NCBI RefSeq assembly: GCF_027533845.1
Contig: NZ_JAPZVN010000002.1
Span: forward strand, 186,001-250,000
Length of the DNA: 64,000 bases
From: Streptomyces sp. RPT161
Lineage (GTDB): Bacteria > Actinomycetota > Actinomycetes > Streptomycetales > Streptomycetaceae
Direction of reading: 5' to 3'
The notes beneath the pieces were generated by a model. The model saw nothing but the letters and a program-made list of their open reading frames with translations, was not told where the DNA came from and searched no databases. The position numbers and the translations under genes were made by a program. The first letter of the stretch is position 1; each line of letters opens with the position of its first letter. Below are positions 1-64,000 of the stretch, piece after piece.

Positions 1-241
1 AGTGGTGTGCGGCCAGTGCCGGGTACCCGGCAGCGTCGTACCCTCTCCGGAGTCGCTGGAACTGCTGGGCGCGCTGCTCACCGGGGACTGGGAGACCGCG
101 GACGCCTGCGAGGACCGCCACTCCCGGGAGGGCAGCGGGATCGTGGCCGCGTACCTGCAGTGGCATCTGGAGCGCGGGCTGCGTTCGCTGCGGTTCGTGG
201 AGAACGCCGCGGGCCTGGGGCGAAGCCCGCAGACCTTCTAG
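1..241 (+). CDS. recO: DNA repair protein RecO, C-terminal end (5' truncated by window)
   Basis: This is the last 79 or so codons of RecO, the recombination mediator that helps RecR load RecA on single-stranded DNA. The visible part holds the second CxxC of the zinc module (CGQC) followed by the helical C-terminus ending in the typical YLQWHLERGLRSLR stretch. The reading frame is open to the window edge, so the GTG at base 2 is an internal valine and not a start. uppS follows after 26 bases on the same strand, the usual streptomycete order, and the two are probably co-transcribed. Confidence 0.9.
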   Translation, partial: VVCGQCRVPGSVVPSPESLELLGALLTGDWETADACEDRHSREGSGIVAAYLQWHLERGLRSLRFVENAAGLGRSPQTF

Positions 242-267
242 AAACAGGAAAGTAGGGAACAACGCAC

Positions 268-1095
268 ATGGCACGTCGTGGGATCCTCGGCCGGGGCCGA
301 CGCGAGTACCAGACGCCGGAGCCGCACCCGTCGGGCGCGCGGCCGCCGAAGATCCCCGGCGAGCTGGTGCCCAACCATGTCGCGATCGTCATGGACGGGA
401 ACGGCCGCTGGGCGAAGCAGCGCGGCCTGCCGCGCACCGAGGGCCACAAGGTCGGCGAGGGCGTTGTGCTCGACGTGCTCAGGGGCTGCATCGAGATGGG
501 CGTCAAGAACCTCTCGCTGTACGCCTTTTCCACGGAGAACTGGAAGCGGTCGCCGGAGGAGGTCCGCTTCCTGATGAACTTCAACCGCGATGTGATCCGG
601 CGTCGCCGCGACGAGATGGACGCGATGGGCATCCGGATCCGGTGGACCGGACGGATGCCGAAGCTGTGGAAGTCCGTGGTCCAGGAGCTCCAGGTCGCCC
701 AGGAGCAGACCAAGGACAACGACGTCATGACGTTGTACTTCTGCGTCAACTACGGCGGCCGGGCGGAGATCGCGGACGCGGCGGCGAAGCTGGCGGCGGA
801 CGTCAAGGCGGGCCGGCTCGACCCGTCCAAGGTCAACGAGAAGACTCTGGCCAAGTACATGTACTACCCGGACATGCCGGACGTCGACCTGTTCGTCCGC
901 CCGTCCGGTGAGCAGCGCACGTCCAACTACCTGATCTGGCAGAGCGCTTACGCGGAGATGGTGTTCCAGGACGTTCTCTGGCCGGATTTCGACCGCCGCG
1001 ACCTGTGGCGGGCGTGTCTGGAGTACGCCTCCCGTGACCGGCGCTTCGGCGGAGCGGTGCCGAACCCGGACGGACTCGGGGCTTCGGGGGCCTAG
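268..1095 (+). CDS. uppS: Isoprenyl transferase (undecaprenyl diphosphate synthase family)
   Basis: This cis-prenyltransferase condenses isopentenyl diphosphate onto an allylic primer to make the polyprenyl diphosphate carrier for cell-wall synthesis. The protein has 275 residues. The catalytic aspartate lies in MDGNGRWA (about residues 42-49), [10 protein letters not shown] follows near residue 85, and the diphosphate-binding [12 protein letters not shown] lies near residue 211. The ATG at 268 follows a GGAAAG/GGGA-rich leader 26 bases after recO. The N-terminal 30 residues are basic and variable. The gene converges with zur, and a GC hairpin sits in the gap. Confidence 0.95.
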
Positions 1096-1135
1096 CCCCG
1101 GAAGTGGTCCGGGGCGCGGCTTCGCGACGGGGGAG

Positions 1136-1154
1136 CCGGGGGCCTCGCCCCCGG
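1136..1154. terminator. GC hairpin between convergent uppS and zur
   Basis: Arms CCGGGGGC (1136-1143) and GCCCCCGG (1147-1154) flank a 3-base loop. The hairpin is preceded by other G-run/C-run inverted pairs from about 1078. There is no T tract. Its place between two convergent genes suggests a bidirectional terminator, and it belongs to a family of similar hairpins elsewhere in the window. Confidence 0.5.
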
Positions 1155-1165
1155 AACCACCTCGA

Positions 1166-1573
1166 CTACTTCCGCGCGCACTCCGCGCAGGTGCCGAAGA
1201 TCTCGATGGTGTGGTCCACGTCCACGTAGCCGTGCTCGGTGGCGATCGCGTCGGCCCACTTCTCGACCGCGGGCCCCTCGACCTCGACGGCCTTGCCGCA
1301 GCCGCGGCAGACCAGGTGGTGATGGTGGCCGCTGCTGCACCGGCGGTAGACGGCCTCGCCGTCGCTGGTGCGCAGCACGTCCACCTCACCGGCGTCGGCG
1401 AGCGACTGCAGGGTCCGGTAGACGGTGGTCAGGCCCACCGAGTCGCCGCGGTGCCGCAGCAGATCATGCAGTTCCTGGGCGCTGCGGAACTCGTCGACCT
1501 CCGCGAGGGCGGCCGACACGGCAGCGCGCTGGCGGGTGGCGCGTCCCTGGACGGGGGGGTTGGCGGTGGCCAC
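1166..1573 (-). CDS. zur: Fur-family zinc uptake regulator Zur
   Basis: This is a 135-residue Fur-family metalloregulator. An N-terminal winged helix (residues 12-75, with LTTVYRTLQSLADAG as the recognition region) is followed by a metal-binding dimerisation domain. That domain holds C79, H83-H86, C89, C92, C129 and C132, the Cys4 structural zinc site and His-rich sensing site expected of Zur. I chose the GTG at 1573 because a GAGGAGG Shine-Dalgarno sits 8 bases upstream; an in-frame ATG at 1606 is less well supported. The gene diverges from glyS. No zinc ABC transporter genes lie next to it, which is unlike S. coelicolor as I recall it. Confidence 0.9.
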   Translation of the reverse strand: MATANPPVQGRATRQRAAVSAALAEVDEFRSAQELHDLLRHRGDSVGLTTVYRTLQSLADAGEVDVLRTSDGEAVYRRCSSGHHHHLVCRGCGKAVEVEGPAVEKWADAIATEHGYVDVDHTIEIFGTCAECARK

Positions 1574-1736
1574 GGTCTCGTCCTCCTCGTTCCGGCTCGC
1601 TCCCATTGTGCCAGTGGTTGATGATCGTAAAGCGAATCCGATTTGGTCAGGAGCCCTCGGGCGCCGGTAACCTGAGTTATTCGCTGGGCCGCAGCGGATC
1701 CCACATTGACAGCTTCGTCGTACTGAAGAGAGCACC

Positions 1737-3119
1737 GTGGCCGCCGACAAGATCGACACCATCGTCAGCCTGAGCAAGCGCCGTGGCTTCGTCTACCCCT
1801 GCTCCGAGATCTACGGTGGTCAGCGCGCCGCCTGGGACTACGGACCTTTGGGCGTGGAGCTCAAGGAGAACATCAAGCGTCAGTGGTGGCGCTCCATGGT
1901 CACCTCGCGCGACGACGTGGTCGGTATCGACTCGTCGGTGATCCTCGCCCGCGAGGTCTGGGAGGCGTCCGGGCACGTCGCCACCTTCACCGACCCGTTG
2001 ACCGAGTGCACCTCCTGCCACAAGCGCTTCCGCGCCGACCACCTGGAGGAGGCGTACGAGGCCAAGCACGGCCGGATGCCCGCCAACGGGCTGGCCGACA
2101 TCAACTGCCCCAACTGCGGCAACAAGGGCGGCTTCACCGAGCCCAAGCAGTTCTCCGGCCTGCTCTCCACCCACCTCGGCCCGACTCAGGACTCCGGCTC
2201 GGTGGCCTACCTGCGGCCGGAGACGGCGCAGGGCATCTTCACCAACTTCGCGGCCGTGCAGCAGACCTCGCGCAAGAAGCCGCCGTTCGGCATCGCCCAG
2301 GTCGGCAAGTCCTTCCGCAACGAGATCACTCCGGGCAACTTCATCTTCCGCACCCGCGAGTTCGAGCAGATGGAGATGGAGTTCTTCGTCAAGCCGGGCG
2401 AGGACGAGAAGTGGCACGAGTACTGGATGGACCAGCGCTGGAACTGGTACCGCGACCTGGGCCTCCGCGAGGAGAACATCCGCTGGTACGAGCACCCGAA
2501 GGAGAAGCTCTCCCACTACTCGAAGCGCACCGCTGACATCGAGTACCGCTTCAACTTCGGCGGTACCGAGTTCTCCGAGCTCGAAGGCGTGGCCAACCGC
2601 ACCGACTACGACCTGAACGCGCACTCCAAGGCCTCCGGCCAGGACCTGTCGTACTTCGACCAGGAGGCGGGCGAGCGCTGGACCCCGTACGTCATCGAGC
2701 CCGCGGCCGGTGTCAACCGCGCCATGCTCGCCTTCATGCTCGACGCGTACAACGAGGACGAGGCGCCGAACGCCAAGGGCCAGATGGAGAAGCGCACCGT
2801 GATGCGCCTCGACCCGCGCCTCGCCCCGGTCAAGGTCGCCGTGCTGCCGCTGTCCCGCAACCCGCAGCTGTCTCCGAAGGCCAAGGGCCTCGCCGCCGAC
2901 CTGCGGAAGAACTGGAACATCGAGTTCGATGACGCGGGCGCCATCGGCCGCCGCTACCGCCGCCAGGACGAGATCGGCACGCCGTTCTGCGTCACGATCG
3001 ACTTCGACACCCTGGACGACAACGCGGTGACGGTGCGCGAGCGCGACACCATGAAGCAGGAGCGGGTCTCGCTGGACCAGGTACAGGCCTACCTGGGCGG
3101 CCGTCTGCTCGGCTGCTGA
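1737..3119 (+). CDS. glyS: Glycyl-tRNA synthetase (alpha2 type)
   Basis: This class II aminoacyl-tRNA synthetase charges tRNA-Gly. At 460 residues it is the normal length for the single-chain dimeric type. The N-terminal catalytic core begins [19 protein letters not shown] zinc-like CxxC pair (TSCHKRF ... CPNCGNKGG) follows at residues 87-130. Class II motif 2 ([20 protein letters not shown]) lies near residue 195, and the C-terminal anticodon-binding domain contains [11 protein letters not shown]. Start is GTG at 1737 after GAAGAGAGC. The gene is divergent from zur and ends at a very strong hairpin. Confidence 0.97.
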
Positions 3120-3126
3120 CGCGTAC

Positions 3127-3173
3127 GGCGAAGGGGCCGGAGGCTGTGGATCACAGCCTCCGGCCCCTTCGCC
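3127..3173. terminator. Strong bidirectional hairpin between glyS and marR
   Basis: A perfect 22-base-pair inverted repeat (3127-3148 and 3152-3173) closes on a 3-base loop. The middle is GC-rich and the outer part holds AAGG/CCTT. It lies between convergent genes and needs no T tract to stop transcription from either side. Confidence 0.85.
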
Positions 3174-3182
3174 GTCTGTGCG

Positions 3183-3602
3183 TCAGGCCAGCAACTGGTC
3201 GACGATCCGGTCCAGCGCCGCCAGGTCCCCGGGCGGCAGGGCGAGCAGCGCCTCGGGCGGGGTGTCGAGTATGCGGTCGGCCTCGTCGGCCGCGGCCTTG
3301 CCCCGCGGGGTGATGTGCACCAGCTTGGAGCGGCGGTCCGCCGGGTTGGCGGTGCGCTCCACCAGACCGCGCTTGGCCAGGTCGTCCACGATCAGGGTGG
3401 CGTAGGGGGCGTCGATCACCATGTACTCGGCCAGCGACCGCAGGGTGTGCGGCTGGGCGGCGATCCGCCGTAGCGCCTTGACCCGGTTGAAGCTCATGCC
3501 CAGTGCCTCGGCGACCTCCTTGCGGCGGTCGTGCTGCTCCAGCAGCAGCACTCTCAGGTCGTGCCAGACCCGTGTGGCGGTCTGCGTTCTGTCGTCCATC
3601 AC
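3183..3602 (-). CDS. MarR-family transcriptional regulator
   Basis: This 139-residue winged-helix protein has the MarR layout: a helical start, the HTH around residues 56-85 (TLRSLAEYMVIDAPYATLIVDDL) and the wing DRRSKLVHITPRG. Its ATG overlaps the stop of the upstream MFS transporter by 4 bases (ATGA), so the two are translationally coupled. It most likely represses the pair by binding the inverted repeat at 5061-5097. The ligand cannot be inferred. Confidence 0.9.
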   Translation of the reverse strand: MMDDRTQTATRVWHDLRVLLLEQHDRRKEVAEALGMSFNRVKALRRIAAQPHTLRSLAEYMVIDAPYATLIVDDLAKRGLVERTANPADRRSKLVHITPRGKAAADEADRILDTPPEALLALPPGDLAALDRIVDQLLA

Positions 3603-5050
3603 GCGTTCACCGGCATCCTGATCTCCTCGGCCTTCAGGCGGTCCGCCGCACGGTCCGCCGTGCCGCGTGCCCAGCGGCCGGAGGTGATGCTACCGATCAG
3701 GAAAACGGCCGCTCCACACCCGGCGATGATCCACCAGGCGGTCCTGCCGGCCGTCACGAAGCCCGCCGCGTAGCCGCCCGCCGCGCCCGAGGCCATCACC
3801 GAGCCGATGACGGCGACCCCGAGGGAGGCGCCGACCTGGCGGCTGGTGGAGGCGACGGCCGCCGCCACGCCCGCCTGCGAGCGCGGCATTCCGGACACGG
3901 CGGTGTTGGTGATCGGCGCGTTGACCAGCCCGAAGCCGATGCCGAAGGCGATGTACGCGCCGATCACCAGGCCCAGCGAGACGTTCACGGAGAACAGCAG
4001 GGCCATCCCCACTCCACTGCCGCACATCGCCGTCCCGGCCACCAGCAGCGGCAGCCGTGGCCCCCGGGAGCCGACGATCCGGCCGGAGAGCGGGGCGAAG
4101 AACAGCGACATGGTGGCCATCGGCAGCATCATCAGACCCGCGTGCAGGGCGTCGAGATGGCGCAGGTCCTGTAGGTAGAGGGTGTTGAGGAAAAGGAACC
4201 CGCCCAGCGCGGCGAACCCGCAGATCGCTATCACGGTCGCGCCGGAGAACGGCGCGCTCCGGAAGAACCGCAGGTCCAGCAGGGGTTCGGCGCGCCGAGG
4301 TTCGTACCAGAGCAGACCGGCGAGGGAGGCGACGGCGATCAGCAGGCAGCTGATGATCAGCGGGTTGCCGATGCCCTTGCCGGGCGTCTCGATGATCGCG
4401 TAGGTCACCCCGGCGAGCAGCAGGATCATCAGCAACTGGCCGATCGGATCGGCCCGGCGCGGCTTGGGGGCGCGCGACTCCGGGACGAACAGCCTGGTCA
4501 GGGTGAGCGCCAGCAGGCCTATGGGTACGTTGAGCCAGAAGATCGCCCGCCAGCCGGTGGTCTCCACCAGCAGCCCGCCGATCACCGGCCCCGCCGACAT
4601 GCTTATGCCGACCACGCCGCCCCACACACCGATGGCGCGGGCGCGTTCCTTCGGTTCGGTGAAGACGTTGGTGATGATCGACATCGCGACGGGGTTGAGC
4701 ATCGAGCCGCCCACCGCCTGGAGCATCCGGAACCCCACCAGCCAGGGCAGACCCGGCGCCAGGCTGCACAGCAGGGAGGCGAGGGTGAAGATGGCCAGCC
4801 CCACCTGGAAGGTGCGGCGGCGGCCGATCCGGTCGGCGGTCGAGCCGGAGAGCATCAGGAAGCTGGCGAGCACCAGCGTGTAGGCGTCGATCGTCCACTG
4901 CAGACCGGAGACGGTGGTGTGCAGCTCCCGCTGCATCGACGGCAGCGCGACGTTCAGCACGGTGTTGTCGAGGCTGACCATCAGCAGGGACATGCAGCAG
5001 ATGCCCAGTACGAGGAAGCGTCGTCTGCGGCTCAGCTCTGGCACGGCCAC
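3599..5050 (-). CDS. MFS drug-efflux transporter, DHA2-like (14 TM)
   Basis: This is a 483-residue major facilitator antiporter in the inner membrane. Motif C-like and motif A elements are visible: LDNTVLNVALPSMQREL in TM1 (about residues 27-43), and GSTADRIGRRRTFQVGL after TM2. Length and spacing fit the 14-helix DHA2 group, which exports cationic or lipophilic drugs by proton antiport. The start GTG at 5050 lies just inside an AT-rich, inverted-repeat promoter. It is the first gene of a two-gene operon with the MarR regulator. The actual substrate is unknown. Confidence 0.9.
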   Translation of the reverse strand: MAVPELSRRRRFLVLGICCMSLLMVSLDNTVLNVALPSMQRELHTTVSGLQWTIDAYTLVLASFLMLSGSTADRIGRRRTFQVGLAIFTLASLLCSLAPGLPWLVGFRMLQAVGGSMLNPVAMSIITNVFTEPKERARAIGVWGGVVGISMSAGPVIGGLLVETTGWRAIFWLNVPIGLLALTLTRLFVPESRAPKPRRADPIGQLLMILLLAGVTYAIIETPGKGIGNPLIISCLLIAVASLAGLLWYEPRRAEPLLDLRFFRSAPFSGATVIAICGFAALGGFLFLNTLYLQDLRHLDALHAGLMMLPMATMSLFFAPLSGRIVGSRGPRLPLLVAGTAMCGSGVGMALLFSVNVSLGLVIGAYIAFGIGFGLVNAPITNTAVSGMPRSQAGVAAAVASTSRQVGASLGVAVIGSVMASGAAGGYAAGFVTAGRTAWWIIAGCGAAVFLIGSITSGRWARGTADRAADRLKAEEIRMPVNA

Positions 5051-5060
5051 TCCGGAATGT

Positions 5061-5097
5061 TAGTTGTACATATGTAATTATTTCTATCGTACAACTA
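5061..5097. promoter_or_regulatory. Probable MarR operator and promoter of the MFS-marR operon
   Basis: A perfect 9-base inverted repeat, TAGTTGTAC (5061-5069) and GTACAACTA (5089-5097), is separated by 19 AT-rich bases just upstream of the MFS start. The two halves extend as imperfect copies of TTGTACnnATnnAA. The AT content stands out from the surroundings. The site is well placed for self-repression by the MarR protein encoded downstream. This is an inference from position and symmetry. Confidence 0.65.
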
Positions 5098-5135
5098 GTG
5101 TCCGCAGTGGCCAAAGAGGCTCGCTGTGCGCCGGC

Positions 5136-5726
5136 CTACACCGCGAGCCCGCGCAGGACCAGGGCGCAGACGGCCTCGAACGCCGGGTGGATGCCCTCCT
5201 CGCCCCAGTCGGCCGCGTAGGCCGGGTCGTGGAACCTGCCGGTGGCGTCCCATGCGGCGCGCGCCGCGGCCAGCGGATCGGTGCCGGCGGGCAGGCCCAA
5301 CTCGCCCTTCGCCACGCCCTCTTGGATGATCTGCGCCAACTGCCGTACCAGCGTGTCGATATGGCGGGCGACCACCTGGCTGTTCTCGCCGGCGAGCACC
5401 ATGTACGTGGCGAACAGCTCCGGATCGTCGCCCGCCTTGGCCCGCTTGGCCGCGAACAGCGCCGCGAGCCAGCCGCGCAGCCGCTCCGGCGCGGGGCGTT
5501 CCGCCCGCGCCAGCAGGGACAGCGTCTCGTGCGACTGGTCCAGCCAGCGCTCGGTCACCGCCTCGCGCAGCGCGGCCTTGCTGGGGAAGTGCCGGTACAC
5601 GCTGCCGTGGCTGACCCCCAGGGCCCGGGCCACATCGACCACGGTCGCCTTGGCGGGACCGAAGCGGCGCAGCACGTCCTCGGTGGCTTCGAGGATGCGG
5701 TCGGGGGTCAGCGTCTCCGGCGGCAT
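5136..5726 (-). CDS. TetR-family transcriptional regulator
   Basis: This 196-residue regulator has an N-terminal TetR HTH (residues 9-55: DRILEATEDVLRRFG, then VVDVARALGVSHGSVYRHFPSK) and a helical ligand domain. Its start lies 27 bases after the stop of the aldo/keto reductase gene on the same strand, so the two form an operon. The perfect 11-base inverted repeat upstream of the reductase (6795-6828) is the likely operator. The inducer is unknown, though a substrate or product of the reductase is a natural guess. Confidence 0.92.
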   Translation of the reverse strand: MPPETLTPDRILEATEDVLRRFGPAKATVVDVARALGVSHGSVYRHFPSKAALREAVTERWLDQSHETLSLLARAERPAPERLRGWLAALFAAKRAKAGDDPELFATYMVLAGENSQVVARHIDTLVRQLAQIIQEGVAKGELGLPAGTDPLAAARAAWDATGRFHDPAYAADWGEEGIHPAFEAVCALVLRGLAV

Positions 5727-5753
5727 GGAAGGGCCAGCCTTTCTGGTGGGCTA

Positions 5754-6755
5754 CTACTTCTTGCTGTCGAGGTCGTGCATGTGTGCGGCCGGGTAGCGGT
5801 CGCCCGCGGCGGCGCCGGCTGGGACGGCCTTCTCGATCGCCGCCAGGTCCGCCGCGTCCAGGGTGACGTCCAGTGCGCCCAGCGCCTCGGTGAGGCGGTC
5901 GCGGGTCCGTGCGCCGACCAGCGGCACGATGTCCTCGCCGCGGGAGAGCACCCAGGCGATGGCGATCTGAGCGACGGTAGCACCCTTGCTGTCGGCCGTC
6001 CGGCCCAGCGCCTCGACCAGGTCGAGGTTGCGGTCCAGGTTCTCGCCGCTGAACCGCGGGCTCATGCTGCGGAAGTCGCCCGCCGTCGTTTTGCGGTCGC
6101 GGGACCAGTGGCCGCTGAGCAGACCGCGGGAGAGCACGCCGTACGCGGTCACGCCGATGCCCAGCTCGCGGCAGGTCGGCAGGATCTCCCGTTCGATGTC
6201 CCGGGAGAACAGCGAGTACTCGATCTGCAGGTCGCTGATCGGGGCCACCGAGGCGGCCCGGCGGATGGTCTCCGCGCCGACCTCGGACAGGCCGATGTGC
6301 CGTACGTATCCGGCCTGCACCGCCTCGGCGATGGCGCCGACGGTCTCCTCGATCGGCACCGCCGGGTCGAGCCGGGCGATCCGGTAGACGTCGATGTGGT
6401 CGGTGCCGAGCCGCTGGAGCGAGTAGGCCAGGAAGTTCCTCACCGCCTCGGGGCGGCCGTCGTAGCCGGACCAGCCGCCGCCCGGGTCGCGCAGGGCGCC
6501 GAACTTCACGCTGAGCAGTGCGTTCTCCCGGCCCTGCCTGCTGCTCTCCAGGGCCTCCCGGATCAGCAGTTCGTTGTGGCCCATGGCGTAGAAGTCGCCG
6601 GTGTCCAGCAGGGTGATCCCGGTGTCGAGGGCGGCGTGGATGGTGGCGATGGACTCCCCGCGGTCGGCCTGGCCGTACATCGCGGACATGCCCATGCAGC
6701 CGAGACCGAGGGCCGAGGTGGTGGGGCCGGTGGCGCCGAGGGTGCGGGTCTGCAT
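5754..6755 (-). CDS. Aldo/keto reductase
   Basis: This 333-residue NADPH-dependent AKR uses the TIM-barrel fold. It begins MQTRTLGATGPTTSALGLGCMGMS, the typical entry to the AKR barrel, and LLDTGDFYAMGHNE supplies the catalytic Asp and Tyr. A lysine follows in LSVKFGALRD. The usual catalytic HHID/QxHR stretch appears here as DHIDVYRIARLDP. The start at 6755 is chosen because AAGGAGC lies 5 bases upstream; an in-frame start 39 bases earlier has no ribosome site. It is the first gene of an operon with a TetR repressor. The substrate is unknown. Confidence 0.9.
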   Translation of the reverse strand: MQTRTLGATGPTTSALGLGCMGMSAMYGQADRGESIATIHAALDTGITLLDTGDFYAMGHNELLIREALESSRQGRENALLSVKFGALRDPGGGWSGYDGRPEAVRNFLAYSLQRLGTDHIDVYRIARLDPAVPIEETVGAIAEAVQAGYVRHIGLSEVGAETIRRAASVAPISDLQIEYSLFSRDIEREILPTCRELGIGVTAYGVLSRGLLSGHWSRDRKTTAGDFRSMSPRFSGENLDRNLDLVEALGRTADSKGATVAQIAIAWVLSRGEDIVPLVGARTRDRLTEALGALDVTLDAADLAAIEKAVPAGAAAGDRYPAAHMHDLDSKK

Positions 6756-6794
6756 GTGGTGCTCCTTCGATGGGGTGCACGACAAGAATGGCAT

Positions 6795-6828
6795 GCGCGA
6801 TGACAGATTTCAATATTTGTCATCGCGC
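6795..6828. promoter_or_regulatory. TetR-type operator upstream of the aldo/keto reductase
   Basis: Arms GCGCGATGACA (6795-6805) and TGTCATCGCGC (6818-6828) are perfect complements around a 12-base AT-rich centre that is itself partly symmetric. The site lies 40 bases upstream of the reductase start. No T tract follows, so it reads as an operator rather than a terminator. The regulator is probably the TetR protein at 5136-5726. Confidence 0.8.
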
Positions 6829-6842
6829 AGCATCGATGCGCC

Positions 6843-7421
6843 TCAGCCCAGTCGTGACCTGGTCTCCATGAGGGCGAAGCCCAGCAGGTTCGACCCCCGC
6901 CACCGCGCCGGATCCGCGGCGCGCTCGTCGTCCGCCGCCAGGCCGATGCCCCAGACCCGGTCCAGCGGGCTGGCCTCCACCAGCACCCGCGACCGGGTGC
7001 CCAGCAGGAAGTCGCGCAGGGCCGGGTGCTGGCCGAACTTGGCGACGTTCCCCTCGACCACCAGATCCCAGCGGTGCCGCGCCCACAACTCCTCCTCGAA
7101 ACCGCGTACTTGGCGGCCGAGCGCCTTCGCCTCGTTGGGGTGCCCTGCGGCCAGCACCTCCGCCGCGGTCCGCTCGTCCCCGAACAGCCGGGCCTTGCCC
7201 GCCATCATCCAGTGCTCGGCCGTCGGATACCGGACGCCGTCCACAGCGAACTCCGCGGGCCACCACTGGCTCAGGCACGACGGCCCGACGCTTCCGTCCC
7301 GCGTGGGCCGATGGCCCCAGAACATCAGGTACTTGGGCACCGCCCCGCCGGCCACCAGGGCGGCCAGCGCCTCCCGGTCCCGCACCTCGGAGACGTGACT
7401 GATCCGCTGCGTTTCACTCAT
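6843..7421 (-). CDS. NADAR-family protein (YbiA-like, DUF1768)
   Basis: This 192-residue protein matches the NADAR/YbiA family, N-glycosidases linked to riboflavin-pathway intermediates and ADP-ribose derivatives. Family marks are LMFWGHRP near the start, FAVDGVRYPTAEHWMMAGKARLFGD (about residues 57-81), KALGRQVRGF, the WDLVVEGNVAKF block, and DRVWGIGLAADD plus GSNLLGFALMETR at the end. I chose the ATG at 7421 (MSETQR), because the upstream in-frame extension is short and has no better ribosome site. It appears to be a single gene between two unrelated operons. Confidence 0.88.
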   Translation of the reverse strand: MSETQRISHVSEVRDREALAALVAGGAVPKYLMFWGHRPTRDGSVGPSCLSQWWPAEFAVDGVRYPTAEHWMMAGKARLFGDERTAAEVLAAGHPNEAKALGRQVRGFEEELWARHRWDLVVEGNVAKFGQHPALRDFLLGTRSRVLVEASPLDRVWGIGLAADDERAADPARWRGSNLLGFALMETRSRLG

Positions 7422-7514
7422 GCGGTAGATCGTGGCAGGGCAGTATGACAACGAGCCCGCGGATCACGGCGATCACCCCCGTACCGCCGTTGTCCGCGGG
7501 CCCGTACCCCGTCG

Positions 7515-8999
7515 TCACCGCACCTGACGCGGTAGCCGCAGGCTCAGCGCGACCGCCGCCGCGCCGCCCGCCACCTGCACCAGGATCGCCGTCACCAGCG
7601 CGTCCCGCATGCCGACCGAGGACGCCAGCGACAGGAACAAGGTGCCCAGGGTCGCCACCCCGAGCGCCAGCGAGGACTGCTGGGTGGTCACCATCACGCC
7701 GCTGCCCACCCCGGCGCGGTCCGCCGGAACCTCCGACAGCACGATCCGGAACACCGTGCTCATCGCCAGCCCCTGGCCGAAGCCGAGCACCGCCATGCCG
7801 GGCGCGAAGTCCAGCGGACCCATGTGCGGCCACGACGACAGCGCCGCCGCCACCACGACCAGCAGCCCGATGCCCTGGACGGCCAGTCCCGTGGTCACCA
7901 CCCGGCGCCCGTGCCGCACCACCAGCCGCGGCGCGAGCAGGGAGGCGGTGAAGAACGCCACCGCCATCGGCGCCAGCGCGCTGCCCGCCCCCACCGGGCC
8001 CAGCCGCAGCCCCTGCTGGAGCCCGACCGCCATCACGAACATGAAGCCGCCGAATCCGGTGAAGAACGGCAGCGCCACCAGCAGACCGCTGCGCATCCCG
8101 TGGTTGGCCAGCAGCGACGGCGGAACCAGCGGGTCCGCGCCGGAGGCCTCGGCGCGCCGCTCCACCAGCCAGAACCCGGCCGCCACGAACGGCGCCGCGG
8201 CCAGCAGCAGCCAGCACCACAGCGGCCAGCCGACCGCCTTGCCCTCCATCAGCGGCACCAGCAGTGCCAGCAGTGTCGCGGCCAGCAGCACCGTGCCCCT
8301 GCCGTCGATCCGCGCGGGCTTCGCCGACCGGGTCTCCGGGACCGTACGCAGCGCCAGCAGCATCGCCGCGGCCGCCACGGGGACGTTCACCAGGAAGATG
8401 GAGCGCCAGCCGGTGCCCACGAGGTCCGCGGCGACCAGCCAGCCGCCCAGCATCTGGCCGGCCACCGCCGCTATGCCGCCGGTCGCGCCGTACAGGCCCA
8501 GCGCCCGGCCACGCCGCGCACCGGTGGTGGTGGACTGGATGGTGGCCAGCACCTGCGGCAGCATCATCGCGGACGCCGCGCCCTGGGCGACCCGGGCGCC
8601 CACCAGCGTCCAGGCGTCCGGCGCCAGACCGCAGGCCAGCGAGGTGAGCGCGAAGAGCGCGGTGCCGATGAGGAAGAGGCGGCGGCGGCCGATCATGTCG
8701 CCGAGCCGTCCGCCCAGCACCAGCAGCACCGCGTACGCCACGCCGTAGCCCGCCGCGACCATTTCCAGCAGCGCCGGGCCGGTGTGCAGATCGCGCTCGA
8801 TGGTGGGCAGTGCGACGTTGACGATAAAGAAGTCGATCATAGGGAGCGCCGCGCCGAGCAGCAGGGTGAGCAGGCCCAGCGGGCTGAGCACCGGTGACGC
8901 GGCGGAGTCCGGGCTGCCGAGGCGCCGGACGGTTGGCCGGACCGTGGCCCGGGAGGGCTGGAGTTCGGTCTGTTCGATCTGTGTCTTCACGGCCACCAC
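7515..8999 (-). CDS. MFS transporter, DHA2-like
   Basis: This is a 14-helix-type major facilitator of about 494 residues. TM1 reads LPMIDFFIVNVALPTIERDL and motif A GGRLGDMIGRRRLFLIG, as in DHA2 exporters. A soluble 45-residue N-terminus precedes TM1. The start is uncertain: GTG codons at 8999, 8996 and 8990 are all possible, and I took 8999 because AGCAGG lies about 8 bases before it. The gene is divergent from an XRE-type regulator at 9092, which probably controls it through the shared 92-base gap. The cargo is unknown. Confidence 0.87.
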   Translation of the reverse strand: MVAVKTQIEQTELQPSRATVRPTVRRLGSPDSAASPVLSPLGLLTLLLGAALPMIDFFIVNVALPTIERDLHTGPALLEMVAAGYGVAYAVLLVLGGRLGDMIGRRRLFLIGTALFALTSLACGLAPDAWTLVGARVAQGAASAMMLPQVLATIQSTTTGARRGRALGLYGATGGIAAVAGQMLGGWLVAADLVGTGWRSIFLVNVPVAAAAMLLALRTVPETRSAKPARIDGRGTVLLAATLLALLVPLMEGKAVGWPLWCWLLLAAAPFVAAGFWLVERRAEASGADPLVPPSLLANHGMRSGLLVALPFFTGFGGFMFVMAVGLQQGLRLGPVGAGSALAPMAVAFFTASLLAPRLVVRHGRRVVTTGLAVQGIGLLVVVAAALSSWPHMGPLDFAPGMAVLGFGQGLAMSTVFRIVLSEVPADRAGVGSGVMVTTQQSSLALGVATLGTLFLSLASSVGMRDALVTAILVQVAGGAAAVALSLRLPRQVR

Positions 9000-9038
9000 G
9001 ATGCTGGCCTGCTTAAAGGGGTACCAGAGTGTGGTTAT

Positions 9039-9059
9039 CCAGGTATTGGAAGCACCTGG
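9039..9059. promoter_or_regulatory. Divergent promoter region with inverted repeat between MFS and XRE genes
   Basis: CCAGGT (9039-9044) and ACCTGG (9054-9059) form an inverted repeat. On the minus strand, TTGCCA and GATAAC lie 17 bases apart across it and could be the -35 and -10 of the MFS gene. The XRE-family protein at 9092 is the natural candidate to bind here. Confidence 0.4.
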
Positions 9060-9091
9060 CAACCGTCTCAGGGGTACGGCACCCTGGTTGC

Positions 9092-9967
9092 ATGAGCGTG
9101 AGCACCGATGTACGCCGACGCGAACTGGCCGACTTCCTGCGCAGCCGTCGCGAGCGCATCACTCCCGACCAGGTGGGCCTGCCCACGGGTTCGCGCCGCC
9201 GCACCCCGGGTCTGCGGCGCGAGGAGGTGGCGCAGCTGTCCGCGGTCGGCGTCACCTGGTACACGTGGCTTGAGCAGGCCCGCGACATCCAGGTCTCGGC
9301 ACAGGTGCTGGACGCGGTGGCCCGTACGCTCATGCTCGACCCCGGTGAGCGCGCCCATCTGTTCGTGCTGGCCGGGGTCTCCGACCCGGTGCCGAGCAAG
9401 GACTGCCCCACGGTGACTCCCTCGGTGCGGGCCGCCATGGAACAGCTGGAGCCGCTGCCCGCCTGCGTCATGAACGGGCGGTACGACATCCTCGCGTACA
9501 ACCGCGTCTACGGGCGGCTGGTGGCCGACCTGGACGCCCTGCCGCCGGAGGACCGCAACGTGATGTGGCTGGTGTTCACCGATCCCGCCTGGCGCGAGGC
9601 GGTGGTCGACCGGGACGAGGTGATGCGCCGCTGCACCGCCCAGTTCCGCGCCGGGATGGGCGAGTACCTGGCCGAGCCGGTGTGGACCCATCTGGTCAAG
9701 CGGCTGGAGCGGGCGTCGGAGGAGTTCCGGGAGATCTGGCGGGAGCACGAGGTCGCCCCGCCGTCCAACCGGCCCAAGCGCTTCCTCAACAGCCGGGTCG
9801 GGCTGCTCAACATGGAGCACACCAGCATGTGGCTGCGCCCGCGCAGCGGCACCCGCATGGTGGTCTACACCCCACTGGACGAGGAGACCCGTATCCGGCT
9901 TGAGCGGCTGCGCGAGCTGGCGGTCACGGAGGGGGAGCTGCGGGAACGGGTGCCGGTGACGGTCTGA
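9092..9967 (+). CDS. XRE-family regulator with MmyB-like ligand domain
   Basis: The protein has 291 residues. Its N-terminal HTH (about 10-80) carries the family signature of short RRxELADFLRSRR, PGLRREEVAQLSAVGVTWYTWLEQ and a following helix. The remaining 200 residues fit the MmyB-like ligand-binding domain (PAS-like fold), with PACVMNGRYDILAYNRVYGRL near residue 120 and TSMWLRPRSGTRMVVYTPLD near the end. In this family the C-terminal domain binds a lipid-like ligand. It is divergent from the MFS transporter at 7515-8999, so control of that pump is likely. The start ATG at 9092 has no strong ribosome site. Confidence 0.88.
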   Translation: MSVSTDVRRRELADFLRSRRERITPDQVGLPTGSRRRTPGLRREEVAQLSAVGVTWYTWLEQARDIQVSAQVLDAVARTLMLDPGERAHLFVLAGVSDPVPSKDCPTVTPSVRAAMEQLEPLPACVMNGRYDILAYNRVYGRLVADLDALPPEDRNVMWLVFTDPAWREAVVDRDEVMRRCTAQFRAGMGEYLAEPVWTHLVKRLERASEEFREIWREHEVAPPSNRPKRFLNSRVGLLNMEHTSMWLRPRSGTRMVVYTPLDEETRIRLERLRELAVTEGELRERVPVTV

Positions 9968-10042
9968 GCGGTGCCGGCGCGGCGGTGGGGGACAATGGGA
10001 GATCGCCCGTACCGTCCGCCGTCCGAAGGAAAGCCCGCCGCG

Positions 10043-11245
10043 ATGACGAACCTGCAGATCGGTCCGCACACCGTGTCGCCGCCCGTGGTGCTCGCACCGA
10101 TGGCCGGGATCACCAACGCGCCGTTCCGCACGCTGTGCCGGGAGTTCGCTGAGGGCGCCGGCTGGGGGGCCGGCTCGCGGCGAAGCCGCGGTGGAACGCG
10201 GCGACTCCCGGGAGATCGCGGCTCCGGGAGCAAGGGGCTGTTCGTCTCCGAGATGATCACCACCCGGGCGCTGGTCGAGCGCAACGAGAAGACCATGCAG
10301 CTGATCCACTTCGACGAGACCGAGCGCCCGCGCTCGATCCAGCTGTACGGCGTCGACCCGGTGACCGTCGGCAAGGCGGTCCGCATGATCGTGGACGAGG
10401 ACCTCGCCGACCACATCGACCTCAACTTCGGCTGCCCGGTGCCCAAGGTGACGCGCAAGGGCGGTGGTTCCGCGCTGCCGTTCAAGCGGCACCTGCTCCG
10501 CGCGATCCTGCGGGAGGCGGTGGGCAACGCCGGAGCGCTGCCGGTGACGATCAAGATGCGCAAGGGCATCGACGACGACCACCTCACCTACCTCGACGCC
10601 GGGCGCATCGCCGTTGAGGAAGGCGTCACCGCGGTCGCGCTGCACGGCCGCACCGCGGCCCAGCACTACGGCGGCACCGCCGACTGGTCGGCCATCGCCC
10701 GGCTGAAGGAGGCCGTCCCGGAGATCCCGGTGCTGGGCAACGGCGACATCTGGTGCGCCGAGGACGCGGTGCGGATGATGCGCGAGACCGGCTGTGACGG
10801 TGTGGTGGTGGGCCGCGGCTGCCTTGGGCGGCCATGGCTGTTCGGCGACCTGGTGGGCGTCTTCGAGGGCGAGGGCGGCAGCGCCCGGCCGACGTTCCGG
10901 GAGGTCGCCGAGGTGATGCGGCGGCACGCCGAACTGCTCGCCGAGTGGCTGGGCGACGAGGAGCGCGGCGTCATCGACTTCCGCAAGCATGTCGCCTGGT
11001 ACACCAAGGGGTTCTCGGTCGGCTCGCAGATGCGCCAGCGGCTGGCCATGTCGTCCTCGCTGGCCGAACTGGACGAGCATCTGAGCGCGTTGGACCTGGA
11101 CCAGCCGTGGCCGGAGGGCGCCGAGGGGCCGCGCGGGCGTACCGCCGGTACCAAGCGGGTTGTGCTGCCGGACGGTTGGCTGAAGGACCCCTACGACTGC
11201 GCGATGGTGAGCGCCGACGCGGAGTTGGACACCTCCGGCGGCTGA
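10043..11245 (+). CDS. dusB: tRNA-dihydrouridine synthase (DusB type) with in-frame insert
   Basis: This FMN enzyme reduces uridine to dihydrouridine in the tRNA D-loop using NADPH. The TIM-barrel landmarks are VVLAPMAGITNAPFRTLCREF (residues 15-35), FVSEMITTRAL, the catalytic-cysteine motif DLNFGCPVPKVTRKGGGSAL, the HGRTAAQHYGGTADW block and the flavin-phosphate site VVVGRGCLGRPWLFG. It has 400 residues. Residues 36-63, between CREF and LFVSEM, form a Gly/Arg/Ser-rich insert where homologues known to me have only a few residues. The insert DNA is built of short palindromes. The rest of the protein looks intact. Start ATG at 10043 follows GAAGGAAAG. Confidence 0.93.
   Translation: MTNLQIGPHTVSPPVVLAPMAGITNAPFRTLCREFAEGAGWGAGSRRSRGGTRRLPGDRGSGSKGLFVSEMITTRALVERNEKTMQLIHFDETERPRSIQLYGVDPVTVGKAVRMIVDEDLADHIDLNFGCPVPKVTRKGGGSALPFKRHLLRAILREAVGNAGALPVTIKMRKGIDDDHLTYLDAGRIAVEEGVTAVALHGRTAAQHYGGTADWSAIARLKEAVPEIPVLGNGDIWCAEDAVRMMRETGCDGVVVGRGCLGRPWLFGDLVGVFEGEGGSARPTFREVAEVMRRHAELLAEWLGDEERGVIDFRKHVAWYTKGFSVGSQMRQRLAMSSSLAELDEHLSALDLDQPWPEGAEGPRGRTAGTKRVVLPDGWLKDPYDCAMVSADAELDTSGG
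10148..10231 (+). repeat. Palindrome-rich in-frame insertion inside dusB
   Basis: This 84-base stretch codes for residues 36-63 of DusB. It contains GCCGGC twice (10157-10162, 10169-10174), CGCGGC/GCCGCG around GAA (10176-10190), CTCCCGGGAG (10205-10214) and GCTCC-G-GGAGC (10221-10231). The frame is kept and no stop occurs. It looks like a small palindromic element that entered the gene, but this rests on my memory of the normal family length here. Confidence 0.5.
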
Positions 11246-11680
11246 GTGTTTCGGGCACGCTCCCCCTGTCCAACATGTGAGACGAGAGCGGGGGGTGTGC
11301 GCGTGATTCTCGCCACGCATGATTAGTCACCTGCTCATTTGAGCACCGTGATCGTGTGGCATCGAGTGCCGTCATGTCTCCAATTCATGGCACGGGGTGT
11401 CACGGGTGTTAACTTCAGCGGCTGTACGCAACCGTCACGCTGGGTGGCCGTCTGGAGTTCAAACCCGCGGCTTCCGCGCTCATGTGTTCAGGTTCTAAAC
11501 GCGGATGAGCGCTCAGTCGGCAAGTGTGGATCGCAGGCCGGATGAGCCATTCCGCTTTCGATCTGCTGGCAGACGAGTGGTTACGCCCATATGACATGGC
11601 CGTAGACGCACTGCGCTGCCTTGGAGATGGGTACGCTCCCCGCCGTCAGGGCACACCCCCGTGGGCGAGGAGTCGGTCCA
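11246..11680. other. Gene-free region upstream of ppdK
   Basis: These 435 bases hold no convincing gene. The base composition falls below that of the flanking genes, as in a promoter or leader. One clear symmetric element is present: TGCTCA (11332-11337), TT, TGAGCA (11340-11345), embedded in a looser GTCAC...GTGA symmetry from 11326 to 11351. It could be an operator for ppdK, about 330 bases upstream of its start. Confidence 0.4.
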
Positions 11681-14395
11681 GTGTCGGAACAGCAAACACC
11701 GCGGAAGTTCGTCTACGACTTCACTGAGGGCAACAAGGACCTGAGGGACCTGCTCGGTGGCAAGGGCGCGAACCTCGCCGAGATGACCAACCTCGGTCTG
11801 CCGGTACCTCCCGGCTTCACCATCACCACCGAAGCCTGCAAGGTCTACCTGGACTCCGGCAGCGAACCCGCGGAGCTGCGCGACGAGGTGAGCGCCCACC
11901 TCGCCGACCTGGAACAGCGCATGGGCAAGCGCCTCGGCCAGAGCGACAACCCGCTGCTGGTGTCGGTGCGCTCCGGCGCGAAGTTCTCCATGCCCGGAAT
12001 GATGGACACCGTCCTCAACATCGGCCTGTCCGACGCCTCGGTGGCCGGTCTCGCCGCCCAGGCGGGCGACGAGCGGTTCGCCTGGGACTCCTACCGCCGC
12101 CTTGTCCAGATGTTCGGCAAGACGGTGCTGGGCGTGGACGGCGACCTGTTCGAGGAGGCACTGGACGAGGCCAAGCAGGCCAAGGGAGCCAGCAGCGACC
12201 TCGGGCTGGACGCGGCCGACCTGCGGCAACTGGTCGAGGACTTCAAGCAGATCGTGCTGAAGGAGGCGGGCCGCGAGTTCCCGCAGGACCCGCGCGAGCA
12301 GATGGACCTCGCCATAAGGGCGGTGTTCGACTCCTGGAACGGTGAGCGCGCCAAGCTCTACCGCCGCCAGGAGCGCATCCCGCACGACCTCGGCACCGCC
12401 GTCAACGTCTGCTCGATGGTTTTCGGCAACCTCGGCCCCGACTCCGGCACCGGTGTGGCCTTCACCCGCGACCCGGCCAGCGGCCAGCAGGGCGTCTACG
12501 GCGACTACCTGCAGAACGCACAGGGCGAGGACGTCGTCGCGGGCATCCGCAACACCGTGCCGCTCGCCGATCTGGAGCGCATCGACAAGCCGTCCTACGA
12601 CGAGCTGATGCAGATCATGGAGACGCTGGAGACGCACTACAAGGACCTGTGCGACATCGAGTTCACCATCGAGCGCGGCAGGCTGTGGATGCTCCAGACG
12701 CGGGTCGGCAAGCGCACCGCCGCCGCGGCGTTCCGGATCGCCACCCAGCTCGTCGACCAGGGGCTGATCGACGAGGCCGAGGCGCTCCAGCGGGTCAACG
12801 GGGCGCAGCTCGCCCAGCTGATGTTCCCGCGCTTCGACGAGGGAGCCACCGCCGAACTGCTCGGCCGGGGCATCGCGGCATCGCCCGGCGCGGCCGTCGG
12901 CAAGGCGGTCTTCGACTCGTACACCGCCGTCAAGTGGTCGCGTTCCGGGGAGAAGGTCATCCTGATCCGCCGCGAGACCAACCCCGACGACCTCAACGGC
13001 ATGATCGCCGCCGAGGGAATCCTGACCTCGCGCGGCGGCAAGACCTCGCACGCGGCCGTGGTCGCCCGCGGTATGGGCAAGACCTGTGTGTGCGGCGCCG
13101 AGGAACTCGAAGTCGACACCAAGCGGCGGCGGTTGACCGCGCCCGGCGGGGTGGTGGTAGAGGAGGGCGACCTGGTCTCCATCGACGGCTCCACCGGCAA
13201 GGTCTACCTCGGCGAGGTGCCGGTCGTCCCGTCCCCGGTCGTGGAGTACTTCGAGGGCCGGATGCACGCGGGCGCCGACGACGCCGACGAACTGGTCCAG
13301 GCCGTGCACCGGGTCATGGCCTACGCCGACCGGGTGCGCCGCCTTCGGGTACGCGCCAACGCCGACAACGCCGAAGACGCCGCCCGGGCGCGGCGGTTCG
13401 GCGCCCAGGGCATCGGACTGTGCCGCACCGAGCACATGTTCCTCGGCGACCGCCGCGAGTTGGTCGAGCGGCTGATCCTCGCCGACCACGACGACGAGCG
13501 GGCCAGTGCCCTCGACGCCCTGCTGCCGCTGCAGCGCCAGGACTTCATCGACCTCTTCGAGGCGATGGACGGACTGCCGGTCACCGTACGGCTGTTGGAC
13601 CCGCCGCTGCACGAGTTCCTGCCGGACATCACCGATCTTTCGGTACGGGTGGCGCTCGCCGAGTCGCGCAAGGAGGCGCACGAGAACGACCTGCGGCTGC
13701 TCCAGGCCGTGCACCGGCTGCACGAGCAGAACCCAATGCTCGGACTGCGCGGCGTACGGCTCGGCCTGGTCATTCCCGGCCTGTTCACCATGCAGGTACG
13801 GGCCATCGCCGAGGCCGCCGCCGAGCGGCGCGAGTCGGGCGGCGACCCGCGTGCGGAGATCATGATCCCGCTGGTGGGCACGGTGCAGGAGCTGGAGCTG
13901 GTCCGCGAGGAGGCCGAGAAGGTCATCGCGGAGATCGAGGCCCGCAGCGGCGTCGACCTCGGCCTGAAGCTGGGCACGATGATCGAGCTGCCGCGCGCCG
14001 CGCTGACCGCCGGGCAGATCGCGGAGGCCGCCGAGTTCTTCTCCTTCGGCACCAACGACCTCACCCAGACCGTGTGGGGCTTCTCCCGTGACGACGTGGA
14101 GGCAAGCTTCTTCACCGCGTACCTGGAGAAGGGCATCTTCGGCGTCAGCCCCTTCGAGACCATCGACCGGGACGGCGTGGGCTCCCTGGTCAGGCACGCG
14201 GTCGAGGCGGGCCGGGCCACCCGGCCGGACCTCAAGCTGGGCGTGTGCGGCGAGCACGGCGGCGACCCGGAGTCCGTCCACTTCTTCCACGAGGTGGGGC
14301 TGGACTACGTCTCCTGCTCACCGTTCCGCATCCCGGTCGCGCGCCTGGAGGCGGGCCGCGCCGCGTCGCGTAGCGAGGGAAGCGACAACCGCTAG
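11681..14395 (+). CDS. ppdK: Pyruvate, phosphate dikinase
   Basis: PPDK interconverts pyruvate, ATP and phosphate with phosphoenolpyruvate, AMP and diphosphate, and links glycolysis to gluconeogenesis. The 904-residue protein is full length. The N-terminal ATP-grasp domain contains LLGGKGANLAEM (about residues 22-33). The central phosphohistidine domain has the swivelling catalytic histidine in GGKTSHAAVVARGMGK (near residue 455). The C-terminal PEP/pyruvate barrel contains GIGLCRTEHMF and GTMIELPRAAL. GTG at 11681 is the start because GAGGAG lies 8 bases upstream. It is a single-gene unit with a long leader and its own terminator. Confidence 0.97.
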   Translation: MSEQQTPRKFVYDFTEGNKDLRDLLGGKGANLAEMTNLGLPVPPGFTITTEACKVYLDSGSEPAELRDEVSAHLADLEQRMGKRLGQSDNPLLVSVRSGAKFSMPGMMDTVLNIGLSDASVAGLAAQAGDERFAWDSYRRLVQMFGKTVLGVDGDLFEEALDEAKQAKGASSDLGLDAADLRQLVEDFKQIVLKEAGREFPQDPREQMDLAIRAVFDSWNGERAKLYRRQERIPHDLGTAVNVCSMVFGNLGPDSGTGVAFTRDPASGQQGVYGDYLQNAQGEDVVAGIRNTVPLADLERIDKPSYDELMQIMETLETHYKDLCDIEFTIERGRLWMLQTRVGKRTAAAAFRIATQLVDQGLIDEAEALQRVNGAQLAQLMFPRFDEGATAELLGRGIAASPGAAVGKAVFDSYTAVKWSRSGEKVILIRRETNPDDLNGMIAAEGILTSRGGKTSHAAVVARGMGKTCVCGAEELEVDTKRRRLTAPGGVVVEEGDLVSIDGSTGKVYLGEVPVVPSPVVEYFEGRMHAGADDADELVQAVHRVMAYADRVRRLRVRANADNAEDAARARRFGAQGIGLCRTEHMFLGDRRELVERLILADHDDERASALDALLPLQRQDFIDLFEAMDGLPVTVRLLDPPLHEFLPDITDLSVRVALAESRKEAHENDLRLLQAVHRLHEQNPMLGLRGVRLGLVIPGLFTMQVRAIAEAAAERRESGGDPRAEIMIPLVGTVQELELVREEAEKVIAEIEARSGVDLGLKLGTMIELPRAALTAGQIAEAAEFFSFGTNDLTQTVWGFSRDDVEASFFTAYLEKGIFGVSPFETIDRDGVGSLVRHAVEAGRATRPDLKLGVCGEHGGDPESVHFFHEVGLDYVSCSPFRIPVARLEAGRAASRSEGSDNR

Positions 14396-14420
14396 GCCAT
14401 TTCCGGAAAACCCTCACTGG

Positions 14421-14453
14421 AAGGCGGCGCCCTGTGCGGAGGGCGCCGCCTTT
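14421..14453 (+). terminator. Rho-independent terminator of ppdK
   Basis: A 13-base-pair stem (14421-14433 with 14440-14452; core GGCGGCGCCCT / AGGGCGCCGCC) closes on a 6-base loop and is followed by TTTCATTTCT. It starts 25 bases after the ppdK stop. Confidence 0.85.
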
Positions 14454-14616
14454 CATTTCTCTGTGCGTTCCCCGTCGGGCGCGGAGCGCGGCTCGCGCAC
14501 CTCGCCGGAAACGGGGCTGGCCGGTGCGTTCCTCCACGGGCGTGCGTGACCGGTGCGTGCGTGTTTTGGTGTATATGCGGTGGGCGGCGGTGCTGATGGG
14601 AGGCGGGGTGAGTGCC

Positions 14617-15360
14617 ATGCCGGTCCTGGCGGCCCGGGGGCTGGCGGGGCTGGCGGTGGCTGCCCTCACCGCGGTGCTCACCGCCTGCGGCGGCGGGCCG
14701 CACGTCTCCGGGGGGCGGACCACGCCCGGTCAGGTGGCGGGCGTCGACTGTCTGCGGGCCAGGTGCCTGGCGCTGAGCTACGACGACGGCCCCTCCCCGT
14801 ACACCGCGCCGCTGCTACGAGTGCTGGAGGGGCGGCACGCCACCGCGACGTTCTTCCTGATCGGGCGGCAGGTGCGCGGCTACCGGCAGGACGTACGGCG
14901 CCAGTACCGGGACGGCGACGCCATCGGTGACCACACGGTCAGCCACCCCGACCTCACCCGCCTCTCCTCCGCCCGGGTCAGGTACCAGATCACCACCGCG
15001 GCACGGCAGATCGCGGCGGCCGACGGCCTCACCCCGACCATGCTCCGGCCGCCCTACGGCGCACAGGACGCGCGGATACGGGCGCTGGCCCGGGCGGCCG
15101 GGCTGTCCGTGGTGATGTGGAACGACGATCCACGCGACTGGCAGGTACGGGACGCACCCGTCATCGAACGCCAGGTGCTGGAGCAGGCCCGGCCCGGCGG
15201 CATAGTGGAACTGCACGACCGCTACGCCGCCACGGTAGCGGCGACCCCGCACCTCATCGACGCGCTCCGCGCCCGCGGCTACACCCTCGTCACGATCCCC
15301 CAACTCTTCGCCCACTCCGGCGGCCTGCGGCCGGGAGCCGTGTACTTCCACGGGCCATGA
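14617..15360 (+). CDS. Polysaccharide deacetylase (NodB domain) lipoprotein
   Basis: This 247-residue secreted CE4 deacetylase probably removes N-acetyl groups from peptidoglycan or another glycan at the cell surface. Residues 1-24 are a lipoprotein signal with the lipobox LTAC. The NodB domain follows: CLALSYDDGPSPYT gives the catalytic and metal Asp pair, HTVSHPDL gives the metal histidines (HxxxH), RPPYGAQD the product-binding motif, and VMWNDDPRDW and IVELHD the later motifs. ATG at 14617 is favoured since the signal peptide begins there; a GTG at 14608 shares the same ribosome site. It faces the KimA-like permease end to end. Confidence 0.9.
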   Translation: MPVLAARGLAGLAVAALTAVLTACGGGPHVSGGRTTPGQVAGVDCLRARCLALSYDDGPSPYTAPLLRVLEGRHATATFFLIGRQVRGYRQDVRRQYRDGDAIGDHTVSHPDLTRLSSARVRYQITTAARQIAAADGLTPTMLRPPYGAQDARIRALARAAGLSVVMWNDDPRDWQVRDAPVIERQVLEQARPGGIVELHDRYAATVAATPHLIDALRARGYTLVTIPQLFAHSGGLRPGAVYFHGP

Positions 15361-15417
15361 GACGGGTTCGGGGAAGCCGGGGCCGGCCCCCCAACCCCTG
15401 TACCGCCGCCGAAGACG

Positions 15418-17262
15418 TCAGCCGAGGCGGAAACGCAACCGGCAGATGACCGCGTCGGTGTCCCTGCGGACCGCGTGGGCCAGTACCGCGCCGCGCTGGT
15501 TCTGCAGCAGCCGCTGCCACAGGTGCGCGGGCTCGACCTCCGGGATCATCACGGTGATCCGGGTACCGGGGCGCTCGGCCGTCAGGTCGCGGATCAGCTG
15601 GGTCACCGGACGGCCCAACGCCCGCCGGGGGCAGGGCAGTTCGACCAGCGGCACGCCCGGGTTCCACAGGTCCCAGTCGCGGCGCAGCGACTCCGTGTGC
15701 GCCTGGTCCTCCGGGTCGGGCGCGGTGACCGTCACCGCCATCACCTCGTCGCCGAGCGAGGACGCCGCGGTCAGCGCCTCGCTGGTCAGCCGGGAGAGCG
15801 TGGAGACCGGCACGATGACCAGCGACCGGTCGCGGCGCGGCGGTTCGGGGACGCGGCCCAGCCCCAGTGTCTCGCCGATCCGGGTGTACGCCCGGTGGAT
15901 CCGCTCGAAAAGCAGCACCAGCAGCGGCAGCGCGACCACGATGATCCAGGCGCCCTCGGTGAACTTCGTGGCCGTCACGATGACCGCCGCGACACCGGTC
16001 AGTACCGCGCCGAAGGCGTTCAGCCCGGCCTTGGCCGCCCAGCCGGAGGACCGCTCCGCACGCCAGTGGATCACCATGCCCACCTGGCAGATGGTGAAGC
16101 CGACGAAGACACCGATGGCGAACAGCGGCACGATCGTGTTCGTGTCACCGCCGGAGAACACCAGCAGCGCCGCCGACACCGCCGCCAGCGCCAGCACACC
16201 GTGCCGGTGCACCTGGCGGTCGGCCTTGAGCGCGAAGACATGCGGCAGGTGGTTGTCCCGGGCCAGCAGCGCCATCAGCACCGGCAGTCCGCCGAACGAG
16301 GTGTTGGCGGCCAGCGCCAGCAGGATCATGGTGGCGAACTGCACCACGTAGAAGGCCCAGTTGTGGCCGAGCGAGGCGTCCGCCAGCTGGGCCAGGACGG
16401 TGACCCCTTCGACCGGCTGTAGATGGAACCGGCCGATCAGCACCGAAAGGCCGATCAGCATGATGCCCAGCAGCGCGCCCAGCGCGACCTCGGTACGCTG
16501 CGCCCGCTTGACGCGCGGGGTGCGGAAGGTCGGTACGGCGTTGGCGATCGCCTCCACACCGGTCAGCGCGGAGCATCCGGCGGAGAACGCCTTGAGCAGC
16601 AGCAGCGCGCCCACGGTGGTGGCGTTGGCGGCCACCACGGAGCTGTGCCCGGCGGCGGTCACCGTGCTCGCCGGATGGTCGCGGAACAGGCCCACCACTA
16701 TGAGGGCCAGGATCGAGCCGACGAAGACGATGGTCGGGACCATGAACACCCGCGCCGACTCGGCGATGCCGCGCAGGTTGACCGCGGTGACCACGACGAG
16801 CACCGCGAGGCACAGCCACAGCCGGTCGCCGTAGAGCGCGGGGAAGGCGGAGGTGAGCGCGGCGACACCGGCGGTGACCGAGACCGCCACATTGAGCACG
16901 TAGTCCAGGATCAGCGAGGCCGCCGCCACCAGACTGGTGCGGCGGCCCAGGTGTGTCCTGGCCACCGCGTACGACCCGCCGCCGTTCGGGAACGCGGCGA
17001 TGACTTGGCGGTAGGAGGCGACGAGCACCGCCAGCAGGGCGGCGATCGCCAGGGTCACCGGAAGCGTGTAGCCCAGGCCGTGCGCCCCGGCCGCGGCCAG
17101 CACCAGCACGATCGACTCCGGGCCGTAGGCCACGGAGGCCATCGCGTCCAGCGAGAGGGCGGCCAGGCCGCCCAGGGCGGTCAGCTTGTGGCGGTCGCCG
17201 GTATCAGGGGGCTGCTCGCGGGTCGTGGCGGGATCTGTGGACTGCGACGCTGTGGTGGTCAT
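15418..17262 (-). CDS. APC-superfamily permease, KimA-like (possible potassium importer)
   Basis: This is a 614-residue inner-membrane transporter with about 12 helices in residues 28-460 and a cytosolic C-terminal domain of about 150 residues. The stretches SLDAMASVAYGPE, FPNGGGSYAVA and SLILDYVLNVAVSVTAGVAAL resemble Bacillus KimA, a high-affinity potassium importer, more than a classical amino-acid permease. The soluble tail has a universal-stress-like pattern (LVIVPVSTLSRLTSEAL ... RITVMIPEVEPAHLWQRLLQNQ) common in this group. The start has GGAGG 11 bases upstream. Substrate assignment is by resemblance only; an amino-acid substrate is not excluded. Confidence 0.8.
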   Translation of the reverse strand: MTTTASQSTDPATTREQPPDTGDRHKLTALGGLAALSLDAMASVAYGPESIVLVLAAAGAHGLGYTLPVTLAIAALLAVLVASYRQVIAAFPNGGGSYAVARTHLGRRTSLVAAASLILDYVLNVAVSVTAGVAALTSAFPALYGDRLWLCLAVLVVVTAVNLRGIAESARVFMVPTIVFVGSILALIVVGLFRDHPASTVTAAGHSSVVAANATTVGALLLLKAFSAGCSALTGVEAIANAVPTFRTPRVKRAQRTEVALGALLGIMLIGLSVLIGRFHLQPVEGVTVLAQLADASLGHNWAFYVVQFATMILLALAANTSFGGLPVLMALLARDNHLPHVFALKADRQVHRHGVLALAAVSAALLVFSGGDTNTIVPLFAIGVFVGFTICQVGMVIHWRAERSSGWAAKAGLNAFGAVLTGVAAVIVTATKFTEGAWIIVVALPLLVLLFERIHRAYTRIGETLGLGRVPEPPRRDRSLVIVPVSTLSRLTSEALTAASSLGDEVMAVTVTAPDPEDQAHTESLRRDWDLWNPGVPLVELPCPRRALGRPVTQLIRDLTAERPGTRITVMIPEVEPAHLWQRLLQNQRGAVLAHAVRRDTDAVICRLRFRLG

Positions 17263-17500
17263 GCGGCGTGGTACCTCCGTACGGGAGATCTCAGAATTCC
17301 CGCGCGCGGGGGCGCACCCCGGTTCCCTAGCGCCGTCTTTGCACGCACCACCTCTTCCCTGACGGGATCTTTACGCGGCTCGCCCACCGCCCACCCGGTA
17401 CCGTTCAGTGTGCGGTTGGCGGTGCGCCGCGGCGGCTTGCCCCCGCCCACCCCGCCGTGACCCCAAGCCCGGCGGCGGGCGCGCCGCCAAACAGGCTGGG

Positions 17501-18382
17501 CTAGTCCAGTGCCTCGTACCGGACGCCGGTCAGTTGCTCGGACGCCGCCCAAAGCCGCTCCGCGGCGACATCGTTACGGGTCCACGGCGCACGCCAGGAG
17601 AGCCCCGGCGCGCCCCCAAACGCCAGGAACCGGGGCCCGAGGAACGCGTCGCCCCGCACCCCCGCCGCCGTGGCGGCGTAGAGCGTCGGCAGCGCCCCCG
17701 CCCGCGGCGACTGCGCGACGAGGTTGCCGAGCCGAACGAAGCCCTTCTGAAGATTGGTGTCCGCGTAACCGGGATGCGCCGCGGCGGCGATCACATCGGA
17801 TCCGGCCGCCCGCAACCTGCCGGCCAGTTCATGGACGAACAGCAGGTTGGCGGTCTTCGACCGCCCGTAGGCCATCCAACGCCCGTACCTGCGCTCACTG
17901 TTGAGATCACCGGGATCGATGTTGGCGATGGCGTGCAACCCGCTGGAGACGCTCACCACCCGGGCGCCCGGCGTAGCCAGAAGCAGCGGCAGCAGCAGCC
18001 CGGTCAGCGCGAAGTGCCCGAGGTGGTTGACACCGAACTGCGTCTCGAAGCCGTCCACCGTCCTGGCGTAGGGCACCGCCATCACGCCCGCGTTGTTGAC
18101 CAGCAGGTCAAGGCGTTCGCCGGGAAAGTCCCCGGCGAACGCCCGCACCGTCGCGAGATCCGCGAGGTCCAGATGGCGGTAGGCGGCCCGGGCCGACGGT
18201 ACCTCGCGGACCAACCGCTCGACCGCCGCCTGTCCGCGCCGCTCGCTGCGGCAGGCGAGCACGACGTGTGCGCCGTGCCGGGCCAGCTCCCGCGCCACGC
18301 AGTAACCGATGCCGCTGTTGGCACCGGTGACCACCGCGGTACGGCCGGTCTGATCGGGTATGTCGTTCGCGGTCCAGCCCAT
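17501..18382 (-). CDS. Short-chain dehydrogenase/reductase
   Basis: This 293-residue NAD(P)-dependent SDR has a Rossmann nucleotide motif TGANSGIG at residues 19-26, a cofactor-selecting ACRSERRG, LDLADLATVR, LLVNNAGVM, the catalytic Ser in VSVSSG and YGRSK for the Tyr/Lys pair. The long loop LHAIANIDPGDLNSERRYGRWM fits the retinol-dehydrogenase/protochlorophyllide-reductase-like branch that is common in actinomycetes. It stands alone; the ABC operon upstream on the same strand ends 76 bases before it. The substrate is unknown. Confidence 0.9.
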   Translation of the reverse strand: MGWTANDIPDQTGRTAVVTGANSGIGYCVARELARHGAHVVLACRSERRGQAAVERLVREVPSARAAYRHLDLADLATVRAFAGDFPGERLDLLVNNAGVMAVPYARTVDGFETQFGVNHLGHFALTGLLLPLLLATPGARVVSVSSGLHAIANIDPGDLNSERRYGRWMAYGRSKTANLLFVHELAGRLRAAGSDVIAAAAHPGYADTNLQKGFVRLGNLVAQSPRAGALPTLYAATAAGVRGDAFLGPRFLAFGGAPGLSWRAPWTRNDVAAERLWAASEQLTGVRYEALD

Positions 18383-18458
18383 CGCACCAGCCCGTTCGTC
18401 GCTCGGCTTTGGCGGGCACCTACCCGGCCTCGCGGTGATCAGCCTAGGTCCGGGCCGT

Positions 18459-19295
18459 TCACTCGTCGATTCCGGAACGTTCCACTCCGGCGACGATGAA
18501 GCGCTGTAGCACGACGAACACCACCAGCAGCGGCAGGATCGACACGGCCGCCGCGATGAACATCTCGTGCAGGTTGACCGTCTGCCCGGTGTTGAACGTG
18601 GCCAGCGCCACCTGCACCGTCCAGGACTGCTGGTCCTGGCCGATCACCAGCGGCCACAGGAAGGCGTTCCACGAGCCGATGAAGACGATGGTGCCGACCG
18701 CGGCGAAGACCGGCGCCGAGTTGGGCACCACGACCCGCCAGTACGTACGCCAGTAGCCGAGCCCGTCCACCCGCGCCGCGTCCTCCAACTCCCGTGGAAA
18801 GCCCAGGAAGTACTGCCGGAACAGGAACGCCGCGAACGCGCTGAACAGCGTGGGCACGATCAGCCCGCGCAGCGTCGAGATCCAGCCGAGAGTGGAGACC
18901 AGCACGAAGCTGGGGACGAAGGTGACCGCCGACGGGATCATCAGGGTGCCGAGGATCCCGTAGAAGACCTGGTTGGCCCAGGGGTACGGGATGCGGGCCA
19001 GCCCGTATCCGGCCAGCGAGGCCAGCAGCAGCGTTCCGGCGGTGGTCGCTGCCGCGATCCGGGTGGAGTTCCACAGCGCGTGCAGCATCGGCACCGAAGG
19101 ATCGTCGAACAGTTCGCGGACGTTGCCCCACCGCACGTGTGTGGGGAAGAAGGTCCAGTGGGCCCCGGTGATGTCGGACTCGCCGGCCAGTCCGTTCCGT
19201 ACCAGCAGGTAGAACGGGATCAGGAACAGCACGGCGAGTGCGACCAGGATGACCAGCCGCAGCGCCCGCGCGAACCCGCGCAAGCCGTCGCCCAT
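18459..19295 (-). CDS. Carbohydrate ABC transporter permease (MalG type)
   Basis: This 278-residue inner-membrane protein has six predicted helices and the EAA loop (LEDAARVDGLGYWRTYWRVVVP, near residue 190) that docks the ATPase. The N-terminal helix and length fit the MalG-like partner of binding-protein-dependent sugar importers. Its ATG shares one base with the stop of the upstream permease (TGATG), so the pair is translationally coupled. It is the last gene of the importer operon. No ATP-binding subunit is encoded here. Confidence 0.92.
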   Translation of the reverse strand: MGDGLRGFARALRLVILVALAVLFLIPFYLLVRNGLAGESDITGAHWTFFPTHVRWGNVRELFDDPSVPMLHALWNSTRIAAATTAGTLLLASLAGYGLARIPYPWANQVFYGILGTLMIPSAVTFVPSFVLVSTLGWISTLRGLIVPTLFSAFAAFLFRQYFLGFPRELEDAARVDGLGYWRTYWRVVVPNSAPVFAAVGTIVFIGSWNAFLWPLVIGQDQQSWTVQVALATFNTGQTVNLHEMFIAAAVSILPLLVVFVVLQRFIVAGVERSGIDE

Positions 19296-20209
19296 CACGC
19301 CTCCTTGCGGCCGAGGCCGAACCAGCGTGCCTGCGCCACCGTGACCACCGCGATGATCAGCGCGAGCACCACCGCGCCCGCGCTGCCCAGCCCGAGGTCC
19401 TGGCCCTGCCCGAGCGCCACGTAGTACAGGTAGACCAGCGGCGGCCGGGCGTACGGTGGATAGCCGCGGGCGCTGGACAGCAGGTTGTAGAACTCGTCGA
19501 ACGCCTGGAACGCGTTGATCACCAGCAGCAGCACCACCGCCACCGAGGTGGCCCGCAGCTGCGGGAAGGTGATGTACCGGAAGACCTGCCAGCCGGGCCG
19601 GGCGCCGTCCACCGCCGCCGCCTCGTACAGCGTGCTCGGGATGCGCTGCAGACCGGCCAGGAACAGCACCAGGTAGAAGCCGGCCTGCAACCACAGTCGT
19701 ACGGTCACGATCACCACCCAGTACCAGGGCGGACGGGTGGTCGACAGCCAGGCGACCTGATCCGCGCCGAACCAGCCGAGAACGGTGTTCGCCAGCCCGA
19801 ACCGCACCCCGTTGAAGATCGACAGCTTCCAGACCATCGAGGCGACGACGTACGAGCAGGCGGTCGGCAGGAAGAACACCGAGCGGAAGAACGCACGGGC
19901 GAACCGCAGCCGGTTGACCATCAGCGCCAGGCCGAGCGAGAGCGCGTACGTCGCCGGGACGATGAACAGCGAGAACACCGCGAAGGTGGCCAGGCTGGAG
20001 GTGAAGGCCGAATCCGACAGTATCGCGGTGTAGTTGGCGAACCCGACGAAACGGGTGGGCGTCACCGTGTTGTGGGCGTCGAAGAAGCTGAGCGTGATGC
20101 TCCACAGCAGCGGTACGTAGCCGAAGACGGTCAGCCCGATCACGAACGGGCCGGTGAACACCCAGAACCACAGGTAGCGCCGCTGCGGCCCGAGCAGTCG
20201 GGTCAGCAT
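19295..20209 (-). CDS. Sugar ABC transporter permease (MalF type)
   Basis: The protein has 304 residues and six helices starting near residue 14 (LWFWVFTGPFVIGLTVFGYV). The EAA loop is LYEAAAVDGARPGWQVFRYITFP near residue 210. This is the usual first permease of CUT1-type sugar importers. It starts 4 bases after the end of the binding-protein gene and overlaps the next permease by one base. The sugar cannot be told from the permease alone. Confidence 0.92.
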   Translation of the reverse strand: MLTRLLGPQRRYLWFWVFTGPFVIGLTVFGYVPLLWSITLSFFDAHNTVTPTRFVGFANYTAILSDSAFTSSLATFAVFSLFIVPATYALSLGLALMVNRLRFARAFFRSVFFLPTACSYVVASMVWKLSIFNGVRFGLANTVLGWFGADQVAWLSTTRPPWYWVVIVTVRLWLQAGFYLVLFLAGLQRIPSTLYEAAAVDGARPGWQVFRYITFPQLRATSVAVVLLLVINAFQAFDEFYNLLSSARGYPPYARPPLVYLYYVALGQGQDLGLGSAGAVVLALIIAVVTVAQARWFGLGRKEA

Positions 20210-20213
20210 CCGC

Positions 20214-21515
20214 TCAGCCCGACTTGCGGCGCACGCGCTGGAGTTCGGCGTTGACCGTGGCCACCGCCGATCTCACCTGCGCCGCCGGGTCGGCGCCGTC
20301 CTTGATGATCCGACTGACCGCGTCCGCCAGCGCCACCTGCGACCTGGGCGTCCACAGCAGCGGAAGCGCGTGCCCGTGGTCGGTGCTGAACCGTACGGCG
20401 TCGGCCGCCGCGCCCGAGCGCAGCTTCGCCGCCTTCCTCGCCAGGGAGAGCCGGGCCGGGATGTGGAATCCGTAGGAGAGCGCGAAGTCCTCCTGGTAGT
20501 CGGTGCGATCCACCCACAGCCACTTCACGTACGCCTTGGCCGCGTCGATGTGCCTGCCGCGCGCGCTGACCGCCGAGGCGTAGGCGCCCACCGGCACGGC
20601 CGGGCTTCCGGCGGTGCCGTCCTGGGGGAACGGCAGCACACCGAAGTCATCGCCGAGCGCCTTGCCGATCTGCGGCAGCGCCCACAGTCCCGTCCACTGC
20701 ATGGCGGTCAGCCCCTGGGTGAACGCCGACGGGTCGGACCAGTCCGCGGGTGCGCCGAGCAGCAGTGATCCGCTGGCGTACAGGGTGTGCAGCTTGCCCA
20801 GGGTCCGCGCGGCGGCCGGGTCGTCGAATCCGGCCTTCCCGTCGTCGGTGACCAGCCGCAGCCCGGCGGCGACCAGCGGGATGCCGCCCTGGCCGAGCAC
20901 ACCGGCGCCACCGTCGTTGCCGAGGAACAGGCCCTTGGTGTCCTTGCCGGTCAGCGCGTGGGCGGCGGCCACCAACTCGTCCAGCGTCCGCGGGGGTTGG
21001 ACGCCCGCCCTGGCCAGCAGGCTCCTGCGGTAGTACAGCATCTGCATGTCGATGGCCTGCGGAACGCCGTAGACCCTGCCCTGGTACGTCTTCGGCTCCA
21101 GCACCGCCGGGTTGAAGTCGGCGCGGACGTCCTTGACCAGGTCGGTGAGGTCCACCACCTGGCCGCCCTGGATCTGGTCGATGGACGGTCCGCTGTCCTC
21201 GAACACATCGGGACCGGCATCGGTGAGCAGCGCGGCGGCGGTCTGCTGGTCGTAGTCACCGGGCCGCCACTGGACGGTGACCCCGGCCGGCCGGTACGCG
21301 GCCGCGTACCGGCGTACGGCCTGCTCGGTGCCCGGCTCGCCGTACTGGTGGTACCACTGCGACAGCGCGGGACCACTGCCCGAACCACCGCCGCCGCGAC
21401 CGGTGTTCGACCCGCAGGCGGCGGCGAGCGCGCCGGTGAGTGCCAGGCCGCCGCCGAGTCCGAGCAGTCGGCGGCGGGAGAGCGCGGGAAGCGTGCTGTG
21501 CTGCGGCTCCGACAT
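20214..21515 (-). CDS. Extracellular sugar-binding lipoprotein (ABC importer), Tat signal
   Basis: This 433-residue solute-binding protein has a twin-arginine motif SRRRLLGLGG at residues 13-22 and a lipobox LAAAC ending at Cys34, so it is probably exported folded and lipid-anchored. The mature part fits the bacterial family-1 sugar-binding fold (GPDVFEDSGPSIDQIQGG, LVAAAHALTGKDTKG, NGDGG-like loops). It heads an operon with two permeases. In streptomycetes such importers commonly use the shared ATPase MsiK encoded elsewhere, which would explain the missing ATPase gene. A 15-base palindrome lies just upstream of the start. Confidence 0.9.
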   Translation of the reverse strand: MSEPQHSTLPALSRRRLLGLGGGLALTGALAAACGSNTGRGGGGSGSGPALSQWYHQYGEPGTEQAVRRYAAAYRPAGVTVQWRPGDYDQQTAAALLTDAGPDVFEDSGPSIDQIQGGQVVDLTDLVKDVRADFNPAVLEPKTYQGRVYGVPQAIDMQMLYYRRSLLARAGVQPPRTLDELVAAAHALTGKDTKGLFLGNDGGAGVLGQGGIPLVAAGLRLVTDDGKAGFDDPAAARTLGKLHTLYASGSLLLGAPADWSDPSAFTQGLTAMQWTGLWALPQIGKALGDDFGVLPFPQDGTAGSPAVPVGAYASAVSARGRHIDAAKAYVKWLWVDRTDYQEDFALSYGFHIPARLSLARKAAKLRSGAAADAVRFSTDHGHALPLLWTPRSQVALADAVSRIIKDGADPAAQVRSAVATVNAELQRVRRKSG

Positions 21516-21536
21516 GGTCTAGAAGTATCGCCCGGT

Positions 21537-21551
21537 TGCGTGTGACACGCA
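21537..21551. promoter_or_regulatory. Candidate operator upstream of the sugar importer
   Basis: TGCGTGT-G-ACACGCA is a perfect 15-base palindrome centred 29 bases upstream of the binding-protein start. The odd-centred form fits a LacI- or GntR-type dimer site. No such regulator gene is adjacent, so the partner is unknown. Confidence 0.55.
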
Positions 21552-21570
21552 TTGCGAACACGTGAATTGG

Positions 21571-22525
21571 TCAGCGCCATTCCACCGCGAAGGCGCGGGC
21601 CGGGTTGGCGACGAAGAACGCGTTCGCCACCTCCTCGCCCAACTCACCGACGATGCGCGGCCGGAGTACCCGCAGCAGGAACGGCATGCCGGGGCCGCCA
21701 CCGGAGGAGGCCCGCGCCGCGGCGGTCGTGGTGTCCGCGCCGATCAGAACCTGGTCCGCGCGGCCCGACGCGGCCAGCGTCACCAGCGAGTCGAACAGCC
21801 GCCAGTCCGTCGCGTGGTTGGCCCGTGACGGCCCGTCGAACGCCAGGAACGCACCGGATTCCGCCGCCTCCCGCTGCACCCGCAGATCGGGGGAGCGGTT
21901 GAGGTGGCCGAGGACCACCGAGGCCGGCGGCACCGCCAACCGCCCGCACAGCAGGTCGAGTACGTCCAGCGGCGCGGTGCCCAGCTCATGGTGAACGGCG
22001 ATCGGCGCGCCGGTCGCGTGGTGTGCCTCGGCGGCGGCCGTCATCACCTGCCGGGCGTGCGCGTCCAGCCCGTGGAACACCGGCGACCTTGATCAGGCCG
22101 GCCCTCACCGGTTCGGCCGGACCGTCCGGGTCCTCGTCCCGGCGTACGCCCTCGGTGAGTTCGGCCACGAAGAGTTCGGCGAGCCGGTGCGTCACGCGCT
22201 CCAGCACGCCGGGCGCGCAGTGGGCGGCCTGGTGCAGGCCGGTGGCAGCGACGATGTGTACGCCCGCGTCGCGGGAGACCTGGGGGAGCGCGTCGGTGCG
22301 GCGGGCGGTGCCGAACGGCGACCACTGCACGACCGCCTGCCCGCCCAACTCCCGGAAGGCGCACAGCTCCTGGGTGGCCGCCTCCGGGTCGTCCAGCTCC
22401 TGGCCGGGCAGTTGCGGGCTGCGGAAGAACAGGTGGTCATGGGCGTCGCAGACGCCCAGCTCGGCGGCGGGGATGTCACCGAGCACGGTACGGACGGCGG
22501 CCCGCGCGGGCTGGCTCTGTCGCAT
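21571..22525 (-). pseudogene. Phosphotriesterase-family amidohydrolase, frameshifted
   Basis: Two overlapping frames together give one phosphotriesterase-family metal hydrolase. The first part (from ATG 22525) contains the HxH-type motif GVCDAHDHLFF and runs to AGLIKVAG, where the Lys is the expected bridging carbamylated residue. At about 22077-22085 the frame must shift to continue with FHGLDAHARQVMTAAAEAHHATGAPIAVH (given here as a description of two adjoining pieces) and then VVLGHLNRSPD and VLIGADTTT to 21571. Each frame alone lacks half of the metal site. One base too many or two too few at this point explains it. It lies upstream of the sugar importer on the same strand and may once have fed it. 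Confidence 0.75.
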
Positions 22526-22623
22526 CGCGGCTTTCCGTTCGGGTGGCGGGGGCCGGGACGCGTGCCCGGCCGTCAACGATCACGCCGTTACACGGTAAGG
22601 GCGGCGCGCTCGGGTGGGCGGCG

Positions 22624-23379
22624 TCAGTCCGTGGCGTCGCTCGCGGGGGACCAGATACTGATGACGCCGGGGAGCTCGGACAACTCCGAGACCAGATGGT
22701 GCACCTCGCCCCGGCCCTCGATGGACAGCCGCACCTCGGAGGTGCCCGCGGGCCGCTCGTGCTCCTCCTCGTCCTCCAGCCAGGGGGCGTGCTCCACCCG
22801 TACGTCCACCACCCGGAAGCCCTCTCCGGTGCACCGCTCCAGGACGCGCGGCAGCACACCGCCGCCCGAACGGTAGGCGAGCAGCAGCTGGGCGTGCTCG
22901 GCCGCGGAGACGCTCGGGAAGCGGCGGGTTATCAGCGGATAGCCGCGGATCACCAGGAAGTGCCCGAACGTCGCGGCGACCGCCAGCAGGGGCAGCCCGC
23001 CGCCGCAGGCCATGCCCACGCCACAGGTCAGCCAGATGGTGGCGGCGGTGGTCAGACCGCGCACCGTGTGTCGGTGGACGAAGATGATCCCGCCGCCGAT
23101 GAAGCCGATGCCGGAGATGATCTGCGCGGCCACCCGCGAGGGGTCGAAGGAGACGTGTTGCAGGGCCAGCACGCCGTTGAAGCCGTGCTGGGAGACCTCC
23201 ATGAACAACGCGCTGCCGACCCCGACCAGGGTGTGGGTCCGCAGCCCGGCACTCTTCTGCCGGATCGCCCGCTCCAGGCCGATCAGTGTGGAGAGCACCA
23301 GCGCGAGCCCCAGCTCGGCCAACTGCCGCAGGCCCTGCCCGGCGGCCGGATCCCACAGCGGCAGCGCGATCGTCCGCAT
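22624..23379 (-). CDS. MgtC/SapB-family membrane protein
   Basis: The protein has 251 residues. The N-terminal 150 form the MgtC membrane domain with about five helices and the family marks LSTLIGLERAIRQKSAGLRTHTLVGVGSALFM and the glycine-rich ISGIGFIGGGIIF. The C-terminal 90 residues form a soluble ACT-like domain. Such proteins are linked to growth at low magnesium or acid stress. The start is firm: GGAGGTGA lies 4 bases before the ATG. A 7-base inverted repeat (23425-23447) sits just upstream. It seems to be a single-gene unit. Confidence 0.9.
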   Translation of the reverse strand: MRTIALPLWDPAAGQGLRQLAELGLALVLSTLIGLERAIRQKSAGLRTHTLVGVGSALFMEVSQHGFNGVLALQHVSFDPSRVAAQIISGIGFIGGGIIFVHRHTVRGLTTAATIWLTCGVGMACGGGLPLLAVAATFGHFLVIRGYPLITRRFPSVSAAEHAQLLLAYRSGGGVLPRVLERCTGEGFRVVDVRVEHAPWLEDEEEHERPAGTSEVRLSIEGRGEVHHLVSELSELPGVISIWSPASDATD

Positions 23380-23424
23380 CGGTCACCTCCCAACCGAGAA
23401 TGTGTGGTCGAGCCTATCCCCGGA

Positions 23425-23447
23425 GGCTGACAATCGGTCAGTCAGCC
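23425..23447. promoter_or_regulatory. Inverted repeat upstream of mgtC-like gene
   Basis: GGCTGAC (23425-23431) and GTCAGCC (23441-23447) are perfect complements 9 bases apart, with further TCAG repeats in the loop. It lies 46 bases upstream of the MgtC-like start and 190 bases before the divergent esterase gene. It may be an operator or a leader hairpin. Confidence 0.35.
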
Positions 23448-23636
23448 AACTCCAATGGCTCGCGCGGGTAGGCGTTCGACCGGGTATGTCTGGAATGAGG
23501 TGAAAGGCCGGGTGCGGGTGGGGCGGACCGTAAAGGTGGGGAAAGCTCGCTGCAAAGTGGAGTAAACCAATCCGAACGGATTTCCGTCTCTTCTCTTGAG
23601 AAGGACTGCCCGAAGCCTGAAGAGAGAGCGACGACC

Positions 23637-24764
23637 GTGGGACTCACGTCCAAAGTGTTCTTCATAGTGCTGGTGATCATCGCGGTAGCGGTGGTCGCCG
23701 CCGCGCTATGGCTGTGGCCGCGCGCCGCCAAGCAGGGTCCGGTGCCGTGGCTCGGTCGGCTCGGGCTGATCGCCGCGACGCAGGTCGCCATCCTGGGCGT
23801 CATCCTCGTCGCCGCCAACAACAACTTCGGGTTCTACTCCTCCTGGAACGACCTGCTCGGCAACCCCGAGGGCCAGCAGCTCGTGGACGCGGGCCACACC
23901 ACCGACGGGCGGCCGGTCAGCCTGGTCGTCCAGGGCAAGACCGACGCCGGGCTCAAGGGCGGCAAGACCAAGGCCGGTGAGGTCGAGGCGGTCACCTTCC
24001 GCGGCCCGTCCTCCGGGCTGACCACCGACGGCTTCGTCTACCTGCCGCCGCAGTACTTCCAGAAGGGCCACGAGAAGGACAAGTTCCCGGTCGTCGTCGC
24101 ACTCACCGGCTACCCGGGCGTGGCGAAGAACCTGATCACCGGGCTGAAGATCCCGCGCACCGTCTCAGATGACATCGTGGCCAAGAAGATCAAGCCGACC
24201 ATCTACGTGATGGTGCGGCCCGCCATCGTGCCGGGCCGGGACACCAACTGCACCGACGTCCCCGGCGGCCCGCAGGCGCTGACCTTCTTCAACCAGGACC
24301 TGCCGATGGCGATCGCCAGCCAGTACCGCACCAGCGACACCCCCGGCACCTGGGGCGCCGTCGGCGACTCCACCGGCGGCTACTGCGCGCTGAAGTTCCC
24401 CATGACCAACCCCACCCGGTACGGCGCGGGCGCCAGCCTGTCCGGTGACTACTTCGCCCGGCAGGACCACGACACCGGTGACCTCTACGCGGGCAGCGCC
24501 CAGGTAAAGCGGGAGAACGACCTGATCTGGCGCATGGAGCACCTGCCCGCCCCGCCGGTCTCGCTTCTGCTGACCAGCAGCAAGAAGGGCGAGGACAACT
24601 ACGGTCCCACCATGAAGTTCGTGTCGAAGGCCAAGGCGCCCACCAGGATCGACACGCTGATCCGCGACGAGGGCGGCCACAACTTCAAGACCTGGCGCGC
24701 CGAGTACCCCGAGGTCATCCTCTGGCTGGACAAGCAGCTTTCGGCCCGCGCCCAGCAGCCGTAG
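23637..24764 (+). CDS. Membrane-anchored esterase, antigen-85-like alpha/beta hydrolase
   Basis: This 375-residue protein has two N-terminal hydrophobic segments (about residues 5-27 and 40-60), which place the catalytic domain outside the membrane. The hydrolase part fits the putative-esterase (EstD/antigen 85) family. DGFVYLPPQYFQ starts the fold, VVVALTGYPG gives the oxyanion strand, and the nucleophile elbow is GDSTGG. A late Asp/His pair lies in RDEGGHNFKTW. In actinobacteria such enzymes act on envelope lipids or esters. The GTG at 23637 follows AGAGAGAG. An AATCCG-AA-CGGATT palindrome (23569-23582) lies 54 bases upstream. Confidence 0.85.
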   Translation: MGLTSKVFFIVLVIIAVAVVAAALWLWPRAAKQGPVPWLGRLGLIAATQVAILGVILVAANNNFGFYSSWNDLLGNPEGQQLVDAGHTTDGRPVSLVVQGKTDAGLKGGKTKAGEVEAVTFRGPSSGLTTDGFVYLPPQYFQKGHEKDKFPVVVALTGYPGVAKNLITGLKIPRTVSDDIVAKKIKPTIYVMVRPAIVPGRDTNCTDVPGGPQALTFFNQDLPMAIASQYRTSDTPGTWGAVGDSTGGYCALKFPMTNPTRYGAGASLSGDYFARQDHDTGDLYAGSAQVKRENDLIWRMEHLPAPPVSLLLTSSKKGEDNYGPTMKFVSKAKAPTRIDTLIRDEGGHNFKTWRAEYPEVILWLDKQLSARAQQP

Positions 24765-24791
24765 CGGCGACTAGCGGCGACGGTTCTTCCA

Positions 24792-24844
24792 GACAGCCCG
24801 AGGGCCTGTCCGCAACTAATTCGCGGACAGGCCCTCAGGCTGTC
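24792..24844. terminator. Long hairpin between convergent esterase and rodlin genes
   Basis: Inner arms of 14 bases (24800-24813 and 24823-24836; GAGGGCCTGTCCGC and its complement) are extended by GACAGCC (24792-24798) and GGCTGTC (24838-24844) after a small internal mismatch. The loop is AT-rich. It lies between two converging genes and can serve both. Confidence 0.8.
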
Positions 24845-24959
24845 AGGCGCGGTTAGTCCGCTTATTGCGTGATTGCTTATGCGGTACGCGTCACAAAAAC
24901 CGGGGACCCCCAGCCGCCGACGGAAAGCCGACGGCCAGGGAGCTCCCAGGATGAGACGG

Positions 24960-25367
24960 TCAGTGGTTGGCCGCGCCGTTCCCGGACAGAACGGGGATGT
25001 TGTCCAGGATGTGCGACAGCGGGGCATCGCCCTGGCTGAAGCTGGAGTTCTCCGTGCACATCTGGCTGCCGTTCTGGTTGATGATGTCCTGCAGCTGGAC
25101 GTTGATGGGCACGAGGTTGACGATGGGAACGTTGGCCTGGACGTTCCTGATCGGGATTGCGATGCACGGCTTGTTGAGCGTGCCCTGGACCAGGCCGATC
25201 TGCGGGCTCATGTAGCCGCCCGTGGTCGTGTTCCCGTACCTCTGCTCCGAGCCGTTGCCGTTGGCGGAGTTGGGGCCGTGGTCGTCGCCGATGGCCATCG
25301 CCGGCGCGGCAGAGACACCAACGATGGAAGTGACCACCGCAGCTGTAGCGAGAATCTTCTTGATCAC
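24960..25367 (-). CDS. Rodlin, aerial-hyphae surface protein
   Basis: This is a 135-residue secreted protein with a Sec signal cleaved after AMA (about residue 25). The mature part matches rodlins RdlA/RdlB: IGDDHGPNSANGNGSEQRYGN, GGYMSPQIGLVQGTLNKPC and the end PLSHILDNIPVLSGNGAANH, with two cysteines. Rodlins organise chaplin fibrils into rodlets on aerial hyphae and spores. Start is GTG at 25367 with AAGGAA 8 bases upstream. Only one rodlin gene is present here, while S. coelicolor has an adjacent pair. No chaplin gene is nearby. Expression is expected in aerial growth. Confidence 0.9.
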   Translation of the reverse strand: MIKKILATAAVVTSIVGVSAAPAMAIGDDHGPNSANGNGSEQRYGNTTTGGYMSPQIGLVQGTLNKPCIAIPIRNVQANVPIVNLVPINVQLQDIINQNGSQMCTENSSFSQGDAPLSHILDNIPVLSGNGAANH

Positions 25368-25421
25368 GCGAGTTTTTCCTTCCGATCCTGGAGCGCCCCA
25401 CTACCGGAGCAGACTGCACAA

Positions 25422-25467
25422 CTCCCGGCGCAAGGAGAAGTTCCTATCGTTCACCCTCCCGGCGCAA
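25422..25467. repeat. 12-base direct repeat upstream of the rodlin gene
   Basis: CTCCCGGCGCAA occurs at 25422-25433 and again at 25456-25467, 34 bases apart, about 55-100 bases upstream of the rodlin start. It may mark two regulator sites in the rodlin promoter. It could also be chance in GC-rich DNA. Confidence 0.35.
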
Positions 25468-25619
25468 TTTCATGCGCCACCGGAGTGTGCAATTCGTGTA
25501 AGGGAATCCGCTGCTGTGTTCGTGCTCCGTACGCATTCCGCCACGCCTCCCGGGAGGCGCCCGCGGCGGCCTGGGGCGCGACCCGGGACGGCCGGCGGTG
25601 CTGGGCGTAGGATTCCCGG

Positions 25620-25784
25620 GTGGCGTCTGAGGCAGAGGAACCCGAGGAGCCGCTGGTCACCATCGCGCCGTACGCGCCGCCGCCGCCGGATCCGCTGGAC
25701 CGGCCGTGGGTCGGGCCGATGTTCGTCATCGGCGTTCCGGTGGCCCTGGCGGTGGTCGTCTTCCTCTTCCTGCTGCTCCGCTAG
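25620..25784 (+). CDS. Small single-pass membrane protein (54 aa), unknown function
   Basis: An ORF from GTG 25620 to TAG 25782-25784 codes for 54 residues. An acidic start (VASEAEEPEEP) leads to a proline-rich linker (APPPPDPLDRPW). One hydrophobic segment (about residues 34-52, FVIGVPVALAVVVFLFLLL) ends at a single arginine. An in-frame stop at 25608 leaves GTG 25620 as the only sensible start, and AGGA lies 7 bases upstream. Codon usage is strongly GC3-rich. The layout suggests a small tail- or signal-anchored envelope protein. I do not recognise the family. Confidence 0.6.
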   Translation: MASEAEEPEEPLVTIAPYAPPPPDPLDRPWVGPMFVIGVPVALAVVVFLFLLLR

Positions 25785-26029
25785 CGCCGCCGGGACCTCG
25801 CCGACGTCGCGCACGCGCGGGTCGCCGTGTACATCCAGGTGGCGGGCAGCAGTGCCAACCTACAAGCGGCCGCGGTCAGTTGGGCGGTGCTCCGCCCCCC
25901 TTGCGCGTCCTCGGCAGCAGCGCACGTATGCGTTCGCGCATCCCCATGACCCCCGTTGTCGTCGTTCACCGGGGATCACCGACGCCGCTGCGGCGCGGGC
26001 CGGTTCCGGTGGTGGCATGATGACGGACC

Positions 26030-26467
26030 ATGGACGCTGGCCGCCTGCCCGTATTCGTGTACGGCACGCTGCGTCCCGGCGAGGCCAACCATGGGCTGCT
26101 GCTCGGCCGCACCGCCGCCGCGACGCCCGCCGTACTCCCCGGTGCGCTGCTGTACGAGGGGCCCGGCTATCCGTACGCCGTGGACGATCCGGGCGGCGGC
26201 GAGATCCGCGGTGAGCTGATCGATCCGCTGCCCGAGGTGTACGAGGCGGTGCTGGCGGATCTGGACCGCCTTGAGGAGTACGTGCCGGGTGCGCCCGGCA
26301 ACCTCTACGATCGCCTTGCCCGCGAGGTCCGCGTGGCGGCCGGGCACGTCCGCCCGGCCTGGGTCTACCTGGCCGGCACCGCGACGGCCCGCGCCCTGCG
26401 GGCCGACGGCGTCCCCGTCCGGGGCGGGGACTGGCGCCGGCGGCGCCTTCCCGGCGCTCCGGGGTAG
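26030..26467 (+). CDS. Gamma-glutamylcyclotransferase-like protein (AIG2 family)
   Basis: This 145-residue protein has the family substrate loop VYGTLRPG at residues 10-17, the strand pattern GALLYEGPGYPYAVD, and the acidic catalytic region LDRLEEYVPG near residue 80. These proteins cyclise gamma-glutamyl compounds or related amines, though many bacterial members are uncharacterised. It appears to be a single gene with no close operon partner. The final 20 residues are very arginine-rich (GGDWRRRRLPG). Confidence 0.87.
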   Translation: MDAGRLPVFVYGTLRPGEANHGLLLGRTAAATPAVLPGALLYEGPGYPYAVDDPGGGEIRGELIDPLPEVYEAVLADLDRLEEYVPGAPGNLYDRLAREVRVAAGHVRPAWVYLAGTATARALRADGVPVRGGDWRRRRLPGAPG

Positions 26468-26569
26468 CGGCGCCCCTCCCGCCGGCCCAACCTCCTTACC
26501 GGAAAAGGCGCTTCACGGAGGACACGTCGGCGCAACGCCGACGCAACTCGCCGTCGGCAGACTTGAGCC

Positions 26570-26746
26570 ATGACGGATGTGACGCCCGAGCCCGAGTCCG
26601 GTTCCGACTTCGATTTCGACGGTGTGTTCGACAGTACGGCGCAGCTCATGTCCCTGGTCTCCCGGCAGCTCAGCGCGCAGCTGACCCGGATAGCCCCGCC
26701 CGGTCGGCGCACCGACGAGACCGCGCGGGCCCGGTCGGCCGCCTGA
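26570..26746 (+). CDS. Small acidic protein (58 aa) upstream of dgt, unknown
   Basis: An ATG at 26570 opens a 58-residue ORF ending at TGA 26744-26746, 70 bases before dgt. The N-terminus is very acidic ([16 protein letters not shown]), followed by an amphipathic helix ([20 protein letters not shown]) and an arginine-rich tail. Codon usage is GC3-rich except at the start. There is no clear ribosome site, so support rests on codon usage and position. I do not recognise the family. Confidence 0.5.
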
Positions 26747-26816
26747 CGAGGCCGGAACCGGTCCGGCGCGGCGACGCGCGGGCGCGGCTGTCAGTGGCTG
26801 CGGTTACCGTCGCAGT

Positions 26817-28112
26817 ATGGACTGGAACCACCCGGTGGCGGCCGCCACCGGCGCCCCGTACGACGAAGCGGCCACCGAGCGCTGGGTGCCCGAGCCGGAC
26901 AAGCGGCCGGGCCGCACGGCGTTCCAGCGCGACCGCGCCCGGGTGCTGCACTCCGCCGCGCTGCGGCGGCTGGCGGGCAAGACCCAGGTGGTCGACCCGG
27001 CCACCGCGACGCCCGAGGTCAACACCAGTCCGCGCACCCGGCTGACGCACTCCCTCGAATGCGCCCAGGTCGGCCGGGAGTTGGGGGCGGCGCTCGGCTG
27101 CGACGCCGACCTGGTGGAGACCGCCTGCCTGGCGCACGATCTCGGCCATCCGCCGTTCGGACACAACGGCGAGCAGGTGCTCGCCGAAGTCGCCAAGGAT
27201 TGCGGGGGGTTCGAGGGCAACGCGCAGTCGCTGCGGCTGCTGACCCGGATAGAGCCCAAGCGGTTCACCACCGATGGCGCGGGCCGCGTCTCCAGCGTCG
27301 GCCTCAACCTCACCCGGGCCGCGCTGGACGCCGCCACCAAGTACCCCTGGCGTCAGGGCGATCACCCCACGGACCCGGCCTCCCGCAAGTTCGGGGTGTA
27401 CGAGGACGACGAGCCGGTCTTCAACTGGCTGCGGGCGTCCGCCCCGTCCGGCCGCCAGTGCTTCGAGGCGCAGGTCATGGACTGGTCGGACGACGTCGCG
27501 TACTCCGTGCACGACGTTGAGGACGGCCTGATGGCCGGGCACCTCGACCCGAACCTGCTGCTCGCCGAGCCCGAGCGGCAGGAGATCTACACGGTCGCCA
27601 TGGGCCGCTACGCGCGGGACGCGGCGCCTGACGAACTGGCGGAGGCGCTGGACCGGCTGCTGGACCAGGAGTGGTGGCCGCACGGTTACGACGGCTCCGC
27701 CCTCGCGCAGGCCCGGTTGAAGGACGCCACCTCGCAGCTCATCGGCCGCTTCTGCCTGGCGGCCGAGCGGGCCACCCGGGACGCCTACGGCCCCGGCCGC
27801 CTCAGCCGGTACGTGGCGCAGCTCGTGGTGCCCCGGAGCGTACGGCTGGAGTGCGCCGTGCTGAAGGCGGTGGCCGACCGCTATGTGATGCAACGCGCCG
27901 ACCAGGCCAGGCGCCGGGCCGAACAGCGCGTCGTCATCGCGGAGTTGGCCGAAGCGCTGGTGGCCAGGGCCCCCGAGGGCCTCGACCCGCAGTTCCGCGG
28001 CATGTACGAGGTGGCTCCCGACGACCGGGCCCGCCTCAGGGTGGTGATCGACCAGATCGCGTCCCTGACGGACGCCGCGGCCCTGACCCTCCACCACCGC
28101 CTGGCCGTGTAG
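26817..28112 (+). CDS. dgt: Deoxyguanosinetriphosphate triphosphohydrolase-like protein
   Basis: This 431-residue HD-domain enzyme hydrolyses dNTPs to the nucleoside and triphosphate. The N-terminus has [21 protein letters not shown], with the H..HD metal site [12 protein letters not shown] and [16 protein letters not shown] (about residues 76-125). Later comes the Asp in [13 protein letters not shown] (near residue 221). Length and motif order match the actinobacterial dGTPase group that stands near dnaG. Start ATG at 26817 has no strong ribosome site but fits the conserved N-terminus. Confidence 0.95.
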
Positions 28113-28432
28113 GGACTTCGGGGCCACAACCACCCGCACCGCACAGGGCCCCCGGGCGGCAACCCCTCCCGCCAGCGGCAACGACCGCGCGCCGTCCCGG
28201 CCGTGTCGCGGGCGGCGCAGCCCGAAACCACCGGCCCCCCCGAAGCCCCCGGGGCGCGGTGCCGGGGAGAAGCGAACCGCGGCCGGGGGGTGACCCATCG
28301 CCCCCCGGCCCTGCACCATGGAGATCACAGGCCAAGCACCCCCACGGTGCGGCGCCCTTCACGTGGGCCGTACGGTGCGGGACGCTCCCTGAGGACGGAT
28401 TCGCCGGGGGATTCCGCGCGAGGAGGCGCACA
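28113..28432. other. 320-base gap between dgt and the flavoprotein gene
   Basis: No gene is supported here; open frames are shadows. The stretch is rich in C and G runs, including CCCCCCGAAGCCCCCGGGGC at about 28226-28252, which can form hairpins and may terminate dgt transcription. The last 20 bases carry the ribosome site GAGGAGG of the next gene. Confidence 0.5.
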
Positions 28433-29707
28433 GTGGTCGACGCACATCAGACGTTCGTCATCGTCGGAGCCGGACTGGCCGGGGCGAAGGCAGCCGAGAC
28501 CCTCCGGGCCGAGGGCTTCACCGGCCGGGTGATCCTCATCGGCGACGAACGCGACCACCCCTATGAACGCCCCCCGCTGTCCAAGGGCTATCTGCTGGGC
28601 AAGGACGACCGCGACTCGGTCTTCGTCCACGAACCCGCCTGGTACGCCAGCGCGGACATCGAGCTCCACCTCGGCCAGCCGGTGGTCCACCTCGACCGGG
28701 TCGCCAGGACCGTCACCCTCGGCGACGGCACCGCGCTGACGTACGACAAGCTGCTGCTCACCACAGGCGCCGAGCCACGGCGGCTGCACATCCCCGGCAC
28801 CGATCTCGCGGGCGTCCACCACCTGCGCCGCCTGGCGCACGCCGAGCGGCTGCGCGGCGTCCTCACCTCGCTCGGCCGGGACAACGGCCACCTGGTGATC
28901 GCGGGCGCGGGCTGGATCGGCCTTGAGGTGGCCGCCGCCGCCCGCGAGTACGGCGCCGAGGTGACCATCATCGAGCCCGAGTCGACCCCGCTGTACGCCG
29001 CCCTCGGCCCCGAACTCGGCGCGGTCTTCGCCGATCTGCACCGCGAGCACGGCGTCCGGTTCCACTTCGGCGCGAAGCTGACCGAGATCGTCGGCCAGGA
29101 CGGCATGGTGCTCGCCGCCCGTACCGACGACGGCGAGGAGCACCCGGCGCACGACGTGCTCGCCGCGATCGGTGCCGCGCCGCGCACCGCGCTCGCCGAG
29201 GCGGCCGGGCTCACCCTCGCCGCCCGGGCGGACGGCGGCGGCGTCGCGGTGGACGCCGCGCTGCGCACCTCGGACCCGGACATCTACGCGGCGGGTGACT
29301 GCGCCGCCGCCCAACACCCCACGCTGGGGCTGCGGCTGCGCGTGGAGCACTGGGCGAACGCGCTGAACGGCGGCCCCGCGGCGGCGCGCTCGATGCTGGG
29401 GCAGGACGTGTCGTACGACCGGGTGCCGTACTTCTTCTCCGACCAGTACGACCTGGGCATGGAGTTCTCCGGGCACGTGGCGCCGGGCAGTTACGACCAG
29501 GTGGTGTGCCGTGGGGATGTCGGCAAGCGGGAGTTCATCGCCTTCTGGCTGGGGCAGGGCGGCGAGGGGTTCCGGGTCCAGGCCGCGATGAACGTGAACG
29601 TCTGGGATGTGACGGACACCTTGCAGGAGCTGATCCGCTCCGGCCGTACCGTCGACCCCGACCGCCTCGCGGACCCGGGTGTCCCGCTGCCCGAGTTCCT
29701 GGAGTGA
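28433..29707 (+). CDS. FAD-dependent ferredoxin-reductase-like oxidoreductase
   Basis: This 424-residue flavoprotein matches the putidaredoxin/rhodocoxin-reductase type. The FAD motif FVIVGAGLAGAKAAE lies at about residues 8-22 and the NAD motif VIAGAGWIGLEVAAAAREYG near residue 157. YAAGDCA for the second FAD contact lies near residue 284, and the C-terminal reductase domain contains RVPYFFSDQYDLGMEFSG. It would pass electrons from NAD(P)H to a ferredoxin serving P450s or dioxygenases, but no ferredoxin gene is adjacent. GTG at 28433 is the start because GAGGAGG lies 6 bases upstream. Confidence 0.93.
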   Translation: MVDAHQTFVIVGAGLAGAKAAETLRAEGFTGRVILIGDERDHPYERPPLSKGYLLGKDDRDSVFVHEPAWYASADIELHLGQPVVHLDRVARTVTLGDGTALTYDKLLLTTGAEPRRLHIPGTDLAGVHHLRRLAHAERLRGVLTSLGRDNGHLVIAGAGWIGLEVAAAAREYGAEVTIIEPESTPLYAALGPELGAVFADLHREHGVRFHFGAKLTEIVGQDGMVLAARTDDGEEHPAHDVLAAIGAAPRTALAEAAGLTLAARADGGGVAVDAALRTSDPDIYAAGDCAAAQHPTLGLRLRVEHWANALNGGPAAARSMLGQDVSYDRVPYFFSDQYDLGMEFSGHVAPGSYDQVVCRGDVGKREFIAFWLGQGGEGFRVQAAMNVNVWDVTDTLQELIRSGRTVDPDRLADPGVPLPEFLE

Positions 29708-29774
29708 TCAACGGCTCCGCTCCAGGAGGGAGGCGCGGGACGCCGCTGTCGTATCCCGACCGTAGAATTCAGTC

Positions 29775-31664
29775 GTGGCGGGCAGGATCCGGGATGAGGA
29801 TGTGAAGGCGGTTCGGGACGCGGTCCCGATCGACGCCGTGGTGTCCGAGTACCTTCAACTCCGTCCGGCGGGTGGCGGCAACCTCAAGGGACTATGTCCC
29901 TTTCACGATGAAAAGTCCCCTTCCTTTCAGGTAAGTCCAAGCAAGGGGCTTTTCTACTGCTTCGGTTGCCAAGAGGGCGGTGACACCCTCGACTTCGTCA
30001 TGAAGCTCGACCACCTCTCCTTCGCCGAGACGGTCGAGCGGCTGGCCGCCCAGGCCGGCATCACCCTGCGCTACGAGGAGGGCGGCTACACCCCCGGCCG
30101 CCAGCAGGGCGAGCGCACCCGGCTGGTGGAGGCGCACAAGGTCGCCGCCCAGTTCTACGTCGACCAGCTGGGCGGCGCCGAGGCCGAGATCGGCCGCAAG
30201 TTCCTCGCCGAGCGCGGCTTCGACCAGGCGGCGGCCGCCTACTTCGGCGTCGGCTACGCCCCGGCGGGCTGGGACCACCTGGTCCGCTTCCTGCGCGGCA
30301 AGGGCTTCTCCGACAAGGAGCTGCTGCTCTCCGGACTGGCCAGCGACGGCCGCCGCGGTCCCATCGACCGGTTCCGCGGCCGGCTGATCTGGCCGATCCG
30401 CGACATCACCGGAGAGGTGATCGGCTTCGGCGCCCGCAAGCTGCGCGAGGACGACAACGGGCCGAAGTACCTCAACACCCCCGAGACCCCGCTGTACAAG
30501 AAGTCCCACGTCCTCTACGGGATCGACCTGGCGAAGAAGGACATCGGCAAGACCGGCCGCGCGGTGGTGGTCGAGGGCTACACCGACGTCATGGCCTGCC
30601 ACCTCGCGGGCGTCACCACGGCCATCGCCACCTGCGGCACCGCCTTCGGCGAGGACCACATCAAGATCCTTCGCCGGGTGCTGATGGACAACTCCGGCTC
30701 ACAGGTGGTCTTCACCTTCGACGGGGACGCCGCCGGTCAGCGCGCCGCGCTGCGTGCCTTCGAGGACGACCAGAAGTTCGCCGCCCGTACCTCCATCGCG
30801 GTCAGCCCCGGCGGCATGGACCCGTGCGAGCTGCGGCTGGCCGAGGGCGACGGGGCGGTGCGCAACCTGGTCGACCAGGCGCTGCCGCTGTTCGACTTCG
30901 CCATCCGGTCCACCGTCGCCCGGCACAACCTGGACACCGCCGAGGGCCGCGCGGCGGCGCTGGAAGAGGCCGCGCCCATCGTCGCCGGGATCAAGGACGC
31001 CGCCATCCAGCACGAGTACGGTGTCCAACTCGCCGGAATGCTGGGCATCCTGGAGGTGGACTTCGTGGTCCGCCGGGTCAGCCAACTCGCCCGCTGGCAG
31101 CGCGAGCGCGGCCGTCAGCCGGACCGGCAGCGCCCCGCCGCCCGTTCCGCGCCCGCCGGGCCGCAGCCCGCGCCCCGGCCCACCGGCCCCCGGCTCGATC
31201 TGCGCAGCCCGCACCACCGCGTCGAGCGCGAGCTGCTCAAACTGGCGCTACAGCACCCCCAGTTGGTCGCCCCGGCCTTCGACGCCTACGGCGAGGACGA
31301 GTTCACCGCGGCGCCCTACGCCGCGGTGCGCCGGGCCGTCGCCGAGGCCGGGGGAGTGGCGGCGGCCGACGGCGACTACCTCACCCGGGTCAGGGACGCG
31401 GTGCCGGACGACTCGGTGCGGGCGATGGTCACCGAGCTGGCCGTCGAGCCGGTGATGCACAAGGCGCCCGACATCTACGCGGGAGAGGTGCTGGTCAGCG
31501 TGCGGCTGGCCGCGGTCAAGCGGCGGGAGAGCGAGCTGCGCGCCAACCTCGCCCGGCTCGGCCCGCGGGCCGACGCCGCCCAGATCGGCGCCGTGCAGAA
31601 CGAGCTGTGGGCGCTGCAGCAGTACGGCAACCGGCTGCGCGACCAGGGTGCCGCGGGCCTGTGA
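29775..31664 (+). CDS. dnaG: DNA primase
   Basis: Primase makes RNA primers for DNA replication. The 629-residue protein has the N-terminal zinc site C41-H44-C62-C65 (in CPFHDEKSPSF and YCFGCQEGGD). The RNA-polymerase core includes GFGARKL. The Toprim domain follows, with VVVEGYTDVMACH (near residue 266) and TFDGDAAG (near residue 316). A Pro/Arg-rich linker leads to the helicase-binding C-terminus (residues 480-629). Start is GTG at 29775. An hrdA-type sigma gene follows in the same direction, a known streptomycete pairing. Confidence 0.97.
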   Translation: MAGRIRDEDVKAVRDAVPIDAVVSEYLQLRPAGGGNLKGLCPFHDEKSPSFQVSPSKGLFYCFGCQEGGDTLDFVMKLDHLSFAETVERLAAQAGITLRYEEGGYTPGRQQGERTRLVEAHKVAAQFYVDQLGGAEAEIGRKFLAERGFDQAAAAYFGVGYAPAGWDHLVRFLRGKGFSDKELLLSGLASDGRRGPIDRFRGRLIWPIRDITGEVIGFGARKLREDDNGPKYLNTPETPLYKKSHVLYGIDLAKKDIGKTGRAVVVEGYTDVMACHLAGVTTAIATCGTAFGEDHIKILRRVLMDNSGSQVVFTFDGDAAGQRAALRAFEDDQKFAARTSIAVSPGGMDPCELRLAEGDGAVRNLVDQALPLFDFAIRSTVARHNLDTAEGRAAALEEAAPIVAGIKDAAIQHEYGVQLAGMLGILEVDFVVRRVSQLARWQRERGRQPDRQRPAARSAPAGPQPAPRPTGPRLDLRSPHHRVERELLKLALQHPQLVAPAFDAYGEDEFTAAPYAAVRRAVAEAGGVAAADGDYLTRVRDAVPDDSVRAMVTELAVEPVMHKAPDIYAGEVLVSVRLAAVKRRESELRANLARLGPRADAAQIGAVQNELWALQQYGNRLRDQGAAGL

Positions 31665-31759
31665 ATCGTAGTCGCGCGAGCGCTGCGGGTAACGAGAACC
31701 GAAGAAACTGACCGCACACCCCTCGTAGTCGAGGCGTCTCGTACCGCACACTGGGTCCG

Positions 31760-33016
<1,257 letters not shown>

Positions 33017-33022
33017 TGCGCT

Positions 33023-33045
33023 GGGGGCCTGGGGTCCTGCCCCCC
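33023..33045. terminator. GC hairpin after the sigma gene
   Basis: GGGGGC (33023-33028) and GCCCCC (33039-33044) form a short stem directly after the hrdA-like stop and before the convergent xylulokinase gene. It resembles the hairpins at 1136-1154 and 49156-49169. Confidence 0.45.
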
Positions 33046-33116
33046 GACCCCCGTGACGGCGAGCGACCGCGAGGCCGCGGGCTGGCGGTGTCCGAACCGG
33101 CCGAGGCCGCAAGGCG

Positions 33117-34574
33117 CTAGAGAGCCGCGAACGCCCCCGGATGCGTCTGGTCCCGTACCGCCCGGTACTGCTGCCTCACGGAGGAGCCGACCGCCAGGTC
33201 GTCCGCACCGGGCTCGGCCACCCGGCTCCCCGAGAGCACCGCGGACGCCCAGTGCGGCGGCTCCTGCGGCGACAGCGAACCCCGCTGGGCGCCCAGCGCC
33301 CAGGCCGCCTGCCGGGCCGCGCCCAGCGCCGCGTAGTCGGCGGGCGGTGGCACCACCACCGGCACCCCGAACAGGCCGGGCGCCATCGCCTGTACGGCGG
33401 GCAGCTCACCGGCGGGGCCGAGCAGGAAGACCCGGCGCACCGCGACCCCGCGCCCGCGCAGCACGTCCAACGCGTCAGCGAGCCCGCACAGCATTCCCTC
33501 GAACGCGGCCCTCGCGAGGTGTTCTGGCTTCATGCTCTCGCGTCGCAGCCCCGCCAACAGGCCGGCCGTGTGCGGAAGTTGCGGGGTGCGCTCGCCCTCC
33601 AGGTACGGCAGCAGCACCAGCCCGTACGACCCCGGAGTGGAGCGCAGCGCCAGCTCCGACAGGCCGGACAGATCGGTGCCCAGCAGATCGGCCGCGCCGC
33701 GCAGTACCCGTACCGCGTTGCGGGTCTGCACCACGGGCAGGTGGTGGCCGGTCGCGTCCGCGAGCGAGGTGATCAGGCCCGACGGGTCGGTCAGCGCCTC
33801 GTGGTGCACCGCGAACACGGTCCCGGAGGCGCCCAGCGCCACCACCGCGTCGCCCGGACCGAGGCCCAGGCCGAGCGCGGCCGCCATGTTCTCCCCGGTC
33901 CCGGCGGAGATCAGCAGCCCTTCGGGCGTGTGCCCGGCGGGCTCCGCGGGGGCCAGTACCTCGGGCAGCCGAACCCGGTGGCCGAGCGCCAGCTCCACCA
34001 GGTCGGTGCGGTAGCCGCCGGTGGCCGCCGACCAGTAGCCGGTGCTGGAGGCATCACCCCGGTCGGTGATGCGGCGCGCGGGACGGCCCAGCAGCTGCCA
34101 CACCAGCCAGTCGTGCGGAAGCAGTACTTCCGCCGTGCGTTGCGCCGAGGCGGGCTCGTGCTGGGCGAGCCAGCGCAGCTTGGAGATCGGATAGGCGGCC
34201 TCGGGAACCGAGCCGACCGCCTCCGCCCAGCCCCCGGGTCCGCCCAGCGCCTCGGTGAGGTCGGCCGCCGCGACCTGGGCCCGCCGGTCGTTGCGCAGCA
34301 GTACCGGACGGACCAGCACCCCGCCCGCGTCCAGGGCGACCAGCCCGTGCTGCTGGCCCGAGACGCCGATCGCCTGGACCCCCTCAAGCAGCCCGTCCTT
34401 GGCCGCCTCCCCCAGCGAGAGCAGCCAGGCCTGCGGGTCGATCTCGGTCTGCTTGCCGTCTCCCTCGGTGGGGTGCGGGGCATACCCCTGCCGCAGTACG
34501 GCACCCGTGTCGGTGTCACATACGACGACCGTGGTTCCCGCGGTCGAGCTGTCCAAACCGGCGACTATCCCCAT
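33117..34574 (-). CDS. xylB: Xylulokinase (FGGY carbohydrate kinase)
   Basis: This 485-residue kinase phosphorylates D-xylulose in the xylose pathway. The N-terminal ATPase motif is VAGLDSSTAGTTVVV (residues 4-18). The sugar-binding GVSGQQHGLVALD lies near residue 70, and PHDWLVWQLLGR near residue 150. Then come RGDASSTGYW, and VALGASGTVFAV in the second half. The nucleotide glycine motif near residue 400 is LLGPAGELPAVQ, slightly unlike the usual GGGxxS. No xylA or regulator is adjacent, so the gene stands apart from a xylose operon. Confidence 0.9.
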   Translation of the reverse strand: MGIVAGLDSSTAGTTVVVCDTDTGAVLRQGYAPHPTEGDGKQTEIDPQAWLLSLGEAAKDGLLEGVQAIGVSGQQHGLVALDAGGVLVRPVLLRNDRRAQVAAADLTEALGGPGGWAEAVGSVPEAAYPISKLRWLAQHEPASAQRTAEVLLPHDWLVWQLLGRPARRITDRGDASSTGYWSAATGGYRTDLVELALGHRVRLPEVLAPAEPAGHTPEGLLISAGTGENMAAALGLGLGPGDAVVALGASGTVFAVHHEALTDPSGLITSLADATGHHLPVVQTRNAVRVLRGAADLLGTDLSGLSELALRSTPGSYGLVLLPYLEGERTPQLPHTAGLLAGLRRESMKPEHLARAAFEGMLCGLADALDVLRGRGVAVRRVFLLGPAGELPAVQAMAPGLFGVPVVVPPPADYAALGAARQAAWALGAQRGSLSPQEPPHWASAVLSGSRVAEPGADDLAVGSSVRQQYRAVRDQTHPGAFAAL

Positions 34575-34601
34575 AGCGCCAGATCATGCCGTATCCAGGG
34601 A

Positions 34602-34901
34602 TCAGGTGTTGCTGGTGCCCCAGTCGTCCTCGCCCGGCGTCCGCTGCTCGCGCAGCGAGCGCAACCGTTCGGTCACCGACGCGGGCAGCCGTCCGTCGAT
34701 CCGGTGGGAGACCTTGTGGGCGGCCTTCCCCACCAGCTCCATGCCCTGCTGGCCCGCTGACTCCACGGTGTTCCGCACCGCGGGGTTCTGCGCGATGCGC
34801 CGGGCGGTCTTGCGCAGCTGTTCGTACCGCTCCCGCCCGGCGCGCGCGCCGAGCACATAGCCCACGGCGGCTCCGGCGATGAACGTCAGCCGATAGCGCA
34901 T
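34602..34901 (-). CDS. YtxH-like small membrane protein
   Basis: This 99-residue protein has one N-terminal hydrophobic segment with glycine/alanine motifs (LTFIAGAAVGYVLGARAGRERYEQLR, described here as two adjoining pieces), followed by an amphipathic helical region and a charged tail (PGEDDWGTSNT). This is the layout of YtxH-domain proteins, which are stress-linked in Bacillus. The RBS is GGTGGAG just before the ATG. The gene lies 27 bases upstream of the xylulokinase start on the same strand. The function is unknown. Confidence 0.75.
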   Translation of the reverse strand: MRYRLTFIAGAAVGYVLGARAGRERYEQLRKTARRIAQNPAVRNTVESAGQQGMELVGKAAHKVSHRIDGRLPASVTERLRSLREQRTPGEDDWGTSNT

Positions 34902-35037
34902 GGCTCCACCCTTCCCTCGTTCTGGCGTACCTGGTGCGCTTCGCCAGCATGCAACGGTTCGGCGCTCGGCGCCTACCCGCTGTAGCCATGCGACAACCCC
35001 GGCGACACCGGTTGGCGGAGCACCCCCCTGCTTGCGC

Positions 35038-35043
35038 TAATGT
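35038..35043 (+). promoter_or_regulatory. Possible -10 element of the tRNA-Asn genes
   Basis: TAATGT sits about 70 bases upstream of the first tRNA-Asn in an otherwise GC-rich gap, preceded by GC as in an extended -10. No well-spaced -35 could be fixed, since TTGGCG lies 20 bases away. Confidence 0.3.
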
Positions 35044-35111
35044 ATGTGTCGCAGCGAGCGCACGCCGCCGGGGAGGCCCGGATGTGGGTGCGTTCGAGGC
35101 ACACAGAGCAT

Positions 35112-35184
<73 letters not shown>

Positions 35185-35189
35185 CTCGG

Positions 35190-35262
35190 TCCCCTGTAGC
35201 TCAATTGGCAGAGCAGCCGGCTGTTAACCGGCAGGTTACTGGTTCGAGTCCAGTCGGGGGAG
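35190..35262 (+). tRNA. tRNA-Asn (anticodon GTT), copy 2
   Basis: This is a second 73-base tRNA-Asn only 5 bases after the first. Acceptor arms are TCCCCTG and CGGGGGA. The D, anticodon and T loops are the same as in copy 1, with changes confined to the acceptor and anticodon stems. It is probably processed from one transcript, which ends at the hairpin 35271-35294. Confidence 0.95.
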
Positions 35263-35270
35263 CATCACTC

Positions 35271-35294
35271 AAGGACCCCGTTAGGGGTCCTTTT
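35271..35294 (+). terminator. Rho-independent terminator after the tRNA-Asn pair
   Basis: GGACCCC (35273-35279) and GGGGTCC (35284-35290) close on GTTA and are followed by TTTT. It lies 9 bases after the second tRNA-Asn. Confidence 0.9.
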
Positions 35295-35427
35295 CGTATG
35301 GTTGGGAACCGATCCCCGGCGGGTGAAGTCCTCCCAGGCGTGCGTGTGTGACCCGTGAGGGCGACAGATCGTATGAGCGGCTATGCTGCGGCAGACGGTG
35401 TGCACGGCAAAGCACGGCACGCCGTAC

Positions 35428-35504
35428 GGGGCGTTAGCTCAGCCGGTTAGAGCAGCGGACTCATAATCCGTCGGTCGTGGGTTCGAGTCCCACACGCCCC
35501 ACCA
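35428..35504 (+). tRNA. tRNA with CAT anticodon (Ile2 or elongator Met), CCA encoded
   Basis: A clean cloverleaf has acceptor GGGGCGT/ACGCCCC, D arm AGCTCAGCCGGTTAGAGC, anticodon stem GCGGA/TCCGT around loop CTCATAA, T arm GTGGGTTCGAGTCCCAC, discriminator A and an encoded CCA (35502-35504). CAT fits elongator Met or the lysidine-modified Ile2. The TTAGCTCAG start and the GGTCG variable region recall E. coli ileX, so I lean to Ile2. It is not initiator tRNA, which has a C-A mismatch at 1-72. Confidence 0.9.
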
Positions 35505-35707
35505 GGGTTCCATCGTGCAGAACCGTTTTCACCTGCGATGGAGCCACGCCGAGAGGTCCCCCGGATGGCTCCGGGGGGCACTCGAAGATCGTTAGCTCCG
35601 CCGATGCTCCGCCGGAGTGCAAACGATCACCGTCCAGTCTCCCGACGGCGTAACCGCGTCAACCTCCTCGAACGGTCGCCTCGGCGCTACGAGCCCACGC
35701 GGCAGAA

Positions 35708-35748
35708 GGCCCCGCCCGCGCGACGGGGGAACGCACGCGGACGGGGCC
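35708..35748. terminator. Hairpin at the end of the methyltransferase relic
   Basis: GGCCCCG-C-CCGCG (35708-35720) pairs with CGCGG-A-CGGGGCC (35736-35748) around a 15-base loop. It lies 16 bases beyond the stop of the minus-strand relic and would have been its terminator. Confidence 0.6.
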
Positions 35749-35764
35749 GTTCTATGTCGTCAGG

Positions 35765-35938
35765 TCACGGTTCGCGGGACCGGTCGACCTGCACGGGCGA
35801 GAAGCCCACGGCGGTCACCTCGACGCCGGCGCGGGCCAGGAAGGCCGCGTTCTCATCCTCCGGCGGCCCCAGGTCGAGCGCGGTCTTCGGGTCGCCCAGG
35901 AGTTCCGCGCCGGGCCGGTCGTCGTCCAGGCCGGGCCT
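35765..35938 (-). pseudogene. Relic of a class I SAM-dependent methyltransferase
   Basis: A 57-codon frame without a start codon lies between an in-frame TAA (35939-35941) and TGA (35765-35767). Residues 18-50 keep the Rossmann start of a class I methyltransferase: KTALDLG, then NAAFLARAG, VEVTAVGFSPVQV. The SAM-binding glycine loop, normally GCGEGxN, reads GPPEDEN, so the binding site is destroyed. The protein ends right after motif II, where a real enzyme would have 100 or more further residues. It is a truncated and degraded gene. Confidence 0.6.
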
Positions 35939-36121
35939 TTAGGGCGGCCTCTACGGGCCTACGGGATCAGTGGCAGTTGGAGCTGGGTGGCACGGTCCCC
36001 ACTTGGCGTAATCGGCCTCCCAGAGTGGACGCCGCCACCTGCGGCCGGGGACCGCGCGCCTACGTACGTCTGACAGTCGGCCGGAGCATTCCGGTGGCGT
36101 TGGCCTGGAGGAGTCGGGCCG

Positions 36122-36160
36122 CCGGGGCGGCCCGGGCACCCCGTGCCCGAGCCGCCCCGG
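36122..36160 (-). terminator. Terminator of the conservon operon
   Basis: A near-perfect hairpin lies 6 bases after the stop of the last P450 gene. GCCGCCCCGG (36151-36160) pairs with CCGGGGCGGC (36122-36131), and GTGCCCG (36143-36149) pairs with CGGGCAC (36133-36139), with single mismatched bases between the stems and a 3-base loop. Confidence 0.85.
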
Positions 36161-36166
36161 TCGCTC

Positions 36167-37378
36167 TCAACCGCCCAGTAGGACCGGCAGCGCGCGATGC
36201 CCGTTGGAGATGAACGACTGCACGGTCTCCAACTCCTCGGCCGGTACCGCCAGTCGGGCATCGGGGAACCGGTCGAACAGCGCCGGAAGCGCGATGGCCG
36301 CCTCCAGCCGGGCCAGCGGTGCGCCCAGGCAGAAGTGCACACCATGCCCGAACGCCAGATGCTCCTTGTCGGCGCGGGTGACGTCGAACGCGTCGGCCCG
36401 CTCGCCGTGGTGGCCCGCCGCCTGGTAGTTGGCCAGGATCGGCTCGCCCTTGGCGATCCGCACCCCTTCCAGCTCCACGTCCTCCACCGCGTACCGCAGC
36501 GGGAGGTGTGCCACCGGGGCGCGGTACCGCAGCGCCTCCTCGATCACGTCTTCCCAGGAGGCCCGGCCGGAGCGGACCAGTGCCAACTGCTCCGGGTGGG
36601 TCAGCAGCGCGTGGATCGCGTTGTCGATGAGGTTGACGGTGGTCTCGTGCCCGGCGCTGATGACCAGCAGCAGGGTGTCGACCAGTTCGTCCTCGCTCAG
36701 CCGGGTGCCGTCGTCCTCGTTGCGGGCGGCGATCAGCACACTGGCCATGTCGTCGCCCGGCTCGGCCCGCTTGATCTCCACCAGCTCCCGCAGGATCTGG
36801 TAGATCAGGTTGTGGTTGGCCAGCGCCTGCTCGGGTGTGTTGGTGGTGGCGAACACCCCGTCCACCGCCCTGCGCAGCGGATCGCGCTGGTGGTCCGGGA
36901 CGCCGAACAGGTCGCAGATCACCTGGATCGGGATCGGGTACGCGTACTCCTCGCGCAGATCGGCCGGTTCGCCGTCCGGCACGGCGGCAAGCCGGTCCAA
37001 CAGCCCCGCGGTGATCTCCTCGATCCGCGGCCGCAGCGCCGCGGTACGCCGCGCGGTGAACGCCGGGGCGACCAGCTTGCGCAGCCGGCGGTGGTCGTCG
37101 CCGTACGCGGTGAACATGTTCGTCACCGCGACCCAGGTGAACAACTGCCAGTCCGGCGGGATCTCACCGCTGACGAAGGCGGGCCAGTGCTGGTGGGAGT
37201 CCTTGGACACCCGCGGATCGGTCAGCAGCCGCTTGAGCAGGTCGATGCGGCCTACTGACCACGCCACCACCTGGCCAGGAAGCTCCACCCGCGTCGCCGG
37301 CCCGTGCTGGGCGATCCTGGCCGCTTCTCCGGCGACGTCGCGGCCTGCGGGGTCGATGACATGGGGCTGGCTGTCCAA
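36167..37378 (-). CDS. Cytochrome P450, CYP154-like (conservon partner)
   Basis: This 403-residue soluble P450 has the I-helix oxygen motif ISAGHETT (near residue 240), ExxR as EEALRYR, and the heme loop FGHGVHFCLGAPLARLEA with the thiolate Cys near residue 352. The N-terminus HVIDPAGRD ... AARI and KRLLTDPRVSKD fits CYP154. In streptomycetes CYP154 genes are often paired with CYP157 at the end of conservons, as here. Its start lies 127 bases inside the upstream P450 gene. The natural substrate is unknown; some CYP154 enzymes hydroxylate steroids or macrolides. Confidence 0.9.
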   Translation of the reverse strand: MDSQPHVIDPAGRDVAGEAARIAQHGPATRVELPGQVVAWSVGRIDLLKRLLTDPRVSKDSHQHWPAFVSGEIPPDWQLFTWVAVTNMFTAYGDDHRRLRKLVAPAFTARRTAALRPRIEEITAGLLDRLAAVPDGEPADLREEYAYPIPIQVICDLFGVPDHQRDPLRRAVDGVFATTNTPEQALANHNLIYQILRELVEIKRAEPGDDMASVLIAARNEDDGTRLSEDELVDTLLLVISAGHETTVNLIDNAIHALLTHPEQLALVRSGRASWEDVIEEALRYRAPVAHLPLRYAVEDVELEGVRIAKGEPILANYQAAGHHGERADAFDVTRADKEHLAFGHGVHFCLGAPLARLEAAIALPALFDRFPDARLAVPAEELETVQSFISNGHRALPVLLGG

Positions 37379-38766
37379 CGTCTGTCTCCAGGGGTCTCGT
37401 CAGGCAGGGCGGACGGCGAAACGGGTACGGCCGCCGGGATCGGCCCGGGGGCGGAAGGCGTCGAGCGCGTCGCCGGTACTGCCGGTGGCAGCGGTGCGGC
37501 CACCGGCGGGAATCGCACCGGCAGCGCGGTGAGCGCCCGCTGGAAGGGGCCCGGCCGCCACTGCAACTCCTCGGCCGCAACGGCCAGTTCGATGTCCGGC
37601 AGCCGGTCGAGCAGCCGCTCCATGGCGACCGAGGCGATGATCCGCGCCTCACGCCGGGCCGGGCAGGAGTGCGGTCCCGCGCTCCACGCGAGGTGGGCGC
37701 GGTTGCCTGAGCGGTGGTCGGTGGCCAGGGTTGGGTCGGTGGTCGCGGCGGCGAAGCTGATGACCACCGGCTCGCCCTCACGCAGCGGGTACCCGGCCAC
37801 CTCGGTGTCGTAGAACGGGTAGTGCACGCCGTAGTTGGCCATCGGCGGGTCGGTCCAGAGCACTTCGTCGAGCGCGTCCTCCACCGGCAGACCGCCGCCG
37901 CCCAGGCTTCCGGCGAACCGGTCGTCGGCCAGCAGCAGCCGCAGGCCGTTGGCGATCAGGTTGTGCATCGGCTCGTTGCCCGCGCCCATCAGCACGACGA
38001 GCTGGTGGATCATCTCCTCGTCGGTCAGCCGCGCCTCATGGGCCATCAGCCAGGAGATCAGATCCGCTCCCGGCTGCTTCCGCTTCTGCGCGACCAGGGT
38101 GATCAGGGTCTCGGTGAGCAGCGCGTCCGCCTTCTCCGCGTCCACCCCGTCGAAGATCCCCTGGTGGCCTTCCATCATCCGCTCGCCCAGCTCCGGCGGG
38201 CAGCCGAAGATCTGGTTCATCACCAACTGGGGCAGCACCCGGGCGTAGTCGGCGAGCAGGTCCGCCTGCCCGGTCGGGCCGAACCGGTCGATGACGGCGT
38301 CGGCGCTGCGTTCCACATAGCCCCGCAGCGCATGCGGGTCGACCTTCGCCAGGGCGTCGTCGATGGCACCGCGCAGCCGCTGGTGCCGATCGCCCTCCGC
38401 ATAGAGGGCGTTGGGCCGCCAGGTCATCATCGGCACCACCGGGTTGTCCGGTGACACCCGCCCTTCGGCCAGCGCCCGCCAGCGCCGGGCGTCCTTGCCG
38501 AACGTCTCGGTGCTGCGCAGCACATGCAGCGCGGCGTGATAGCCGAGGACGAGGGTGGCGTCGACGCCGGGCGCCAACTCCACTGGTGCCAGCGGGCCTT
38601 GGCGGCGCAGCCCGTCGTAGACCCGGCCGGGGTCGCGGGCGAAGTCGGCGCCGTACAGCGGGGTGGCGCCGGACCCGGTGGGGTACGTGGGATAGGCGGA
38701 CTGCCGGGGCTGGTGCGCCGGGCAGCCGGGGGGCGGAAGGGCGTCGTCCGGGGGACGGATGGTCAC
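37252..38766 (-). CDS. Cytochrome P450, CYP157-like, lacking ExxR
   Basis: The product has 504 residues. P450 features are the I-helix VVLMGAGNEPMHNL and the heme loop HLAWSAGPHSCPARREAR with its Cys ligand. The K-helix ExxR motif, almost universal in P450s, is absent: the site reads LDEVLWTDPP, matching the odd ExxLW form known for CYP157. The catalytic part ends near residue 420 (TALPVRFPPV). It is followed by an 80-residue Pro/Ala/Ser tail ending GWSFLARWWRGQ. The tail overlaps the start of the CYP154 gene by 127 bases in another frame. The ATG overlaps the GTPase stop by 4 bases. Confidence 0.88.
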   Translation of the reverse strand: MTIRPPDDALPPPGCPAHQPRQSAYPTYPTGSGATPLYGADFARDPGRVYDGLRRQGPLAPVELAPGVDATLVLGYHAALHVLRSTETFGKDARRWRALAEGRVSPDNPVVPMMTWRPNALYAEGDRHQRLRGAIDDALAKVDPHALRGYVERSADAVIDRFGPTGQADLLADYARVLPQLVMNQIFGCPPELGERMMEGHQGIFDGVDAEKADALLTETLITLVAQKRKQPGADLISWLMAHEARLTDEEMIHQLVVLMGAGNEPMHNLIANGLRLLLADDRFAGSLGGGGLPVEDALDEVLWTDPPMANYGVHYPFYDTEVAGYPLREGEPVVISFAAATTDPTLATDHRSGNRAHLAWSAGPHSCPARREARIIASVAMERLLDRLPDIELAVAAEELQWRPGPFQRALTALPVRFPPVAAPLPPAVPATRSTPSAPGPIPAAVPVSPSALPDETPGDRRWTASPMSSTPQAATSPEKRPGSPSTGRRRGWSFLARWWRGQ

Positions 38767-39362
38767 GCGCTCTCCTGGCGGTTGCGGGAGTACAGGTACT
38801 GGACGAGCGAGATCAGTGCCTCGGTGGACGACCTGCGGTCGCGGGCGTCGCAGGTCACCAGTGGGGTCTCGGGCAGCAGGTCGAGTGCCTCGCGCAACTC
38901 CTCCTCGGCGTACGCCGGCGCGCCGTCGAAGTGGTTGACGGCGACCGCGTACGGCAGGCCGTGCTCCTCCAGCAGGCCCATCACGTCGAAGGAGTGCTCA
39001 AGGCGCCGGGTGTCGGCGAGCACCAGGGCGCCCAGCGCGCCGTAGGTCATGTCCCGCCACAGCTGGGTGAAGCGCCGCTGGCCCGGAGCGCCGAACAGGT
39101 ACAGCACCAGGTGGTCGTTGAGGGTGAGTCGGCCGAAGTCCATGGCGACCGTGGTGGTGGTCTTGTCGGGGACGCCCGCCAGGTCGTCGGTGAGCGCACC
39201 GGCCTGGGTCATCGTCTCCTCGGTGCGCAGCGGCCGGATCTCCGACAGGGTGCCCACGAACGTGGTCTTGCCCACGGCGAAGTGCCCGACGACGAGCAGC
39301 TTGACGGCGGTCCGCACCGTCTCGGGCAGATAGACGCCGTCAGAGGCGAGCACGGAGCCCAT
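38763..39362 (-). CDS. cvnD: Conservon GTPase CvnD
   Basis: This 199-residue Ras-like small GTPase has P-loop GHFAVGKTT (residues 26-34), a switch region with PLRTEETMTQAG, the G3-like LFGAPGQRRF and the base-specificity motif VNHFDGA (a variant of NKxD). CvnD-type GTPases are bacterial relatives of MglA/Arf proteins. They work with CvnA-C in a membrane-linked complex likened to a G-protein-coupled system. It overlaps CvnC by 23 bases and the P450 gene by 4. Confidence 0.93.
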   Translation of the reverse strand: MGSVLASDGVYLPETVRTAVKLLVVGHFAVGKTTFVGTLSEIRPLRTEETMTQAGALTDDLAGVPDKTTTTVAMDFGRLTLNDHLVLYLFGAPGQRRFTQLWRDMTYGALGALVLADTRRLEHSFDVMGLLEEHGLPYAVAVNHFDGAPAYAEEELREALDLLPETPLVTCDARDRRSSTEALISLVQYLYSRNRQESA

Positions 39363-39693
39363 CGAGGACCTCCTGGAGGATCTCGGGTTCGGGGAGTTCG
39401 GCGGACGGTATGGGAGAACGGGTGATGATGTGGCCGCTGTCCACCAGGTCGCTGAGCAGCACCTTGGTGACGCTCACCGGGATCCGCAGATGCCCCGCCA
39501 CCTCGGCGACGGACAGCGAGCCACCCCGGCACAGCTCCATGACGCGGCGTTTCTCCGGGCTTAAGCCGCCGGTCGCACCGCCGGCGGCGATCACCAGGGT
39601 GACCAGGTCGAGGGTGTTGCGGGTCGGGTGGGCGCGCCCGTCGGTGATGACGTACGGCCGCACCAGCCCCCGCCTCTTGCCCGGCGAGGTCAT
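39340..39693 (-). CDS. cvnC: Conservon DUF742 protein CvnC
   Basis: This 117-residue protein of the DUF742 family has RRGLVRPYVITDGRAHPT at the start, then LDLVTLV and a winged-helix-like part (LSPEKRRVMELCRGGSLSVAEVAGHLRIPVSVTKVLLSDLV, described here as one region) and a tail ending EILQEVLDGLRARL. The HTH-like fold suggests protein or DNA contact, but its role in the conservon is not settled. It overlaps CvnB by 4 bases (ATGA) and CvnD by 23. Confidence 0.92.
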   Translation of the reverse strand: MTSPGKRRGLVRPYVITDGRAHPTRNTLDLVTLVIAAGGATGGLSPEKRRVMELCRGGSLSVAEVAGHLRIPVSVTKVLLSDLVDSGHIITRSPIPSAELPEPEILQEVLDGLRARL

Positions 39694-40112
39694 GCGGTCC
39701 TGCCGACGTCCTGCCGCGGCGGGCTGGTCAACTCCTTGCCCAACCGGTCGACCAGCTTGTGCATGCGGAACGTGACCGCCTCCATGTCCACGTCGGCGGC
39801 GGCGGACACCGCGAGGTACGCGCCGGGACCGGCCGCCACCAGGAAGACGAACCCGTCCACGAACTCGATCAGCGTCTGCCGCCAGCCGGTGTCCGGGTCG
39901 TCGCAGAACTCGGCGGTGGAGCGGCTGATCGACTGGAGCCCGGCCAGCGCGGCGGCCTGCCGCTCCGACTCGTCCCGGCTGATGCCCTGGGAGTGCGCCC
40001 GCAGCATTCCGTCGGCGGAGAGCAGGATCGCGTGCCGGGCGCCGGGGACGGCCAGTGCGTCGTCCAGCATCCAGCCGAGCCGGTCGTTGGAGGTCTCGTG
40101 CAGTCCGTTCAT
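39690..40112 (-). CDS. cvnB: Conservon roadblock/LC7 protein CvnB
   Basis: This 140-residue roadblock/LC7 (MglB-like) protein includes LGWMLDDALAVPGARHAILLSADGM, the RQAAALAGLQSIS helix and GFVFLVAAGPGAYLAVSAAADVDM. MglB-like proteins act as GTPase-activating or scaffold partners of MglA/CvnD GTPases. The start at 40112 overlaps the CvnA stop by 4 bases, giving tight coupling and equimolar output. Confidence 0.93.
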   Translation of the reverse strand: MNGLHETSNDRLGWMLDDALAVPGARHAILLSADGMLRAHSQGISRDESERQAAALAGLQSISRSTAEFCDDPDTGWRQTLIEFVDGFVFLVAAGPGAYLAVSAAADVDMEAVTFRMHKLVDRLGKELTSPPRQDVGRTA

Positions 40113-41464
40113 GTGTGGGGATTCCCTTCGTGGTCCGATGAGGAGGCACGGCCGGACCGGGTGCCGCGGGCGAACGCCCCGATGATCGCGGCGGCGTCCT
40201 GCGCCGAGCGGCCCTGCGGGGCCTCGGGCGTCGGCTGCTCGGCCGCCGTGGCCGGTTCGGCCAGCGGCTGCCTGCGGCGGCGTTTGGGCAGGCCGCCCGC
40301 GGTCGAGGCGTACACGGTGGTCGGCTCGGCGCCCGACGGGTGGGGGCCGTCGTATTCCGGAACGCGTTCTGGGACCGTCACCGGGCTGGTCGGGCGCTTC
40401 GGCGCCGCGTGCCTGGCCGTGGACGGCGGACGGGTGCGCACCGAGTCGGCGCTGTCGTCGGGCGACTGGGTGAGCAGCGCGCTGGGCAGGAAGACCACCG
40501 CCCGCACCCCGCCGTACGGGGAGCGGGTGTCGACGGAGACGCTGAACCCGTAGCGCGCGGCGAGCACCCCGATGGCGGCGAAGCCGAACTGCGGCGGGTC
40601 GCCGAGCCGGGTGATGTCCACGCTCTGCCCGGCACCGGTCAACAACTCGGTGGCGCGCCGGATCTCCTGCTCGATCAGGCCGACGCCGGCGTCGTCGATG
40701 ACGATGGCCGTGCCGTTGTGGGCGGGTTGCAGGTTGACCTGCACCGTGGTGTTGGGCTGCGAGTGGCGGGCGGCGTTGTCCAGCAGCTCCGCGACGGTGA
40801 GCACGACCGGCTCGACGGCCCGGCTGACCACGGCGACGTCGACCTGGGCGTGCACCTCGACCCGGCGGTAGTCGCGGATCCGGGAGGTGGCGCCGCGCAC
40901 CACGTCCTCCAGCGAGGAGGCGGCGCGCTGGCGGCCCGGCCAGGAGCCGCACAGTACGGAGATGGCCTGCGCGCGGCGGCCGAACTGGGAGTTGGTGTGG
41001 TCGATCGCCAACAGGTCCTGCAGCACGTCGGGGTTGTCGTGCCGCTCCTGCATCTCGGAGATGGCCAACTGCTGTTCGTTGGCCAGGCCTTGCAGGGCGC
41101 GCATGGAGGCCATCAGCGCGGCCTTCGCCGACTGGTCGGCGCGCGCCTGCGCGTTCTGCGCGGCCCGGCTGAACAGGTCGGAGACCGTCTTCAGGCTGTT
41201 CGCGTAGTCGGACCCGGCGAGGTGTCCGTGCAGCAGTCCGGGCGCTCCGGCGGGTTGGTGCGGTCCGGCCTCCACGAGGGCGGGGAGTCTGACGGTGGCC
41301 AGATGGCGGACTTCCTCGTCGCGGGAGCGCACGCTGTCTTCCAGCGAGGCGACGGTTCGGCGCAACCGGGCACTGATCTGCCGTTGGCGTATCAGCAGGA
41401 CCACGACGGCCAGTGCACCGGCCAGGAGGCACCAGAACACCGCCTCCGGTATGTGTCGTGTCAT
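40109..41464 (-). CDS. cvnA: Conservon sensor ATPase CvnA (histidine-kinase-like)
   Basis: This 451-residue protein has one N-terminal membrane helix (about residues 8-26), a coiled-coil helical region (residues 35-160, with QARADQSAKAALMASMRALQ) and a GHKL ATPase domain (N box ELLDNAARHSQPN, G1 IDDAGVGL, near residues 240-280). It ends in a basic/proline-rich tail of about 110 residues. Unlike many CvnA proteins it has no large extracellular domain before the membrane helix. GAGGATCTG precedes the ATG. It leads the six-gene operon. Confidence 0.92.
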   Translation of the reverse strand: MTRHIPEAVFWCLLAGALAVVVLLIRQRQISARLRRTVASLEDSVRSRDEEVRHLATVRLPALVEAGPHQPAGAPGLLHGHLAGSDYANSLKTVSDLFSRAAQNAQARADQSAKAALMASMRALQGLANEQQLAISEMQERHDNPDVLQDLLAIDHTNSQFGRRAQAISVLCGSWPGRQRAASSLEDVVRGATSRIRDYRRVEVHAQVDVAVVSRAVEPVVLTVAELLDNAARHSQPNTTVQVNLQPAHNGTAIVIDDAGVGLIEQEIRRATELLTGAGQSVDITRLGDPPQFGFAAIGVLAARYGFSVSVDTRSPYGGVRAVVFLPSALLTQSPDDSADSVRTRPPSTARHAAPKRPTSPVTVPERVPEYDGPHPSGAEPTTVYASTAGGLPKRRRRQPLAEPATAAEQPTPEAPQGRSAQDAAAIIGAFARGTRSGRASSSDHEGNPHT

Positions 41465-41589
41465 CAGATCCTCGGGACGGGGGCGGGGGGATCACGGCCT
41501 GTGCGGCGGATCTTACCCAAGGCCACCGCACGTCTGAGCGAGAAGCGAATGGTCAACTGCCTTATCACTTGCGGTATTCGGGGTGATGT

Positions 41590-41616
41590 AGGGGTTGCCA
41601 GGGGTGGGCTAGGGGT
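41590..41616. promoter_or_regulatory. Three phased AGGGGT repeats upstream of cvnA
   Basis: AGGGGT begins at 41590, 41600 and 41611, so the copies fall on one face of the helix, 126-152 bases upstream of cvnA and about 130 bases before the divergent MFS gene. Phased direct repeats of this kind are typical of response-regulator sites. The sequence does not match the PHO-box pattern I know. Either flanking operon could be the target. Confidence 0.4.
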
Positions 41617-41625
41617 GCGTGCGAG

Positions 41626-41640
41626 GTCGCGGTCCGCGAC
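41626..41640. promoter_or_regulatory. GTCGCG/CGCGAC inverted repeat upstream of the MFS-marR operon
   Basis: GTCGCG (41626-41631) and CGCGAC (41635-41640) are complementary around GTC, and a further TCGCGA follows at about 41645. It lies 105 bases upstream of the MFS start and may be the operator of the MarR protein encoded downstream. Evidence is symmetry and position only. Confidence 0.35.
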
Positions 41641-41744
41641 TGACTCGCGACTTCCTGTGTCCGTCATATATCGGCGGCAGAATATTTCGGAGACCGATGT
41701 AACCTGGAGGTGTCGGACGCCACGCCGCGAGGAGAGGAGGAGCC

Positions 41745-43184
41745 ATGGGCGGTCCGCTGACCCCGGCGCCGCCGCGCCGCCGTCCCTGGCCCGCGTTCCT
41801 GCTGCATGAACGCCCCCGGCCGGACCGAATACGCAACCGGCCCGGCGCGTGGTGGCTGGCCGTCGCCACCGTGTGCTTCGGCGCCTTCATGGGGCAACTC
41901 GACGCCAGCATCGTCACCCTGACCTACGGCAGTCTGCGCACCGAGTTCCACGCCCCGCTGGCCGCGGTCGAATGGGTCTCGCTGGCCTATCTGCTCGCGC
42001 TGGTCGCCCTGTTGGTCCCGGTGGGCCGACTCGCCGACGCGCACGGGCGCAAGCTGCTCTACCTCTACGGGTTCGTGGTGTTCACCGCCGCCTCCGCGGC
42101 CTGCGGACTGGCGCCCACGCTCGGCGCCCTCATCGGCTTCCGCGTGGTGCAGGCGGTCGGCGCGGCCATGATGCAGGCCAACAGCGTGGCGCTGGTGGCC
42201 ACCAGCGCGCCGCGCGACCGGATACGGACCGCGTTGGGCGTGCAGGCCGCCGCACAGGCGCTCGGTCTGGCGCTGGGCCCCACCGTGGGCGGCGCCCTGG
42301 TCTCCACCCTCGGCTGGCGCTGGGTGTTCGGCATCAACGTGCCGATAGGCCTGGTGGCGCTGGTCGCGGGCCACTACCTGCTGCCCAGGACGCGCGGCCG
42401 CAACCGGGTGCGCAGCTTCGACTGGCCGGGGCTCGCGCTGCTGGCGCTGGCCACCACCGCCGGGCTGCTCGGCGTCTCCGCCGCCTCGGGACTCGCCGTG
42501 CCCGGCTGGGGCGCGGCCGTGCTGTTCGCCGTCGCGCTGGTCGCGGGCCGGGGCTTCGCCGTACGGCAGGGGCGGGCCGCCGCACCGCTGCTCGATCTGG
42601 CGCTGCTCCGGCTGCGGGCGGTGGCGGCCGGGCTGGTCGGGGCACTGTGCGGCTATCTGGTGCTGTTCGGGCCGCTCGTCCTGGTGCCGGTGGTACTGAC
42701 CGGCGAGGGCTCCTCCGAACTGGCGGCCGGGCTGGTGCTGACCGCGCTACCCGCCGGGTTCGCGGTGGCGGCCACCGGTGCGGACCGGCTGCTGCCGCGC
42801 GGTATGAGCGACCGCGGGCGGTGCCTGCTCGGCGCCGCGCTGTGCGCCGGGACGCTGGCGGCGCTGCTCGCCGTGCCGTTGGACGAGGTGTGGCTGACGC
42901 CGCTGCTGGCGGTGCTGGGGGTGGGGCTGGGGGTGTTCACGCCCGCCAACAACACGCTGATCATGGGGGCGGTACCCAGCAGTTCGTCCGGTACCGGGGG
43001 TGGCCTGGTCAACATGGCGCGTGGGCTCGGCACCGCGCTCGGGGTGGCGCTGGTGACCCTCGCGCTGCACCTTTCCGCGCAGTACGGGGCGCGGCTGGCC
43101 GTCGTACTGCTGCTCGGCGCCGCGGCGCTGGCGGTGGTGGCGGCGTGGTTCAGCCCGCGCCGAGCCGCAGGCCGCAGCAACTAG
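41745..43184 (+). CDS. MFS transporter, DHA2-like
   Basis: This 479-residue inner-membrane exporter has a 35-residue basic N-terminus. TM1 has FMGQLDASIVTLTYGSLRTEF and motif A PVGRLADAHGRKLLYLYG follows. Motif C-like glycine and proline residues lie near residue 190. The pattern is that of DHA2 drug or metabolite exporters. It is followed after 9 bases by a MarR regulator in the same direction, so the two form an operon. AGGAGAGGAGG lies just before the ATG. The cargo is unknown. Confidence 0.9.
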   Translation: MGGPLTPAPPRRRPWPAFLLHERPRPDRIRNRPGAWWLAVATVCFGAFMGQLDASIVTLTYGSLRTEFHAPLAAVEWVSLAYLLALVALLVPVGRLADAHGRKLLYLYGFVVFTAASAACGLAPTLGALIGFRVVQAVGAAMMQANSVALVATSAPRDRIRTALGVQAAAQALGLALGPTVGGALVSTLGWRWVFGINVPIGLVALVAGHYLLPRTRGRNRVRSFDWPGLALLALATTAGLLGVSAASGLAVPGWGAAVLFAVALVAGRGFAVRQGRAAAPLLDLALLRLRAVAAGLVGALCGYLVLFGPLVLVPVVLTGEGSSELAAGLVLTALPAGFAVAATGADRLLPRGMSDRGRCLLGAALCAGTLAALLAVPLDEVWLTPLLAVLGVGLGVFTPANNTLIMGAVPSSSSGTGGGLVNMARGLGTALGVALVTLALHLSAQYGARLAVVLLLGAAALAVVAAWFSPRRAAGRSN

Positions 43185-43193
43185 GGTCTAGTC

Positions 43194-43685
43194 ATGCCGC
43201 CCCAGCCCCGATCCCCTGAGCCCCAGGCCGTGACGCCAGCGCCCGGTCAGGACGCCCGACTGCTCACCGAGGCCGTCACCCGGCTGCGGCGGGCGCTGCG
43301 GGCGTCGATACGTACCGACTACCCATGGGAGCAACTGCCCATGGCTCAGGTGGAGTTGCTGCAGGTGCTGGCCGAGCACTCGCCCGCGAGGATCGGGGAT
43401 CTGGCGACGCGGCAGCGGCTCGCCACCAGTACGGTCTCCGGCCTGATAGGCCAGATGATCAATGCGGGTCTGGTGGCCCGCGCGGTGGACCCCGCCGATC
43501 GGCGGGCCTCCGCGGTGTCCCTCACCGACGCGGGGCGGGCCCAGCTGGCGGCATGGGCCGAGGCGCACGAGCGGCGGTTGGACGCCGCGTTGGGGGCGCT
43601 GGACGAGGAGGAGCGGGAGGTTGTGCGGGCGGCGCTTCCGGCGTTGTTCCGGCTTGCGGAGCAGTTGGACGAGACGGATCGTTAG
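43194..43685 (+). CDS. MarR-family transcriptional regulator
   Basis: This 163-residue winged-helix regulator has the HTH in residues 55-100 (PARIGDLATRQRLATSTVSGLIGQMI, described here as a region) and the wing VDPADRRASAVSLTDAGR. It follows the MFS gene by 9 bases and probably represses the pair. The 20-residue N-terminus is proline-rich and may be unstructured. The ligand is not predictable. Confidence 0.9.
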   Translation: MPPQPRSPEPQAVTPAPGQDARLLTEAVTRLRRALRASIRTDYPWEQLPMAQVELLQVLAEHSPARIGDLATRQRLATSTVSGLIGQMINAGLVARAVDPADRRASAVSLTDAGRAQLAAWAEAHERRLDAALGALDEEEREVVRAALPALFRLAEQLDETDR

Positions 43686-43877
43686 GTGTCTGCCCGCCCG
43701 TTCGCCGGTTCGCCTGCGCTGGCGTTGCGGGCCCCCGCCTGCCCACCCGCTTGACGTCGGCCTTCGCCTGCCGTTGCGCTCTGCCGGTTGTGGGCCGGGG
43801 GCGCGCCGGTGTGGCTGCTGGCTCCGCCCGCGTTGTCGGCTGCGGGGACGCCCCGGCAGGCCCCTCGGGTGGCGGAC

Positions 43878-46424
43878 CTACCCGGGGAGCGTGCCGCGGC
43901 CCAGGCGCGGTGTGGTCAGGAAGCCCTCCGTCGCCGCGTTCGCGACAGCGATCCTCGGCAGCTCGGTCGCCCGCTCGTACAGCAGGTACCGCGGCTGCCA
44001 CCGCGGATGGAACGCCGCGTTCACCCGCTGCACAGACTCCAACCGCCGCTTTCGCGCCAGCAGTTGAACGATGCCCCGGTGTACCCGGAAGACCCACCCG
44101 GTCCCCGGCCCCCCATGCTCCGCAGCGGTGTGGAACACCGTGAAGTTCAGCGACACCCGCTCAAGCCCGGCCACCGGCTCGGTCTCCGACCGGGCCCGTA
44201 GCAGCAGTTCCGCGATCATGTAGGGCACCAGTTCCCCGGACGACTCGCGGTCGCGCCGCATCAGGTCGAGCGTCAGCCCCGTCCGCCCCCAGGGCACAAG
44301 ACTCAGCAGCGCGCAGGTGCGGTCATTGGGGTCACGGCACTCGACGAGCACGCAGTCACCGTCCGCCGCGGCGCCCAACCGCCCAAGCGCCATGGTGAAC
44401 AGCCGGTCCGACGTGCCGTGCCGCCAGGCGTCCGCCAGATGCACCAGATGCGCCATCTCGGGCCCCGGGATGTCCCGGTGCCGCCGCACCACAACCGTGT
44501 AACCGGCGGCCCGGATCACCTCGTGCGCCCGCCGCAGCGGCCGTATCGCGTCGCCGTCCAGACTGAACCCGGCAGCGCCGACCACCGCTTCGTCGCCGAA
44601 CGCCAGCACCTTCAGCCCGTACCGCTCGTACGCCGCCGCGGCGGCCTCGCTCGCCCCGGTCACCGCCGGAACCCAGGCGTGGGTACGGGCCACCTTCAGC
44701 CAGGCCTCGATCGCCTGCGGCCAGCCGCGCGGATCGCCGACCGGATCCCCGTAGGCCATCGCCACCCCGTTGGCCACCCGGTAGAGCACGGCCGCGTCGT
44801 AAGCCGCCGACCAGCACGCCGACTTGTCGTGCCGCAGTGCGAAGTAGCCGAGCGAGTCGAGGTCCCCGAACTCGTCCAGCAGCGTGCGCAGCCGCAGTTC
44901 GTCCTCCGGCAGCAGGCGGGCCCGGCCGCGCGGCGAGCGGAAGAAGGCCCGCAGCACCTGGAGGAAGAACGCCACGCTGATGACGTTGATCAGCAGGTCG
45001 GTCCAGCCGGGAACGCTGATCTCCGGCAGGTCGACCAGCATGGAGACGGTGAAGATCCGCAGTACCGCGTAGCGGAAGCAGGCCGCCCAGTCCGCCGTCG
45101 GCGGATGGTCGGTCTGGTGCACCAGCACCGTGCCGAGCCCCGCCGCCACCACCCCGCCGAGCACCAGATAGGCCAGCCCGCGCGCGATGTTGCCGCGCTC
45201 CCCGCGCACCCGGCAGACCGGCTCGGCGATCAGCAGGGCGAGCGGCACCGCGGTGGTCAGCCCGGCCGAGGCCCAGTTGAACGGATGCGCCCGGACCTCC
45301 GGCACCACCCCCAACGCCAGCCAGTACAAAGCCGCGTTGCCGGTCGACAGCACCAGCGCCACGATCCACGCGGCCCGCTTGCGGCGCCGCAGCATCACCG
45401 CGAGCAGCGCGGCCAGTGCCGCCGCCGTGAAGCCCGCGGTCACCAGGAACGGAGTGAAGAAGTCCCCGCTGTTGGCCCGGTGCACCCGGTTGCGGAAGGG
45501 GGCGATCAGGCCCGCCACCACGTCGAAGGTGGCCGCCAGCCGCAGGTACCAGACCACCGCCGTGGCACACGGCGAACTCAGCGGGCGCACCCAGCGTTCC
45601 AGCCTGGACGGCCCCAGATCCGCGGTGGACGGCCGGGTGGGAAGTGCCTTGCGCACCATCTCGGCGGCCCTGACCTGCGGGCGCTCCAGATGCGGCGCAC
45701 CGGCCAGCGCGTCGTACAGTCGGGTGCGCACCGCGTCCAGCCGCCGGTGCAACCGGGCGTCCCGCCGTTCCGCGCGGGCCAGTCGGCGCGGCCGGGAGTA
45801 GTAGCGCCAACGCGCCCACGGACTGGTCGGCCGGGCCAGCCGGATGGCGCCGATCACCGCCAGCGGCGGCAGCGGCACGCCCAGCAGCCCGGTCCACACC
45901 TTGCCCTTGAGCAGGCAGATCACCACGAACACCAGCAACACCGCGACGGTGCTGAGGTTGCTGACGGCCTGTGGGCCGGTGAACCCGGTGAACGGCACCC
46001 AGCCGAGCAGCAGCATGACGATCATCGCGACGGTGAGGATCACCGCGTCAACCGACTTGCGGCCCTCCTCGCTCCAGTACACGTCCTCCAGATGCAGCAC
46101 CAGCGCGAACTCGTCCAGCACCAGGCCGCAGCCGACACCGAAGACGACCGCCAGCACGTTGCGGGCCAGCGACGAGTCCGGGCGGATGGTGAACGCCCCG
46201 ACGCCGCCGAGCAGCATCATCGCCTGGCCGAACACCACATGGTGGATGTGGAGTCCGCCCGGCGCGACGTTCCCCGGCCACCAGCGCACCCCTCGCCGGA
46301 TCATCCGCACGCTGAACCGGATGAACACGAACGAGCCGACGAGACCGGTCAGCAGCAGGAACAGCGGCTGCCGCCCGGTCCGTACGATCCGGGAGGTGTA
46401 GGCGTGCACCAACCACTGCCACAT
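43878..46424 (-). CDS. MprF-like membrane protein: HIHH membrane domain fused to a DUF2156 domain
   Basis: The protein has 848 residues from ATG 46424; a TTG 75 bases earlier is possible but unlikely. Residues 1-190 form a membrane domain with about five helices and the motif GLHIHHVVFGQAMMLLGG. A basic cytosolic stretch (200-270) leads to a second membrane domain (270-480). The C-terminal 340 residues are the DUF2156 domain of phosphatidylglycerol lysyltransferases (LDSLGYFALRHDKS, GVAMAYGDPVGDP, YMIAELLLRA, SLNFTVFHTAAEHG). MprF proteins add an amino acid to phosphatidylglycerol and flip the lipid. The extra N-terminal HIHH domain is unusual. A sortase gene lies 90 bases upstream. Confidence 0.85.
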   Translation of the reverse strand: MWQWLVHAYTSRIVRTGRQPLFLLLTGLVGSFVFIRFSVRMIRRGVRWWPGNVAPGGLHIHHVVFGQAMMLLGGVGAFTIRPDSSLARNVLAVVFGVGCGLVLDEFALVLHLEDVYWSEEGRKSVDAVILTVAMIVMLLLGWVPFTGFTGPQAVSNLSTVAVLLVFVVICLLKGKVWTGLLGVPLPPLAVIGAIRLARPTSPWARWRYYSRPRRLARAERRDARLHRRLDAVRTRLYDALAGAPHLERPQVRAAEMVRKALPTRPSTADLGPSRLERWVRPLSSPCATAVVWYLRLAATFDVVAGLIAPFRNRVHRANSGDFFTPFLVTAGFTAAALAALLAVMLRRRKRAAWIVALVLSTGNAALYWLALGVVPEVRAHPFNWASAGLTTAVPLALLIAEPVCRVRGERGNIARGLAYLVLGGVVAAGLGTVLVHQTDHPPTADWAACFRYAVLRIFTVSMLVDLPEISVPGWTDLLINVISVAFFLQVLRAFFRSPRGRARLLPEDELRLRTLLDEFGDLDSLGYFALRHDKSACWSAAYDAAVLYRVANGVAMAYGDPVGDPRGWPQAIEAWLKVARTHAWVPAVTGASEAAAAAYERYGLKVLAFGDEAVVGAAGFSLDGDAIRPLRRAHEVIRAAGYTVVVRRHRDIPGPEMAHLVHLADAWRHGTSDRLFTMALGRLGAAADGDCVLVECRDPNDRTCALLSLVPWGRTGLTLDLMRRDRESSGELVPYMIAELLLRARSETEPVAGLERVSLNFTVFHTAAEHGGPGTGWVFRVHRGIVQLLARKRRLESVQRVNAAFHPRWQPRYLLYERATELPRIAVANAATEGFLTTPRLGRGTLPG

Positions 46425-46514
46425 GGTTCCGTACCATCTCCCGTCCTGCCCGCGCGGCGCGAGCAGGCACCGTACGCCGGGGCCCTCCGGCGCGTCCAAC
46501 CCGTCCGGTCGGGA

Positions 46515-47207
46515 CTATCTCGTGCCGGTGAGTCGGGCGTACACCACCACGTTGCCGGTGTAGCTGTGGGTCTTCCTGGAGAATCCGCCGCCGCAGGTGA
46601 TCAGCCGGATCTCGGGGGCCGGGGTGCCGGCGTACACCTTCTCGGTGGGGAAGCCCTCCTTCGCGTACACCTCGATGCCGTAGATGGTGAACACCGCGGT
46701 GCGGTGGTCGGCGCGGGCCACCTCGACGGTGTTGCCCTTGTGCAGCGAGCCGAGGTTGTAGAACACCGCGGGGCCCGCCATGGTGTCGACATGCCCGGCC
46801 AGCACCGCGGCGCCCAGGGCGCCGGGTTGGGCGCTGCCGGTGTACCAGCCCGCCAGGTTGCGGTCGCTGTCCGGCGGCACCTGAAGTTCGTGGTCGGCGC
46901 CGATGCCGAGGTTCATCAGCGGCGCGTCCACGTGGATGGCCGGGATGCGGACCCGCCGCGGCGCGGAGTTCGGCATCGGCGGGACGGTCGGCGTGGAGGA
47001 GACGGCGCCGTGCCGCCCCGGTGGCAGGCCGTCGGACGCCTTGGGAGCGGGCGGCTGGCTCGACTGCGATCCGTCGTGCATCAGCCACGCGCCCGCCAGC
47101 AGCGCCAGCAGCGCCGCGGCGACGGCCGGTTTCGAAGGGGCGCGACGCGGCTGCCGGCCGGCGGGCTCGGCGGGTCCTGCGGGCTCGAAGTCCTGGGAGC
47201 GTTCCAT
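46515..47207 (-). CDS. Class F sortase
   Basis: This 230-residue protein has one N-terminal membrane helix (about residues 28-43, PAVAAALLALLAGAWLM), a Pro/Ser linker and an extracellular sortase barrel. The catalytic histidine is in LAGHVDTMAGP, the cysteine in ITCGGGF, and the arginine in VVYARL. These fit class F sortases, which are common in actinobacteria and attach or process surface proteins. GGAGGTCGCC precedes the ATG at 47207. No sortase substrate with an LPxTG-like tail is encoded nearby. Confidence 0.92.
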   Translation of the reverse strand: MERSQDFEPAGPAEPAGRQPRRAPSKPAVAAALLALLAGAWLMHDGSQSSQPPAPKASDGLPPGRHGAVSSTPTVPPMPNSAPRRVRIPAIHVDAPLMNLGIGADHELQVPPDSDRNLAGWYTGSAQPGALGAAVLAGHVDTMAGPAVFYNLGSLHKGNTVEVARADHRTAVFTIYGIEVYAKEGFPTEKVYAGTPAPEIRLITCGGGFSRKTHSYTGNVVVYARLTGTR

Positions 47208-47376
47208 GGCGACCTCCGTGAATGGCTGCCTTGTCGGAATGTTCCAGGGTCCGGTGCGGGAATCCGGCATCTGACCCGTTATCTGACAGAGGATCACACA
47301 ATCTGCCGAACGGTGCGCGGCGGACATACGTGGAACCCGTACGGAGCACGCCGGACCCGGATTGCTAGCGTGACCT

Positions 47377-48678
47377 GTGACTTCGATACGCGACCGGGCC
47401 CACGGCCCCTCTGACGGCCCGTCGGCCGACGACGCGCCGGACGCGGGTACCGTGCGGCCCCGGCTGTTCGCCGATCTGACGCCGTTGCGGACATCGACCG
47501 CGTACCGCCGTCTGTGGTTCGGCAACACGATCTCCTGGATGGGCCAGCAGATGACCGCGCTGGCGGTCTCGCTCCAGGTCTACGCGGTCACCCGGTCCAC
47601 CTTCTGCGTCGGCCTGGTGGGCCTGTGCTCGCTGGTGCCGCTGGTGGCCTTCGGGCTCTACGGCGGCGCGGTCGCGGACACCGTCGACCGCCGCAAGCTG
47701 GGCCTGGCGAGCGCCGGCGGGGCCACCGCGCTGTCCGTCGCGCTGGCGGTGGCGGCGCTGGTGGGCTTCCACCATGTGTGGTTCCTGTACGCGATCGTGG
47801 CGGCGCAGGCGATCTGCTTCGCCGTGAACTCCACCGCCCGCAGTTCGATGGTCCCCCGGCTGCTGCCCGCCAGGGCACTGCCCGCGGCCAACGCGTTGCA
47901 GTCGCTGACCAGCAATCTCGGCCTGATGGCCGGGCCGTCGCTGGGCGGCCTGATCGTCGGCCTGTGGGGTTACCAGGCCGCGTACCTGATCGACGCGGCG
48001 GCCTTCACCGCCTCGCTCTACGCCATGTGGCGGCTGCCCGCCATCCGCCCCGACGGCGGGGGACGGCGCGCCTCGGTGCGTGACGGGCTGCGCTTCCTGG
48101 CCACCCGGCCCAATGTGCGGATGACGTTCTTCTCCGATCTGGCGGCCATGGTGCTGGCTCAGCCCCGGGCGCTGTTCCCGGCCGTGGCGGCGCTGTGGTT
48201 CGGCGGCGGTGCCCGGACCGTCGGCCTGCTGGTGGCGGCGCCCGCCATCGGCGCGGTGCTCGGCGGGTTGTTCTCCGGCTGGCTCGGCCGGGTCCGTCGG
48301 CACGGTCTGGCGATCCTGTGCGCGGTGGCGTCCTGGGGCGCGGCGGTGGCCGTCTTCGGGCTCACCCGGCAACTGTGGCTGGGGATGGTGTTCCTGGCGG
48401 TGGCGGGCTGCTCGGACACCGTCTCCATGGTGTTCCGCAGCACGATGTTGCAGGCGGCGACGCCGGACGAGATGCGCGGCCGGCTGCAGGGCGTCTTCGT
48501 CGTGGTGGTCGCGGGCGGGCCACGGCTCGGCGACTTCCTCGCCGGTTCCGTCGCCAACCTGGCCTCACCCACCGTGGCGGTGGTCGGTGGCGGCCTCGCC
48601 TGCGTGCTGGTGCTCGGCCTACTGGCCCTGCGCTGGCCGGGCTTCGCCCGCTACGACGCCCGAACGCCCCGGGCATAG
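47377..48678 (+). CDS. MFS transporter, EntS-like (12 TM)
   Basis: This 433-residue major facilitator of the MFS_3/EntS type has FADLTPLRTSTAYRRLWFGNTIS leading into TM1 (described as a region), motif A-like GGAVADTVDRRKLGL and a second half with GMVFLAVAGCSDTVSMVFRSTML. EntS relatives export siderophores or drugs, but nothing around it suggests a siderophore pathway. The GTG at 47377 has no ribosome site, and TAGCGT lies 7 bases before it, so the mRNA may be leaderless. It is divergent from the sortase gene. Confidence 0.88.
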   Translation: MTSIRDRAHGPSDGPSADDAPDAGTVRPRLFADLTPLRTSTAYRRLWFGNTISWMGQQMTALAVSLQVYAVTRSTFCVGLVGLCSLVPLVAFGLYGGAVADTVDRRKLGLASAGGATALSVALAVAALVGFHHVWFLYAIVAAQAICFAVNSTARSSMVPRLLPARALPAANALQSLTSNLGLMAGPSLGGLIVGLWGYQAAYLIDAAAFTASLYAMWRLPAIRPDGGGRRASVRDGLRFLATRPNVRMTFFSDLAAMVLAQPRALFPAVAALWFGGGARTVGLLVAAPAIGAVLGGLFSGWLGRVRRHGLAILCAVASWGAAVAVFGLTRQLWLGMVFLAVAGCSDTVSMVFRSTMLQAATPDEMRGRLQGVFVVVVAGGPRLGDFLAGSVANLASPTVAVVGGGLACVLVLGLLALRWPGFARYDARTPRA

Positions 48679-48860
48679 GGCCGGGTTCGGCGGCGCCACG
48701 CCAACTGATCGCCCCGCGTGCCGAGTTCGCCATGGCGCATGAACAGGCGGATTACGGGCAGACGGTCATGGCAACCGCGGCCACTGGCCGTCGCGTCTGT
48801 GGGGGTGTGGCCGTATTTCCGTGGCCGCGCGCAACGAAGAGAAGAAGGCAGGGCAGCAAC

Positions 48861-49133
48861 ATGGGTATCGTCGGCTGGATCGTACTGGGACTGCTCGCCG
48901 GGGCGATAGCCAAGATCCTGCTGCCCGGACGCGATCCGGGCGGCCTCGTGGGTACCACGCTCACCGGTATCGCCGGTGCGTTCCTCGGCGGGTGGCTGTC
49001 CGCCAAGTTCCTGCACCGGCCCATTCCGCACCAGTTCTTCGACCTCAAGACCTGGGCGGCCGCCATCGCGGGCTCGCTGATCCTGCTGATCATCTACCGA
49101 GTCCTCTTCGGCAACTCCCGCGCACGGCGCTAG
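48861..49133 (+). CDS. GlsB/YeaQ/YmgE-family stress membrane protein
   Basis: This 90-residue protein has three hydrophobic segments and the family pattern MGIVGWIVLGLLAGAIAKILLPG, GGLVGTTLTGIAGAFLGGWL and a last helix SLILLIIYRVLFG (three separate pieces). Such transglycosylase-associated-like proteins are induced by general stress, and their exact function is unknown. AAGGCAGGGCAG precedes the ATG. It is a single gene ending near a GC hairpin. Confidence 0.92.
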   Translation: MGIVGWIVLGLLAGAIAKILLPGRDPGGLVGTTLTGIAGAFLGGWLSAKFLHRPIPHQFFDLKTWAAAIAGSLILLIIYRVLFGNSRARR

Positions 49134-49155
49134 CCGCACGAGCCCTACGGGGTTC

Positions 49156-49169
49156 GGGGGCCTGCCCCC
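49156..49169. terminator. Short GC hairpin after the GlsB-like gene
   Basis: GGGGGC (49156-49161) and GCCCCC (49164-49169) flank a 2-base centre, preceded by GGGTTC. It resembles the hairpins at 1136-1154 and 33023-33045 and lies between two convergent genes. Confidence 0.45.
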
Positions 49170-49252
49170 AACAAACGAACGCCGCGGTGGCGGGCGACCC
49201 TCATGGCGTGGCCCGGCGGCGCCGGACCCACAGCGGCCCAGCCCGGGGCCGC

Positions 49253-49681
49253 TCAGGCCTCCAGGCCCAGCATGTGCCGCAGGATGTCCCGCAGGGCCGT
49301 CCGCTCCGCGGCGGACAGCTGGGCCAGTGGCTCCCGGGCGAACTCCAGCGAGGAGCGCAGCCGCTCGTACGTCTGCCTGCCTTCCGCCGTCGCCGCGGCC
49401 AGCTTGACCCGCCGGTCGGCCGGATCCGGGCGGCGTTCGACCAGGCCGCGGGCCTCCAGGCGGTCCACGATCCCGGTGATGTTCGACGGCTCGCACTTGA
49501 GCTGTTCCGCTATCCGCCGCATCGGCAGCGGTTCGAGGGCGAGCAGCCCCAGCACCCGGGCCTGCGCGCCGGTGAGCTGGTGCTTGCTCGCCGCCGCGTC
49601 GTACTCCGAGTGGTAGCGGGAGACGACGGTGCCGATGAGGTCGACGACCTCCCGGGTCAGGGGATCGATACGTGCTGCCAT
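49253..49681 (-). CDS. MarR-family transcriptional regulator
   Basis: This 142-residue regulator has the MarR HTH near residues 50-85 (PMRRIAEQLKCEPSNITGIVDRLEARG, described as a region) and the wing PDPADRRVKLAAATAEG. The ATG at 49681 is chosen since the protein fold begins there; a start 48 bases further out would add an unlikely Cys-rich extension. It is divergent from the MDR oxidoreductase at 49794. The AT-rich gap between them (about 49690-49750) holds TTGACA and probably the shared operator. Confidence 0.88.
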   Translation of the reverse strand: MAARIDPLTREVVDLIGTVVSRYHSEYDAAASKHQLTGAQARVLGLLALEPLPMRRIAEQLKCEPSNITGIVDRLEARGLVERRPDPADRRVKLAAATAEGRQTYERLRSSLEFAREPLAQLSAAERTALRDILRHMLGLEA

Positions 49682-49793
49682 GGCACCAGGGTACCCATTT
49701 ACTTGACAACATGAAATATCCAGGAGCATGGTTTATTCAGAACCTGAACCTTTGCCATGGCGGCCACGCCGTGGCGGAAGGAGAGCACCCTCC

Positions 49794-50813
<1,020 letters not shown>

Positions 50814-50926
50814 CCCGGACGGCCGGGGGGGTGTCGCGCGGCGCCTGCCGCGCTCGCCTAGGCTCAGCACCAGACCGTCGCGACCGTGGGCGCGAGTCGC
50901 GGCGCACCACCAGGAGGATATTGCGC

Positions 50927-51355
50927 ATGTCCATCCAGTCCATCGACGTGCTCTACACCGCCGTGGCGACCGCGGAGAACGGCCGGGACGGCCGGGTCTC
51001 CAGCGACGACGGCAAGCTTGATGTCGTGGTCAACCCGCCCAAGGAGATGGGCGGCAGCGGCGCCGGGACCAACCCGGAGCAGTTGTTCGCCGCCGGGTAC
51101 AGCGCCTGCTTCCAGGGCGCGCTCGGCGTGGTCGCCCGCCAGGAGAAGGCGGACATCTCCGGCTCGACGGTGACCGCCAAGGTCGGCATCGGCAAGACCT
51201 CGGCGGGCGGCTTCGGCCTCCGGGTCGACATCTCGGCGTCCATTCCGAACGTCGACGCCGAGACCGCCAGGTCGCTGGTGGAGAAGGCGCACCAGGTGTG
51301 CCCGTACTCCAACGCTACGCGCGGCAACATCGAGGTGACCCTGTCCGTCGACTGA
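50927..51355 (+). CDS. ohr: Organic hydroperoxide resistance protein (Ohr)
   Basis: This 142-residue OsmC/Ohr-family peroxidase reduces organic and fatty-acid hydroperoxides with two redox cysteines. These are seen in GYSACFQGAL (near residue 60) and HQVCPYSNATRGN (near residue 124). The N-terminus VLYTAVATAENGRDGRV with the catalytic Arg region NPEQLFAAG is typical. AGGAGG lies 9 bases upstream of the ATG. No ohrR gene is directly adjacent; the nearest MarR gene (49253) faces the MDR reductase and could act on both. Confidence 0.94.
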   Translation: MSIQSIDVLYTAVATAENGRDGRVSSDDGKLDVVVNPPKEMGGSGAGTNPEQLFAAGYSACFQGALGVVARQEKADISGSTVTAKVGIGKTSAGGFGLRVDISASIPNVDAETARSLVEKAHQVCPYSNATRGNIEVTLSVD

Positions 51356-51372
51356 CGGTCAACTCATCGCGC

Positions 51373-51410
51373 AGGTAAGGGGCGTGCTCCATGGAGCACG
51401 CCCCTTACCT
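51373..51410. terminator. Perfect 38-base palindrome after ohr
   Basis: The sequence from 51373 to 51410 equals its own reverse complement, with half-site AGGTAAGGGGCGTGCTCCA. As RNA it would form an 18-base-pair hairpin directly after ohr. It is followed by GTTC, not a T tract. Confidence 0.8.
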
Positions 51411-51559
51411 GTTCAACCGTGCGCACCACGCCGGCCGGTTACAGGGTTCGCCTCCACACCCCTGCGGCCCCCCGCCCGGGCTCCGCGGCTGCGGCTGTGG
51501 CCGGGATCGTCATATCCGTGGCCTTGCGGCCATTGCCGGACGGCCGTGAGCATGGACGG

Positions 51560-52507
51560 GTGACACAGCGCCGCATCGTCTTCCTCGTCTATCCGGGGTT
51601 CCAGGTGTTGGACCTGACGGGGCCGCATGAGGTCTTCGGGCAGGCGGGGGGCTATGCGGTCGAGGTCGTCGCCTCCGGGGAGGGGGCGGTGCGGGCCAGC
51701 CACGGGGTCGAGGTCGTGCCCACAGGGACTGTCCAGCGGTGCGGGGGACCGCTGGACACCTTGGTGGTCGTCGGCGGCCCCGGGTACCGGGAGGCCGCTG
51801 ACGACGCGGTGCTCATCGGCTGGCTGCGGCACGCCGCAGGCCGGGCCCGCCGCGTCGCCTCCGTGTGTACCGGCGCGTTCCCGCTCGCCCGGGCCGGGCT
51901 GCTGGACGGACGGCGCGCCGTCACCCACTGGGCGTACTGCGAACCGCTGGCCCGCGAGTACCCGGAAGTGACGGTCGCCCCGGACCACATCTTCGTGCGC
52001 GACGGTGACGTATGGACCTCCGCCGGAGTGACCGCCGGCATGGACATGGCGCTCGCCATGGTCGAGGAGGACCACGGGTCCGAGGTCTCCCGGACCATCG
52101 CCCGGCGACTGGTGATGTTCGTCCAACGCCCGGGCGGTCAGGCGCAGTTCAGCACCCAGCTCGCCGCGCAGCGGCCGACCCGCGAGCCGCTGCGCGAGCT
52201 TCAGGCCTGGGTCGCCGACCATCTCGCCGACGACCTGACGATCCGCGTGCTGGCCGAAAGGGCCGGTATGAGCGAACGCAACTTCACCCGGGTCTTCCGC
52301 GCCGAGACCGGCCGCACTCCGGCCGCCTACGTGGAGACCGTGCGGGTCGAGGCGGCCCGCGCGCTGCTGGAGACCACGGACATCACCGTCGACGCGATCG
52401 CCAGGGCCTGCGGCTTCGGCGCCGCCGAAACGCTGCACCGACGCTTCAAGCACACCCTCGGCGTCACCCCGAGCCAGTACCGGCAGCACTTCTCCACCGT
52501 CCGCTGA
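51560..52507 (+). CDS. GlxA-type AraC-family regulator
   Basis: This 315-residue regulator has an N-terminal DJ-1/PfpI-like domain (IVFLVYPGFQVLDLTGPHEVF, described as a region, and VASVCTGAFPLARAGLL with the elbow Cys) and a C-terminal AraC double HTH. The HTH covers about residues 210-310 (LAERAGMSERNFTRVFRAETG and CGFGAAETLHRRFK, two pieces). GTG at 51560 is the best start, although the ribosome site is weak. The next gene, 21 bases later, is a free-standing DJ-1 protein similar to its own sensor domain, and it is the likely target. Confidence 0.9.
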   Translation: MTQRRIVFLVYPGFQVLDLTGPHEVFGQAGGYAVEVVASGEGAVRASHGVEVVPTGTVQRCGGPLDTLVVVGGPGYREAADDAVLIGWLRHAAGRARRVASVCTGAFPLARAGLLDGRRAVTHWAYCEPLAREYPEVTVAPDHIFVRDGDVWTSAGVTAGMDMALAMVEEDHGSEVSRTIARRLVMFVQRPGGQAQFSTQLAAQRPTREPLRELQAWVADHLADDLTIRVLAERAGMSERNFTRVFRAETGRTPAAYVETVRVEAARALLETTDITVDAIARACGFGAAETLHRRFKHTLGVTPSQYRQHFSTVR

Positions 52508-52528
52508 ACCACCGCACAAGGAGCGCCC

Positions 52529-53167
52529 ATGCGCATCGTCATCCCGGTCTTCGACGGTTTCACCGCACTCGACGCGATCGGCCCGTACGAGGTGCTGCAC
52601 GGACTGCCGGACGCGCAGGTGGTCTTCGCCGCCGAGCGGCCGGGGCCGGTACGCCCCGACGGGGGCACCCCCGCGCTGCTCGCGGAGGCCGCGCTGGCTG
52701 ACCTGGACTCCTGCGACGTCCTGCTGGTCCCCGGCGGTCCCGGCGCCCGCCGCCGACTCGACGACGAACCGCTGCTGGAGCAGATCCGCCGGCTGCACGA
52801 GCTGGCGCAGTGGACCACCTCGGTGTGCACCGGCTCGCTGCTGCTGGCCGCCGCCGGGCTGCTCAGGGGCCTGGAGGCCACCACCCACTGGAGCGCGGCG
52901 GCCGTCCTGGAGTCCTACGGCGCCACGTACACCCCGCGGCGCACCGTCTTCCAGGGCCGGATCGTCACCGCCGCCGGGGTCTCCTCCGGCATCGACATGG
53001 CCCTCGCCCTGGTGGAGCGCATCGCGGACCGCACCCACGCCGAGGCGTTGCAGCTGCTCATCGAGTACGACCCGCAGCCGCCGTTCGACGCGGGAGCACC
53101 CGACAAGGCGCCGCAGGCCGCCAAGGACCTGCTGGCCGAGTGGCGCCCGTACACCGCTACTCGCTGA
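52529..53167 (+). CDS. DJ-1/PfpI-family protein (isonitrile-hydratase-like)
   Basis: This 212-residue protein has the DJ-1 fold: MRIVIPVFDGFTALDAIGPYE at the start (two pieces), an acidic residue near position 20, LLVPGGPGARRR, and the nucleophile elbow TTSVCTGSLLLAAAGLL with Cys near residue 100. THWSAA follows. The arrangement resembles isonitrile hydratase and other DJ-1 hydrolases. AAGGAG precedes the ATG. It is co-transcribed with the GlxA-type regulator. Its 3' end overlaps the convergent PPOX gene by 11 bases. Confidence 0.9.
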   Translation: MRIVIPVFDGFTALDAIGPYEVLHGLPDAQVVFAAERPGPVRPDGGTPALLAEAALADLDSCDVLLVPGGPGARRRLDDEPLLEQIRRLHELAQWTTSVCTGSLLLAAAGLLRGLEATTHWSAAAVLESYGATYTPRRTVFQGRIVTAAGVSSGIDMALALVERIADRTHAEALQLLIEYDPQPPFDAGAPDKAPQAAKDLLAEWRPYTATR

Positions 53168-53576
53168 ACGCCCAGCCGGTCCACCGGTCGACGGCGACGA
53201 CGACGACCGGTCCCTGCGGCAACCGGCCTTCGTACTGCGGGTACTTGGCGGCCAGCCGCTGGACCGGTTCGGTGCGGTCCTCGCCCTCGGCCAGGACGCG
53301 CGCGGTGCCGTCGGCCCGTACCCACCACAGGCGGCGCCACTCCTCCTCGTAGTGGTCCACCAGCAGCGAGACCTGGGGCGTGGCGCGGATGTTGTGCAGC
53401 CGCCGCAGGTCCTGGTGGCGCTTGGGCTTGTGGTCGACCGCCATGAACACCGTACGGTCGACCGCGGCGAAGACCGCCGGGACCAGATGCGGGCGGCCCC
53501 GCTCGTCGACCGTGGCCAGCCGCAGCACCCTGGCGGCGGCGAACCGGCGCCACGCCTCGTCCTCGGGCAGTCGCAT
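53157..53576 (-). CDS. PPOX-class F420-dependent oxidoreductase
   Basis: This 139-residue split-barrel flavin/deazaflavin protein has RVLRLATVDERGRPHLVPAVF at the start (two pieces), TVFMAVDHKPKR, VSLLVDHYEEEW and the family end VDRWTGWAFSE. This pattern fits the small actinobacterial group often named TIGR03668, predicted to use coenzyme F420. It is a single gene, converging with the DJ-1 gene. Its substrate is unknown. Confidence 0.9.
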   Translation of the reverse strand: MRLPEDEAWRRFAAARVLRLATVDERGRPHLVPAVFAAVDRTVFMAVDHKPKRHQDLRRLHNIRATPQVSLLVDHYEEEWRRLWWVRADGTARVLAEGEDRTEPVQRLAAKYPQYEGRLPQGPVVVVAVDRWTGWAFSE

Positions 53577-53608
53577 GCCGTGAGGCTACCCGGCCCCGGC
53601 ACGCCGGA

Positions 53609-54502
53609 TCAGCTCCTGGTCACCCCGGCGTAGCCGAGCCGGGCCAGTCGCGCCTGCCCCTGTGCGCTGGGGTGGAACCAGTCCCAGGTACTCAACTCGC
53701 CCGTGCCGAAGGCGTATTGGAAGACCGCGCCGCCGTCGTACCGGCACAGCGGGTACCGTCCGCACACCTCGCCCAGCGCGCTGTTGTACGCCACCACCCT
53801 GTCCCGTACCGCCGCGCGTCGGGCCGTGGCGTCGGGACCGGTGTTGACGGCGTCGGCCAGCATCGACGGGCAGATGCCCAGCTTCCATATCTCCCTGCCC
53901 ACCGGGTTCTGCCGCTCGACGGACCACAGCCGGAGCAGGTCGGGAACGCTGGAGACGTAGACCTCGGTCTTCGGCGAGGTGCGGCGCAGCGCCTCCATCG
54001 CCGCGGTGAACTGGTCCCGGAATTCGGCGACCGGCGTCATCCCGTCCATCGAGCGGGCGCAGGCGTCGTTGGCACCCATCAGCACCGTCACCAACTGGGG
54101 CCGCTGCCGCGCCGCCTGGGCCATCTGGTCGCGCAGCTCGGCCATTCGCGCACCGGTCCGCGCGAAGTTCCAGGAACCGCCCACGCGGGAGCCCCGCAGC
54201 CTTCCGGCCAGGCTGTCCACATCGGAGCGGGTGCCGGTCACCCAGGACACCTCGGGGCAGTCGGCCAGCAGGGAACAGGCGTCGAAGCCACGGGTGATGG
54301 AGTCGCCGAGTGCGGCCACCGACTCGGGGTGCGGGTTCCACGCGGGGGGCGGGTGCCCTGGCGGACTGCCGGGCGCGTGCGGCGGTCCCGAGCTGCCCGT
54401 TGCGCAGCCGGTGAGCAGCAGGACAGCGGCGGCGAGGACGGCCGTGACACCGCGTCCGGCCCACCGTCCGCGTGTCCTGCCGCGACCTTGGGCCTCTCGC
54501 AT
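53609..54502 (-). CDS. SGNH/GDSL-family hydrolase lipoprotein
   Basis: This 297-residue secreted esterase/lipase-like protein has a signal peptide with an arginine-rich n-region and lipobox LLTGC near residue 32. The SGNH blocks follow: ALGDSITRGF (Ser, block I), a Gly block near FARTGARMAE, LMGANDACAR (Asn, block III) and WDWFHPSAQG (Asp and His, block V). The ATG at 54502 is favoured by GAGAGGACAACG just upstream. Six cysteines in the mature part suggest disulfides, as in Streptomyces lipase of this family. The substrate is unknown. Confidence 0.9.
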   Translation of the reverse strand: MREAQGRGRTRGRWAGRGVTAVLAAAVLLLTGCATGSSGPPHAPGSPPGHPPPAWNPHPESVAALGDSITRGFDACSLLADCPEVSWVTGTRSDVDSLAGRLRGSRVGGSWNFARTGARMAELRDQMAQAARQRPQLVTVLMGANDACARSMDGMTPVAEFRDQFTAAMEALRRTSPKTEVYVSSVPDLLRLWSVERQNPVGREIWKLGICPSMLADAVNTGPDATARRAAVRDRVVAYNSALGEVCGRYPLCRYDGGAVFQYAFGTGELSTWDWFHPSAQGQARLARLGYAGVTRS

Positions 54503-54665
54503 CGTTGTCCTCTCGGATGACCGGGTGATATCTGTCTGAGCCCGACGGTACGTCACCCTCGAAAGGACAGTGCACGGTAGCTTTTCCCTGACGGTTCTAC
54601 CGGGCCGAAGTCGGCTCGGTGGCGAAGAGGTGGTCGACAGAGGTTTGGGTGCGAACGATCAGTTC

Positions 54666-54695
54666 TTGTCCCGTTTGCTAAAAATGGTGCAGAAT
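54666..54695 (+). promoter_or_regulatory. Candidate promoter of the DUF3145 gene
   Basis: TTGTCC (54666-54671) and CAGAAT (54690-54695) are separated by 18 bases in an AT-richer stretch 87 bases upstream of the GTG at 54782. They fit a principal-sigma promoter loosely. Confidence 0.4.
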
Positions 54696-54781
54696 GTCTG
54701 GTGCTGTCGCTATTGCGGAGCCACTGGATCGGGCGTGAGGCCGCTGGGGAAGGCGAACCTCGTCCCACACTGGAGGTCCCG

Positions 54782-55276
54782 GTGACGACACGTGGAGTTC
54801 TTTACGTGCACTCCGCACCCCGCGCGCTGTGCCCGCACGTTGAATGGGCTGTCGCGGGCGTGCTCGGTGTGCGCGTCAGCCTTGACTGGATCCGTCAGCC
54901 CGCCGCGCCCGGCACCTGGCGCGCCGAGTTCTCCTGGCATGGCGACCCCGGTACGGCGTCGAAGCTCGCCTCGGCGCTGCGGGGTTGGCATCTGCTGCGC
55001 TTCGAGGTGACCGCGGAACCCTGTGCCACCGCCGAGGGCGAGCGGTACAGCAGCACGCCGGAGCTCGGCATCTTCCACGCCGTGACCGGAATGCACGGCG
55101 ACATCCTCATCCCGGAGGACCGGCTGCGCGCCGCACTGGCCAGGTCGATGCGGGGCGAGGCGGACCTGGAGGGCGAGGTCGCCAGGCTGCTCGGCAAGCC
55201 GTGGGACGACGAGTTGGAGCCGTTCCGGTACGCGGGCGAGGGCGCGCCGGTGCGCTGGTTGCACCAGGTGGTCTAA
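54782..55276 (+). CDS. DUF3145 protein, actinobacterial conserved
   Basis: This 164-residue protein matches DUF3145: VTTRGVLYVHSAPRALCPHVEW (two pieces), GTWRAEFSWHGDPGTASKLASAL, a central TPELGIFHAVTGMHGD and the end EPFRYAGEGAPVRWLHQVV. The family is confined to actinobacteria and its function is unknown. In streptomycetes it lies near the fatty-acid synthase genes, as here. GTG at 54782 has GGAGGT 5 bases upstream. Confidence 0.9.
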   Translation: MTTRGVLYVHSAPRALCPHVEWAVAGVLGVRVSLDWIRQPAAPGTWRAEFSWHGDPGTASKLASALRGWHLLRFEVTAEPCATAEGERYSSTPELGIFHAVTGMHGDILIPEDRLRAALARSMRGEADLEGEVARLLGKPWDDELEPFRYAGEGAPVRWLHQVV

Positions 55277-55330
55277 CCACCGGGCTATGCCGTTGACCAC
55301 GCACCGGCTCCAAGCCGTAGCGTGCTCAGC

Positions 55331-56206
55331 ATGGCTGACACGATTTCAGTAGCGGTACTGGGTACCGGCACGATGGGCGCGCCGATGGCGCGCAACCTGC
55401 TCAGGGCCGGTCACACCGTACGGGTGTGGAACCGCACCCGCTCGCGCGCGGAGCCGCTCGCCGCGGACGGCGCCTATGTGGCCGACGATCCGGCCGACGC
55501 GGTGCGGGGGGTGGACGCCGTCCTGACCATCCTGCTGGACGGCCCCAGCGTCCTCGCCGCGATGCGGGAGGCCGCGCCCGAGCTTCGGCGCGGCGCGGTC
55601 TGGTTGCAGTCGAGCACCGTGGGGCCCGCGGCGCTGGCGCCGCTGGCCGAACTGGCGGCGGAGCACGGGGTGTACTTCGTGGACTCCCCGGTACTGGGCA
55701 CCAAGGCCCCTGCCGAGCAGGGCCAGTTGCAGGTGCTGGCGGCCGGGCCGCAGGCGGCCAGGCCCGTCGCCGACCAGGTCTTCGACGCGATCGGCAGCCG
55801 TACGCTCTGGCTCGGCGAGGACGGCGCCGAGGGGGCGGCCAGCAAGCTCAAGCTGGTCTTCAACAACTGGGTGCTCACCGTGATCAACGGCACCGCGGAG
55901 ACGCTGGCGCTCGCCAAGGGCCTTGGAGTCGACCCCCAGCGCTTCCTGGACGCACTGGAGGGCACCCTGCTGGACTCGGGCTACCTCCGGATGAAGGCCA
56001 AGGCCATCCTGAACGAGGACTACACGCCCAGCTTCACCGTCTCGGCGGCCATAAAGGACGCCCGGCTGATCACGGAGGCCGCCGAACAGGCCGGTGTACG
56101 GCTGGACTTGGCGCCCGCCGGAGTCGAGCGCCTGCGCCGCGCGGAGGCGCAGGGACACGGCGGCAAGGACGGCGCGGCGTCATACCTGGCGAGCTTCGAG
56201 GGCTAG
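55331..56206 (+). CDS. NAD(P)-dependent beta-hydroxyacid dehydrogenase family protein
   Basis: This 291-residue protein has the Rossmann motif VLGTGTMGAPMARNL (residues 9-23), NRTRSRAEPLA for cofactor choice, substrate loop DSPVLGTKAPAEQGQL and the catalytic lysine in SKLKLVFNNW. It belongs to the 3-hydroxyisobutyrate/6-phosphogluconate dehydrogenase superfamily, close to imine-reductase and glyoxylate-reductase branches. Start ATG at 55331 has no strong ribosome site, and the upstream gene ends 54 bases before. The substrate is not known. Confidence 0.9.
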   Translation: MADTISVAVLGTGTMGAPMARNLLRAGHTVRVWNRTRSRAEPLAADGAYVADDPADAVRGVDAVLTILLDGPSVLAAMREAAPELRRGAVWLQSSTVGPAALAPLAELAAEHGVYFVDSPVLGTKAPAEQGQLQVLAAGPQAARPVADQVFDAIGSRTLWLGEDGAEGAASKLKLVFNNWVLTVINGTAETLALAKGLGVDPQRFLDALEGTLLDSGYLRMKAKAILNEDYTPSFTVSAAIKDARLITEAAEQAGVRLDLAPAGVERLRRAEAQGHGGKDGAASYLASFEG

Positions 56207-56240
56207 CCGGGGCTGAGGGCACTGGAGGAGAAATCTCTCC

Positions 56241-56861
56241 CTACGCCAGCAGGCGGTCGAGAGCGCGCCTCGTACGGGCGGGGGCGCGCCGATCGCCGAA
56301 GAGTTGGATGGCTTGGTTCAAACCCATGTAGAGCCCGATGAGTTCGAAGGCGAGCTGCCGCGGGTCGGTGTCCCGTGGCAACTCGCCCGCTCGTACCGCG
56401 ATCCGTAGGTCCACCACCAGGCGCCGCCGCCACATGCTGAACAGCCGGGCGATCGCCTCCCGTACCGGCCCCTCGCGGCCGTCGAACTCCACCGCCACCG
56501 TGGTGAACAGACAGCCGCCGGGGAACACCGCCCGCTCCCGCTCCAGATAGGTGATCCACCGCTCGCACACCGCGCGCAGCCGGGTCAGCCCCGGCCTGGC
56601 GTCGGCGGCCGGTTCCCACACCGAGGCGGTGAAGATCGCCGACGCCCTTTCCAGCGCGGCCAGTTGCAGCGCCTCCTTGCTGCCGAAGTGACCGAGCAGC
56701 CCGGACTTGCTGATGCCGAGGTCAGCGGCGAGCCGCCCGATGGTCAGCCCTTCCAGCCCCTCCAACGAGGCGAGCGCGACGCTGCGCTCCACGATCCGGT
56801 CCCGCGTTCTACGGGCTTCGGCGAAGGAATTGCGCGGGCTCATGCCCCTCATGGTATCCAC
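56241..56861 (-). CDS. TetR-family transcriptional regulator
   Basis: This regulator of up to 206 residues has the HTH near residues 25-60 (LTIGRLAADLGISKSGLLGHFGSK, described as a region) and a helical ligand domain with FPGGCLFTTVAVEFDG. ATGs at 56861 and 56843 are both possible. It is divergent from a stand-alone KAS III gene. A CCGATCGATCGG palindrome sits inside the spacer of that gene's promoter, so this protein most likely represses the KAS III gene and itself. The likely inducer is an acyl-CoA or acyl-ACP, by analogy. Confidence 0.92.
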   Translation of the reverse strand: MDTMRGMSPRNSFAEARRTRDRIVERSVALASLEGLEGLTIGRLAADLGISKSGLLGHFGSKEALQLAALERASAIFTASVWEPAADARPGLTRLRAVCERWITYLERERAVFPGGCLFTTVAVEFDGREGPVREAIARLFSMWRRRLVVDLRIAVRAGELPRDTDPRQLAFELIGLYMGLNQAIQLFGDRRAPARTRRALDRLLA

Positions 56862-56869
56862 CGCGGCAT

Positions 56870-56898
56870 TTAACTTCCGATCGATCGGTCGCTATAGT
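56870..56898 (+). promoter_or_regulatory. Promoter of the stand-alone KAS III gene with embedded TetR operator
   Basis: TTAACT (56870-56875) and TATAGT (56893-56898) are spaced by exactly 17 bases, a good principal-sigma promoter. The spacer holds the 12-base palindrome CCGATCGATCGG (56877-56888), so bound TetR would block the polymerase. The GTG start lies 37 bases downstream of the -10. Confidence 0.8.
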
Positions 56899-56934
56899 CT
56901 GCGCAAACGATCACCGAAGCAGGGGGTAGACAAC

Positions 56935-57876
56935 GTGACCGGAACCCGTATCGCCGCACTGGGCCACTACCAGCCCTCCCGCGTCCTCACCAACCACGAC
57001 CTGGCGAAGATGGTCGACACCAGCGACGAGTGGATCCGCCAGCGCACCGGCATCGTGACGCGGCACATCGCGGATGAGGAGTCGGTCACCGACCTCGCAA
57101 CGGCGGCCGGAGGCAAGGCCCTGGCCGCGGCAGGGCTGCGGCCCGACGAGATCGGCCTGGTCACCGTCGCCACCTGTAGCGCGATCGACCGCTGCCCGAG
57201 CATCGCCGCCCAGGTCGCGGGCCGCCTCGAAGTGCCGGGTGCGGTGGCGTTCGACCTCAACAACGGCTGCGCTGGCTTCGGCACGGCGCTGGCCACCGCC
57301 GACCACTCGGTACGGGCGGGCGCGGCCCGGCACGCCCTGGTGATCGGGGCCGAGAAGATGTCCGACGTCACGGACTGGACGGATCGCGGCACCTGCGTGC
57401 TGCTCGGCGACGGCGCCGGGGCAGCGGTGGTCAGTCGTGCCGACCGCGACGGCATCGGACCGGTCGTCTGGGGATCCGACCCGAGCCGTCGGGACGCGGT
57501 CCGCCTGGACGGCGAGTGGCAGCCGCGGTTCCGGCAGCAGGGCCAGACCGTCTTCCGCTGGGCCACCACCGAGCTGGCGCCACTCGCCCAGGAGGCGTGT
57601 CGCCGGGCTGGCTTCAGCCCGGCGGACCTGGTGGGCGTGGTCACCCACCAGGCCAACCTGCGCATCATCGAGGCCGTGGTACGGCAACTGGGCTTGCGGG
57701 ACGAGGCGGTCGTCGCCCGCGACGTGGTGGAGTCCGGCAACACCTCAGCGGCGTCCGTGCCGTTGGCGCTCTCGAAGCTCGTAGAGCGCGGGGAGATCAC
57801 CTCGGGTGGCCCCGTCCTCCTGCTCGCCTTCGGCGGCGGGCTGTCCTGGACGGCCCAGGTCGTCATGTGCCCTTGA
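56935..57876 (+). CDS. Beta-ketoacyl-ACP synthase III homologue (stand-alone)
   Basis: This 313-residue KAS III is 30% or so different in look from the operon FabH at 61267. The catalytic triad is present: Cys112 in NNGCAGFG, His in VTHQANLRI and Asn in ESGNTSAAS. The active-site entry TSDEWIRQRTGI is conserved. KAS III starts fatty-acid chains by joining an acyl-CoA to malonyl-ACP; paralogues often accept other starters or serve polyketides. AGGGGG precedes GTG 56935. It is controlled by the divergent TetR protein and lies just outside the FAS operon. Confidence 0.9.
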   Translation: MTGTRIAALGHYQPSRVLTNHDLAKMVDTSDEWIRQRTGIVTRHIADEESVTDLATAAGGKALAAAGLRPDEIGLVTVATCSAIDRCPSIAAQVAGRLEVPGAVAFDLNNGCAGFGTALATADHSVRAGAARHALVIGAEKMSDVTDWTDRGTCVLLGDGAGAAVVSRADRDGIGPVVWGSDPSRRDAVRLDGEWQPRFRQQGQTVFRWATTELAPLAQEACRRAGFSPADLVGVVTHQANLRIIEAVVRQLGLRDEAVVARDVVESGNTSAASVPLALSKLVERGEITSGGPVLLLAFGGGLSWTAQVVMCP

Positions 57877-58132
57877 CGCCTTTCGGCGTTGGCCGTTCGG
57901 GGTACGGCCGGTTCGGCACCGCCGGACCACGCCGTTGTGGCCGCCCGCCGTCCGCGCCGGACTCTGCTACCGGCCGTGGTCGTTGGCTCGCCGACGCGGC
58001 GGCGTCTTCGTGCCAGCCGCCGCGACGGCGATAACCGCCACAGCGGAGAGCGGCGGCGCCGAAGGCGCCTCAGCTGGTGGCGGGAGCCGTGGCTTGGAGG
58101 CGTCGACGTCGCCTGAGAGCCCGGCGGCAGCG

Positions 58133-59527
58133 CTAGAGCGGGATGTTGCCGTGCGCTCCCCGGCGGGCCGGTGCCTCGTGGATGGCCCGCGCGATCGCGG
58201 AGCGGGTGGTGTCGGGGGAGACCACCTCGTCCACGACGCCGAGTTCCATCGCCTTGGGAAGGCCGCCCGCCACGATCTCGTGCTCCGCGGCCAGTTCGAG
58301 CTCGATCTGTTCCTTCAGCTCGTCGGGGACCTGGGCGAGCCGTCGCCGGTGCAGGATCCGCACCGCCGCCAGCGCGCCCATCACCGCGACCTGGGCCTGC
58401 GGCCAGGCCAGCACCCTGGTCGCGCCGAGGGCACGGGCGTTCATCGCGATGTACGCGCCCCCGTACGCCTTGCGGGTGACCAGGGTGACCCGCGGCACCA
58501 CGCTCTCCCCGAACGCGTGCAGCAGCTTCGCACCACGGCGCACCACGCCGTCCCACTCCTGGCCGACGCCCGGCAGATAGCCGGGCACGTCCACCAGCAC
58601 CACCAGCGGCACCCCGAACGCGTCACACATCCGCACGAAGCGCGCCGCCTTCTCCGCGGACAGCGAGTCCAGGCAACCGCCGAGCCGCAGCGGGTTGTTG
58701 GCGACCACACCGACCGCCTTGCCGCCCAGCCGGCCCAGTGAGGTGACGATGTTCGGCGCCCACTTCGGGTGCAGTTCGGTTCCGGGGGAGTCCAACACCC
58801 CGTCCACCAGCGGCCGTACGTCATAGGCGCGCCGCGCGGACTCCGGCAGCAGCCCGCCCAGCTCCCGGTCCTCGACCTGGTCGAGCCGCAACTCGCTCGG
58901 GCTGCCCAGGAGTTCGGCCAGCCAGCGGGCCCTGTCCAGCGCGTCCCGCTCGGAGTCGGCGAGCACATGCACCACGCCGGAGCGGCGGCCGTGCGGCTCC
59001 GGGCCGCCGAGCCGCGCCATGTCGACGCTCTCCCCGGTGACCGTACGCACCACCTCGGGGCCGGTGACGAAGATCCGGCCGTCCGGCCCCAGGACCACCA
59101 CATCGGTCAGCGCGGGTCCGTACGCCGCGCCGCCGGCCGCCGGGCCCAGTACCACCGAGATCTGCGGAACCCGACCGGAGGCCAGGATCATCGCGTGGAA
59201 GACCCGCCCGACCGCGTCCAGCGAGCCGACGCCCTCCTGGAGCCGGGCGCCGCCCGAGTGGTAGATCCCGATGATCGGGCAGTTCTCGGCCACCGCCCGG
59301 TCATAGGCGCGAACCACATGGTCACAGCCCTCGGCGCCCATGGCACCGCCCTGCACGGTCGGGTCGGAGGCGAACGCCACCGCCTTCATCCCGTTGATCG
59401 TGCCGATCGCGGTGAGCATGCCCGACTCGTCGTAGGCCGAGACCTCCTGGTAGCCCTCCGGATCCAGCAGGGCCCGCAGACGCAGCCGCGGATTACGCGG
59501 ATCACTGTCGCGGGCCTCGCTGGCCAT
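58133..59527 (-). CDS. Acyl-CoA carboxylase beta subunit (carboxyltransferase)
   Basis: This 464-residue carboxyltransferase has the acetyl/propionyl-CoA carboxylase beta fold. The N-terminal half has GCDHVVRAYDRAVAENCPIIG (two pieces), YHSGGARLQEGVGSL and GPAAGGAAYGPALTD. The C-terminal half has LGRLGGKAVGVVANNPL, VDVPGYLPG and RKAYGGAYIAMNARALGA (two pieces). It transfers CO2 from biotin to acyl-CoA, giving malonyl-CoA for the adjoining FAS. It is the last gene of the fab operon, 69 bases after fabF. No biotin carboxylase or BCCP gene is nearby. Confidence 0.93.
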   Translation of the reverse strand: MASEARDSDPRNPRLRLRALLDPEGYQEVSAYDESGMLTAIGTINGMKAVAFASDPTVQGGAMGAEGCDHVVRAYDRAVAENCPIIGIYHSGGARLQEGVGSLDAVGRVFHAMILASGRVPQISVVLGPAAGGAAYGPALTDVVVLGPDGRIFVTGPEVVRTVTGESVDMARLGGPEPHGRRSGVVHVLADSERDALDRARWLAELLGSPSELRLDQVEDRELGGLLPESARRAYDVRPLVDGVLDSPGTELHPKWAPNIVTSLGRLGGKAVGVVANNPLRLGGCLDSLSAEKAARFVRMCDAFGVPLVVLVDVPGYLPGVGQEWDGVVRRGAKLLHAFGESVVPRVTLVTRKAYGGAYIAMNARALGATRVLAWPQAQVAVMGALAAVRILHRRRLAQVPDELKEQIELELAAEHEIVAGGLPKAMELGVVDEVVSPDTTRSAIARAIHEAPARRGAHGNIPL

Positions 59528-59596
59528 CCGTTGGCCTCCTCGGGTCAGGGCGCGGGCGGACCTGGCGTCGCCGCCGGGGCCGCCCGGCCCTGCCGA

Positions 59597-60859
59597 TCAG
59601 CTCTTGCGGAACGCCAGGACGACGTTGAGACCGCCGAAGCCGAACGAGTCATTGAGCGCGGCGATGCTGCCCTCCGGCAGGGCCCGCGGCTCAGCGCGCA
59701 CGATGTCCGCGTCGACCTCGGGGTCGAGGTTGTCCACATTGATCGTCGGCGGAGCCAGACGGTTGTGCAACGCGAGAACGGTGGCCACCGTCTCCACACC
59801 GCCCGCACCACCGAGCAGATGGCCGGTCATCGACTTGGTGGCGGAGACCGCCATGTGGTCGACGTCGTCGCCGAAGACGGAACGCAGCGCCCGAAGCTCG
59901 CCGACGTCACCCAGCGGCGTCGAGGTGGCGTGCGCGTTGACGTGCACGATCTCCGCGGGCTTCAGGTCGGAGTTGTCCAGCAGGTTGCCGAACGCGTCGG
60001 CGATGCCGCGGCCGGTGGGCTCCGGCTGCGCGATGTGGTGGGCGTCGGCCGAGATGCCCTGGCCGATCGCCTCGCAGTACACCCGGGCACCGCGCCTGGC
60101 GGCGTGCTCGGCGGACTCCAGGACGACGATGCCCGAGCCCTCGCCCAGCACGAAGCCGTCGCGGGCCACGTCGTAGGGGCGGGAGGCGCCCTGCGGGTCG
60201 TCGTTGTTCTTCGACATCGCCATCATGTTGGCGAACGCGGCGATCGGCAGCGGGTGAACCGCCGCCTCCGTGCCGCCCGCCACGACCACGTCGGCGCGGC
60301 CGGTGCGGATCATCTCGATGGCGTAGCCGATCGCCTCGGCGCCCGAGGCACAGGCGCTGACCGGGGTGTGGGTACCGGCACGGGCGTTCAGCTCGATGCT
60401 GACGTTGGCCGACGGGCTGTTCGGCATCAGCATCGGCACGGTGTGCGGGGACACCTTGCGGAAGCCCTGCTCACGCAGGATGTCGTACTGGCCGAGCAGG
60501 GTCGTGACGCCGCCGATGCCGGAGGCCACCACGGTGCCCAGGCGGTCCGGGTCGACGGCGGAGTCGTCACCGGCCTTGCCGGTGAAGCCGGCGTCCGCCC
60601 ATGCCTCACGCGCCGCGATCAGTGCGAACTGCGCGGAACGGTCCAGCCTGCGGGCGAGCGGCCGGGGCAGGATCTCAGCGGGCTCCACGGCGATCTCCGC
60701 CGCGATGCGGACCGGAAGGTCAGCGGCCCACTCCTGCTTCAGGGGCGCCACGCCGGAGCGTCCGGCGAGCAGCGCCTCCCAGGTCGATGCGCTGTCGCCA
60801 CCCAAGGGTGTGGTTGCGCCGATACCGGTGACGACCACGGTGCGATTGGTCGGGTTCAC
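59597..60859 (-). CDS. fabF: Beta-ketoacyl-ACP synthase II (FabF)
   Basis: This 420-residue elongating condensing enzyme carries the Cys-His-His triad: Cys in VSACASGAEA, His in VNAHATSTPLGD and His in SMTGHLLGGAG. It joins malonyl-ACP to the growing acyl chain. The GTG at 60859 (VNPTNRTVVVTGIG) is preferred, as family members begin there; a GTG 18 bases earlier is possible. It follows acpP by 85 bases in the fab operon. Confidence 0.96.
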   Translation of the reverse strand: MNPTNRTVVVTGIGATTPLGGDSASTWEALLAGRSGVAPLKQEWAADLPVRIAAEIAVEPAEILPRPLARRLDRSAQFALIAAREAWADAGFTGKAGDDSAVDPDRLGTVVASGIGGVTTLLGQYDILREQGFRKVSPHTVPMLMPNSPSANVSIELNARAGTHTPVSACASGAEAIGYAIEMIRTGRADVVVAGGTEAAVHPLPIAAFANMMAMSKNNDDPQGASRPYDVARDGFVLGEGSGIVVLESAEHAARRGARVYCEAIGQGISADAHHIAQPEPTGRGIADAFGNLLDNSDLKPAEIVHVNAHATSTPLGDVGELRALRSVFGDDVDHMAVSATKSMTGHLLGGAGGVETVATVLALHNRLAPPTINVDNLDPEVDADIVRAEPRALPEGSIAALNDSFGFGGLNVVLAFRKS

Positions 60860-60944
60860 TGGAATTCTTGTCTCCACGTATCGAGGGTGAAGGCAACGCG
60901 GGCGCCACTCCGGGGTGGCGACAGACGCGTCAACCTGCGGTCAA

Positions 60945-61193
60945 TCAGGCCTGGTGGTCCAGGATGTACTTGGCGGCGTCGCCGACCGTCTTGAGGTTCT
61001 TCACGTCGTCGTCCGGGATCTTGACGTCGAAGCGCTCCTCGGCCGCGACGACGACCTCGACCATGGACAGCGAGTCGACGTCCAGGTCGTCGGTGAAGGA
61101 CTTGTCCAGCTGCACGTCCTCGACCGGGATACCGGCGATCTCGTTGACGATCTCGGCGAGACCTTCGACGATCTCTTCCTGAGTGGCGGCCAT
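60945..61193 (-). CDS. acpP: Acyl carrier protein
   Basis: This 82-residue acidic four-helix protein is activated by phosphopantetheine on Ser41 in DVDSLSMVE. It carries acyl chains between FAS enzymes. GAAGGAGC lies 8 bases before the ATG. It lies between fabH and fabF, the usual streptomycete order. Confidence 0.97.
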   Translation of the reverse strand: MAATQEEIVEGLAEIVNEIAGIPVEDVQLDKSFTDDLDVDSLSMVEVVVAAEERFDVKIPDDDVKNLKTVGDAAKYILDHQA

Positions 61194-61266
61194 CTGCGGC
61201 GCTCCTTCGATTTTCTACGGTGGTGATGACACGGGCTCGCGGAGTGCGAGACCGCGGGGATCTTGC

Positions 61267-62277
61267 CTAGGGGAGGGTAACGACAGCGGCTGCGTACACG
61301 AGACCCGCCCCGAACCCGATGACGAGTGCGGTGTCGCCGCTCTTGGCCTGGCCGGTCGCCAACAGCCGCTCCATGGCGAGCGGGATGGAGGCCGACGAGG
61401 TGTTGCCGGTGGTCTCGATGTCGCGGGCGACCGCGACGTGCTCCGGCAGCTTGAGTGCCTTGATCATCGAGTCGATGATCCGCATGTTGGCCTGGTGCGG
61501 GATGAACGCGTCCAGCTCATCCGCGGTGATACCGGCGGCGTCCAGCGCCTCCTGGGCGACCTTGGCCATCTCGTAGACCGCCCAGCGGAAGACCGCCTGG
61601 CCCTCCTGGGTGATCGCCGGGAAGCGGATGTCCTCCGGGCTGGCGGCCCGGTAGACGTCCCACGGCAGGGTCTGCTTGATGGTCTCGGCCTTGTCGCCCT
61701 CCGAGCCCCAGACCGTCGGGCCGATCGCGGGCACCTCGGACGGGCCCACCACGACCGCGCCCGCGCCGTCGCCGAACAGGAAGGCGGTGGCCCGGTCCTC
61801 CTTGTCGGTGAGGTCACTGAGCCGCTCGACGCCGATGACCAGCACGTACTTCGCCGAGCCCTCGGTCACCATGCCCTTGGCCAGCGTCAGCCCGTAGGTG
61901 AAGCCCGCGCAGCCCGCGGAGATGTCGAACGCCGGGGGCTTGCCCGCGCCGAGCCGGTGCGCGATCTCGGTGGCGATGGCCGGGGTCTGCTTGAAGTGCG
62001 ACACCGTGGCGACCAGCACCGCGTCGACGTCCTCGGCGGTCAGACCGGCGTCCGCTATGGCCTTGCCCGCGGCCTCGATCGACATCTCGGCGACGGTCTC
62101 CTGCGGGTTCGCCCAGTGCCGGGTGGAGATGCCGGAGCGGGTGCGGATCCACTCGTCGGAGGAGTCGATGTACTTGAGGATCTCCTCGTTCGGCACCACG
62201 CGGGTCGGGCGGTAGCCGCCGACGCCGAGGATACGGGCGTACGGCGCGCCCTTGCTCGGCTTGATCTTCGCGGTCAT
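61267..62277 (-). CDS. fabH: Beta-ketoacyl-ACP synthase III (FabH)
   Basis: This 336-residue enzyme starts fatty-acid synthesis from acyl-CoA, often branched-chain starters in streptomycetes. The triad is Cys123 (SAGCAGFTYG), His (IPHQANMRI) and Asn (TTGNTSSAS). The start ATG at 62277 is preceded by GAGGAGCC. It follows fabD by 49 bases in the operon. Confidence 0.96.
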   Translation of the reverse strand: MTAKIKPSKGAPYARILGVGGYRPTRVVPNEEILKYIDSSDEWIRTRSGISTRHWANPQETVAEMSIEAAGKAIADAGLTAEDVDAVLVATVSHFKQTPAIATEIAHRLGAGKPPAFDISAGCAGFTYGLTLAKGMVTEGSAKYVLVIGVERLSDLTDKEDRATAFLFGDGAGAVVVGPSEVPAIGPTVWGSEGDKAETIKQTLPWDVYRAASPEDIRFPAITQEGQAVFRWAVYEMAKVAQEALDAAGITADELDAFIPHQANMRIIDSMIKALKLPEHVAVARDIETTGNTSSASIPLAMERLLATGQAKSGDTALVIGFGAGLVYAAAVVTLP

Positions 62278-62326
62278 GCTGTGGGGCTCCTCATCGGTTG
62301 GCCGATGTCCTGTCGGCTCGTCAGGT

Positions 62327-63517
62327 TCATTCGGCCGCGGGGTGGATGCGCAGCAGCGGCTGCCCGGGGGCGACCGGGTCGCCGTCCTCGACCAGCCATT
62401 CCACGACGGTGCCGCCGTGCTCGGCGGTGACCGCCTGCCGGTCGCGGTTGTTGGCGACGTGCGCCACCGTAGCGCCCGGCTCAAGTACGTCACCGGCCTT
62501 GACCGTCCCGGTGTCCACGGTGCCCTTGAACGGGGCCACCGCGAGCCGCCAGGTCGGGCCGTGCTCCAGCGGGTTGCCCGCCGGGTCACCGTGTTCGGCG
62601 ATGATCTCGCGGGCCGCGTCGATGTCGTCCGGGGTCTTCAGCGCCAGCGTCCTGACGCCCGGCAGCGCCCGCTTGGCCAGCCCGGTGAGGGTGCCGGCGG
62701 GGGACACCTCGATCAGCGCGGTGACGCCGAGCGCCTTGAAGGTCTCCATGCACAGGTCCCAGCGGACCGGACCGGCGACCTGCTTGACCATTCGGCGGAT
62801 GATCTCCGCGCCGCTGTGCACCACCTGGCCGTCGGCGTTGGAGACGTACCTGGTCCGCGGGTCGCGCACCGACACACCCGGCACCAGGGCCTCCAGCGTG
62901 GCGACCGCGGGCGCCATGTGGTGGGTGTGGAACGCGCCCGCCACCTGGAGCGGGCGCACCCGGGAGCCCTCGGGCTTGTCCTCGGCGAGCGCCGCGAGCT
63001 GCTCCATGGTTCCGGCGGCGACGATCTGGCCGGCGCCGTTCATGTTGGCGGGGGTGAGTCCGTGCGACTCCAGCTTGGCGACCACGTCCTGCGGGTCGCC
63101 GCCCAGCACCGCGGACATGCCGGTCTCGGTGACCGAGGCGGCCTGCGCCATGGCCAGGCCGCGCTGCCGTACCAGCACCATGGCGGACTCGGCGGTGATC
63201 ACGCCGGCACCGGCGGCGGCGGTGATCTCGCCCACGCTGTGCCCGGCGACCGCGCCGACCAGGCGGCGTCCGTCGACCGGGTGCGGGAAGACCGAGAGGG
63301 CGGACACCAGTCCGGCGGCCACCAGCAGCGGCTGCGCCACGGCGGTGTCGCGGATCTCGTCCGCGGTGCCCTTGGTGCCGTAGTGCACGAGGTCGAGTCC
63401 GGCGACAGCGGACCACCAGTTCAACCGGTCGGCCACGCCCGGGAGTTCGAGCCAGGGACTGAGGAAGCCGGGCGTCTGGGCGCCCTGGCCGGGAGCTACG
63501 AGTACGAGCACCTTCAC
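62327..63517 (-). CDS. fabD: Malonyl-CoA:ACP transacylase FabD fused to a degenerate biotinyl/lipoyl-like domain
   Basis: Residues 1-312 are a complete FabD: QGAQTPG, the nucleophile Ser94 in AGHSVGEITA, QRGLAMA with the malonate-binding Arg, and the catalytic His197 in AFHTHHM. FabD moves malonate from CoA to ACP. Residues 320-396 are extra. VAPFKGTV, AGDVLEPGATVAHV and AEHGGTVVEWLVEDGD PVAPGQPLLRI (pieces) follow the two half-barrels of a biotinyl/lipoyl domain. The hairpin that normally carries the modified lysine (EAMKM) reads VANNRDRQ, so it cannot be biotinylated in the usual way. S. coelicolor FabD, as I recall it, ends near residue 316. Confidence 0.93.
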   Translation of the reverse strand: MKVLVLVAPGQGAQTPGFLSPWLELPGVADRLNWWSAVAGLDLVHYGTKGTADEIRDTAVAQPLLVAAGLVSALSVFPHPVDGRRLVGAVAGHSVGEITAAAGAGVITAESAMVLVRQRGLAMAQAASVTETGMSAVLGGDPQDVVAKLESHGLTPANMNGAGQIVAAGTMEQLAALAEDKPEGSRVRPLQVAGAFHTHHMAPAVATLEALVPGVSVRDPRTRYVSNADGQVVHSGAEIIRRMVKQVAGPVRWDLCMETFKALGVTALIEVSPAGTLTGLAKRALPGVRTLALKTPDDIDAAREIIAEHGDPAGNPLEHGPTWRLAVAPFKGTVDTGTVKAGDVLEPGATVAHVANNRDRQAVTAEHGGTVVEWLVEDGDPVAPGQPLLRIHPAAE

Positions 63518-63578
63518 ACTCTCTCTCGCGTCGGGTGGTCACCGCCGGTGAGGACAGGGACCAAGAACGGTCAGGCGA

Positions 63579-63597
63579 TTTGTGGGTGTCCCACAAA
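63579..63597. promoter_or_regulatory. Candidate FasR operator in the fab promoter region
   Basis: TTTGTGGG (63579-63586) and CCCACAAA (63590-63597) are perfect complements around TGT. The site lies 62 bases upstream of fabD and directly after the stop of the upstream fasR-like gene. Position and symmetry point to the FasR regulator as ligand; FasR is known to activate the fab operon in S. coelicolor. Confidence 0.7.
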
Positions 63598-63600
63598 AAC

Positions 63601-64000
63601 TCAATCCTGGTGATTCACGCTTGAGAGTCGGCCGAGGATGAGGGCGATCCGTAGGGTGAACGCGGAGCGTACATCGGAAGGTGACCATCCCGTGACATCC
63701 GTCACACGTCGTAGCCGGTAGCGGACGGTGTTGGGATGAACGAACAACATCCGGGCCGCGCCTTCCAGCGATGACGCCTGTTCCAGGTAGACGCTGAGCG
63801 TCTCCAGCAGCGCCGAGCCCGCTTCCTCCAGTGGTCTGTAGATCTCCTCCACCAGTTGTTCACGGGCCGCGGGATCGCCCGCCATCGCCCGCTCCGGCAG
63901 CAGGTCGTCCGCGAGCACCGGCCGGGGGGCGTCGGGCCAGGCCGCGCACGCCTTGAGCCCGGCGGCGGCGGCCTGCGCGGAACGGGTGGCGGCCAGCAGG
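63601..64000 (-). CDS. fasR: PucR-family regulator FasR, C-terminal part (5' cut by window)
   Basis: The visible 132 codons hold the C-terminal helix-turn-helix of the PucR family: LETLSVYLEQASSLEGAARMLFVHPNTVRYRLRRVTDVTGW, described here as one region, and the end TLRIALILGRL. The frame is open to the window edge. Its place directly upstream of fabD marks it as FasR, which controls fatty-acid synthase genes and so membrane lipid and malonyl-CoA supply. An 83-base gap with a strong palindrome separates it from fabD. Confidence 0.92.
   Translation of the reverse strand, partial: LLAATRSAQAAAAGLKACAAWPDAPRPVLADDLLPERAMAGDPAAREQLVEEIYRPLEEAGSALLETLSVYLEQASSLEGAARMLFVHPNTVRYRLRRVTDVTGWSPSDVRSAFTLRIALILGRLSSVNHQD

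Follow-up and report, generated by a model that had tools for sequence, protein, structure and literature searches.

The window, a 64-kb stretch of genome G000 whose positions serve as coordinates throughout, carries a dusB gene interrupted in frame by a palindrome-rich block of 84 bases (Table 1). A profile search recognized the encoded protein with TIGR00737 at 359 bits (cutoff 293.3), the insert notwithstanding, and found the PF01207 domain. Translation and alignment confirmed the coordinates and frame that a preliminary description had given for the block. DusB residues 36-63 (10148-10231) take the place of three residues (SGG) of congeners with the frame kept, and the window reads CREF-AEGAGWGAGSRRSRGGTRRLPGDRGSGS-KGLFVSEM compared with CREF-SGG-KGLFVSEM in congeners. 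The size of the insert needs one correction: the block does span 84 bases, but its last nine (TCCGGGAGC) correspond to TCGGGTGGC and TCGGGCGGC in congeners, leaving a net insertion of 75 bp. DNA matches to G001 and G002 (94-95% identity in the matched pieces) ended at base 10147 and restarted at 10222, and the insert is missing at one exact point in both of these genomes, the other species of the genus that were compared.

Table 1. The dusB insert and its parts, with two further gene starts discussed in the text. Positions are those of the 64-kb window unless a contig is named.
Feature	Position	Strand	Remarks
dusB, tRNA-dihydrouridine synthase B, 400 aa	10043-11245	+	Frame open through the insert; TIGR00737, PF01207
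Net insertion, 75 bp = 25 codons	10148-10222	+	Relative to congeners G001, G002 and Streptomyces sp. ICBB 8177 (L014)
Left part	10148-10173	+	22 of 26 bases as in the L096 dusB insert: GCTGAGGGCGCCGGCTGGGGGGCCGG
Inverted repeat GCCGGC...GCCGGC	10157-10174	+	Read in the sequence; paired in RNA and DNA folds
Enlarged centre, 33 nt compared with 9 nt in L096	10174-10206	+	Alignment with L096
Hairpin CGCGGC-GAA-GCCGCG inside the enlarged centre	10176-10190	+	
Right part CCCGGGAGATCGCGGC	10207-10222	+	15 of 16 bases as in the L096 insert
TCCGGGAGC (Ser-Gly-Ser) in place of relatives' Ser-Gly-Gly	10223-10231	+	Three differences from G002
gmk start of G000, L264 (L260-L272 series)	C63:341713-342006		MSDAVPRGETPEPPAKQPR
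Start of unnamed protein, L139 (also L153, L144, L229)	G000:C74:55487-55520		MTAFSRGAAPGTP...

All of the palindromes named in the preliminary description were found: GCCGGC at 10157 and 10169, CGCGGC/GCCGCG at 10176-10190, CTCCCGGGAG at 10205-10214 and GCTCC/GGAGC at 10221-10231. Its wording that the block consists almost wholly of palindromes was somewhat strong, but their cover does exceed that of shuffled sequence, at 0.62 against a shuffle mean of 0.19 (arms of at least 5, loop of at most 8), a value reached by 2 of 500 shuffles and 3 of 1,279 window tiles. With arms of 6 the cover was 0.36, reached by 6 of 500 shuffles and 13 of 1,279 tiles, and with arms of 7 it fell to 0. Folding energy was rejected as proof of palindromy, since the z values for RNA (-1.29 for 84 nt, -0.23 for 75 nt) and DNA (-0.58 and -1.03, respectively) lie within the shuffle range and are unremarkable for such GC-rich DNA.

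A structure model of the window DusB (mean pLDDT 67.9, pTM 0.72; five models ranging from 54.6 to 67.9) aligned with E. coli DusB 6ei9 over 298 residues (Z 27.0, rmsd 3.4). In the model, residues 40-65 have pLDDT below 50 and lie between a helix (25-36) and a strand (67-73); eight other stretches also fall below 50, and the insert loop is therefore not exceptional in its low confidence. The helix-to-strand loops of such barrels point away from the active face, which makes it plausible, on this model, that the DusB loop tolerates the insert.

Inserts occur at the same codon in other dusB genes. The link is short in 73 of 80 named dusB loci, bearing out the earlier view that it is normally compact, and an insert lies at or beside the point in the other seven (L015, L016, L017, L018, L041, L087 and L090), in a set biased by the use of one search peptide taken from the insert. 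Across 394 Streptomycetaceae genomes, at least 16 (the window's own counted) carry an in-frame insert at this point; this is a floor, inserts having been confirmed in 16 of the 16 top rows that matched a query running through the insert. The net lengths of 27, 42, 45, 48, 51, 54, 66, 75, 81 and 162 bp are all multiples of three, in a retrieval that required an in-frame match, so that frame alone is no free statistic. No broken gene was found among the 117 dusB entries examined, repeats of one place included. The inserts start directly after CREF or its variant in all alleles except L015/L109, one of three identical filled pairs (with L017/L094 and L041/L098). In an alignment of 37 DusBs, insertions of at least nine residues were found at this junction alone (8 of 37); the 36 proteins other than the window's were picked from the 80 named loci with all seven filled ones included, and filled forms are therefore over-represented. 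The site is thus not peculiar to the window species, and the loop is not conserved in most related DusBs. These alignments mark the codon boundary as a hotspot of insertion in the dusB genes of Streptomycetaceae. Four short-form genes (L064, L082, L092 and L023) read FSEGKG, FSAGKG or FSDGKG instead of FSGGKG, which could be scars of lost inserts.

The inserts of two of these genes, L096 and L097, contain CGGCTGGGGGTCCGGGGGTCG-CCCCCGGGAGATCGCAGC with one base varied, and relatives of this core are dispersed outside dusB. Of 12 genomes searched, 9 held such relatives at E 0.001 or better; G228 (the source of the L096 insert), G260 and G084 held only weaker ones. With a shorter core pattern, 40 matches were obtained in 13 of the 25 family genomes, six of them in G000, with none in 16 genomes outside Streptomycetaceae and none with the reversed control pattern. 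A stricter pattern gave eight matches in 7 of 150 family genomes (control, 0) and no match in the window's own genome. In this sample the repeat is therefore limited to the family, and most of its dispersed copies are intergenic. The copies scored below number 57, from 51 distinct places. Left out were L137, L201 and L205, each from an array or place already represented by a scored copy, together with seven weak hits (L135, L145, L146, L147, L208, L209 and L210); L146, L147, L208 and L209 (E 0.005 to 0.07) lie in coding frames by the first coding test described below. The 84-base unit itself did not prove to be repeated, being single-copy in G000 with partial hits only (best E 8.4e-5). The open frame that holds the strongest of them (80% over 53 bases) is, to judge from its reading, that of an aldo/keto reductase. 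As six of the seven own-genome hits examined besides dusB (L002-L008) are in coding frames, these hits were counted as chance.

We compared the dusB inserts with 27 dispersed copies, which had been gathered by likeness to the L096 insert and hence favour L096, not the window. Six inserts (L096, L017, L018, L095, L041 and L100) beat all 300 shuffles. For the window insert, none of 300 shuffles reached the mean score and three reached the best score, and 1 of 300 other window pieces matched the copies as well; the L016 insert behaved similarly (1 and 2 of 300 shuffles). L104 matched on best score only, and L015, L087, L099, L102, L103, L106 and L107 did not match the 27 copies. The window insert (75 nt) could be aligned from end to end with the L096 insert (51 nt). 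Its alignment with the L016 insert covers most of its length and is about as good; the L016 centre is partly similar and also has a GCGGC/GCCGC hairpin. None of 1,000 dinucleotide shuffles scored as high against L096, L097 or L016, which rank as the top three among 16 inserts; for the other 13, between 13 and 992 of 1,000 shuffles matched the window insert as well. Several dispersed copies have a right end (GGGAGATCGCAGC) similar to the right part of the window insert (CCCGGGAGATCGCGGC). As a match the window copy is diverged, and it looks like the dispersed repeat with an enlarged centre. By core and right end, the likeness to the Streptomycetaceae hairpin repeat is weak for the window taken alone and strong for the six other dusB inserts. 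The L103 type was considered as a second dispersed repeat and rejected, dusB being its sole site in its five carriers. Together with the seven unmatched inserts, this indicates that some of the loop inserts arose otherwise.

The dispersed repeat also lies in frame in two other genes. A first coding test placed none of the 57 copies in an open coding frame, but it recovered only three of seven dusB controls; a better test recovered all seven, and also flagged four or five of the seven chance hits L002-L008. Individual reading confined to the flagged frames and the gmk hits placed 8 of the 57 in coding sequence: L217, L222, L227 and L235 in gmk, and L139, L144, L153 and L229 in a gene for an unnamed conserved protein that has no Pfam or NCBIfam match. 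These copies rule out dusB as the sole coding host. In both genes the repeat occupies the first codons, in the other orientation. The guanylate kinase (PF00625, TIGR03263) has a compact start in G004, G005, G010, G013 and G015, with 18 nt (MSERPR, MTERPR or MTHRPR) before LTVLSG, and a long one of 54-57 nt in G000, G001, G002, G007, G011 and G014. The upstream sequence (GATAATCG...CATG) and the start codon are alike in the two forms. Each of the long gmk starts matched the core better than all 500 shuffles, as did each start of the unnamed protein, which was found in four genomes of three genera; these figures are partly so by construction, because most of the copies in the two genes were found by core likeness (the G007 gmk was not a pattern hit). 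The gmk starts of G009 and G008 matched less well (8 and 24 of 500 shuffles), and that of G003, with 27 nt before LTVLSG, had no core match. As read from the compact and long forms, there is an insertion of about 36-39 bp directly behind the gmk start codon. At L144 and L229 the opposite strand reads a gene with MKIAFVGKGGSGKTTLSS.

We conclude that the window insert is probably an in-frame copy of a short GC-rich hairpin repeat that is dispersed in Streptomycetaceae, mostly between genes and in a few coding genes. The repeat would have entered dusB in the inner loop between the first barrel helix and strand 2, as it would have entered the start of guanylate kinase and that of the unnamed protein, and the hairpin centre would later have been enlarged in the window lineage by more inverted-repeat sequence. 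It would be tolerated given a net length that is a multiple of three, a stop-free frame and a loop able to bear 25 extra residues, which are probably disordered. We infer arrival by insertion rather than retention from an ancestor. The insert is presumably translated, the enzyme presumably still works and the loop is likely to be near-neutral.

We built a dusB tree without the insert (111 rows, 107 of them different, 23 filled), in which the nearest row to the window is the empty G002. A set of six rows with the window, G002 and the filled L016 and L106 has 98% support, its inner branching not settled. The tree requires 14 changes of state, at least nine of which are forced by starred branches, and a single clade of filled alleles was rejected (p-AU 1.5e-5 for 23 rows and 8.9e-32 for 15 rows, with groups named after the tree was seen). 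These results count against one old dusB insertion in an ancestor followed by many losses or by homologous exchange of alleles, with the window having kept or received its copy, as does the need for each loss to restore the compact FSGGKG. The change counts themselves cannot tell gain from loss. Taken as a whole, the flanks of both the window and L018 resemble an empty relative more closely than they do filled alleles from other clades, which also speaks against such a history, and the flank comparison revealed no exchange tract from another filled allele around the window insert; only the bases right after it stand out, with three differences from G002 in 12. L095 fits the old insertion better, its flanks being about as close to the filled L018 as to empty relatives, and the flanks of L017 and L041 are nearest to filled members of their own clades. 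The resemblance of the window centre to that of L016, in the same six-row set, is likewise in its favour. So is the left end of the inserts: 10 of 20 distinct filled alleles, of differing types, share exactly GCCGAAGGCG, most others have variants of it, and GAATTCGCCGAAGGCG has at least seven matches in the 394 genomes, with four in dusB among the matches listed. As this left end is specific to dusB and absent from the dispersed repeat, one old insertion followed by losses or by exchange of alleles keeps some weight, and we consider it unlikely. One dusB in the tree, L083, comes from a record named Microtetraspora glauca NRRL B-3735 but falls among Streptomyces; the strain is perhaps mislabelled.

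More doubtful still is ordinary loop expansion, in which slippage in GC-rich sequence, together with local duplication, would have produced the insert in a surface loop that tolerates it, with palindromes arising from composition and codon use. Some of the other inserts have this character: those of L090/L107/L108 and L102/L103/L105 appear to be copied from a local unit (GCCGGAGGCGAA), no dispersal was seen for the L103 type, and the L087 insert is rich in Pro, Gly and Ala. The folding of the window insert, within the range of shuffles, would suit this origin too, whereas its palindrome cover exceeds that of shuffles and window tiles. The insert also matches those of L096 and L016 and, more weakly, the dispersed repeat, and the same repeat lies in frame in gmk. 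An assembly artefact or a broken gene is very improbable: GC-rich hairpins are hard to sequence, but the frame is open over 400 aa with a TIGR00737 score above the cutoff, and separate assemblies of other species have inserts at the same codon. There is equally little to commend an action of the hairpin in the mRNA, by regulation or by ribosome bypassing of the segment, instead of as peptide; the segment is palindrome-rich, but its folding is unexceptional, an Rfam search gave no match, and the ten net lengths, within the in-frame retrieval, are all multiples of three.

At G000:C52:674769-675519 (L239/L241), the final codons and stop of a gene (LELTGKELRS*) are present three times, with a hairpin in each of the two gaps, and the next gene appears to begin on the upstream gene's stop. 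The same site (L242-L245) has one hairpin in G001 and a single empty gene end in G002, G007 and G025. On this comparison, a dispersed copy has moved within the genus. Among the scored copies, 11 of 27 in one set and 15 of 30 in another, with six places common to the two, are flanked by direct repeats of at least 12 bases, a length unreached by any of 100 or 60 random points at the same locus, which suggests insertion with long target duplication at the dispersed copies. In dusB there is no clear target duplication, just an AEG.../SGG... resemblance that is too diverged to prove one; perhaps a short duplication converted FSGGKG to FAEG..-hairpin-..SGGKG. Immediately before the insert, CCGGGAGTTCGC (10138-10149) matches CCGGGAGATCGC (10208-10219), near its right end, at 11 of 12 bases, 70 bases apart. 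The right end of the repeat thus resembles the dusB target, and this likeness may help to explain the hotspot.

A gene end of the form ~LNNRPRFTTAR..P* has hairpins and a copied gene end in L252, L253, L255 and L256 (G002, G000, G014 and G105), that is, in four genomes of three genera, and is recurrent like dusB; at this site G001 (L254) has a copied end with only a remnant between. At L199/L211 (G022:C12:82822-82861), a gene end of 22 codons and its stop stand on both sides of the hairpin, and ten codons differ between the copies, all synonymously, as if from two functional alleles. Tandem arrays of hairpin and host piece, with periods of about 58, 90 and 81 bp, occur at L129 (G001:C49:21789-21931), L198/L205 (G105:C22) and L223/L230 (G014), and in the arrays read whole (G000, G105 and G014) host pieces number one more than hairpins. 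A REP-type transposase was considered as the mover and rejected for G000, which has no Y1 transposase (PF01797); among the 12 genomes, seven others also lack this family and four have it.

A broader proposal, which we put forward tentatively and hold to be somewhat short of an even chance, is that Streptomycetaceae carry an undescribed mobile hairpin repeat of about 40-60 nt, often at gene junctions. Its target duplications would be unusually long, at about 12 to 60 nt or more, and would often repeat the final codons and stop of the gene upstream, leaving n hairpins between n+1 gene ends; the repeat would have become protein in several housekeeping genes, at one dusB codon boundary in several lineages and at the gmk start, with a mover that is not of the Y1 type in G000. 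A repeat linked to copied gene ends in this way would give access to a so far unknown mechanism of DNA movement. A literature search over titles and abstract openings, most subscription papers being outside its scope, found neither the repeat nor any Streptomyces DusB insert described. In the part of PMC1590033 that was available, Streptomyces is named once, in the reference list.

Mycobacterial interspersed repetitive units are short repeats at gene junctions that preserve stop and start codons, a description that also suits many of the dispersed copies here. In REP elements, as far as the main text of PMC3733652 describes them, short hairpins are mostly intergenic and some are intragenic, as is the case here; Streptomyces and Actinobacteria are not named in that main text. 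The GTAG and CGTC superfamilies of REP elements are served by RAYT transposases, whereas both tags are absent from either strand of 10148-10231, G000 has no PF01797 transposase, and many dispersed copies here have long flanking duplications. The 5′ part of a dus gene is also the insertion target of dus-associated integrative islands, on the available account (PMC4482086); those islands bear an integrase and supply an alternative 5′ end, whereas the dusB insert has 75 bp, is gene-less and is read through.

The best-known coding palindromic elements are those of AT-rich intracellular bacteria. The likeness to Rickettsia palindromic elements seen in the preliminary description holds in that an actinomycete housekeeping gene has an in-frame palindrome-rich insert and a related repeat is in frame elsewhere; it does not extend to the 84-base unit, which is single-copy and carries no GTAG/CGTC tag. 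According to the part of PMC2229807 available, Rickettsia palindromic elements are 105-146 bp long and occur not only between genes but also, seemingly tolerated, as in-frame parts of conserved protein genes; 19 reading frames have such intragenic copies. Both systems have a palindrome-rich insert in frame in a conserved gene (here dusB), both have gmk as a host, and both have copies in several protein genes, those here being of the dispersed core (in dusB, gmk and the unnamed protein) and not of the 84-base unit. They differ in that only relatives of the core are dispersed here, in length (75 bp net in dusB and about 36-39 bp in gmk), in the number of genes (three found here) and in the actinomycete hosts. 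In soil actinomycetes, a GC-rich counterpart that lies in frame in both dusB and gmk shows how repeats can become protein, and its filled and empty alleles are a natural series for testing the cost of such insertions. We suggest that the repeat behaves as Rickettsia palindromic elements do, although it is not a member of their family, and is a variant of the in-gene palindromic repeats.
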